From Gammaproteobacteria bacterium (GTDB lineage Bacteria > Pseudomonadota > Gammaproteobacteria > Pseudomonadales > Cellvibrionaceae), in assembly GCA_005801205.1 (NCBI GenBank), contig SYDJ01000144.1, positions 1-35,576 of the forward strand: a DNA stretch of 35,576 nt, given 5' to 3'. A program made the translations under genes and the position numbers. Below the pieces are notes generated by a model. The model ran no database searches, was not told where the DNA came from, and worked only from the letters and a program-made list of their open reading frames with translations. How positions within the stretch are numbered: position 1 is the first letter of the stretch; every line of letters begins with the position of its first letter. This document shows, in pieces, positions 1-35,576 of the stretch.

Positions 1-1
1 G

Positions 2-76
2 ATCGAAGCCAAAGCCTTACGCAAATTGCGTCACCCATCGCGCTCCGATCATTTGCGCAGCTTCTTAGACGACTAG
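2..76 (+). CDS. rpoD: RNA polymerase sigma-70 factor RpoD, C-terminal end (partial)
   Basis: Only the last 24 codons are inside the window, reading through from before base 1 to a TAG at 74-76. The visible residues end in LRKLRHPSRSDHLRSFLDD, which is nearly the same as the extreme C terminus of proteobacterial housekeeping sigma-70 (region 4.2, the helix-turn-helix that reads the -35 element, followed by the short tail). Family identity is therefore clear although the body of the protein is missing. A strong terminator follows at 121-153. A tRNA-Ile2 gene next to rpoD is also known from pseudomonads and E. coli, which supports the call. Confidence 0.93.
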   Translation: MEAKALRKLRHPSRSDHLRSFLDD

Positions 77-120
77 ATAGGAAAAGATAATTAATCATTT
101 TTTGATTAATTAATCGCCAA

Positions 121-153
121 AATAAAACCCGCCATGTGCGGGTTTTATTTTTT
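121..153 (+). terminator. Rho-independent terminator of rpoD
   Basis: A perfect 12-bp stem, AATAAAACCCGC paired with GCGGGTTTTATT, closes a 5-nt loop (CATGT) and is followed by a run of T. It starts 45 bp after the rpoD stop codon and separates rpoD from the tRNA gene. Confidence 0.93.
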
Positions 154-264
154 AGACCTATCAACAAGTTACAGGCTTTCTTATTCCCCGCTTAAGGCTA
201 TAGCCACATACAAAACAAGTCTCTATAATGCGCCTCCTGCGCGCTGTGACGCACATTTTTTTCA

Positions 265-341
265 GGGCCTATAGCTCAGTTGGTTAGAGCATCCGACTCA
301 TAATCGGCAGGTCCCCAGTTCAAGTCTGGGTGGGCCCACCA
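265..341 (+). tRNA. tRNA-Ile2 with CAU anticodon (lysidine-type)
   Basis: A 77-nt cloverleaf with acceptor stem GGGCCTA/TGGGCCC (one T-G pair), D-loop AGCTCAGTTGGTTAGAGC, anticodon loop CTCATAA with CAT at 299-301, T-arm CCCAG TTCAAGT CTGGG, and an encoded CCA end at 339-341. CAT could be Met or Ile2. The acceptor stem and T-arm resemble gammaproteobacterial tRNA-Ile2 rather than elongator or initiator tRNA-Met, and the position after rpoD matches ileX in E. coli. C34 would then be modified to lysidine by TilS to read AUA. The outermost anticodon-stem pair (T292-C308) is a mismatch, which is slightly unusual. Confidence 0.92.
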
Positions 342-352
342 TATACAGCAAG

Positions 353-386
353 GCTTTCAAGGTAAGCACCCGCTTATCTTGAAAGC
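353..386 (+). terminator. Stem-loop downstream of tRNA-Ile2, probable transcript end or processing hairpin
   Basis: A 15-bp stem, GCTTTCAAGGTAAGC with GCTTATCTTGAAAGC (one G-U pair), closes a 4-nt loop (ACCC) 12 nt after the tRNA CCA end. There is no T-run after it, so it may act as a 3' boundary or RNase site rather than a classical intrinsic terminator. The remaining bases up to 526 show nothing else recognisable. Confidence 0.6.
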
Positions 387-526
387 AAATTGCAAAATCA
401 CCGTAAGTAAGGTTTTGGAAGTCTGCAGCCTCCCCGTGCACGCGTCTCGCAATACCCTAACTCATAGGCAGCCAAAACCCCAAGTTAATCGCTTGAGGCC
501 TCTCTCGAAATTAAGCCTTGCATTAA

Positions 527-883
527 TTAGCCCGCCCGCAACAGCTCAAGCTCATGGTCAATAGCTTGAACCACTAAATCGTTTATAGACTTGGCTTGCT
601 TGCCTACATACATGGCAAGCTGAAGGTGGCGTTCTTGGCCTATACGTATGTTAAAACTACCTTTGCAGGGTTTTTCAGGCTCTATTCTGTCTTTAGCACA
701 ATCAGCCAAATAATCTTCTACTGCACCTTCAAAGGCAGCTTGAAGCTCTGCCAAGGTTTGCCCCTCATAACTTACCAGCGGGCGAATGTACTCTAGCTTG
801 CCATACAGACAATTATCTTCAATGCTAGCGACAATGGAGCCGTAGTAGCCCTTGTGGGTCATTAATTCGTTTTTGCCTGCCAT
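527..883 (-). CDS. hicB: HicB-family antitoxin
   Basis: A protein of 118 aa. Residues 1-70 match the HicB N-terminal domain, a degraded RNase H-like fold (MTHKGYYGSIVASIEDN..., then EGAVEDYLADCAK). Residues about 75-115 look like a ribbon-helix-helix DNA-binding tail (FNIRIGQERHLQLAMYVGKQ, then SINDLVVQAI). In HicAB modules HicB binds and blocks the HicA ribonuclease and represses its own promoter. The ATG overlaps the TAA of a hicA-like reading frame just upstream (shared bases within TAATG), which is the usual hicA-hicB order. That partner lacks a normal start region, so this may be an orphan antitoxin. Confidence 0.85.
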   Translation of the reverse strand: MAGKNELMTHKGYYGSIVASIEDNCLYGKLEYIRPLVSYEGQTLAELQAAFEGAVEDYLADCAKDRIEPEKPCKGSFNIRIGQERHLQLAMYVGKQAKSINDLVVQAIDHELELLRAG

Positions 884-1060
884 TACAGGTAGCCCCCTAA
901 TTTCAGTTTCTCGATAACTTGCGCTTTCACGTAGCGTTTTAATTCATTGCTTGGGTGTGGCTTATGGAGGTTAATCATTTCTTCTGGCTTGCCATTGGTA
1001 AACTTTACCCGCGAACCACTGTTTACACCTAGGACAGTTTTGGATTTTCTGACATTGAGA
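883..1060 (-). pseudogene. hicA: hicA toxin remnant, C-terminal part only
   Basis: Reading the minus strand into the TAA at 883-885 gives ...GSRVKFTNGKPEEMINLH followed by KPHPSNELKRYVKAQVIEKL and then KLGGYL. This is the C-terminal half of a HicA mRNA interferase, including the GS-x-x-x-F strand and the HKPHPSNELKRY segment typical of the double-stranded-RNA-binding-like fold. Upstream the frame stays open for only about 40 codons before a stop and has no ATG, GTG or TTG in a sensible place, and the expected N-terminal helix is not recognisable in any frame. I read it as truncated or frame-disrupted. A non-canonical start cannot be fully excluded. From 1061 to 1236 I see nothing else. Confidence 0.65.
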
Positions 1061-1236
1061 TGCCACGCTGAATACTGAGTGTGAGCAAGTATTTAATTAG
1101 AGTGCCCATAGCACGTACGATAAGCTGTATAAAGCAATGCTCTAAAGCCAATGCGCATCACGCTATTGAAGGCAACGCCATAGCGCGCACATAATTCAGA
1201 CCACATCCCCACCCATCCCCCATCAAGGAGTTAACC

Positions 1237-1665
1237 ATGGCCAGCACACGACTAGAACCTTATTTGTTTTTCAGCGGGCACTGCGAAGAAGCACTGGCGT
1301 TTTACCGCACAGTCTTAGGCGCAGAAGTGACCTATATGATGCGCTACAGCGACAGCCCAGAAGCCACACCACCAGGTATGCTCGCCCCGGGCTTTGAAAA
1401 TAAAGTGATGCACGCTACTTTCACCATAGGTGGCAACACACTTATGGCATCAGATGGTTGCGATGACAAAACAAACTTCAGCGGCTTTAAGCTTTCGCTC
1501 TCACTGCCAACCCAAGCAGAAACTGAACGCGCGTTTAATTTATTAGCCGAAGGCGGCAGCATACAAATGCCACTCGCAAAAACCTTTTGGTCGCCCAGCT
1601 TCGGCATGCTCACAGATCGTTTTGGGCTGGGGTGGATGGTGAGTGTTGAGGATGAGCAGGGGTAA
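1237..1665 (+). CDS. VOC-superfamily protein of the PhnB/YjdN type
   Basis: A protein of 142 aa preceded by a clear ribosome-binding site (AAGGAG, 1225-1230). It starts with the pattern typical of the PhnB-like '3-demethylubiquinone methyltransferase' domain: YLFFSGHCEEALAFYRTVLG, then GFENKVMHATFTIGGNTLMA, and ends FGMLTDRFGLGWMV. The fold is a pair of beta-alpha-beta-beta-beta units (glyoxalase/bleomycin-resistance superfamily). Despite the family name, most members have no proven methyltransferase activity and their substrates are unknown. The gene stands alone: a terminator follows, and the upstream gene points away. Confidence 0.85.
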   Translation: MASTRLEPYLFFSGHCEEALAFYRTVLGAEVTYMMRYSDSPEATPPGMLAPGFENKVMHATFTIGGNTLMASDGCDDKTNFSGFKLSLSLPTQAETERAFNLLAEGGSIQMPLAKTFWSPSFGMLTDRFGLGWMVSVEDEQG

Positions 1666-1697
1666 GCTCAATAAAGCTAGATAATTTTTTAGCGCTT

Positions 1698-1735
1698 AAA
1701 AAGCAGATTAAAAATTTGATCTGCTTTTTGCTTTA
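1698..1735 (+). terminator. Rho-independent terminator of the VOC gene
   Basis: A perfect 11-bp stem, AAAAAGCAGAT with ATCTGCTTTTT, closes a 10-nt loop and is followed by GCTTT. It begins 32 bp after the stop codon. Confidence 0.85.
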
Positions 1736-2002
1736 ACGCGTGCGCCCCTCAATCTCTGCATTTAGAGAGTCATACAATAGCCAATTCGCGGCAGTATGAA
1801 TAACCTCGTTAGGCTGACGACGGGTTTTACCGTTAAGCACACGCATTCAAACAACCAATACCCTCCAACCTTTTGAATACACTCAGTATGTGGCGATAAA
1901 ATACCGCTCTCGCAATATCAATGCGTAAAGCCCGTAATCGCACCCTGGAATTAGTAGATAATCCTGTTATTCTAAGACCCTCTATTTTTTTCTTTTTCTT
2001 AT
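1736..2002. other. Intergenic region at the left edge of an AT-rich block
   Basis: No reading frame, RNA gene or convincing repeat is visible. Base composition becomes clearly AT-richer towards 1980-2002, where a T-rich run leads straight into the methyltransferase start without a Shine-Dalgarno sequence. This probably marks the left boundary of the acquired restriction-modification-like block. Confidence 0.4.
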
Positions 2003-3550
2003 ATGCGCCCTCAAATCAAAATCATTGACCTTTTCGCTGGCCCAGGAGGCTTAGGTGAGGGCTTTTCAGCTCTTGTAGATGAAAAAGGTCATCACCCTTT
2101 TTCAATTATTGCGTCTGTAGAAGCAGAAGAAAGCGCACACAAAACATTACAGCTTCGTGCTTTTTTTAGAAAATTTCCCAAAGGAAAAGTGCCCGAAGAA
2201 TATTATCAGTATGTTCGCGGTGAGATTAAGCGTGAAGAACTATTTGCCGCATACTCAGATGAGGCAAAAGCGGCGATTGAAGAAACGCTGGAGAAACCTA
2301 GAATTCTAGGTGAAGATAATACTTATATAGAAAAAGAAATAAAACAGCGATTAAAAGACTACGATGGAAAGAAAGTTGTTATTGGCGGCCCACCATGCCA
2401 AGCCTATTCATTGGTTGGTCGTGCGCGCAACATGGGAAAAACTGACTATGTAGCTAAAGATGACCACCGCCACTTTCTTTACAAAGAATACCTTAACATT
2501 CTTAACATCGTTGAACCGGATGTGTTTGTTATGGAAAATGTAAAGGGTATTTTGTCTGCCACAATTGATGATGAAAAAATATTCCCAAAAATTCTTGAAG
2601 ACCTTAAAAACCCCAGCAAAGCATTAGGCAAACGCGGAAAAAGCAAATACAAGATTTATTCACTGGTAAGGCCAGCTAATGATCCGCTAAATCCAAACTA
2701 TGAAAATATTTCTGACTTTGTTATTAAAGCAGAACAGTATGGTATTCCACAGGCCAGACACAGAGTAATTCTTCTTGGAATAAGAGAAGACAACACCACC
2801 ATCCCATCGATTCTTCAAACCACAGAGCAAGTTAATATTGAAGATGTAATTGGTGACCTTCCCCCATTGAGAAGCGGATTATCAAAAGGCGGAGACGATG
2901 CTGAAAAGTGGAATAGCGTAGCATCTGAAATATTCAAAGAAATGCCACGCCAATTGAAAAACAGTGGTCATGCAAAATTAGCGAAAAGAATAAAAGCTTT
3001 GCAGGCCAACAAACTGAAGAACTTACAACGCGGTAACATATTTTACGCATCCGAAATCACGACAGAGATGAGCGCACCAGAAGAACTCAAAACCTGGTAC
3101 AAGGATGAGAAAATTAAAGGTGTACTTAATTATGAAACCAGAGGTCATATAGTTACAGATTTGGCACGCTACCTCTTTTGTGCTGCATTTGCAGAAGAAA
3201 ATAGTGACCGTGAAAACCCAAACCCAAAAGCTCAGGAGTTCCCAGAGTTTTTAGCACCGAATCATAAAAATTGGGAATCTGGGAAATTTGCAGATCGGTT
3301 TCGGGTGCAAGCGAAAGGCAAATACGCAACCACAATAACTAGCCACATTTCAAAAGATGGGCACTATTTTATTCACTATGATCCACAGCAATGTCGCAGC
3401 CTTACTGTTCGTGAAGCTGCGCGCATACAAACATTTCCTGACAATTATTTTTTTGAAGGAAATCGAACTCAACAGTATGTTCAAGTTGGAAATGCCGTAC
3501 CTCCTTTTCTCGCAAAGCTAATTGCAAAAATAGTGCATGAAGAAATGTAA
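2003..3550 (+). CDS. C5-cytosine DNA methyltransferase (Dcm-type)
   Basis: A protein of 515 aa with all hallmark motifs in order: motif I DLFAGPGGLGEGF (9-21, S-adenosylmethionine binding); motif IV GGPPCQ (128-133, catalytic Cys132); motif VI ENV (178-180); motif VIII QARHRV (250-255); motif IX RSLTVREAARIQTFP (465-479); and motif X QVGNAVPP (494-501). About 200 residues between VIII and IX hold the target-recognition domain. An unusually long insert (about residues 50-120) separates motifs I and IV. It methylates C5 of cytosine in a specific DNA sequence that cannot be predicted here. The gene is AT-rich and ends 2 bp from the end of the convergent GHKL-ATPase/nuclease gene, suggesting a joint restriction-modification or defence role. 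The upstream region is T-rich with no Shine-Dalgarno sequence, so the start is likely but not certain. Confidence 0.95.
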   Translation: MRPQIKIIDLFAGPGGLGEGFSALVDEKGHHPFSIIASVEAEESAHKTLQLRAFFRKFPKGKVPEEYYQYVRGEIKREELFAAYSDEAKAAIEETLEKPRILGEDNTYIEKEIKQRLKDYDGKKVVIGGPPCQAYSLVGRARNMGKTDYVAKDDHRHFLYKEYLNILNIVEPDVFVMENVKGILSATIDDEKIFPKILEDLKNPSKALGKRGKSKYKIYSLVRPANDPLNPNYENISDFVIKAEQYGIPQARHRVILLGIREDNTTIPSILQTTEQVNIEDVIGDLPPLRSGLSKGGDDAEKWNSVASEIFKEMPRQLKNSGHAKLAKRIKALQANKLKNLQRGNIFYASEITTEMSAPEELKTWYKDEKIKGVLNYETRGHIVTDLARYLFCAAFAEENSDRENPNPKAQEFPEFLAPNHKNWESGKFADRFRVQAKGKYATTITSHISKDGHYFIHYDPQQCRSLTVREAARIQTFPDNYFFEGNRTQQYVQVGNAVPPFLAKLIAKIVHEEM

Positions 3551-3552
3551 AT

Positions 3553-5409
3553 TTATTTTTTTATCTGATCGTACATATCTATAAATTCGCGATGATATTG
3601 TTTTGACTGTTCAAGTAGCTCTCTATATGTCTTAACAAAAACCTCACCGGATTTTTCATAAGTTTGTAACTTACTTTGAAACTTACTATCAGATGATTTC
3701 TCACCGCCTACGACATAACAAACCACCGTAGAGAAACCAGAACCAGTAGCAAATTTATCCTTTAGGAAATGCTGATACTCCCAGGCTTGCTCAAGAGCTT
3801 TCTGATCGACTTTATATTTACTTCTTTTTATTTCTATAACGTACAACACCCCTCCCAGCGCATTACTACATAAAAAGTCGATTCTTTTATTTTCTGGCGG
3901 CTGATCCGACTCCAGAAAGCTTTCGGAAAGTAATTTTGAATAGGTTACTTCGTCTCTAAACTCTAATATCCGTGGATCTAAAAGCCAAGAAAACTTCTTT
4001 AAGAAATTATGCAATGTCGGCACCTCCTTGGTATCCATATTCAAATGCTCTTCGAATTTTGTTATTACCTCAATCCTAGCCAAAGCCAAATCACTAATTT
4101 GCTTAGCTTCAATTGCTTTCCAGTCATTCAACAAATCTAGAAACTTTCCAATGTGTTCGGGATCTATATTATCAGCTATTTTAGAGGCGTAATCTTTGAA
4201 AACCTTATTGTCAAATTTATCTATCACATTTGAAATTATTCTTTCAGATTCATCAACACTAATATCAGAATTTTCTAATATAGGGTTAATGATTTTCTGA
4301 CTCAACTCGCGTTCATATGTAGGCATGCCACTCTGCCACTTAAGGATATCTATTTGACTCTTTTTTTCTATATTTTCTTGTTTCAAGCGTGCCCTCTTGA
4401 TTTTCCACTCCCCGCCTATTTTTCTAATTATTTTTTGTAAGTAAGTCTGCAACTCTTTTGTAACATCATGCTCCCAGTTTAGAGAATGCCTATCTGTCGA
4501 TATCAAATCCTCATCCACCTCATCAATAAAGTCTATTTCTAAATATCCAGTAACATAACTATGGAACTGATCTGTATCTCTCAATCCGTAAAAGTCAGCC
4601 ACGTTAACTATTTTACCTCTCGACGTGAGATAAATTCCTTTCATCTCTGTATCTTTAACAGGAGTATCAAGAGTAAATATTTTTCCTTTTATTTTATCCC
4701 AATTTTTATACTCAACCCCAAACTCTACTTTCGGAAACTCCCATTCAAACTGTTTAAGAAAACCATCATACTTCAGCTCATTTGATATCTCTAATGGGTC
4801 AACGCCATTGTGCCTCAGCTCAACCCTAAGAGCATCAAATATAAGGAATTTTTTTGACAAGCCATGAGCTATGTCTGACGTACTAAATTTAGATTTACGT
4901 TTTACATCTCTTAGCCATATTTCAGTCCCATTATTTTTTTGTACTGGAATATTGTGAGATATTATTTTCGGCTTATACGAATTAGAACTTGCACTCTTAA
5001 TATCCTTAATATGCATTGAAAATCTATTTTCTATGCCATCTTTAACAGTACAAATTTCTACCTCATTACATATACCAAAAACAGCTAACTTTCCAAGCCC
5101 CTTTTTTCCAATTGCGCTTCTTCCCTTCGGAGTAAGGCTTGCACCTTGTCGACGCCTATTTCTACCTATTAGCAAATATTTTTCGTTAAGCTCTGAAAAA
5201 GTCATACCCATACCATCATCAGAATAGTAAATTTCTTTAATCTCACCTTGATCTCTAAAATCTATATTAATTTCATCTGAATCAGCATCCCATGAATTAG
5301 ATATTAACTCTGATATCACACTTGGCAACTTTGAATACAATGAAATACCCAAGTGTTCGATAGTATTAGGATCAAATTTAAGTATTAGTTCGGTTGTTGA
5401 CATATTCAT
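3553..5409 (-). CDS. MORC/MutL-type GHKL ATPase fused to a PD-(D/E)XK-like nuclease domain
   Basis: A protein of 618 aa from the second possible start. I chose this ATG because AAGGA sits 7 nt upstream, whereas the longer frame starts inside an inverted repeat with no ribosome-binding site. Residues 20-170 hold a Bergerat ATP-binding fold: E34 and N38 in SELISNSWDAD, D64-x-G-x-G in DDGMGM, and GKKGLGK (101-107). A transducer-like S5 region follows (K/R-rich, ISTDRHSLNW). After a helical middle, the C terminus has RIDFL (D511) and VIEIKR (E526, K528), then QAWEY (541-545). That is a D-x14-E-x-K pattern of a PD-(D/E)XK nuclease, reminiscent of DUF4263/Shedu proteins. MutL/MORC-like ATPases next to C5 methyltransferases are known from comparative genomics as parts of restriction-modification systems. 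I infer an ATP-dependent restriction subunit; the nuclease assignment is less sure than the ATPase. Confidence 0.8.
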   Translation of the reverse strand: MNMSTTELILKFDPNTIEHLGISLYSKLPSVISELISNSWDADSDEINIDFRDQGEIKEIYYSDDGMGMTFSELNEKYLLIGRNRRRQGASLTPKGRSAIGKKGLGKLAVFGICNEVEICTVKDGIENRFSMHIKDIKSASSNSYKPKIISHNIPVQKNNGTEIWLRDVKRKSKFSTSDIAHGLSKKFLIFDALRVELRHNGVDPLEISNELKYDGFLKQFEWEFPKVEFGVEYKNWDKIKGKIFTLDTPVKDTEMKGIYLTSRGKIVNVADFYGLRDTDQFHSYVTGYLEIDFIDEVDEDLISTDRHSLNWEHDVTKELQTYLQKIIRKIGGEWKIKRARLKQENIEKKSQIDILKWQSGMPTYERELSQKIINPILENSDISVDESERIISNVIDKFDNKVFKDYASKIADNIDPEHIGKFLDLLNDWKAIEAKQISDLALARIEVITKFEEHLNMDTKEVPTLHNFLKKFSWLLDPRILEFRDEVTYSKLLSESFLESDQPPENKRIDFLCSNALGGVLYVIEIKRSKYKVDQKALEQAWEYQHFLKDKFATGSGFSTVVCYVVGGEKSSDSKFQSKLQTYEKSGEVFVKTYRELLEQSKQYHREFIDMYDQIKK

Positions 5410-5460
5410 AAATAATTCCTTGTTTAAAAAATAACTCACCCATAAGTGAGTACAATTAAT

Positions 5461-5483
5461 TGACATAAATATTTCTTATGTCA
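5461..5483. promoter_or_regulatory. Inverted repeat upstream of the GHKL-ATPase gene
   Basis: TGACATAA and TTATGTCA form perfect 8-bp arms around a 7-bp AT-only-but-one spacer, 51 bp upstream of the chosen ATPase start. The position suits an operator. No controller (C) protein gene is visible nearby, so the binding partner is unknown. Confidence 0.4.
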
Positions 5484-5610
5484 TTAAAAGTAACTTTTCG
5501 AAAGCACCGAGAGCAAAAGTAAGATCAATGCACTTTAATATTTTTCTTTTAACACGCACAGAGCGATTGTGCCTTAGTAATATGCAATTTGGAAAATACA
5601 GCCTATTACA

Positions 5611-6018
5611 TCAACCAATTGTTAGCTTCGCCAACAATTCATCTGTAGCCTCCAACAATTCGGCAAGCAAGGTTTCATCTACATCCATATAACCTTCATA
5701 TTCAGCTAAATTACGACGCTCATGACAAAGGCCAAATACTCGCACCTGCGTTTTATTAACGCCCGCAGTGTGCACTAAACATTGAAAGACTAGATAACGC
5801 TTATCTGAGCGATAACCCTGTTGGCGCAACGCATATAAGGCAAGCGCATGCGCGGCGTTATAGGCTAAATCAAAACGGCTGGCAAATTTGAGTTGGTTGT
5901 TATGAGCATCTTGCAAACGATCAATTGCGCTGCGCAATAAGCCTGCTGATTCATTGGCATCTGGCGGCTCTTGTTTAAGCCCGCCCGTTTTTACTAGGCT
6001 TTCTAAAAACTCACTCAT
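5611..6018 (-). CDS. HEPN-domain protein, partner of the MNT nucleotidyltransferase
   Basis: A 135-aa all-helical protein. A helix with FDLAYNAAHALALYALRQQG and a later HERRNLAEYEGY segment match HEPN proteins that pair with nucleotidyltransferases, probably the SAV_6107-like group. Classical HepT toxins carry R-N-x3-H-x-Y as the RNase site. Here the equivalent stretch reads RRNLAEYEG without the histidine, so canonical RNase activity is doubtful. The gene starts 14 bp after the MNT gene stop, with GGGAG upstream, so the two are surely co-transcribed. In such pairs the HEPN protein is the toxin or effector and the MNT protein neutralises it by transferring nucleotides. I infer a toxin-antitoxin role with moderate confidence. 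Confidence 0.7.
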   Translation of the reverse strand: MSEFLESLVKTGGLKQEPPDANESAGLLRSAIDRLQDAHNNQLKFASRFDLAYNAAHALALYALRQQGYRSDKRYLVFQCLVHTAGVNKTQVRVFGLCHERRNLAEYEGYMDVDETLLAELLEATDELLAKLTIG

Positions 6019-6032
6019 GGTGATTAATCTCC

Positions 6033-6650
6033 CTATAGGTTATTTACTGAATCAACCTCACCAACAAGGTTAATTCGTGGTTGCTCCATGACTCTGACCA
6101 AAAAATGATTACCGCCGCTGAGTTTAGTTTGAAAATCTTGCGGTGTGTAGAGGGTGGGGTTAATTGTGCGGCCAAGGCTTTCTTCTGCTGCGGCTAGCAA
6201 CTCCATAACGCCGCCGTAAGCTATATCGCTGCCCACCAACATTAAATCTATATCGCTTGCAGAGGTGGCCTCACCTTTAGCGATGGAGCCGTAAATAAAA
6301 GCAGTTAGAAGCTTGCCGGAGAGAGGCTGAAGAGCGTCTTTAATAAGATCGGCAATGCCGAAGGTCTTGCGTGCTATGGCCGTTAGCTCATGGAAAATGG
6401 GGTTCTGGCTGTTAGCCTGATAGTGATTCTGGTTTCCCTGACGTGAGAGCGTAATCAAGCCTGCGCTATGAAGCCGCTCCAGCTCCCTCATAACTGTACC
6501 CTTACCCAAACCAGCGCTGCGCACAATTTCATTGGCAAAGAAGCTTTGATTCGGCCTACCAAACAGCAAGCCAATTACCTTTTGCTGGGTTTTGCTAAAG
6601 AGCGCATCGCTTACCGTTATTGCTTGATTTGCTATTACTTGATTTGTCAT
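6033..6650 (-). CDS. Winged-helix/MNT-type nucleotidyltransferase (HEPN partner, likely autorepressor)
   Basis: A protein of 205 aa with two domains. Residues about 15-80 form a winged helix-turn-helix (QQKVIGLLFGRPNQSFFANE, then GLGKGTVMRELERL). Residues about 105-190 form a minimal nucleotidyltransferase with GSIAKGEATSASDID: G121-S122, then D133 and D135, an exact GS-x10-D-x-D motif. MNT antitoxins of this class modify their HEPN partner (AMPylation in characterised MntA-HepT pairs). The added winged helix suggests that the same protein also represses its operon. A sigma-70-like promoter embedded in a long palindrome lies directly upstream (6668-6711), which fits autoregulation. Confidence 0.8.
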   Translation of the reverse strand: MTNQVIANQAITVSDALFSKTQQKVIGLLFGRPNQSFFANEIVRSAGLGKGTVMRELERLHSAGLITLSRQGNQNHYQANSQNPIFHELTAIARKTFGIADLIKDALQPLSGKLLTAFIYGSIAKGEATSASDIDLMLVGSDIAYGGVMELLAAAEESLGRTINPTLYTPQDFQTKLSGGNHFLVRVMEQPRINLVGEVDSVNNL

Positions 6651-6667
6651 TGCACAACCGCCACAAG

Positions 6668-6711
6668 AGTCCCAATTTGGGTACTATAGGTACCAAATTG
6701 GGACTTTTCAA
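6668..6711 (-). promoter_or_regulatory. MNT/HEPN promoter inside a palindromic operator
   Basis: On the minus strand TTGAAA (6711-6706) and TATAGT (6688-6683) are separated by exactly 17 bp. The perfect 13-bp arms AGTCCCAATTTGG (6668-6680) and its complement (6693-6705) flank the -10 box. Binding of a dimeric repressor here would block the promoter. The winged-helix MNT protein encoded 18 bp downstream is the obvious candidate. The promoter match is seen in the sequence; the regulator is inferred. Confidence 0.65.
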
Positions 6712-6736
6712 GTTTTTTGGCTGATTTATGTATTGT

Positions 6737-6812
6737 CATGTTCGAAAAATCGGATTTTTTGTACATGAGAATCTGCTTATGTCGAAAAAATCGTGTTTTT
6801 CGAACATGAGAA
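6737..6812. repeat. Two tandem near-palindromic units
   Basis: Two units of about 34 bp, 6737-6771 and 6779-6812, align with each other directly and in reverse. Each is a near-palindrome with CATGTTCGAAAAA-type arms; the left arm of unit 1 and the right arm of unit 2 are a perfect 13-bp inverted repeat. A smaller palindrome CATGAG-N6-CTCATG follows at 6804-6821. They lie midway between the divergent MNT/HEPN and hipBA operons and could be operators or a small structured element. Confidence 0.55.
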
Positions 6813-6862
6813 ATTGCTCATGTTTGTTGCGTGTACGTAAAGTAAATATCCTGCATCATTCA

Positions 6863-6934
6863 TTTTGATGCATATATTCATCATTTGTATTGAATATAGT
6901 ATTTTTGATGTATATATTCATCATTATTGATAAT
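6863..6934 (+). promoter_or_regulatory. hipBA control region: two GATG-N8-CATC operators and a probable promoter
   Basis: A 23-bp direct repeat occurs at 6863-6885 and 6903-6925 with one mismatch. Each copy contains an inverted repeat GATG-N8-CATC (6867-6882 and 6907-6922), with centres 40 bp apart, about four helical turns. The 8-bp spacing of half-sites is like that of E. coli HipB operators, although the half-sites differ. TTGATG (6905-6910) and GATAAT (6929-6934), with an 18-bp spacer, form a plausible promoter overlapping the second operator. It would give a very short leader before the hipB start at 6949. Confidence 0.55.
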
Positions 6935-6948
6935 AGATAGCAACCATT

Positions 6949-7215
6949 ATGACAATGCCCTTGGAACAACTCGGTCAACAAATTAAAGCCCTACGCAAGC
7001 AAAAGGGCTGGAGTCAGTTACAGCTTGCTGAAATGGCTGGGCTTGATAGAACAACGGTGGGCATGCTCGAACGCAATGATTACAACGATATAGGTATACG
7101 CAAGGTGCAGCGAGTTGTAGAGCTGCTGGGTAAAAAGCTAACACTTGCCAACACAGGTTTGCCAACGCTGGATGATTTGGTGGCAGCGCAACGAGAGGAA
7201 TCTCACCATGGCTGA
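6949..7215 (+). CDS. hipB: HipB-like XRE-family antitoxin/repressor
   Basis: A protein of 88 aa. Residues 8-65 are a Cro/CI-type helix-turn-helix (LGQQIKALRKQKGWSQLQLA, then GLDRTTVGMLER), followed by a short tail. It lies directly upstream of, and overlaps by 8 bp, a HipA-like kinase gene, which is the standard hipBA arrangement. Repeated GATG-N8-CATC sites in front are its likely operators. No clear Shine-Dalgarno sequence precedes the first ATG, and a second ATG lies two codons later. HipB proteins bind and inhibit HipA and repress the operon. Confidence 0.85.
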   Translation: MTMPLEQLGQQIKALRKQKGWSQLQLAEMAGLDRTTVGMLERNDYNDIGIRKVQRVVELLGKKLTLANTGLPTLDDLVAAQREESHHG

Positions 7216-8431
7216 GGTTGATGTTTTTGTTAATCGCCAACTTGCTGGGCGACTTGCACGTACCCAAGTGCGCCATGGGTTTACCTATGGGCTTGATGCA
7301 CCCGAAGCATTGTCTTTAACAATGCCATTGCGGCTTGAGAGTTATATTTACGAGCAAGGCTTGCATCCATTATTTCAAATGAATTTACCCGAGGGTTATT
7401 TGCGTCAAGCCATTGAGCGAGCCGCTGCAAAACATTATGGCAGCGATGACATGACTTTTTTAACGCTCTTGGGCAATCACCAAATTGGCCGTTTGCGTTA
7501 TACCCTTGCGAATAATCCCCTGCCTGAAACGAACCTGACTACTCCCGCCTTGGATGAAATACTTAATAGCGATGATGCCGAATTATTTGACCATCTATTG
7601 AATATCTACGCATTGCAATCAGGCGTTGCAGGTGTACAACCTAAAGTGCTTATGGATTTACGCAATGAAATTGATGGCATTAACCCTATTATCAATAAAA
7701 CTACATTGCCATTAAAAAAATATATTGTTAAAAGCTGGGGAAGTGAGTTTCCGCAATTAGCCTGCAATGAATTTTTTTGTTTATCGCTTGCGCAAGCTTC
7801 GGGTTTAACTACACCGAACTTTCACCTTAGCAATAACGGCAAATTATTAATTTGTGAACGCTTTGATATAGACGAACATGATCAACCGCTGGGTTTTGAA
7901 GATTTTTGTGTTTTACAAGGCAGAACAACTCAAGCGAAATACGACTCAAGCATTGAAGCCTGCACCAACACCATTCGCCAATATGTTTCGCAAGAACTTC
8001 AACAAAAAACATTTGAAGACTTTTTTAAGCTGACATTGCTTAATATTAAGATTAAAAATGGCGATGCACATTTAAAAAACTTTGGTGTTTTATATAACAA
8101 CCTTGAAAGTTATCGTGCTGGACAAACGCCTGACAGCAACCGTAAATTCGCACCGGTTTTCGATTTGGTTAGCACCACACCCTACATCCCCAACGATTCC
8201 ATGGCGCTCACCTTAACTGGAACTAAACGTTGGCCAAAATGGAAAGTACTGGATAAGTTCGCCAAGACCCATTGCGGCCTAAACAATGCAAGAATTGAAC
8301 AGATTGTTAATGATGTTGAAAAAGCGTGTGAAAGCCAAAAAACACTCTTAACAGACTTGGCAAAAAAACATCCTGACTTTTCGCCTATTGCAGAAAAAAT
8401 AGACACCTTGTTGAACAAACCATTTCTATAA
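7208..8431 (+). CDS. hipA: HipA-family serine/threonine kinase toxin
   Basis: A protein of 407 aa. I chose the ATG at 7208 because GAGAGGAA lies 9 bp upstream and the coupling overlap with hipB is typical. Residues 1-100 match HipA subdomain 1 (YGLDAPEALSLTMPL, QMNLPEGYLRQAI). The kinase core has the glycine-rich-loop region SGVAGVQPKV (138-147), ICERFD (215-220), LQGRTTQAKY, the catalytic loop NGDAHLKNF (284-292, Asp286) and the metal-binding FDL (Asp319). All key residues appear intact, so an active kinase is expected. E. coli HipA phosphorylates glutamyl-tRNA synthetase and causes growth arrest; the target of this protein is unknown. A short hairpin follows the gene. Confidence 0.88.
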   Translation: MAEVDVFVNRQLAGRLARTQVRHGFTYGLDAPEALSLTMPLRLESYIYEQGLHPLFQMNLPEGYLRQAIERAAAKHYGSDDMTFLTLLGNHQIGRLRYTLANNPLPETNLTTPALDEILNSDDAELFDHLLNIYALQSGVAGVQPKVLMDLRNEIDGINPIINKTTLPLKKYIVKSWGSEFPQLACNEFFCLSLAQASGLTTPNFHLSNNGKLLICERFDIDEHDQPLGFEDFCVLQGRTTQAKYDSSIEACTNTIRQYVSQELQQKTFEDFFKLTLLNIKIKNGDAHLKNFGVLYNNLESYRAGQTPDSNRKFAPVFDLVSTTPYIPNDSMALTLTGTKRWPKWKVLDKFAKTHCGLNNARIEQIVNDVEKACESQKTLLTDLAKKHPDFSPIAEKIDTLLNKPFL

Positions 8432-8439
8432 AAAATAAT

Positions 8440-8463
8440 GCCGCTCGACATAAGCGGCTTTAT
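8440..8463. terminator. Weak bidirectional terminator between hipA and the GH13 gene
   Basis: GCCGCT (8440-8445) and AGCGGC (8453-8458) form a 6-bp GC-rich stem with A-rich sequence before and TTTATA after. It lies between two convergent genes and could serve both. Confidence 0.55.
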
Positions 8464-8488
8464 ATCCAACCAGCCATACCACATTTAC

Positions 8489-10345
8489 TTACAGCTCTAT
8501 CACCATTGGCGTCATAGCTTTTAAGCTCAACCCTTTGGATAAATCCAATATCTCACCCGTTAAAATATTTTTTCCGCTCGTTTTCCCTTTAATCATGGCT
8601 TGATAGCGCGCTAAATCTAGTTGTGAATCCTGTGCGTTTTTATTCAGCACCACCATCACAGTTTTTGAATCTGTGTAGCGGAAATAAACGTAAGTGGATT
8701 TTTCTGGTACGTAGTGCATGAGCTTGCCGGTTTTAATGGCATCGCTGGTTTTGCGCCAATTCAATAAGGTTTTTACAAAATCTTGCGCATCTTTTTGCTG
8801 CGCACTTAAACCTTTACCCGTAAAGGCATTGATTTTATCGCCAGCCCAACCGCCGGGCATATCGCTACGCACTGCACCGTCATCGCGTTCTTTAGGGCTA
8901 GTCGCTAACACTTCTGAACCGTAAAAGAATTGTGGAATGCCGCGTGTAGTTGCACTCAAGACCATGGCGTTTTTAAATAAATTTAGATTGCCATCCAACG
9001 CCGAATAAATTCGGCTGGTGTCGTGGTTCTCAGGGAAGACCACCATATGCGCGGGGTCGGCATAAATGAAATCATTGGCGATGGTTTCATAGAGTTTTAT
9101 GAACCCGATAGACCAACCTTCGTTTTCATTAAGTGCACTGCGCATAGCATCATGTACAGGGAAATCCATCATGCTCGGAATATAAGAGACATAACCGTTG
9201 TCATTTTTTTTGCCCTTTTGCCATGAGGCAACAATCGCATGATTAGATGTCCACTCCTCGCCCACAATATTAAAGTTAGGATATTCCTCTAATAGATGTT
9301 TGCCCCATGCTGAGAGGAAATTTTTGTCGGAATAAGAATAGGTATCTTCGCGAATGCCAGAGAGATTGGCATATTCCACCCACCACACCGAATTTTGAAT
9401 TAAATAGGTGGCGAGCAAGGGATTACGTTGATTTAAATCGGGCATGGTTTTTACAAACCAACCATCGCTAAATAATTTTGCATCTTCTGGTGCTGCATGC
9501 GGGTCGTGAATAGCAGTGCGGCGATGCGTTGTTTCGGTGAATTTTTCAGGAAAATTTAACCAGTCTTTAGCGGGCATATCGGCCATCCACCAATGGCCAG
9601 AGCCTATATGGTTAAGCACTATATCTTGAATGACGCCCACGCCTTTTTTATTGGCTGCGGCAACATATTGTTTGAAATCTTCGTTAGTGCCAAAGCGGCT
9701 GTCGATTTTGTAGTGATTAGTGGCGGAGTAGCCATGGTAGGAATACTGCTCTTGATTATTTTCAACCAGCGGCGTTGGCCACACCATGGTAAAACCCATG
9801 TTTGCAATATAATCTAAATGATCTTGCATGCCTTTTAAATCGCCACCGTGACGGCCACCGCTAATGCTGCGATTGAATTTCTCTAGTTGATCCGCTTTGG
9901 AGTCATTAGCAGGATTACCATTGGCAAAACGATCTGGCATAAGTAAATAAATGACATCGCTCGCATCAAAGCCTTTGCGCGCAGCTGAGTTTTTTGCACG
10001 TGCTTCTAATCGATAAACTGCTTTAGTTATGAGTTTATCGCCCAGCTTAAAGGCGATTGTGAATTGTCCGGGTTTGGTGGTATCGGCTAGGCGTAAATTA
10101 ATAAATAGATAATTTTTATTGTCGGTTTTTTCGGTGCCGACCAAGGTGACACCTGCGTAATTTATCTCTGGTGTTAAAGCAGAAATATTTTCGCCATGCA
10201 CCATAAGCTGTAGCTCTGGGTGCTGCATACCTACCCACCAGTTGAGCGGTTCTAGATGTTTTATTTCAAATTCTTTGGCGGATACTTGCAAAGAAAATAG
10301 CATGACTAGCGCTAAGGCGATGATGCTTTGGGATTTAGTTGGCAT
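8489..10345 (-). CDS. Periplasmic GH13 neopullulanase/cyclomaltodextrinase (SusA-like)
   Basis: A protein of 618 aa. A signal peptide (positively charged start, hydrophobic core, cleavage likely after VSA at 23) is followed by an N-terminal beta domain (about 25-115) of the cyclomaltodextrinase type and a GH13 barrel. The four GH13 regions are visible: DIVLNH (241-246); GIREDTY with nucleophile Asp334; VGEEW with acid/base Glu363; and FPENHD ending in His441-Asp442. The last 80 residues fit the small beta domain. It should hydrolyse alpha-1,4 bonds of maltodextrins, pullulan or cyclodextrins in the periplasm. A GGAG ribosome-binding site precedes the ATG by 7 nt. It is the last of three same-strand genes after the TonB receptor and halogenase, separated by a repeat-filled gap. 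Confidence 0.9.
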   Translation of the reverse strand: MPTKSQSIIALALVMLFSLQVSAKEFEIKHLEPLNWWVGMQHPELQLMVHGENISALTPEINYAGVTLVGTEKTDNKNYLFINLRLADTTKPGQFTIAFKLGDKLITKAVYRLEARAKNSAARKGFDASDVIYLLMPDRFANGNPANDSKADQLEKFNRSISGGRHGGDLKGMQDHLDYIANMGFTMVWPTPLVENNQEQYSYHGYSATNHYKIDSRFGTNEDFKQYVAAANKKGVGVIQDIVLNHIGSGHWWMADMPAKDWLNFPEKFTETTHRRTAIHDPHAAPEDAKLFSDGWFVKTMPDLNQRNPLLATYLIQNSVWWVEYANLSGIREDTYSYSDKNFLSAWGKHLLEEYPNFNIVGEEWTSNHAIVASWQKGKKNDNGYVSYIPSMMDFPVHDAMRSALNENEGWSIGFIKLYETIANDFIYADPAHMVVFPENHDTSRIYSALDGNLNLFKNAMVLSATTRGIPQFFYGSEVLATSPKERDDGAVRSDMPGGWAGDKINAFTGKGLSAQQKDAQDFVKTLLNWRKTSDAIKTGKLMHYVPEKSTYVYFRYTDSKTVMVVLNKNAQDSQLDLARYQAMIKGKTSGKNILTGEILDLSKGLSLKAMTPMVIEL

Positions 10346-10374
10346 TATTTTGCTCCGTTGTTTATTTTAAAACT

Positions 10375-10552
10375 GCACCCCTTCCAAACCTCCCCCTTGA
10401 AAAGAGGGAGGGCTAGAGCAACTGCAAAAGCACCCCCTCCCGGCCTCCCCCTTGAAAAAGGGGAGGAGATTAGAGCGAGCCTTGCACAAAAGGCTATCGC
10501 ACTGGGAGTCAGCCCCTCCCCTGTGTGAAGGGGGAGGTTGGGAGGGGGTGCC
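10375..10552. repeat. GC-rich palindromic intergenic repeat cluster
   Basis: Three copies of a C-rich unit (GCACCCC...CCTCCCCCTT followed by an A/G-rich return arm) occur at about 10375-10413 and 10430-10471, and in inverted orientation at about 10512-10552. Copies 2 and 3 form a long outer inverted repeat. The unit is a self-complementary hairpin of REP/BIME-like kind. It lies between the halogenase gene end and the GH13 gene and could reduce readthrough or protect the 3' end of the upstream transcript. Confidence 0.75.
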
Positions 10553-10584
10553 CTTGATCTACTACCTTATTCAAGGGAGAAAAT

Positions 10585-12087
10585 TTATCTTTTCAATTCA
10601 TTAAGCTGTTGCACATGCGGCTTAAAATTAAGCGCGCAACCTTTCAAGTAACGCTCAATATTTTCAATTTTGTATTGATTCGCTAATTCATTACCAGAGC
10701 GCAACTGATCGGGGTTTGGGTAAACGCCCTTGCCTGCCAGCAAACAACTCCAAGAAACATTTGGGAAATAAGCATCGAGTTTTTGTCGCTCCAATTCATC
10801 GGTAATATTTTTACCTGCCACCCATGACGAGAGGATGGATCTTAATGAAAAAGAAATTTTTTCGTTGCGGCCATTTTCAATCCAGTAATCGGTATCGGTA
10901 CGCGAGGTGACGCGGTAGTGGCAGACAATGTAATCGCGGATGGCGTCAAAGCGTGAATTAATGCGCGCATTAAATTCATCGCGATATTGATCGGTAAATT
11001 GGCCTTTGTTGTAGGTTTCAATAAAACGCACCACCGTTTCTTGAACCATATCTAAAGCCGTGGCTTCCAGTGGTTCAATAAAGCCTTGCGATAGGCCAAC
11101 AGCTAAACAATTTTTTGCCCAGTGCAAAGTGGCGCGGCCTACTTTAAATTTTAGGTGGCGCGCAGCAACATCGGAATCTAATAAGCCTAAATGCGCGCGA
11201 AATTCGGTTTCGGCTTTATCGGCATCTACAAAACGCGAGCTGTAAACATAGCCATTACCATTGCGATGGGTAAGGGGAATTTTCCACGCCCAACCGTATT
11301 TCAACGCGGTGGAAATAGTTTGTACTTCTATTTGTTCGCTCTGCTCGGTAGCAAACACCACAGCAGAATCATTAAATAAACTTTCGGCTGCACTGATAAA
11401 CGGAACCTTAAGTGCCTGCTGTAACAACTGACTTCTAAAGCCTGAGGCATCCACATATAAATCGGCGCTGATGCTTTGGCCTTCAGCGGTTTTAAGCACG
11501 CTTATATTACCTTGCTCATTTAACACAACCTCTACTACGGTTGCCTGTACATATTTAACGCCTTTGCGCGCTGCAACTTTCGCTAAAAAATTGCCGAGCA
11601 AACCTGCATCAAAGTGGTAGCCGTAATTTATTTCAAACGGAAAATTGGGCGGAGTGATGGGCGCTAATTTTTGTTTAATTAATTCAGTCGCTAAAAAGAA
11701 ATGATCGGGGTGGCCTTCAAGTGCAACACCATTGCGACGCAAATGACAATTGTGAAAAAACGCCGGTGCGGTAAATTGATCGGGCTGACATAAAAATGGA
11801 TGAACGTATTGCGTAAAGCTAGGCTTTGTTGCCCAGTCTTTAAAGGTGATGCCCACTTTATAGGTGGCTTTGCATTCTGGCATCCACTCAGATTCCTGCA
11901 CACCAATGGTATCCATAAAACCTTTAAGTGGCGGCGTAGAGCCTTCGCCAACACCTATAATGCCGATATCGGGCGATTCAACCAGCGTGATATCAAAACC
12001 CTTGTCTGCCCAGTGGGTAGCCATAAGGTTAGCGGTAATCCAACCCGCTGTACCACCGCCTAAAATCACAATACTTTTTTTATTCAT
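10585..12087 (-). CDS. Flavin-dependent tryptophan-halogenase family protein
   Basis: A protein of 500 aa. The N terminus has the FAD-binding GGGTAGW (10-16) and GVGEGSTPPL (45-54). A lysine in ATYKVGITFKDW (Lys77) aligns with the active-site lysine of PrnA-type halogenases. The diagnostic W-x-W-x-I-P motif reads WAWKIP (266-271), and LSQGFIEPLEATALDM matches the substrate-side glutamate region. The family uses reduced FAD and halide to chlorinate or brominate indole-like compounds. Genes of this family often sit beside TonB-dependent receptors for sugars in Xanthomonas, Caulobacter and relatives, where their natural substrate is unknown. Here the gene lies 97 bp downstream of the receptor gene, with a terminator hairpin between them. 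Confidence 0.88.
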   Translation of the reverse strand: MNKKSIVILGGGTAGWITANLMATHWADKGFDITLVESPDIGIIGVGEGSTPPLKGFMDTIGVQESEWMPECKATYKVGITFKDWATKPSFTQYVHPFLCQPDQFTAPAFFHNCHLRRNGVALEGHPDHFFLATELIKQKLAPITPPNFPFEINYGYHFDAGLLGNFLAKVAARKGVKYVQATVVEVVLNEQGNISVLKTAEGQSISADLYVDASGFRSQLLQQALKVPFISAAESLFNDSAVVFATEQSEQIEVQTISTALKYGWAWKIPLTHRNGNGYVYSSRFVDADKAETEFRAHLGLLDSDVAARHLKFKVGRATLHWAKNCLAVGLSQGFIEPLEATALDMVQETVVRFIETYNKGQFTDQYRDEFNARINSRFDAIRDYIVCHYRVTSRTDTDYWIENGRNEKISFSLRSILSSWVAGKNITDELERQKLDAYFPNVSWSCLLAGKGVYPNPDQLRSGNELANQYKIENIERYLKGCALNFKPHVQQLNELKR

Positions 12088-12125
12088 TTGGCATCTCTTT
12101 GAAATTTAATGCTTGCTACATCAAC

Positions 12126-12166
12126 AAAAAACCGCCCAAAAAGCATAGCTCAAGGGGCGGTTTTTT
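12126..12166 (-). terminator. Terminator after the TonB-dependent receptor gene
   Basis: A perfect 12-bp stem, AAAAAACCGCCC with GGGCGGTTTTTT, closes a 17-nt loop. On the minus strand it ends in a T-run. It lies between the receptor and the co-oriented halogenase gene, so receptor transcription should mostly stop here and the halogenase be expressed at a lower level by readthrough. Confidence 0.85.
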
Positions 12167-12184
12167 AGAGTTAAATGACAACCA

Positions 12185-15055
12185 TTAGAACTTGTAGTTA
12201 ACACCTACATAGAACTGACGGCCAAACTCTTTGTATTCACCCAACACTGAATCTTCACCGTAAGACGTTACGTTTGCAGCATCAGTGATGTTGTTGGCTT
12301 CAAACACTAGATCTATACCGTTATCAAATGCGTAAGAGGCTTGATAATCAACCGTGGTGTAATTTTTCGCCATGGTTGGTGTTGAGCTGCCGGGAACAGG
12401 CATGTTCATCACGTAATCGTCGCGGTAGCGAATATTCAAGTGCGTGCTGAATTTCCCCAGATCCCAGAAGCCAGTAACGCTCCACACATTTTTAGATAAG
12501 CCGGGCAATGATAATTTTTTGCCGAACAAACTGCCGCCACCCACTTCAGTTTCACTTTCGGTGTAAGAGTAACTTGCTGTTACGCCAAGGCCAGACAAAA
12601 TGCCGGGCAAGTTAGCGAAGGTTTGTGTGCCCGCCAATTCAAGGCCGCGAATGTAGCCGCCTTTGTCGGTGTTTTGTACGGTTTGGAATACGCCGTCAAC
12701 CATGCCCGCTGGGGTTTGAATACCCAAGCTTGCGAAGTTGATGGTGCCCGGTGCGTAAGAAACACCTTCCGTTAAACTCTTAATATCTTTCCAGAAACCG
12801 GCAACCGTTACTGCACCGCCATCTTCAAAATAATGCTCGTACGATAAGTCGATTTGATTAGCGCGGAAGGGGTCTAGGTAAGGTGAACCTTTAGTCCACA
12901 CGTTGTATTGATTTGCACCCAAGTCACCGCCGTTCCAAGAACCTGCACCGCCTTTTAATTGGCCTGCTGGTGGACGACCCATTACTTGTGCCAACGCCAA
13001 ACGCACTTGATCCGCATCGGTCACTGAGAAATTCAAGTTCAATGATGGCAATACATCGGTGTACTCAGGGCCGTAGCTTACGTATTTGTAATTGGTTTGC
13101 GTAACGCCCATATCATCGGTAATTGATTCGCCATTACCAGTGCCAACATTTTGTACGCCTTTCGATTTAACGTCAGTCTGTATAACGCGAACACCCACAT
13201 TACCTGTTACAGGGATGCCACCCATTTCAGATTCGATATTCGCCAGCAAGTAAGCAGCTTTGGTTTTTTCAACCAATGCACCTGATTCTACGAAAGTCCA
13301 ATCGCGGCTGAATACTTGTTTGCCTTGGTAATTACCCGCACCAAAAATAGAATCTGCCAAGCCAGCCATGTTAACTACATAATGATCTGGCGCGCCTTTA
13401 ACAGAACCTACGCTTACAAAACCATCAACTGATTTTGGCGCACAGGCAAGCGCAGGTGCCGTTAAGTTATCTGCACAATAAGATTCCCAATTGCCTGAAC
13501 CGTTTACGTAATTAAATTGACCATCGCGGCTGCCGTACAAGAAAGTACCGCGACGTGAATCAAATTCACGCTCAGAAATACGTGCGCCCATTTCGAAAGA
13601 TGTAATTGCACCCAGCTCAACGTCTAACTTGAAATCCACTTTGAAACTGTCAACAGTATCGGTGTAAAGGTGTGGATATTCTTCGTAGCGAGACAAGCGC
13701 ATTTTATTGCTGGTGAGGATACCGGCATTGTTAAATGTCACTGTTGGTGTTTCATCGCCATTGCCCACGTAGGTCATGGTTTGGCCGTTTAATTCTTGCC
13801 ACGTTGGGCCAGTTACACTTGCGCCATTCAACATGCCAGTGGCTGTGCCAAATTCATAAGCGTGCAAAGAGGCAAGGCGATCTTTACGGGTTTTGGTGCC
13901 TTCACTGTGTGTGTAGTCGAACGTTAAAGTTGCACTGTCAGTAACAGACCACTCCACATTTGCGCCAACACTTTCTGAATCTGCTTGTGTTGATTGGTCT
14001 TCCGTACGCGCTTCAAACCATGGGCTAGAATCGTTCGTGGTTTTTGGATTGCCAAGCGCAATAGTTCCGCCAGTCACTACACCATCAACAATTTTTGCGT
14101 TACTGATTGCAGTGCCAGAAAGACCGCCGATGGTAACGCCATGACGATAGTCTTCTGATTTAAATTCAGATTTAAAATAATCAACTTGCGCTTTAATCGT
14201 GTCGTTTGGTTTAAATACGATGGTCGCTAACAAACCATCGCGCTGATCATTACCTGCACCGGCTTGGAATTGCATAGCGCGCACGCGTGATTCATCGCCG
14301 CTAACACCATCTACATTGTTGGCAACATAACCGATTTGACCATCCGCACCTGCGCGCGAACCTTCAAAATTGTTCGGTTGTACCAAGTGAGAGTAACCCA
14401 CTGCAACACCCAATTTATCGTCAAGGAATTTACCTTGATAAGAAAAACTTAAGCGATCTCCGCCTTCATCTGCCCCTACATCGCCTGCTGCATCGTTAAA
14501 TGAACGACGATAGCCCGCGTTGAAGTTGTGCTCTTCTTTCGCCATTAATGGATCAGCGGTTTTCAATTCAACGATAGCGGCAACACCACCCTCAATATGT
14601 GATGCTTTAGGTGATTTATACACCGCTGCTTGCGTAATTAATTCAGCAGGGTATTGATCGAATGACATCCAACGCAAACTTTCAGTGTAAGAACTGGTAG
14701 TGGCTTGCTCGCGGCCATTCAATGTGGTTTGAATAAAATCGCCATTCATACCGCGAATGTTTAATTGCGATGATTGACCAGAATCGCGAACGGTAGTAAC
14801 ACCAGGTACACGACCCAAGGCATCTGCGATTGATGTAGCTGGCAATGAACCCAACGCGCTGGCGTCCACAATATCCGCCACTACGTCTGAATCACGTTTG
14901 GCTTCTACAGAGTTTAAAATTGCTTGGCGAAAGCCTGAAACAATAACTTCATCGACTTCTGCAGCGGCTTGTTGTGCATAAACGGTGTGTGAACCCGCTA
15001 CCAAGGTCATTGTTGAAACCAAGGCTAACATGTGATTGAACGGTAACTTTTTCAT
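12185..15055 (-). CDS. TonB-dependent outer-membrane receptor, probable maltodextrin transporter
   Basis: A protein of 956 aa. A signal peptide (cleavage likely after VYA at 27) is followed by a TonB box-like DEVIVSGF (34-41), a plug domain (DALGRVPGVTTVRDSGQSSQ, then LNIRGMNGDF) and a long beta-barrel ending in the aromatic residue F (FYVGVNYKF). The form is that of the Xanthomonas/Caulobacter TonB receptor subfamily, which includes the Caulobacter maltodextrin receptor MalA. There is no N-terminal signalling extension and no SusD partner. It would carry malto-oligosaccharides across the outer membrane using TonB-ExbB-ExbD energy. Two palindromic operators about 140-160 bp upstream suggest control by the local LacI-family protein. 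The substrate is inferred from the gene neighbourhood. Confidence 0.9.
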   Translation of the reverse strand: MKKLPFNHMLALVSTMTLVAGSHTVYAQQAAAEVDEVIVSGFRQAILNSVEAKRDSDVVADIVDASALGSLPATSIADALGRVPGVTTVRDSGQSSQLNIRGMNGDFIQTTLNGREQATTSSYTESLRWMSFDQYPAELITQAAVYKSPKASHIEGGVAAIVELKTADPLMAKEEHNFNAGYRRSFNDAAGDVGADEGGDRLSFSYQGKFLDDKLGVAVGYSHLVQPNNFEGSRAGADGQIGYVANNVDGVSGDESRVRAMQFQAGAGNDQRDGLLATIVFKPNDTIKAQVDYFKSEFKSEDYRHGVTIGGLSGTAISNAKIVDGVVTGGTIALGNPKTTNDSSPWFEARTEDQSTQADSESVGANVEWSVTDSATLTFDYTHSEGTKTRKDRLASLHAYEFGTATGMLNGASVTGPTWQELNGQTMTYVGNGDETPTVTFNNAGILTSNKMRLSRYEEYPHLYTDTVDSFKVDFKLDVELGAITSFEMGARISEREFDSRRGTFLYGSRDGQFNYVNGSGNWESYCADNLTAPALACAPKSVDGFVSVGSVKGAPDHYVVNMAGLADSIFGAGNYQGKQVFSRDWTFVESGALVEKTKAAYLLANIESEMGGIPVTGNVGVRVIQTDVKSKGVQNVGTGNGESITDDMGVTQTNYKYVSYGPEYTDVLPSLNLNFSVTDADQVRLALAQVMGRPPAGQLKGGAGSWNGGDLGANQYNVWTKGSPYLDPFRANQIDLSYEHYFEDGGAVTVAGFWKDIKSLTEGVSYAPGTINFASLGIQTPAGMVDGVFQTVQNTDKGGYIRGLELAGTQTFANLPGILSGLGVTASYSYTESETEVGGGSLFGKKLSLPGLSKNVWSVTGFWDLGKFSTHLNIRYRDDYVMNMPVPGSSTPTMAKNYTTVDYQASYAFDNGIDLVFEANNITDAANVTSYGEDSVLGEYKEFGRQFYVGVNYKF

Positions 15056-15193
15056 GATTAACTGTCTCCGCAGGAGATTGCTCTATTATTTTTTATGACA
15101 AGTCTTGAATTCACAACACTTGCAACTCGTAAAACAGATTGATTCTGCCCTCGGTGAGGATAGTAGGCCTGCTCCCAAAGCCAGACAATAGCG

Positions 15194-15226
15194 TGCATAC
15201 GTATTCAAAAAACGCATACGTATGCA
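15194..15226. promoter_or_regulatory. Paired LacI-type operators upstream of the TonB receptor
   Basis: Two palindromes, TGCATACGTATTCA (15194-15207) and CGCATACGTATGCA (15213-15226), share the core ATACGTAT and have centres 19 bp apart. The same core recurs twice in the GH13/GH15 intergenic region. This form and position suit the maltose-type LacI regulator encoded at 21739-22782. The rest of 15056-15310 is T/A-rich leader without a credible gene. Confidence 0.75.
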
Positions 15227-15310
15227 AAAAGATATTTCAGCAAAAAAACGCTGGAATTTTTTACATACAAATAAAACTCCACCCAAACAAACGATTCTCA
15301 TAAAAAAAAG

Positions 15311-15339
15311 CAAAAAAAAGGCGCCTTTACAGGTGCCTT
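15311..15339 (-). terminator. Terminator of the cytoplasmic GH13 gene
   Basis: Read on the minus strand, AAGGCACCT and AGGCGCCTT form a 9-bp stem with one G-U pair and a 4-nt loop, followed by a run of eight T. It lies 45 bp beyond the GH13 stop codon. Confidence 0.88.
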
Positions 15340-15383
15340 AAAGCGAGAACGAGAACAACACATACAAGGGGTACAACTAAAAA

Positions 15384-17006
15384 CTAAATAACAGCAGCAA
15401 ACGCACTCGCATAAGCAGCCAAGACTAAATGCTTGTTATTAACCGTAGCCATAGGCACATTATTTTTTTGCAAAGCCATAATCTGCAGATCATCAGGAAG
15501 ATTTATAGTAAGCGTATCTGTAGCCAAATTAAACGCCGCCAAAATAGTGTGGCCTTGGTGGCGGCGCACAAACATTAATACATTTTCTGGTGCATCTAAA
15601 AATTCAATATCGCCATACAAAAGTGCTGGCTGCGTTTTTCGCCACGCTAAAAACTCGCGATAGGCATTGAGCACGGAATTTTTATCTAGGCTCTGCATAT
15701 CAACCGCTTTAGGTAAATGCGCACCTGCAACTGGCAACCACGTATCTGCGGCTGAAAAACCAGCGTTAATTGTTTTTGCGTTCCATGGCATGGGCGTACG
15801 ACAACCATCACGGCCTTTAAAGCGCGGCCAAAAGGTAATGCCATAAGGGTCTTGCAATTGGTGCTGTTCAATTTCCGCTTCAGTTAAACCTAGCTCTTCG
15901 CCTTGATAAGAACACATACTACCGCGCAGCGAAAATAATAATTCGTTGAGCATTTTTGCTTTGGCGGGCGATTGATCATGACCATTCCAACGCGACATAA
16001 CGCGCGTTACATCGTGATTGCCAAACGCCCAGCACGGCCAACCATCGGTAAGATTTTGTTCCAGTGTTTCAACGGTTTCGCGAATATAACGGGCTGATAA
16101 ATTATCCACCAGCAATTCAAAACTATAGGTCATATGCAAACGCGAATTACCCGCCGTGTATTCCGCCATGGTTTTTAGCGAATCTTCAGAGGCAATTTCG
16201 CCAAGCGTAACCGTGCCGGGGTAGCGATTCATTAAGCTGCGCAACGATTCCAAAAAGCCGATATTTTCGGGCTGACAAGTATCGTGTACATGGCGCTGAA
16301 AAGCGTAGGGATTATCGGCTCTAAAACCGCGACCTTTTCTTTCTTCAACGGGTTTTGCAGGATTTGAGCGTAACAGTTGATCATGGAAGCAAAAAATAAT
16401 CGCATCCAACCGCAAACCATCAACGCCACGTTTCAACCAAAATTCTACTTCTTGCAAAATTTGTTCGCGCAACTCAGGGCAGTGATAATTTAAATCAGGC
16501 TGAGTCTTTAAAAAGTTGTGCAAATAATATTGGCAACGGCGCGAATCCCACTCCCATGCAGAACCACCAAAAATTGACAACCAATTATTAGGCGGTGTGC
16601 CATCGGGCTGTGCATCCGCCCACACATACCAATCCGCTTTGGGGTTGTCTTGTGATTCGCGGCTCTCTTCAAACCACGCGTGTTGATCTGACGTGTGATT
16701 CAAGACTTGATCGATAATAATTTTAATATTACGCGCATGAGCTTGCGCAATTAACTCGTCAAAATCAGCAAGCGTGCCAAAGATAGGATCAATGGCGCGA
16801 TAGTCAGAGATATCGTAACCAAAATCTTTCATGGGCGATTTAAAAAAGGGCGAAACCCAAATTGCATCCACACCGAGGCTGGCGATGTAATCTAATTTGC
16901 TAATAATGCCGGGGATATCGCCAATGCCATCATTATTACTATCCATCAAACTGCGTGGATAAACTTGATAAATGATCGCGCCGCGCCACCAAGGAGTCTG
17001 TTGCAT
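15384..17006 (-). CDS. Cytoplasmic GH13 alpha-glucosidase (oligo-1,6/alpha-1,4-glucosidase type)
   Basis: A protein of 540 aa with no signal peptide. It starts WWRGAIIYQVYPRSLMDSN, the usual opening of the GH13 alpha-glucosidase group (probably subfamily 23). The conserved regions are IIIDQVLNHTSDQH (Asp99 to His104), GVDGLRLDAI with nucleophile Asp201, VTLGEIAS with acid/base Glu270, and FGNHDVTR with His331-Asp332. It would cleave maltose and short maltodextrins to glucose after uptake. It is divergent from the glucoamylase gene, and the shared 390-bp region holds two ATACGTAT operators, so both are probably derepressed together. Exact bond specificity cannot be settled by eye. Confidence 0.92.
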   Translation of the reverse strand: MQQTPWWRGAIIYQVYPRSLMDSNNDGIGDIPGIISKLDYIASLGVDAIWVSPFFKSPMKDFGYDISDYRAIDPIFGTLADFDELIAQAHARNIKIIIDQVLNHTSDQHAWFEESRESQDNPKADWYVWADAQPDGTPPNNWLSIFGGSAWEWDSRRCQYYLHNFLKTQPDLNYHCPELREQILQEVEFWLKRGVDGLRLDAIIFCFHDQLLRSNPAKPVEERKGRGFRADNPYAFQRHVHDTCQPENIGFLESLRSLMNRYPGTVTLGEIASEDSLKTMAEYTAGNSRLHMTYSFELLVDNLSARYIRETVETLEQNLTDGWPCWAFGNHDVTRVMSRWNGHDQSPAKAKMLNELLFSLRGSMCSYQGEELGLTEAEIEQHQLQDPYGITFWPRFKGRDGCRTPMPWNAKTINAGFSAADTWLPVAGAHLPKAVDMQSLDKNSVLNAYREFLAWRKTQPALLYGDIEFLDAPENVLMFVRRHQGHTILAAFNLATDTLTINLPDDLQIMALQKNNVPMATVNNKHLVLAAYASAFAAVI

Positions 17007-17396
17007 GATTGCACCTTCAAAGTCTGGGCAAGATAAAGTTGCTAGCTGCCAAGCTGTGATTAGAAATTTGTTATGAGTAAGTCACACGTGCTTAGTAAAA
17101 CAAGCTGATTATTTTTTGTTGTGATTAAACAGGTGTGCCTATGGTTCACAACATACGCGAGCCTTAAAACCAAACCAAGTGGTTACATACGTATGCAAGC
17201 ACGCCAGTGTGCTGAATACGTATGTAGCCAATTGTTTCACAAGGCAACAAATTCTAATCTGTCACTAGGCATTCACAGTCTTACTACGGAGCACAAGTAA
17301 AGAATACTGCACGCTCATTAGTAGCCCGCACACTGGGTTTATGCGACAACATAAAAACGCTTCTATAATTTCTTAAAATGAAAAACGGTATTCATC
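17007..17396. other. Divergent promoter region between the GH13 and GH15 genes
   Basis: 390 bp without a credible gene. Besides the two operators at 17184-17226 I see AT-rich stretches suited to promoters on both sides but no unambiguous -35/-10 pair. No riboswitch-like structure was recognised. Confidence 0.5.
17184..17226. promoter_or_regulatory. Paired LacI-type operators between the GH13 and GH15 genes
   Basis: TACATACGTATGCA (17184-17197) and TGAATACGTATGTA (17213-17226) share the ATACGTAT core found upstream of the TonB receptor; their centres are 29 bp apart. They can serve both divergent genes. Confidence 0.75.
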
Positions 17397-19832
17397 ATGA
17401 AAAAAAGTTTGAGTTGCATCCTAATATCGTCTGTCATCGCGCTAAGCGCTTGCGGCAATAAATCAACAACACCTCTTGCAACAAGCCCACTCATTGCGCC
17501 CGGCGCACCTGGTAGTGCATCCCATTGGTCTTATTCCGGTAAAACTGGCATAGGTACATCTTACGAGCAATATACGCAGGGGCAGTATCAAGATAGCGGC
17601 AGCACAGGCAATATTTCTAAAGTCTGGTTCTCGCTAGCGCAGGGCATACTCACCGAAACCATGTTTGGTTTAATTCATGAAGCGCAAATTCAGGAAGCGC
17701 AGTTTTATGTAAAAGGCGATAATTTTTTACATCAAGAAAAAACGGACACCCTTTCGCACATCGATTATTTACACAAAGATGCTCAAGGTCGCCCGCTCTC
17801 ACTCGCTTACAAAATTGTAAATCGCGATAAAGAAGGACGCTATGAAATTGAAAAGCATATCTTTACCGACCCCGACACCAACAGCTTAATGATGAAAGTA
17901 ACCTTTCGCGCGCTGGCAGACAACTTAACGCCCTATCTCTATATCAACCCTCACATGGCCAACACTGGCCCCGGCGATAAAGCTTGGCAAGAAGGCAATA
18001 CCTGGTTCGCCGCCGATGGCAAAACCCATCTAGCCGTGCGCACCAACGCCAGCATCGTAAATAGCACAGTGGGCTTTGAGGGCACGTCTGATGGCCTAAA
18101 CGAACTAACCACCAGCGGTAAGCTCAACAATCACTACACCAGCACTGGCGAGACTAGCGGTAATATCGCCATAACCTTGCAATTGCCCACCCTTAAAAAA
18201 GGTGAAACCGGTGAATGGCAATTTGTGTTGGGCTTTGGCAATTCAAAAGAAGAAAGTTTAGCGGCGAGCACACAAACATTAAACACAGGCGCACAAAAAG
18301 TCTTGGCAAATTTTAACGGCGAAGGCGATGCAATTGGCTGGGAAGATTACTTGGCATCACTACCCGCACTGGAAACACTTTCCAAAGAAAGCACTGACAA
18401 CGGCAAATTACTTTACGCGAGCGCGTTGGTCTTAAAAGCACAGGAAGATAAAACCTATGCAGGCGGCGTGATTGCATCTTTGTCTAATCCTTGGGGCGAT
18501 AGTGCCTCTGCGGATAAATCACAAACCGGCTACAAAGCCGTTTGGCCACGCGACTTTTATCAAGTCACCATGGCGATGTTAGCGCTGGGCGATAGAGTCA
18601 CACCCAAAGTAGCCTTTGAATATTTAGAACATGTACAAACAAGCGATAAAACTCCCGGCTACTCAGGCACGCCCGGTTGGTTCTTACAAAAAACCCACGT
18701 GGATGGCCAAGTCGAGTGGGTAGGCGTACAGCTCGACCAAACCGCTATGCCGATTATGCTCGGCTGGCGCTTGTGGAAAGAAGGCGTATTGAGCGATGCA
18801 GAAATGCTTAACTGGTACAACAGGATGTTAAAACCTGCCGCTAATTTTTTAACCGACGGCGGCACGGTGACTATCGATTGGCTTAAAAATGTTACCGTCA
18901 CTCCACCAAAAAATATTCAAGAGCGCTGGGAGGAACAACCCGGTTATTCGCCCTCATCCACTGCGGCGATAATTGCAGGTTTAGTCGCCGCAAGCGATAT
19001 TGCCCAGCTGGCAAACGATGATGCAAGCGCAAAACGTTATCTCGCTGCTGCCGATAGATATTCAGCAAATTTAGAAAAAAATCTCTACACCACCAACGGC
19101 ATGCTCAACAAAGCACCGTCAGATGGCAATTATTATTTACGTGCAAGCGGCAACGATAACCCTAATGATCATGGATTATTGGAAGAGCGTAACGGTCAAG
19201 CAAATGTGAATGAAAGCGAAGTGATTGATGGTGGATTTTTAGAGTTAGTACGCTACGGTGTGCGCTCTCCACTCAACAAAGAAATTCAAAATACACTACC
19301 AGAAATGGATGACACCGCCCTGCCCGATGCCGTGCGCGTTAAATACGAATTCAGCGCAGCAGGCAAAACAGAGAAAGTGCCGGGCTGGCGCCGTTACGGT
19401 AAAGATGGCTATGGCGAGGACACTATTGCAGGGCGCGGCTACAACGCCACCGGCAAAAGCTTACCTGAAGGACGCGGGCGTGTATGGCCCATTTTCTCTG
19501 GCGAGCGCGGTCACTATGAATTAGCCAAAGCAACGGCGAATGGTAAATTAACTGCCGAAGAATTAAGTAAACTGCGCAACACCTACGTTACCGCCATGGA
19601 AGTATTTGCGAATGAAGGCTTAATGATTCCAGAGCAAGTGTGGGACAGCGTGGGCAGTAATGAGACCTACAATTACACCGCCGGCGAAGGCACTAACTCA
19701 GCCACCCCCTTGGCGTGGTCGCATGCTGAATACGTAAAATTATTGCGTTCGTATGCCGACAAAAAAGTGTGGGATTTAAACGCGAGTACATCGGCGCGTT
19801 ATGTGAATAACAACAAAGGCACCCAACAATGA
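17397..19832 (+). CDS. GH15 glucan 1,4-alpha-glucosidase (glucoamylase), lipoprotein
   Basis: A protein of 811 aa. It has a lipoprotein signal with lipobox LSAC (Cys19, Gly at +2, consistent with an outer-membrane anchor). Residues about 35-300 form a beta-rich N-terminal domain as in bacterial glucoamylases and glucodextranases. An (alpha/alpha)6 catalytic domain follows with YKAVWPRDFYQ, then QERWEEQPGYSPSSTA (Glu512-Glu513, general-acid region), and then the C-terminal ATPLAWSHAEYVKLL. Glu746 in PEQVW is the likely general base. It releases beta-glucose from non-reducing ends of maltodextrins at the cell envelope. No strong Shine-Dalgarno sequence is seen. The stop overlaps the start of the sugar permease gene (ATGA), so the two are translationally coupled. 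Confidence 0.92.
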   Translation: MKKSLSCILISSVIALSACGNKSTTPLATSPLIAPGAPGSASHWSYSGKTGIGTSYEQYTQGQYQDSGSTGNISKVWFSLAQGILTETMFGLIHEAQIQEAQFYVKGDNFLHQEKTDTLSHIDYLHKDAQGRPLSLAYKIVNRDKEGRYEIEKHIFTDPDTNSLMMKVTFRALADNLTPYLYINPHMANTGPGDKAWQEGNTWFAADGKTHLAVRTNASIVNSTVGFEGTSDGLNELTTSGKLNNHYTSTGETSGNIAITLQLPTLKKGETGEWQFVLGFGNSKEESLAASTQTLNTGAQKVLANFNGEGDAIGWEDYLASLPALETLSKESTDNGKLLYASALVLKAQEDKTYAGGVIASLSNPWGDSASADKSQTGYKAVWPRDFYQVTMAMLALGDRVTPKVAFEYLEHVQTSDKTPGYSGTPGWFLQKTHVDGQVEWVGVQLDQTAMPIMLGWRLWKEGVLSDAEMLNWYNRMLKPAANFLTDGGTVTIDWLKNVTVTPPKNIQERWEEQPGYSPSSTAAIIAGLVAASDIAQLANDDASAKRYLAAADRYSANLEKNLYTTNGMLNKAPSDGNYYLRASGNDNPNDHGLLEERNGQANVNESEVIDGGFLELVRYGVRSPLNKEIQNTLPEMDDTALPDAVRVKYEFSAAGKTEKVPGWRRYGKDGYGEDTIAGRGYNATGKSLPEGRGRVWPIFSGERGHYELAKATANGKLTAEELSKLRNTYVTAMEVFANEGLMIPEQVWDSVGSNETYNYTAGEGTNSATPLAWSHAEYVKLLRSYADKKVWDLNASTSARYVNNNKGTQQ

Positions 19833-21277
19833 AACAACCTACTCTCCCGTTTTGGCAAGTCTGGAACGTCAGCTTTGGCTTTTTAGGTGTGCAGCTTGGC
19901 TTCGCACTGCAAAACGCCAACGTGAGCCGCGTGTTGTCTGATTTGGGTGCCGATTTACATTCACTCTCATTATTTTGGTTAGCCGCACCTATCATGGGTT
20001 TGTTAGTGCAGCCGATTGTGGGTGCCGCATCAGATCGCACGTGGAATAGATTCGGCCGCCGCAAACCTTTTATTTTAGGTGGTGCAATTGCCGCCGCCAT
20101 AGGCATGTTTCTAATGCCGAATGCCTCTATTTTTGTCGCCTTCCTAGCACCCATGTTGTTCGGCGGAATTATGTTGGCATTAATGGATGGCGCGTTTAAC
20201 GTGACTATGCAGCCCTTCCGCGCATTGGTATCCGATATGGTGCCGCCACAACAACGCACCCTCGGTTATTCCATTCAAGCGCTGCTGATTAATATAGGCG
20301 CGGTGATCGGTTCAATCCTTCCCTTCGTGCTCACCAACGTAATTGGTTTGGACAATGTGGCAGAAAAAGGCCAAGTGGCAGAGACAGTTACCTGGGCATT
20401 TTATATAGGCGCAACCGCATTGCTCGGCACAGTATTGTGGACGTGCTTTCGCACCAAAGAATATGCGCCAGACGATTACAATCGCTACAAAAATATCGCC
20501 CCAAAACCTATCGTAAAAACATCGCTTGCAACACGCCTTGGTAATTTTTGGCAATTATTTATTCACATGCCAAAAACCATGCGCCAATTAGCGCTGGTGC
20601 AATTTTTCTCGTGGTTTTCGTTATTTATTATGTGGGTTTATTCAACGCCCGCGATTACGCAATATATTTGGGGCATTGAAGCCAAATGGTTTGACCCTGC
20701 GTATTTGCACACATTGGATAGCATTCCCGCTGAGATCTCAGCAGCCAAGGGTGCTGCGGGCGATTGGGTGGGGATAATTTTCGCTGCTTATTCTTTATTT
20801 GCCGCGCTCTTTTCAATCGTACTAACCCGCATTGCCAACCGCCTTGGGCGCAAATTAACTTACTCACTGTCACTGCTTGCAGGCGGCATCGGTTATATCA
20901 GCTTTTTGTTTTTTCAAAACGCGGAAATCGTGCATGTAAATTTATTAGTAACGCAAGTAGATGTACCGCGTGGCGCACTCAATTTACTCTTGCCAATGGT
21001 AGGCATTGGTATCGCATGGGCGGCGATATTAGCCATGCCCTACGCCATTCTCTCCAGCTCATTACCGGCCGATAAAACCGGTGTATATATGGGCATTTTT
21101 AATTTCACCATTGCCGCACCGCAAATTGTATCGGGCTTAGTCGCCGGTCAAATTTTGAAATATGTATTCGATAACCAAGCGATTTACATTATCGTGCTTG
21201 CAGGTGTATGCATGATTTTAGGCGCGATGTCAGTTTATTTTGTGCAGGATAATAGTGATGCGGAAGTGAAAGCCTAA
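19829..21277 (+). CDS. MFS sugar permease of the SLC45/MalY type
   Basis: A protein of 482 aa with about 12 hydrophobic segments. It carries the MFS loop motif as ASDRTWNRFGRRKPF after the second helix and MVPPQQRTLGYSIQ in the first half, as in bacterial relatives of the sucrose/maltose carrier family (SLC45), which includes the Caulobacter maltose transporter MalY. It probably takes maltose or glucose from the periplasm by proton symport. It overlaps the glucoamylase gene by 4 bp and shares its operators. A terminator follows. Specificity is inferred from the surrounding GH13 and GH15 genes. Confidence 0.88.
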   Translation: MKQPTLPFWQVWNVSFGFLGVQLGFALQNANVSRVLSDLGADLHSLSLFWLAAPIMGLLVQPIVGAASDRTWNRFGRRKPFILGGAIAAAIGMFLMPNASIFVAFLAPMLFGGIMLALMDGAFNVTMQPFRALVSDMVPPQQRTLGYSIQALLINIGAVIGSILPFVLTNVIGLDNVAEKGQVAETVTWAFYIGATALLGTVLWTCFRTKEYAPDDYNRYKNIAPKPIVKTSLATRLGNFWQLFIHMPKTMRQLALVQFFSWFSLFIMWVYSTPAITQYIWGIEAKWFDPAYLHTLDSIPAEISAAKGAAGDWVGIIFAAYSLFAALFSIVLTRIANRLGRKLTYSLSLLAGGIGYISFLFFQNAEIVHVNLLVTQVDVPRGALNLLLPMVGIGIAWAAILAMPYAILSSSLPADKTGVYMGIFNFTIAAPQIVSGLVAGQILKYVFDNQAIYIIVLAGVCMILGAMSVYFVQDNSDAEVKA

Positions 21278-21295
21278 ATCATTTTTAATGTTTAT

Positions 21296-21323
21296 ATTTC
21301 CGCTCAGGATGAGCGGGAATTTT
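21296..21323 (+). terminator. Terminator of the glucoamylase-permease operon
   Basis: An 11-bp stem, ATTTCCGCTCA with TGAGCGGGAAT (one T-G pair), closes a 3-nt loop and is followed by TTT. It begins 19 bp after the permease stop codon. The small opposite-strand gene ends just beyond it. Confidence 0.75.
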
Positions 21324-21341
21324 AGATTGCAAGGAGAACAC

Positions 21342-21557
21342 TCACGCAGAAACCAACGCCCGATACTGCTTAATCAAACTGATAATTTCGTGATCGCTGT
21401 TCACCGCAGCTAGCGATTCATTCATGGATGTACGTTGCGGCAAGTGAATATTGAATTTGTTGCGCAACATATCTTCAACGTGCCGATCTGAGGTTGGGTC
21501 AATCTCTTTTCCTGCAAAAATACAAATCCGCTGATGTAAAAACTCTTTGTTTGCCAT
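21342..21557 (-). CDS. Small conserved-looking protein of unknown function
   Basis: 71 aa from the ATG at 21557, preceded by GAGAGAAG. A longer frame would begin 27 codons upstream, but it starts inside a MITE-like element, so I reject that start. The protein is charged, with no signal peptide or membrane segment: MANKEFLHQRICIFAGKE, then RNKFNIHLPQRTSMNESLAA, and it ends LIKQYRALVSA. I do not recognise a family. It lies on the same strand as the LacI gene just upstream. It may once have shared its transcript, now interrupted by the 141-bp element. Only 33 bp separate the start from that element, so its promoter must lie in or beyond the insertion. Confidence 0.6.
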   Translation of the reverse strand: MANKEFLHQRICIFAGKEIDPTSDRHVEDMLRNKFNIHLPQRTSMNESLAAVNSDHEIISLIKQYRALVSA

Positions 21558-21589
21558 CTTCTCTCTGCTTGTTGGGTTCGATTTTTTGA

Positions 21590-21740
21590 TACTTGGGAGC
21601 CTCTGAAAAATGTTTACGGTGCAGCACTGGCTAGGCAAATTTTTTCGAAAAAGCGGAGTTTATTGAAATAAATGAGCATTTTGAGAAAAAATTTAACGAC
21701 GCCAGAGCAAACAAGTTAATTTTTCAGAGGCTCCCTACTT
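21590..21740. mobile_element. MITE-like element (21595-21735) with 5-bp target duplication
   Basis: A 141-bp non-coding segment is bounded by perfect 17-bp terminal inverted repeats, GGGAGCCTCTGAAAAAT (21595-21611) and its complement (21719-21735). It is flanked on both sides by TACTT (21590-21594 and 21736-21740), a 5-bp target-site duplication. Internal A/T-rich arms also pair, so the whole element can fold into one hairpin. It has no reading frame and would need a transposase in trans. The right TACTT overlaps the TAA stop of the LacI gene, so the insertion preserved that reading frame, and the hairpin may now act as its 3' end. Confidence 0.8.
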
Positions 21741-22782
21741 ATTTTGCTTTAGAAGCCTTGGCACCACATGAGCCGCGCACAATGAGTTTTGCGGGCAACA
21801 GCATAGATTCAACGGGTTCGCCGTTTACTTTTTTCAATAAACTTTCTACCAACAATTCACCCGCCAAACCGGTGTTTTGCTGCACGGTTGAGAGTGGTGG
21901 ATGGGTATAGGATGCCATGGGGATATCGTCAAAGCCCATAACGGCAACATCATCTGGCACCAACATACCCGCCTCTTCTAAAGCTTTCATTGCACCAATT
22001 GCAATTAAATCACTTGCACCAAAAATGGCGTCGAATTGAATACGCTTTTGCAAGAGCGCGAGCGTAGCTTTGTAGCCTTCTTCTTCCGACGTTTCTGCGT
22101 TAATTTGCAAGCGCGAGTCCAATGCAATATCGGCTTTTTCTAAGGCGCGCATATAACCCTTGTAACGCAATTCAAATTCTGGGCTGTGCTCTGACACATC
22201 GCCCAAGAAGGCAATTTTTTTACGACCTAAGGCAATTAAATGATCTGTTGCTAAGAGCGCGCTATTAAAATTTTCGCAACCGATGGACACACCTGGCTGG
22301 CCTTCAAGCACCGGCCCCCAGGTAATAAAATGTGCGCCTACTTCGGTGAGATAGGTTAGTTTTTTTACAAAGCTTTCGTAATCGCCATAACCTAAAAAGA
22401 TAATGCCATCGGCGCGGTTGGCATCTTCATAATCCGCGTGCCAATCATCGCTGAATTGTTGAAATGAAATTAATAAATCGTAACCGCGATTGGCGGTTGC
22501 GCGGGTAATGCTGCCCAGCATAGATAAAAAGAAAGGATTGATTAAAGAGTCACCCGTACCCTGATCTTCACACAATAAAAGCGCGATAGTTTTTGTTTCT
22601 TGTGAACGCAAATTGCGTGCATTTTTATCAACTTTATAATTAAGCTCTTTCGCGATCGCCTGTACTTTTAAGCGAGTTTCAAGATTCACCAAGGGGCTGT
22701 CGCGCAATGCACGCGATACTGTGGATTGCGAAACTCCAGCACGATAGGCTATATCAAAGGAGGTTGGCTTATCGTCTTTCAT
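21739..22782 (-). CDS. LacI-family transcriptional regulator, probable maltodextrin repressor
   Basis: A protein of 347 aa. The N-terminal helix-turn-helix (about 8-27) contains IAYRAGVSQSTVSRALRDS, followed by the hinge (KELNYKVDKNARNLRSQ) and a periplasmic-binding-protein-like sensor domain ending in the usual DDVAVMGFDDIPMASYTHPP and TVQQN. LacI proteins that repress sugar loci bind palindromes with a central CG. Four ATACGTAT palindromes occur at the receptor and GH13/GH15 promoters in this locus, so I infer that this is their regulator, with a maltose-type inducer. No such palindrome is seen just upstream of its own start. The stop codon lies at the edge of a MITE-like insertion. Confidence 0.88.
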   Translation of the reverse strand: MKDDKPTSFDIAYRAGVSQSTVSRALRDSPLVNLETRLKVQAIAKELNYKVDKNARNLRSQETKTIALLLCEDQGTGDSLINPFFLSMLGSITRATANRGYDLLISFQQFSDDWHADYEDANRADGIIFLGYGDYESFVKKLTYLTEVGAHFITWGPVLEGQPGVSIGCENFNSALLATDHLIALGRKKIAFLGDVSEHSPEFELRYKGYMRALEKADIALDSRLQINAETSEEEGYKATLALLQKRIQFDAIFGASDLIAIGAMKALEEAGMLVPDDVAVMGFDDIPMASYTHPPLSTVQQNTGLAGELLVESLLKKVNGEPVESMLLPAKLIVRGSCGAKASKAK

Positions 22783-22890
22783 CTTTGTACAGGGCCTCGC
22801 TTTTTATGCGTATTATGAGGTTTCACCGCTATGGGAAGCACTAGCTGTTATTAAAAGATACTACACCAGCACTTAGGCAAAATATAGAAC

Positions 22891-22925
22891 AAGGCCATCG
22901 TATTACTCAAGAATACGGCGACCTT
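22891..22925 (-). terminator. Possible terminator of the ABC exporter operon
   Basis: Arms 22891-22904 and 22912-22925 pair at 13 of 14 positions (allowing G-U) around a 7-nt loop. It lies 22 bp after the last permease stop, but only a weak T-rich stretch follows. The rest of the gap to 22782 shows nothing definite. Confidence 0.4.
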
Positions 22926-22946
22926 TTGGCAATGAATTCAACTTGA

Positions 22947-24143
22947 TTAACCATTATCGCGCAAGGCAGTTGCTACAGGTAAGCGAGCAGCGCGAATAGC
23001 GGGGAAAAGCCCGCCGATAAAACCTATCGCCGCCGCAAAAATAACCCCCTGCTTTACCAATGCAGGCGTCACCGCAAAGTCGAAAACCACCTGACTAAAG
23101 CTGGCAAAGTTCAAGGTTGACACTGTATAGCCATTAAATAAAAAGTAGGCGACAACAGAGCCAATTGCGCCGCCCACAAACGCGAGCACAAGCGATTCAA
23201 ACAAGGTTGAAAACGCAACAGGGAAAGCGCCAAAGCCTAATGCACGCAAAGTAGCTATTTCACGAGTGCGCGTAGAAACAGAGGTATACATGGTATTAAT
23301 TGCACCAAATATTGCACCCAAGGCCATGAGTATGGCGAGTGGGTAACCAACCCCCATAATAAATTTGGTCATAGGTGCAGATTGCTCTGACAAATAAGCT
23401 GTTTCTAATTTTACATCCACATTAAATTTAGGGTCAGCCGCAACTGCCGCTTTCAAGTCGGCGAGTACACTGGGCGATATTAATTTGGCTCGAATAGTTT
23501 GAAAACTATTACCGCGCCTGTAAGCCGCTTGCAGAATTTTAGCGTCGCACCACAATTCAGATTCCGCCAAGCCCCCGCCCGATTCAAACATGCCTACCAC
23601 CCGCCATTCTGTTTGACCGAACTTAATGCTAGAGCCGACGGCTAAATTATTAAATTGTTTTTGCGCAGAGCGGCCCACGATGAGCTCGTTTTTGCCCGGT
23701 TCGAAATTTCTACCTTCTACAATGTTAAATTTATCGCGCACTGCAAAGGCCGCAGGCATAACACCGCGCAGCGATACATTCGCGGAGGTGTTGGTGGTTT
23801 TTTTAGAAATATCCACCACCACGAATAACTCTGCCGAACTTAGCAATTGCTCACCGTTCTTTTCAATGCCGGGCAAGCTTGAAATCCATTGTGTTTGTTC
23901 ATAACTTAAACCACTGCTCATTTCTGATGTTGCGCCAGCACGCATAATAATTACGGTATTGGGCGAACCAGCATTAGACATAGTGCGTTGAAAACCAGTT
24001 GCCATAGATAGCACGGCAATAAATACACCCACCACACAAGCAACGCCGAAAATTGCCACAGATGATGTGCCCCAGCGCTGAGGAATATTGCGCAAGTTCA
24101 TAAGCGAGATAATAAAAATTTGCGAGAGCCAATTGAAGGTCAT
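22947..24143 (-). CDS. ABC exporter permease, FtsX/MacB type (second)
   Basis: A protein of 398 aa. One N-terminal membrane helix (about 25-50), a large periplasmic domain of the MacB core type (about 55-260), and three C-terminal helices with TRTREIATLRALGFG between the first two. This is the FtsX permease layout of mechanotransmission ABC systems, which export or extract substrates rather than import them. It starts 2 bp after the stop of the first permease, with GGAG upstream, so the two are coupled and likely form a heterodimer. Confidence 0.87.
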   Translation of the reverse strand: MTFNWLSQIFIISLMNLRNIPQRWGTSSVAIFGVACVVGVFIAVLSMATGFQRTMSNAGSPNTVIIMRAGATSEMSSGLSYEQTQWISSLPGIEKNGEQLLSSAELFVVVDISKKTTNTSANVSLRGVMPAAFAVRDKFNIVEGRNFEPGKNELIVGRSAQKQFNNLAVGSSIKFGQTEWRVVGMFESGGGLAESELWCDAKILQAAYRRGNSFQTIRAKLISPSVLADLKAAVAADPKFNVDVKLETAYLSEQSAPMTKFIMGVGYPLAILMALGAIFGAINTMYTSVSTRTREIATLRALGFGAFPVAFSTLFESLVLAFVGGAIGSVVAYFLFNGYTVSTLNFASFSQVVFDFAVTPALVKQGVIFAAAIGFIGGLFPAIRAARLPVATALRDNG

Positions 24144-24145
24144 GA

Positions 24146-25303
24146 TTAGTTTCTCCGCAATGCGCTAATAATATTTAAGCGTAAGCCCTGAATGGCTGGC
24201 GCAGCACCCGTAATGAAGCCGAGCAAAATTACTAACACCAAGCCCATGCCCATTATTTTCCATGACATGCCTAAACCCGGCAAAGTAGCCGCAAACTCAA
24301 CTGCAGCGCCGGTGATAATAAATTTCGCCAGCATTAAACCGAGAATACCGCCAAAAACACAGACTACGAGGGATTCACACAACACCATTAACATGACAGT
24401 GACATCTGAAAAACCTAGCGTCTTTAAAATCGCAAACTCTGGAATTCGCTCGCGGAAAGATTGCGCCATGGTATTACCGGCCACTAACAACATAGTAAAA
24501 AATACCGCACCTAAAATAAGGGTAGTAATTAAACCTATATCGCCAAATTGTTTGGCAAAGGATTTTGCGAAATCTTTTTCACTGTTCGTTTTAGTTTCAG
24601 CAAAAGAATTTTCAAAGAGTGCATCTACCGCCGCCGCAACCTGCGCCGATTGTTTGGGGTCTTTGACTTTAATAATTAACCAACCGATAGTACCTTCACC
24701 GAATTGGCGAGACTTATCAAAATAATCATAATGGAACAGCATAGCGCTGGTATCTGCACCTTGAGTTTTTGCATCATAGATTCCTTCAATCACAAACTCC
24801 CAAGTTGTGCTGCCATTTTTTTGTGGGAACATACCAATGAGCGGAATTCTATCGCCAATTTTCCAATGGTATTTATCGACTAGCGCACGACCTACAACCG
24901 CACCTACACGATTCTTTTTCCAGCTTTCCAGCTGCGCCGGCGGCAATTTAATTAAATCTTTATAAATATCAAAGTAGTCGTCAGCCAACACGGGGAATTG
25001 CGCAAACTGATTTTTTTTCTCTTGATAGTAGCCGCCAAACCAGTTGGCCGTAGTGGCTTTTTCAACACCTGTCAGCGCTTGCACTTTGGCGAGATAACTT
25101 TGCGGCAAGGGCTGAATAATAGATACCTTATGAATAGTAACCAAGCGATCTTCGCCTGCAATTTCAGCACCGCCATCAAATGCAGCACTGAGCGAACGCA
25201 ATAGCCCAAACAATAAAAAGGCCACCATAATCGACAATATGGTTAAACTTGTGCGAACTTTTTTGCGGGTTAAATTTTTAAAAATGAAATAGAAATATTT
25301 CAT
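24146..25303 (-). CDS. ABC exporter permease, FtsX/MacB type (first)
   Basis: A protein of 385 aa. It opens with a basic segment and a membrane helix (KVRTSLTILSIMVAFLLFGL), followed by a periplasmic core domain and three C-terminal helices, with ERIPEFAILKTLGFSD as the cytoplasmic loop. This is the same architecture as its neighbour, with which it should pair. It lies 20 bp after the ATPase gene stop in one operon with the adaptor. The substrate is unknown; relatives move lipoproteins, peptides or macrolides. Confidence 0.87.
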   Translation of the reverse strand: MKYFYFIFKNLTRKKVRTSLTILSIMVAFLLFGLLRSLSAAFDGGAEIAGEDRLVTIHKVSIIQPLPQSYLAKVQALTGVEKATTANWFGGYYQEKKNQFAQFPVLADDYFDIYKDLIKLPPAQLESWKKNRVGAVVGRALVDKYHWKIGDRIPLIGMFPQKNGSTTWEFVIEGIYDAKTQGADTSAMLFHYDYFDKSRQFGEGTIGWLIIKVKDPKQSAQVAAAVDALFENSFAETKTNSEKDFAKSFAKQFGDIGLITTLILGAVFFTMLLVAGNTMAQSFRERIPEFAILKTLGFSDVTVMLMVLCESLVVCVFGGILGLMLAKFIITGAAVEFAATLPGLGMSWKIMGMGLVLVILLGFITGAAPAIQGLRLNIISALRRN

Positions 25304-25323
25304 GCTGTGCCTCGCTAATAAAT

Positions 25324-26067
25324 TTATTCTTGGATTAGCTTGCCTTTATCTAAATGCAATGTGTGGCGCGCATGATCCGCCGCACGCGGATCGTGAGTTA
25401 CCATCACAATCGTTTTTTGTTGTTCCTGATTTAGCTCTTGCATAAGCGCAAGGATTTCATCGGCCGTGGCGCGATCTAAATCACCGGTGGGCTCATCGCA
25501 CAACAATAAATTCGGGTCACTCACTAATGCACGCGCAATCGCCACGCGCTGCTCTTGCCCGCCAGAAAGCTCACTAGGGTAATGCTTGGCGCGATCGGCC
25601 AAACCCACCAAATCCAACGCTGCTGCCACGTGTGCTTTGCGTTCTTTGCTAGTGAGATTCGTCAACAAGAGCGGCAGCTCTACATTTTTTTCCGCAGAGA
25701 GTACTGGCATCAAATTATAAAATTGAAAAATAAAGCCAACGTTTTGCGCGCGCCACTTGGTTAGCTGGCTCGATGAAAATTTATCAATGCGCTGACCCGC
25801 AATGATCAACTCGCCCGCTGAAGGGTTATCCAATCCGCCCAACAAATTCAACAAGGTCGTTTTACCAGAACCCGAAGGCCCCATTAGCGCAACAAAATCG
25901 CCGCGCTGAATTTTTACATTAATATCGGTTAATACCGGCACCAGCTCTTTGCCTTTTTTATAGGTTTTGCTGATATTGGTTAGGCTTACTAAAACGTCAT
26001 TGGCCAAAACCTCATTGCTAGCAGGTACTTCTTTAGCGGATTTTTCTAGCGTTGCAGAATTTGACAT
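25324..26067 (-). CDS. ABC transporter ATPase, MacB/LolD type
   Basis: 247 aa from the ATG at 26067, chosen because GGAG sits 7 nt upstream; an in-frame ATG 17 codons earlier falls inside a terminator hairpin. Walker A is GPSGSGKT (63-70), the signature LSGGQEQR (167-174) and Walker [13 protein letters not shown] (187-198). The MacB/LolD-type spacing and the co-oriented FtsX permeases define a mechanotransmission exporter. It energises the two permeases encoded downstream. Confidence 0.92.
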
Positions 26068-26090
26068 ACAAGCTCCATTTACAACAGTTG

Positions 26091-26122
26091 AAAAAAATGC
26101 GCAGTGTTTGCTGCGCATTTTT
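26091..26122 (-). terminator. Intra-operon hairpin between adaptor and ATPase genes
   Basis: A perfect 10-bp stem, AAATGCGCAG with CTGCGCATTT (26095-26104 and 26111-26120), closes a 6-nt loop. On the minus strand it ends in a T-run. It lies 10 bp past the adaptor stop and just ahead of the ATPase ribosome-binding site, so it should reduce expression of ATPase and permeases relative to the adaptor. Confidence 0.75.
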
Positions 26123-26131
26123 AGGTTTTAG

Positions 26132-27355
26132 TTATTCTTGAACTATTTTCACACCGTCTTTTAACTGGGGCGAAATTTCTACTACAAAATCCTCACCCGC
26201 ACTAAGCCCCTCTGAGATATAAACATCGCTGCCATAACTCGCATTGAGTTTCACCTTGCGCTCTTGCACTACGCCATCTTTAACAACATAGATAAATTTA
26301 TTCTCATTATCTGAACGCACGGCGGTAGTGGGCACACGAATACCCAAAGGTTCTTTTGGCTTTTGTTTTTCAACTGGCTCAGGGTTCAAGAAAGACACTT
26401 TTACGCCCATGTCGGGCAAAATACGGGGGTCTAAATTTTGGAAGGCAACACGCACTTTCACCGTGGCTTTTTGACGATCAGCTGTAGGAATAATCGCAGC
26501 CACTTTCGCGGGAATTTTCCACTCGGGGTAAGCCTCTAATACAGCTTCCGCTAATTGCCCAGCATGTACACGCTGAATATAGGATTCGTTTACGTCCACT
26601 TCAATTTCCAGCGAGGTCATATCCACCAAAGTACAAATACCGGTGCGGGTAAAACCGCTGCCCGCAGAAATGGGCGATATCATTTCGCCAGGCTGTGATG
26701 TTTTTGCAATCACCACACCTGCAAAAGGTGCGCGCAATACATAGTCGTCTAAGTTTTGTTTTTGTTGGGCGATTAATTTTTCATTCACATTAACAATTTC
26801 TTCACGATTATTAAGCTGCGCTCTTAAGGACTCGTAATTGGCTTTGGCAAGATCAAACGCGGCCTGGCTTACCAATTGTTTTTGCACAAGCGTATTGTTG
26901 CGCTCAAAATTTAATTTTGCTTCATGTAAACGCGCACGCACTTCGCTCACTTGCGCTTTAGCCGCATCCATTTCGGCATTGGTTACATCAAAACTTTTTC
27001 TGGCGTTAACATCTTCAAGGCGCGCAACGATTTGATTTTTGGCAACCGTCATACCTTCTTCAATTAACACTTCCAACACGCGACCAGTCACCTTGGAAGA
27101 TACGTTGGCCTGACGGCGCGCAACCACGTAACCCGTGGCATCCAAAACACTGGCTGACGATGAGTCTGCCGTGGCCATACGCGCCATTTGCACTTTGACC
27201 GGCAAAGGTGCTGATTCTGACAATAATTGATATGCACCGATCACTAACAGGACTGCAACCACACCGCCCGCTACCCATGGCCACACCGCAGGCTCAGATG
27301 CTTTGGCATCGCGATCTATACGCAACTGGGACAAAAGTTCACTTTTATTATTCAC
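26132..27355 (-). CDS. Periplasmic adaptor (membrane-fusion) protein, MacA/HlyD type
   Basis: A protein of 407 aa starting with GTG (27353-27355). A cytoplasmic N terminus and one membrane helix (about 25-45) precede the first lipoyl half (VTGRVLEVLIEEGMTVAKNQ), then a coiled-coil hairpin (about 120-190), the second lipoyl half (LRAPFAGVVIAKTSQPGEMI), a beta-barrel (DVNESYIQRVHAGQLAE) and a membrane-proximal domain. It would bridge the FtsX permeases and an outer-membrane TolC-like channel, which is not encoded here. It is the first gene of a four-gene operon and is divergent from a membrane-bound CadC-like regulator. Confidence 0.9.
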   Translation of the reverse strand: MNNKSELLSQLRIDRDAKASEPAVWPWVAGGVVAVLLVIGAYQLLSESAPLPVKVQMARMATADSSSASVLDATGYVVARRQANVSSKVTGRVLEVLIEEGMTVAKNQIVARLEDVNARKSFDVTNAEMDAAKAQVSEVRARLHEAKLNFERNNTLVQKQLVSQAAFDLAKANYESLRAQLNNREEIVNVNEKLIAQQKQNLDDYVLRAPFAGVVIAKTSQPGEMISPISAGSGFTRTGICTLVDMTSLEIEVDVNESYIQRVHAGQLAEAVLEAYPEWKIPAKVAAIIPTADRQKATVKVRVAFQNLDPRILPDMGVKVSFLNPEPVEKQKPKEPLGIRVPTTAVRSDNENKFIYVVKDGVVQERKVKLNASYGSDVYISEGLSAGEDFVVEISPQLKDGVKIVQE

Positions 27356-27564
27356 ACTTACCGTCCTAACAACTCATTGGGCTAAATCTGTGACGCAACA
27401 ATTGACTTGGCGCAGCCACGCTTATGTGAACGACATTCTAAAGGAGTCTAGGAGAGCGTGCACCACAGAAAAGCAGTATCTGCACCAAATGCATCAGTTC
27501 CTGCGAGTGTGCATGGCTAAACCCTCTGCGAGCTATATATACTGTTAATCCTGCAACATACCTT

Positions 27565-27578
27565 AAGGATCCATCTTG
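27565..27578 (+). promoter_or_regulatory. Ribosome-binding site fixing a TTG start
   Basis: AAGGA at 27565-27569 is followed after 6 nt by TTG at 27576-27578. No ATG lies nearby in frame, so the regulator gene most likely uses TTG, which may keep its level low. Confidence 0.7.
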
Positions 27579-29069
27579 AGCTGCATTTATTTAAGCCAAG
27601 GGTTTGTCATCTATCCGCATCGCCAAACGATTACGCGCGGTGAAGAGACTATTCCAGTTCGCCCAAAGACCTTTGCGCTGCTGTTACTGATGCTCGAGAA
27701 ACCTCGCGAAGTGCTCAGCAAAGGTTATTTGCTGGCTAGCATTTGGGATGATGTAACTGTTGAAGAACAAGTGTTAGTCCAATCCATTCGCGAATTGCGA
27801 CAATTGTTTGGTAGCGCCGAGATTATTCAAACCTACCCCCGTAAAGGCTATGCTTGGGCGGCAGATGTAGAGAAACAAACCGCCGCTAGCGCACCTTTAA
27901 CAGCTAATGCCCCAGCAGTTAATACACCTGAACCAAGAGTATGGTGGCGTAAAACTTACGCCGTGCCCGCCTTGGTCATTGCCGTTGTTATCGCACTGGG
28001 CGGGATTTTTTACGCCTTATCCGCGCGTTCATCTGCAATGCAAACCGAAGTCGTCATCGTCCTGCCGATTAAAAATCAAATCCCCAGCAACGATTACAAT
28101 TGGGTGTCATTGGGCGCTATGGATGAATTAATTCATTTACTGGGCTCCAACAAAAACGTACAAGTCATGTCGTCTGAATATGTATTGGGCGCGATGGCAC
28201 ACGCAAATTTGGCGCGCAACTTTCAAACCCAAGAGGTGATGCGCATATTTAATGTGTCAGGCGCAAGCTTAATTGTAGAAGCGCAAATTGGCGGATTTGC
28301 GGAGAATTATCGCATCGATTACAAACTGCATTTCAAACAGGATATTAAACGCGGGGTCGTGTTTAACCGAGATTTGCACCAAGCACTTTACCAACTGGGC
28401 GAAATTATCGTCAGCCACACCGGTCAACCCTTACATAAACCGGAAGAAAAAGCGCAAACCGCCTTCAACAATGAATTGTTTGCACGCGCATTGGAAAAGA
28501 AGGATGCCGAGGAATTTGAACTGGCACGCACGCTCCTCGCAAGCCTTAAACAGCTTGAACCCAACAATATGATAGTGCGCACATCGCTTGCGCAGGTGTT
28601 AATACGCCTAAATGAATTTACAACGGCCAAAAGCGAAATTGAATCAGCCCTTGAGCTGGCACAAACAACGCTGGCACCCGAGCGATCAGCGCTTTACTTT
28701 AACTTAGCCTTGATTGCCAAACATCAACATCAATTCGCTCAGGCAATTAACCATTTAAACCAAGCAGACCAGTTTGCCGAAGAAACTAATAACCTACTGA
28801 TGCGCGCTGAGATTGCTGATTTACGCGGCGAAATCCATAACAGCATGGGCGCTTACACACAGGCGCAAACTGCGTTTGAGCAAGCGCTGACATTCAATAG
28901 TGCAATTCGCTGCCCCGTCGGCATTAGCGACAATCACCTTAAGCTCGCCAAGTTGCTGGCATTGCAAGGTAAACGCGAGAATGCATTGGAACATTACAGC
29001 CAAGCCAAGAGTGTGATTGAAACCCATCATTTAGATGCTCTGCAAACAAATCTCGCCTCCTTCAAATAG
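27576..29069 (+). CDS. CadC/ToxR-like membrane regulator with C-terminal TPR region
   Basis: A protein of 497 aa starting with TTG. Residues about 5-98 are an OmpR-type winged helix (IPVRPKTFALLLLMLEKPRE, then SIRELRQLFG and the typical YPRKGYAWA). A proline/alanine linker and one membrane helix (about 127-149) come next, then a periplasmic domain. Helical TPR-like repeats follow from about 300 on (NMIVRTSLAQVLIRLNEFTT, ALYFNLALIAKHQHQFAQAI, AQTAFEQALTF). One-component membrane regulators of this design sense an envelope signal and bind DNA from the membrane. It is divergent from the MacAB-like operon across 220 bp and probably controls it. A 16-bp imperfect tandem duplication (29055-29086) spans its stop codon. 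Confidence 0.82.
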   Translation: MSCIYLSQGFVIYPHRQTITRGEETIPVRPKTFALLLLMLEKPREVLSKGYLLASIWDDVTVEEQVLVQSIRELRQLFGSAEIIQTYPRKGYAWAADVEKQTAASAPLTANAPAVNTPEPRVWWRKTYAVPALVIAVVIALGGIFYALSARSSAMQTEVVIVLPIKNQIPSNDYNWVSLGAMDELIHLLGSNKNVQVMSSEYVLGAMAHANLARNFQTQEVMRIFNVSGASLIVEAQIGGFAENYRIDYKLHFKQDIKRGVVFNRDLHQALYQLGEIIVSHTGQPLHKPEEKAQTAFNNELFARALEKKDAEEFELARTLLASLKQLEPNNMIVRTSLAQVLIRLNEFTTAKSEIESALELAQTTLAPERSALYFNLALIAKHQHQFAQAINHLNQADQFAEETNNLLMRAEIADLRGEIHNSMGAYTQAQTAFEQALTFNSAIRCPVGISDNHLKLAKLLALQGKRENALEHYSQAKSVIETHHLDALQTNLASFK

Positions 29070-29111
29070 CGCCACCTTCAAATAGCACGAACAATATCGC
29101 CCCCACCGTCT

Positions 29112-29132
29112 AAGCCTTGCACCACAAGGCTT
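29112..29132 (+). terminator. Weak terminator of the CadC-like gene
   Basis: AAGCCTTG (29112-29119) and CAAGGCTT (29125-29132) form an 8-bp stem with a 5-nt loop, followed by TCATAAAATTT, with no strong T-run. Confidence 0.5.
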
Positions 29133-29266
29133 TCATAAAATTTCATAATCTTTAATTGGGTTTTAGCGCCTACTTGCCCGATAGTCTCGCCTATAAATTG
29201 CTCATCAAAACTCTTTCAACAAACCTCTCTCATCAAACCTTTCTAATCAAAAACCAGGAGCTTAAA

Positions 29267-29740
29267 ATGCGTTTAGTCAAACTCAATAGATCTCACCTTA
29301 AATTCTCTTTTGGAATTTTAGCTGCAGCCACACTCTTGTCCGGCCTCAGTTCTTGCCAGCAGGTTCAAAATGCACAGATTATCCGCCACGAAATGAACCC
29401 GCCTTGGGAGGGCGTGATTGGTTATAGCCAAGTGGCTGAAGTGAATGGCACGGTTTATCTCTCAGGCGTTGCCTGCAGCGGCGAGAGTTATGCAAAGGCA
29501 ATCCCAGACTGTTACAGACAACTCAAAGTACAGCTGGATAAATTAAATTTAACGCCAGCAAATATCGTAAAAGAAACGGTGTTTACTAAAGACATAGAGG
29601 GACTAAAAGAGCAAATACCGGCACGCAAAGACTTCTACGGCAATGCCAATTACCCAGCGGCCACTTGGATTCAAATTAGCCGCCTTTATCTGCCTGAGCA
29701 TTTGGTGGAAGTGGATGTGATTGCGGTGCGAACGAAGTAG
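29267..29740 (+). CDS. RidA/YjgF-family lipoprotein lacking the catalytic arginine
   Basis: 157 aa from the ATG at 29267 (AGGAG at 29256-29260). A basic N terminus, hydrophobic core and lipobox LSSC (Cys30) mark an envelope lipoprotein, which is unusual because RidA enzymes are normally cytosolic. Residues about 38-155 follow the RidA fold (VNGTVYLSGVACSG, LNLTPANIVKETVFTKDI, VEVDVIAV). In E. coli RidA the PARSC segment supplies Arg105, needed for enamine/imine hydrolysis. Here the same place reads PAATW, and the nearby IEIEAIAV is VEVDVIAV. Deaminase activity is therefore unlikely. It may bind a ligand or partner at the membrane. It stands alone between two unrelated operons. Confidence 0.82.
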   Translation: MRLVKLNRSHLKFSFGILAAATLLSGLSSCQQVQNAQIIRHEMNPPWEGVIGYSQVAEVNGTVYLSGVACSGESYAKAIPDCYRQLKVQLDKLNLTPANIVKETVFTKDIEGLKEQIPARKDFYGNANYPAATWIQISRLYLPEHLVEVDVIAVRTK

Positions 29741-29869
29741 ATTTTCAGTGCTAATCGGGGGAACCGAATTAGGGCAAACCTTTACTGAGATTAAAGGCAC
29801 AGGCTAGCCTAATGTGAATACAATTTGTAAGTGTGAATAGTCTAAACGTTCACGCGAGGCTTGTTTGAA

Positions 29870-29903
29870 AAAGACCCATTCCTCTTTCAGCGAATGAGTC
29901 TTT
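29870..29903 (-). terminator. Terminator of the CBM2/PL14-like gene
   Basis: On the minus strand AAAGACTCATTC pairs with GAATGGGTCTTT (12 bp, one U-G pair) around a 10-nt loop, followed by TTTC. It lies about 11 bp beyond the stop codon at 29914. Confidence 0.8.
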
Positions 29904-29913
29904 GACAGGGGTG

Positions 29914-31188
29914 TTAATGGCTTATTGGATGCTCCGAAACAATTAAGTCATCAAAGTCTGCGTACTGTTGTGACAAGGGAGCCCAATCCTGACCATTGCC
30001 ACCAAAAAATGTTGAGAAGTAAAGATTTTCAATACCGAAATTATCGTTACCTTGACGGAATTGAAAGTCGCGTACATCTAATACCAAACTACCATTCATC
30101 CACGCCTGAATCACACCGTCGCGCTTCCCAGGTGTGTTCATGACGAGGCGGTGTTCAAGTGTTTGCCATGTACCGGTAGTAAAATGCTGCGTCACACCAT
30201 TATTTGTGTAGTAATAATCATCGCCACAGGCATTTATTTTTAAGGGGAAGTACATATACTGCGCCACGGCTCCATTAGTTCGCCACATATTTCGTGCGCT
30301 AAATCCACCAGCGCCTGAAGTGCAACCCGTGGGGGCAAGCCCGCCAGTCAGCCCTGGCAACTTTCCACCTTTTACAAAATTGAAACCATTGGCGAATCGT
30401 ACACGATAAGAAAAATAGAGTTCAGGGTAAGATTTCACGAAGGGAACAACAAACTGTACACCTCCATTTGCTGGGCCAAAAATATTAGCCGGATAGGTAA
30501 CGCGCAATGCTTTATTGCTACCGTCTAGGACAATTTTCGCGCGCCCCTCGTCAATCCCATCGCTCCATGTTCTATCAACATTTTTAAAGTCCGTGAAAAG
30601 TTGTTGTGCCGTGTAGCTGCCTGCTGCTCGAGATTGAAAGTTGACGTTAAGGACATCCATTCTAGAGCTTGCACTGGAATTTGATTTTGAGCTTGCTTGT
30701 GAGCTTGCAACTGAACTAAGGGTCGAGCTTGCGTTTGAGCTGGCCCTAGAACTTTGACTTTGAGCGGAAGAACTATTTTGTTGCGAGGTACAAGTAGGCA
30801 AAACAAAACCTGCTGAAGATGAACCGGTTAATCCAAACGTTGCAGATGCGCCTGACGCCAAGTTGCCATTAAAGCTTACATTGGTTGCCGTAATTTTTTT
30901 ACTGCCACTGCCTAAAATGCTGGCGTTCCAGCTACCTGTAATCACCGCGTTTTGAGCGTAATGTAAATAGACTGCCCACCCTTTAATGGCCGTTCCAGTG
31001 TTAGTAACTTTTACATCAAGTTGATAACCGCCAGCCCAGCTGCCGGTTTGACTGACGGTGCAATTCAACGCTGCTTCTGCCGAATGAATATTGCCGAGTA
31101 GAAAAAGGCTAAAGATGGCGGTGTATTTTGCGAAGGTATTTCGTGAGCATAATTTGGGATGTACTTTTTCACATGAAGCATTTTTCAT
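29914..31188 (-). CDS. Secreted CBM2 plus polysaccharide-lyase-14-like protein
   Basis: 424 aa from the second ATG (AGGA 8 nt upstream; the first ATG five codons earlier has no ribosome-binding site). A signal peptide (cleavage likely after AEA) leads into a family 2 carbohydrate-binding module: about 95 residues with CTVSQTGSWAGGYQLDVKVT, conserved tryptophans and flanking cysteines. A roughly 55-residue serine-rich linker follows, then a C-terminal jelly-roll domain with LYFSYRVRFANGF and the KGGKLPGL signature of PL14 and related lyases. CBM2 usually binds crystalline cellulose or xylan, while PL14 members cleave alginate or glucuronan, so the pairing is unexpected. It is secreted and lies just downstream of a GH5 cellulase. 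The precise activity is unknown. Confidence 0.8.
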   Translation of the reverse strand: MKNASCEKVHPKLCSRNTFAKYTAIFSLFLLGNIHSAEAALNCTVSQTGSWAGGYQLDVKVTNTGTAIKGWAVYLHYAQNAVITGSWNASILGSGSKKITATNVSFNGNLASGASATFGLTGSSSAGFVLPTCTSQQNSSSAQSQSSRASSNASSTLSSVASSQASSKSNSSASSRMDVLNVNFQSRAAGSYTAQQLFTDFKNVDRTWSDGIDEGRAKIVLDGSNKALRVTYPANIFGPANGGVQFVVPFVKSYPELYFSYRVRFANGFNFVKGGKLPGLTGGLAPTGCTSGAGGFSARNMWRTNGAVAQYMYFPLKINACGDDYYYTNNGVTQHFTTGTWQTLEHRLVMNTPGKRDGVIQAWMNGSLVLDVRDFQFRQGNDNFGIENLYFSTFFGGNGQDWAPLSQQYADFDDLIVSEHPISH

Positions 31189-31211
31189 TGGTTTAATCCT
31201 CATTCAAGTCA

Positions 31212-31236
31212 ATAAAAAGAGGGGGCGCACCCCCTC
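31212..31236 (-). terminator. Terminator of the GH5 gene
   Basis: GAGGGGG (31219-31225) and CCCCCTC (31230-31236) form a 7-bp stem with a 4-nt loop, followed on the minus strand by TTTTTATT. It sits between the GH5 stop and the CBM2/PL14 start, so the downstream gene would depend on readthrough or a promoter in the hairpin region. Confidence 0.8.
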
Positions 31237-31246
31237 GCGATTGAAT

Positions 31247-33085
31247 TTATAAACAAGCACCACCAAAAGTAGGCCTGTTTACTACGCTCGAACCTTTATT
31301 GACATTGAATCCAATATCAACAGATTGCCCCGGTTGAATAACCGCATTGGTAGAGAGGTTAGTCGCACTGTAAGGATTTGAACCGGTAACCGTTGCATTC
31401 CAATTTGCAGTGACTTTGGTTGCATCGCTGTACTTCCATGTAATTGTCCAGCCATTAATTGGAGCTGCACCTTTGTTGGTGAATCGAATCGCACCCGTAA
31501 AGCCTGAGCCCCAGTCATTACTGACAATTTGGGTACATTTAATAACACCGGCACTTGACGCCGCAGAGCTGCTTGCCGAACTCCGGCTACTCGGGGCGCT
31601 AGAGGCTGCACTGCTGACTGAGCTTGATGATGCACTACTGGCTTGACTAGAGGCTGCGCTAGAAGACGTAGCGGCAGCAGGCTCCAGTTTCAACCAGTTC
31701 ACGTTATATCCGCCTGTTGGTGCAACAAGAACAATGGATTGCGAACCAGCAGGCAGGGTCACTTCATGACTAATGGTCGTCCAAACTTGCCAGCCGTTTG
31801 TTTTAGGTACAGGTATGTTTCCGTAAACGGTAGTTTTGGCTTGGTTTTGGAGCTTGATAGAGCCGCCGCCATTCAAGCTCGCAACACGATAAGAAACCAC
31901 ATATTTGCCTGCAGTAGGTACATTAATGGAGTAACTCATCCAGTCATTTGCATCTATGTAGCCGATGTTATACCCGCCACCATCATCGGTGGTCGCCTGT
32001 ACTTTAATGCCGACCATGGTGACGTAATCTTCCGCTTCGATAATCGCCCCTATCGCGGCTTCATTGATGCGTTCTCTAATCCATTTGCCAGAGGGCTTAA
32101 TCTGGTTATCTGACCAACCACCTCCTGCGAGTGTTGCGCCAGTTGTCAGAGCAGCGCTCGTTTCTGATTTATTGGAAAAATTCCAAGACGTCCAGCTGAT
32201 TTGATTGTCGCGCATCCAATTGACCCATAAGTCAGACTTTCCGCCAGAGCTAGTGTCGATGGCGCCGTCACCTGTATGGTCAGTCATCCCCCATTCCGAA
32301 GCCCAAATGGCAAGACCCTTAGCGAGCGCTCCATCTGCAGCGACTCTGAATTCATGGGATTGTGCGTAAAAGTGAATTGTATAAGCCACATTGCTTACAT
32401 TTTGAAGTGGGTCAGCGGCCACGGCAGCAATATCCTGTGCCCAATTGGGGCCAGGCACTAGAATGAGGTTATCTGGATCTACATTGCGAATTGTTTGATA
32501 GACAGGTATTGCGTGATTTTTTACTTGCAGCCAAGTGATCTTGCTGCCAGGTTCGTTGATGACTTCATAAATTATATTCGGTGCACTGCCAAATTCTTTT
32601 GCCACCATATCGAAGAATTTTTGTGCATCGGTAGTATAGGGGTTCGGCGTCCAGTGCTTGTTGTTGGGATCGGTAGGATTCCAATGAATATGCCAATCCA
32701 CAATGACGTAAATGTCATTGGCAATCGCATCTTTGATTAAAGGCCTAACCTGATTGATATAAATGTTTGGATCTGAACCCAGATATCCCCATACGCGACC
32801 CGATTGATCTGACTCATGTACATACATGGCTAAACGCACTACCTGAATGCCAAAGTCTTTCACCATATATTCCAAGGTTCCACCACCGCCGACGGTGTAC
32901 GGAAACCACTGCAACCCATGTGTGCTATAGCCCTTTAATTGCACTGCCTGACCGGTGCGAGTAGAAACAATTTTATTGCCTTGAACTTTAAGCTGTCCGT
33001 ATGTGCTTACAGGTCCCGCGTGCGCAGAAAAACTGCATGCCACTAAACAACCAAGAAATAGGCTTGTTATGTATTTACGCCACAT
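31247..33085 (-). CDS. Secreted GH5 endoglucanase with CBM6 and CBM2
   Basis: 612 aa from the ATG at 33085 (GGAG 6 nt upstream). The signal peptide ends AHA (23); a possible lipobox LVAC at 14-17 makes lipoprotein processing an alternative. Residues 25-345 form the GH5 barrel (subfamily 2-like), with acid/base Glu178 in IIYEVINEP and nucleophile Glu264 in IWASEWG, and with VDWHIHW and AYTIHFYA. Next come a CBM6 (about 347-468, EAEDYVTMVGIKVQ, DANDWMSYSINVP), a serine-rich linker (473-512) and a CBM2 (515-611, CTQIVSNDWGSGFTGAIRFT). It should cut internal beta-1,4 bonds in cellulose. This modular layout is typical of Cellvibrio cellulases. Confidence 0.93.
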   Translation of the reverse strand: MWRKYITSLFLGCLVACSFSAHAGPVSTYGQLKVQGNKIVSTRTGQAVQLKGYSTHGLQWFPYTVGGGGTLEYMVKDFGIQVVRLAMYVHESDQSGRVWGYLGSDPNIYINQVRPLIKDAIANDIYVIVDWHIHWNPTDPNNKHWTPNPYTTDAQKFFDMVAKEFGSAPNIIYEVINEPGSKITWLQVKNHAIPVYQTIRNVDPDNLILVPGPNWAQDIAAVAADPLQNVSNVAYTIHFYAQSHEFRVAADGALAKGLAIWASEWGMTDHTGDGAIDTSSGGKSDLWVNWMRDNQISWTSWNFSNKSETSAALTTGATLAGGGWSDNQIKPSGKWIRERINEAAIGAIIEAEDYVTMVGIKVQATTDDGGGYNIGYIDANDWMSYSINVPTAGKYVVSYRVASLNGGGSIKLQNQAKTTVYGNIPVPKTNGWQVWTTISHEVTLPAGSQSIVLVAPTGGYNVNWLKLEPAAATSSSAASSQASSASSSSVSSAASSAPSSRSSASSSAASSAGVIKCTQIVSNDWGSGFTGAIRFTNKGAAPINGWTITWKYSDATKVTANWNATVTGSNPYSATNLSTNAVIQPGQSVDIGFNVNKGSSVVNRPTFGGACL

Positions 33086-33508
33086 AATGTACTCCATCGA
33101 AATGTAATCCGCGAAATGGGCTAGTTATTAGGAACAACAATTATCATTATTCTGTGTTCTGCCCAGTATTATCGCTGCTATGTGTGTGGGTGTTTAATGT
33201 AGACACAATAGCGCGCAGACTGCTTGAAAAATTCAACCAGTAATCCACTGTAATTTTCTTTGAATGCTAAAGAGACCTTCACCTTCTGTTATGAATAAAC
33301 TGAGAAGTAAAAGCGAAGAAAAATAAAAAATTGAGAAGCGGGGTAACGCATCATGGGTATTGTTTTCCCATGATGCGTGGTTTATTGGTCAAACAAAAAC
33401 GGACTGTTTTTGCTAAGAGCAGCCTAGGTATTACCTATTCATTTTGTATGCACCTGCAATTTAACAATACAGCGCTAAGTGCAACTTAATTTTACGATTT
33501 CTAATCCA
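33086..33508. other. Intergenic region between the GH5 gene and the ssb terminator
   Basis: No credible gene. It must hold the GH5 promoter on the minus strand. The only clear structure is the perfect palindromic hairpin at 33346-33378. Confidence 0.4.
33346..33378. repeat. Perfect 12-bp inverted repeat
   Basis: ACGCATCATGGG and CCCATGATGCGT are separated by 9 bp. No T-run follows on either strand. It may be an operator of the GH5 promoter or a structured repeat. Confidence 0.6.
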
Positions 33509-33550
33509 AAAAAAGCCCGCCAAATCGTTACAAATTTGGCGGGCTTTTTT
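33509..33550 (-). terminator. Strong terminator of ssb
   Basis: A perfect 17-bp stem ending in six A and six T (33509-33525 and 33534-33550) closes an 8-nt loop. The GC-rich part is AGCCCGCC/GGCGGGCT. It lies 73 bp beyond the ssb stop and can work on both strands. Confidence 0.88.
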
Positions 33551-33622
33551 AGTGCAACCACTTATTACTTAAGAGAAAAAAGATAACTTCCCCACAAGTA
33601 ACTTAACAAAATCTTTATATCT

Positions 33623-34174
33623 CTAAAACGGAATATCATCATCAAATGAATCAAAGCCAGCAGGTTGTTGTGGTGCACTGTGCGCGGGTGCTGCGCCACC
33701 GAATCCACCCGCTGCTGCCGCTGCTTGGGCTGGGCGATTTTGCTGTGGAGCGGGAGCACCGCCTTGGAAGCCGCCACCTTGAGGTGCGCCGCCGTATTGT
33801 TGATCTTGGTTGTAATTGCCGCCTCCGGTGTTATCGCCACGGGCATCGAGCATTTGCATTTCGCTGGCCACGATTTCAGTGGTGTAACGGTCAGTGCCGT
33901 CTTGCGCCTGCCATTTGCGGGTACGCAGGGAACCTTCAACGTAAACCTTACTGCCTTTCTTCAAATATTCGCCCGCGATTTCGCCCAAGCGATTAAAGAA
34001 CACCACGCGATGCCATTCGGTACGCTCTTGTGGTTGGCCAGTGGCTTTATCTTTCCAAGTTTCTGAAGTGGCGATACTGACGTTGGTTACAGCGCCGCCA
34101 GAAGGCATGTATTTCACTTCTGGGTCTTGGCCGATATTGCCAACGATAATGACTTTGTTAATTCCGCGTGCCAT
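33623..34174 (-). CDS. ssb: Single-stranded DNA-binding protein SSB
   Basis: A protein of 183 aa. Residues 1-112 are the OB-fold ([20 protein letters not shown], then [20 protein letters not shown] and [15 protein letters not shown]). A glycine/glutamine/alanine-rich disordered linker and the conserved acidic tip DSFDDDIPF follow. It coats single-stranded DNA as a tetramer, and the tip recruits replication and repair enzymes. In related gammaproteobacteria ssb follows an MFS gene and uvrA; here a toxin-antitoxin pair lies between ssb and the MFS gene. No clear LexA box was found upstream. Confidence 0.98.
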
Positions 34175-34305
34175 AGGGTTCTCCTGTTTACTGGTCTTGG
34201 TTTGCTGGTGTAATCGCCCTCATCAATTATTATCAGGCGACATTTGGGGTTTTGTTTTCGTGCAGATAGCTCTACAGCGAAGGTTCGGCAGAATAGCTTA
34301 TTTTG

Positions 34306-34683
34306 TTAAACCAAATCCACCAGTTCGGAATAACCCACTAATTGTTGGTCGGCAGTTAATAAACGGAGAGGTTCGCACATAGCCTGCGCCACCAGCATTC
34401 GATCAAAAGGGTCACGATGCAGTTCTGGCAATCGTGTAAGTTGGACGCTGTGCTTGGCGATCACAGGCAACTCAATAAATCCACTAAGCACTATATGAGC
34501 AGCTAGCGCTTCAATATCAGCATCCAATTTACCGATACTGATTTTGATTGCAGCTTCCCACAAGGATGCACTACTTACATACACCTCTGTCGCTGATTCA
34601 ATGCTGGCGCGTGCCTGCAATGACAACTTGGGATTGTCCTGCAGCCACCAAAGATAGATATGCGTATCCAATAGTATGCGCAT
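34306..34683 (-). CDS. vapC: PIN-domain toxin, VapC family
   Basis: A protein of 125 aa. The PIN acidic residues are visible: Asp6 in LLDTHIYLWW, Glu43 in SLWEAAIK, Asp94 in RDPFDRMLVAQA and Asp112 in LLTADQQL. This is the form common in toxins paired with Phd-type antitoxins. PIN toxins are magnesium-dependent RNases that cut tRNA or rRNA. The start codon overlaps the antitoxin stop by one base, showing coupling. All catalytic residues are present, so the toxin looks intact. Confidence 0.9.
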   Translation of the reverse strand: MRILLDTHIYLWWLQDNPKLSLQARASIESATEVYVSSASLWEAAIKISIGKLDADIEALAAHIVLSGFIELPVIAKHSVQLTRLPELHRDPFDRMLVAQAMCEPLRLLTADQQLVGYSELVDLV

Positions 34684-34916
34684 TAGTTGCCCTCAAACGC
34701 ATCCAAAACACTGCCCGGCAAGGCAGCATCAAAGTCATCGGCAATAGTGATTTTACCTTTCAATGCGCCAGCTTTACGTGGCGGAGTAGCAGAAATAGCC
34801 ACCAAGCTCGCCACGGGCTTACCGGAACGCGCAATAATAACCTCCTCGCCCTGCACCACCGCTTCAATCAGCTTGGAAAACTGGGTTTTGGCTTCATGAA
34901 TATTCATTGTTTGCAT
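34683..34916 (-). CDS. Phd/YefM-family antitoxin
   Basis: A protein of 77 aa. The N-terminal MQTMNIHEAKTQFSKLIEAV, followed by GEEVIIARSGKPVASLV, is the classical Phd/YefM DNA-binding fold; the C-terminal tail (DFDAALPGSVLDAFEGN) would wrap the toxin. GGGAGGG lies 8 nt upstream of the first ATG. A small palindrome at 34938-34951 is a possible autoregulatory operator. Confidence 0.9.
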   Translation of the reverse strand: MQTMNIHEAKTQFSKLIEAVVQGEEVIIARSGKPVASLVAISATPPRKAGALKGKITIADDFDAALPGSVLDAFEGN

Positions 34917-34937
34917 TCTACAACCCTCCCACAGATA

Positions 34938-34951
34938 GACTAAGCCTAGTC
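34938..34951. promoter_or_regulatory. Possible operator of the Phd/VapC pair
   Basis: GACTA-AGCC-TAGTC is a perfect 5-bp inverted repeat 21 bp upstream of the antitoxin start, where Phd-type autorepressors usually bind. Confidence 0.4.
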
Positions 34952-34975
34952 CAGCCAGACAAGAAAAACAATAGG

Positions 34976-35576
34976 TTATTCCGCCACTATCGCGTGTAGC
35001 GCTTTGCGATCTACCAAGCGCTGATCCACCTTCAAGTAAGCGGTGTTTTCAGATTCAACGATCAGCACTTCAGCCACACCTTTCACTGCACGCAGCTTCT
35101 CGGCAATCACCGCACCATCGTGGTTACGCAATGGGATAAGCACGCTGGCAAGGAAGCGCGGGGGTTTCATTGACCAGGCCACCGCCAGCCACACCAAGGT
35201 AAAGAATGCGCCTAACGCGAGTACGGCAACCATGCCGTAGTCTTGCAGCAAGAAGCCGCCCACTGCGCCGCCCGCCGATACACCAATCACTTGGCTGGTG
35301 GCGTAAATCCCCGTCGCGGTGCCTTTTGAGCCTGCGGGTGCGATTTTGCTCACCATAGAAGGCAAGGTAGCTTCCAAAATATTGAAAGCGACGAAGAAAA
35401 AGAAAATTGCTGCAATCGTGAAGATCAAGTTAGGTGGCGCGACCATTAATACCAATTCCATCAACGCCAAAAGGCCGATAGCACCAAGGAAAACCGGCTT
35501 AATTTTGCGGCGCTTTTCCGCAATGATGACAAACGGCAACATGATCGCAAAGGCGATGACCAGCATGGGGAAATAA
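34976..35576 (-). CDS. MFS transporter of the YajR type, C-terminal part (partial)
   Basis: About 200 C-terminal residues are present; the gene continues beyond the right edge. Five or six hydrophobic helices with EATLPSMVSKIAPAGSKGTA between them fit the second half of a drug/sugar-proton MFS carrier. The last 65 residues form a soluble tail (AEKLRAVKGVAEVLIVESEN, AYLKVDQRLVDR) resembling the ferredoxin-like YAM domain of YajR. A start at 35566 would be internal. The position upstream of ssb is conserved in pseudomonad-like genomes. Substrate unknown. Confidence 0.85.
   Translation of the reverse strand, partial: YFPMLVIAFAIMLPFVIIAEKRRKIKPVFLGAIGLLALMELVLMVAPPNLIFTIAAIFFFFVAFNILEATLPSMVSKIAPAGSKGTATGIYATSQVIGVSAGGAVGGFLLQDYGMVAVLALGAFFTLVWLAVAWSMKPPRFLASVLIPLRNHDGAVIAEKLRAVKGVAEVLIVESENTAYLKVDQRLVDRKALHAIVAE

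Follow-up and report, generated by a model that had tools for sequence, protein, structure and literature searches.

Does a cytosine methyltransferase gene that ends 2 bp from the gene of an ATPase joined to a nuclease-like domain form a restriction-modification (R-M) system with it, and how firmly do the two belong together? The pair lies in a 35,576-nucleotide contig of a gammaproteobacterium of the Cellvibrionaceae (the window; GenBank SYDJ01000144.1), where the original prediction took it for a candidate ATP-dependent restriction or defence system. Our analysis supports this reading, and the assigned role is probably right, given the conserved pairing of the two genes and the nuclease-like fold. 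We consider it likely that the locus is an R-M system, in which the writer of a widely shared mark is combined with a paraMORC3 nuclease that has been exchanged in or out here.

A convergent, AT-rich gene pair

The features of the locus are as follows.

265..341, + strand: tRNA-Met, left edge of a variable region common to the window and genome G012 (ARAGORN; collinear with G012)
1739..1870, - strand: vsr (very-short-patch-repair) gene remnant, interrupted by an in-frame stop and oriented divergently to M (sequence comparison)
2003..3550, + strand: M, C5 cytosine DNA methyltransferase of the long-insert type, 515 aa (PF00145, PADLOC, tree)
3553..5409, - strand: R, 618-aa fusion of a paraMORC3-type GHKL ATPase with a Shedu-like PD-(D/E)XK nuclease (profiles, conservation, model)
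4972..5325, - strand: GHKL (Bergerat) ATPase domain of R, residues 29-146 (HATPase_c_3, Foldseek)
3556..4104, - strand: nuclease domain at the R C-terminus, residues 436-618, with D511, E526 and K528 (model, PDB matches, conservation)
8489..10345, - strand: amylase of the cyclomaltodextrinase type, flanking the variable region on the right and outside the system (position kept in G012)

Open reading frame analysis bears out the predicted convergent arrangement, with both frames intact and the stop codons separated by 2 bp (3551-3552). The R frame remains open upstream to an ATG at 5466, and AAGGA immediately precedes the ATG at 5409. The pair was also correctly described as AT-rich compared with its surroundings (GC 0.33-0.40 versus mostly 0.41-0.51 in the remaining 1-kb segments) and as free of a controller gene, none of which adjoins it. 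The helix-turn-helix (HTH) protein encoded at 6949-7215 has weak similarity to control-protein models (E 6e-8), and its companion is a HipA-like gene. Promoter-like and terminator-like sites were not in excess of shuffled sequences (10 versus 12.5 and 2 versus 3.3).

Over 44 residues, the vsr remnant shares 73% identity with the Vsr that accompanies M in genome G001 (E 4e-19, in a comparison against five sequences only). Because this remnant is present and vsr lies next to M in all five congeneric genomes that also carry this M type, the window M was probably once accompanied by vsr too. The remnant is a sign of decay at the locus, and we counted it against the R-M reading, together with the fragmentation of the genome and the absence of R from all 20 congeneric genomes compared. 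Along with the low GC of R, the remnant and this absence (20/20) would suit a decaying, inactive locus, in which M is the relic of an earlier system and R was inserted afterwards, possibly mismatched to the M site. Such decay is improbable, as the M and R frames are intact, conserved residues are kept, and long-type M adjoins intact R in three further loci (L019, L029 and L032). Two of these (L029, L032) are convergent and one (L019) is tandem, and all belong to other genomes, which makes it very unlikely that the adjacency is an assembly chimera, even though the source genome is fragmented (253 contigs, 77.5% complete, the window being one contig).

R is a paraMORC3 protein with a Shedu-like C-terminus

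Residues 29-146 of R match HATPase_c_3 (PF13589, E 3.5e-19). Across a 42-row alignment that includes the window, E34, N38, D64, G66, G68, G101, K103, G104, G106, K107, D511 and E526 are invariant and K528 is conserved at ≥90%; in a 37-row set, D511, E526 and K528 are all invariant. Both the ATPase residues initially proposed (E34/N38, D64-x-G-x-G, GKKGLGK) and the C-terminal nuclease triad are thus upheld. At the C-terminus, residues 506-566 match HSDR_N_2 weakly (E 3e-4, under the curated cut-off), and SduA_C (PF14082) gives no Pfam match to R at E 0.01; among the 42 rows, HSDR_N_2 is found in 26, SduA_C (the Shedu domain) in 8 and NucS_C in 4.

The AlphaFold2 model of full-length R (mean pLDDT 83.0, pTM 0.65) lies nearest to Hsp90/HtpG, MORC3 and MORC2 in Foldseek searches. 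When residues 436-618 were modelled alone (183 residues; pLDDT 83.4, pTM 0.79), the first PDB match was the nuclease domain of Bacillus cereus Shedu (8ti9; E 4e-5, TM 0.53), followed by Escherichia coli SduA with DNA (8ps5; E 1e-4, TM 0.51) and then EndoMS/NucS (E 3e-4). This comparison with Shedu and PD-(D/E)XK folds agrees with the nuclease-like C-terminus that had been proposed. Because the TM-scores are moderate and the rmsd of the Shedu superpositions is above 7 (7.3 for 8ti9), the model suggests, with moderate confidence, fold kinship with Shedu nucleases rather than close identity. A PDB sequence search with R gave MutL/PMS1 matches (E 0.02 to 0.9); a search with a profile of the R C-terminus gave CpcN/CpcJ chains, without evident explanation.

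The best NCBIfam model for R is the BbrUII/HgiDII family (NF050001; residues 10-617, E 5e-87), which matches all 42 alignment rows. R scores 293 bits, under the equivalog cut-off of 550, and we counted this shortfall against the R-M reading. Eight relatives were scanned besides R itself: L008, L010 and L097 pass the cut-off (751-801 bits), and L004, L006, L019, L041 and L061 fail it. Since R and five relatives fall below 550 bits while three others lie well above, these scores place R in a sister clade of the BbrUII/HgiDII restriction enzymes, within the known kind paraMORC3. R shares with BbrUII/HgiDII near full-length homology, the order of GHKL ATPase and C-terminal nuclease, and a neighbouring C5 methyltransferase, which members L008, L010 and L097 also adjoin; it differs in its far lower score and in an M of another lineage. 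Because R is below the equivalog cut-off, the recognition site of NF050001 is not transferable to the window. M.HgiDII has the site GTCGAC (PMC5867850), which we rejected as the window site since R lies outside the equivalog and M comes from another lineage.

ParaMORC3 was described by Iyer, Abhiman and Aravind in 2008 (PMC2292703) as a GHKL domain, an S5-like domain and a C-terminal restriction fold with E-D-ExK residues in R-M neighbourhoods. R has both the GHKL ATPase motifs and the C-terminal restriction-fold D...ExK. As presented in PMC2292703, the families were characterised by context, with paraMORC genes replacing MORC genes in related operons and a subset of nuclease-bearing paraMORC3 genes standing alone. 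In an N-terminal-only group of R homologues, a Ymh/HEPN domain replaces the nuclease in 14/14 members scanned, out of 37 loci in the group. These fusions, already known (PMC3710099), resemble R in their homologous ATPase half and C5 methyltransferase neighbour, and differ in carrying HEPN/Ymh where R has its nuclease. With named relatives in BbrUII/HgiDII, paraMORC3 and the VcSduA protein discussed below, the kind to which R belongs is not new.

In the R tree, the window R groups with L014 (98/94), whose methyltransferase is of another type; the R and M trees were each built once, some forks are weak, and L006, L020, L027 and L047 form long branches. One of 50,697 phage records, Escherichia phage PhiR44_1, is annotated with ParaMORC3 and a convergent Dcm. 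Among viral contigs, three stretches matched a pattern and none encoded an R relative, in a single-protein query that reaches close relatives only.

R is linked to C5 methyltransferases of several types

The predicted conserved adjacency holds: a C5 methyltransferase lies within 3 kb of R in 72 of its 80 best relatives, and within 200 bp in 62. The methyltransferases were found by a local HMM built from six sequences, and the 3-kb criterion may count one other than the partner of R, as some loci hold two to four. Of the remaining eight, five have a C5 methyltransferase on R's own contig at a distance of 4-13 kb, and the other three are close to the end of a contig. Full 6-kb flanks free of one occur in L030, L039 and L040, which carry one 8-13 kb from R if the contig is taken as R's own. 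L030 has the row M-Vsr-MzaB-MzaC-MzaD-MzaE-R, L039 a DISARM row with R as its last gene, and L040 a C5 methyltransferase near DISARM. The search found no C5 methyltransferase in the genomes of L075 and L080, where R is within 1.8 kb of a contig end; we counted these two genomes against the R-M reading.

This linkage bears on a different account of R, as a methylation-independent, phage-triggered Shedu-type nuclease like VcSduA that senses phage structure or DNA ends via its GHKL clamp, with M a neighbour that has another role or dampens self-cutting. VcSduA, a Shedu protein with a GHKL N-terminal domain, has the domain order of R, and its defence requires ATPase and nuclease residues (PMC12137116). 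It is anti-phage, and the accessible text of that paper names no methyltransferase, whereas the window R is tied to one. The C-terminal fold of R is closest to Shedu, and the SduA_C matches of eight homologues and the reported stand-alone paraMORC3 genes (PMC2292703) point the same way; we counted the stand-alone genes and phage restriction by VcSduA against the R-M reading. Against the phage-triggered account, a C5 methyltransferase is linked in 77/80 relatives (raw count), more than expected of a functionless neighbour, and such genes are few per genome (any in 14 of 21 genomes of the genus, counting that of the window). We therefore regard this account as rather unlikely, although somewhat more probable than decay of the locus.

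R pairs with several methyltransferase types. The close R clade (n = 23) includes intact long-type M in L019, L029 and L032, fragments in L021 and the L030 row; a 410-aa methyltransferase lies within 3 kb in nine loci and farther off in L026 and L050. Divergent methyltransferases accompany R in L020 and L027 and low-scoring ones in L014, L018, L022 and L028, and L033 is cut off. L028 and L018 have EcoRII-C and MvaI/BcnI restriction genes beside a C5 methyltransferase, a Vsr-like gene and paraMORC3. A review gives CCWGG as the DISARM mark (PMC12926258). These are hints only, and we do not claim CCWGG as the window site; the best matches of the window M do not include the L018 and L028 methyltransferases.

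In the Photobacterium locus L021, an intact R lies beside a fragmented M, and the same genome has, on another contig, an MZA-like row with an intact long-type M that shares 56% identity with the window M. This intact M could protect in trans, if R requires protection. As judged from gene content, L021 and L030 fit one mark serving two effectors, though they do not prove it.

The lineage of M adjoins different restriction modules

M matches PF00145 (E 3.4e-48), in line with its predicted identity as a cytosine methyltransferase, and its top PADLOC model is DrmMII (PDLC02649, E 3e-102). The long insert first placed between motifs I and IV is present there and not solely there: compared with 410-aa relatives, part of the extra length falls in the target-recognition region and between motifs VI and VIII. 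With L097, where R exceeds the NF050001 cut-off, the best shared M segment spans 109 residues at 31% identity, and by this comparison M appears to be of a different lineage from the methyltransferases of BbrUII/HgiDII members. Within the genus, C5 methyltransferases that stand beside DISARM (DrmA/DrmB/DrmMII) and MZA-type modules rank with the nearest relatives of the window M.

The congeneric genome G012 carries, at the same chromosomal site, an M 85.5% identical to that of the window, with a convergent kinase/response-regulator-like pair instead of R; between conserved flanks, the DNA match covers 2015-3534. Since the restriction halves differ beside closely similar methyltransferases, one of the two was exchanged. 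The G012 kinase (745 aa, two GHKL domains) adjoins a regulator-like gene, and the two resemble Campylobacter genes annotated 'sensor histidine kinase' (30%) and 'response regulator' (25%). Pfam gave neither a HEF_HK nor a response-regulator match for this pair, and the label HEF_HK for the kinase is based on its architecture and PMC8011034.

In further genomes of the genus, close relatives of M are convergent with DISARM DrmA/DrmB (G014) or MZA-like genes (G001, G010, G020). G014 and G001 have a common vsr-M block of 2392 bp (91.1% identical; the M proteins 94.7%) that ends 18 and 27 bp before the M stop, beyond which lie unrelated effectors, DrmB or AIPR. With homology stopping at the 3' end of M and neighbours exchanged, these alignments indicate that M and R are separable modules.

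In a census of 23 loci with this M type, 12 adjoin MZA-like genes (some showing only part of the MZA set), one MZA-like genes and R (L030), four R, one DISARM and one the kinase pair; four have nothing recognised, are cut by a contig end or are fragmentary. The sample is non-random, comprising six loci in the genus, three intact beside R, that of L030, one from the L021 genome, the three best plasmid hits and nine found among 369 genomes drawn from the class. MZA-like genes are thus the most frequent neighbours of the M lineage in this sample, which also include DISARM and the kinase/regulator-like pair. In the window, no DrmA/DrmB lies beside M (eight genes scanned, 527 to 8431), nor is there an MzaB-MzaC-MzaD-MzaE set; R gives only a weak MzaB match (E 0.017), which is expected of a GHKL protein.

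Discussion

We propose that the window encodes an R-M system; it has the combination of DNA methyltransferase and nuclease genes that characterises Type II-like systems. GHKL proteins form dimers that clamp with ATP, and Shedu-type domains cut DNA. M would write 5-methylcytosine at a specific sequence, and R would probably function as a dimer of the GHKL type, closing around DNA with ATP. Where the mark is missing, the Shedu-like nuclease of R would probably cut, so that invading unmarked DNA is cleaved and the methylated DNA of the cell is probably spared. Methylation, ATP dependence, cleavage of unmarked DNA and defence are functions that we infer from sequence.

Because relatives of M adjoin quite different cutting systems, our data suggest that bacteria can exchange the weapon and keep the password. 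A broader proposal, to which we give an even chance, is that the 5-methylcytosine of the M lineage is a common password for the paraMORC3 nuclease, MZA-like genes, DISARM DrmA/DrmB and the GHKL kinase/response-regulator-like pair. Restriction halves would then be exchangeable or stackable at the 3' end of the methyltransferase gene without re-marking the genome, the conserved end of that gene being the recombination boundary. A literature search, which missed most subscription journals, found no report of paraMORC3, MZA, DISARM and kinase modules being exchanged around a single methyltransferase lineage, and the accessible text of PMC2292703 does not describe such an arrangement either. What is new here is the exchange of effectors around a constant methyltransferase, and this combination; the kind itself is known.

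Most accounts of Shedu-type nucleases present them as sensors of phage or DNA ends, and our reading, if true, would link them to self-marking by methylation. Highly similar methyltransferases beside different effectors provide a natural test of the role of methylation in DISARM, MZA and paraMORC3. If the four modules read one mark, defence modules would be swappable without the cost of a new methylome.

Genomic setting of the methyltransferase and ATPase-nuclease genes

The genes for the C5 cytosine methyltransferase and for R, a paraMORC3-type GHKL ATPase with a Shedu-like nuclease domain, lie between tRNA-Met and an amylase gene. This interval (265-8489) is a variable region, spanning 8 kb in the window versus ~61 kb and ~63 kb in two other genomes of the genus (G012 and G020, respectively). 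In the window it holds several defence-like genes, and we identify within it a two-gene unit adjoining R, recognized by PADLOC candidate models, and genes for HicB-family, HipB-like and HipA-like proteins:

527-883, minus strand, HicB-family protein
5611-6650, minus strand, two-gene unit adjoining R
5611-6018, minus strand, 135-aa partner of the nucleotidyltransferase (PADLOC candidate PDC-M05B, E 5e-62)
6033-6650, minus strand, nucleotidyltransferase with winged helix (PADLOC candidate PDC-M05A, E 4e-81)
6949-8431, plus strand, HipB-like HTH protein and HipA-like kinase, adjoining the amylase gene

No frame recognizable by eye as a HicA partner for the HicB-family gene was seen in a six-frame reading of 861-1240.

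Profile matches of the R C-terminal domain

When compared with the PDB, the profile of the R C-terminal domain (window 3556-4104) matched CpcN (8imn, E 6e-9), CpcJ (8iml, E 2e-5), and Glr2806 (9k9w, E 9e-4), all across profile positions 123-179. These chains are presumably cyanobacterial light-harvesting proteins.

Gene neighborhoods of R relatives

At two loci in other genomes, a classical nuclease is stacked with R (paraMORC3), near a C5 methyltransferase and a Vsr-like gene:

L018 4418-5833, MvaI/BcnI-family restriction gene
L028 7858-9111, EcoRII-C-family restriction gene

At L039 (1-7911, with L179), paraMORC3 comes last in a DISARM-like row that also includes genes resembling type III Mod and Res. 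Genes resembling recF and gyrB, as judged by eye, precede R in a Microbulbifer genome (L014, 5992-7848) and in a Pseudomonadales genome (L033, 6004-7098).

In three Bacteroidota loci, R is immediately preceded by a gene for a protein of 1225-1238 aa:

L026 2221-5937
L050 2282-5992
L012 2328-6005

This protein, whose copy in L050 has a match to PF24389 (ORC-CDC6-like, E 1e-22), is possibly an extra component.
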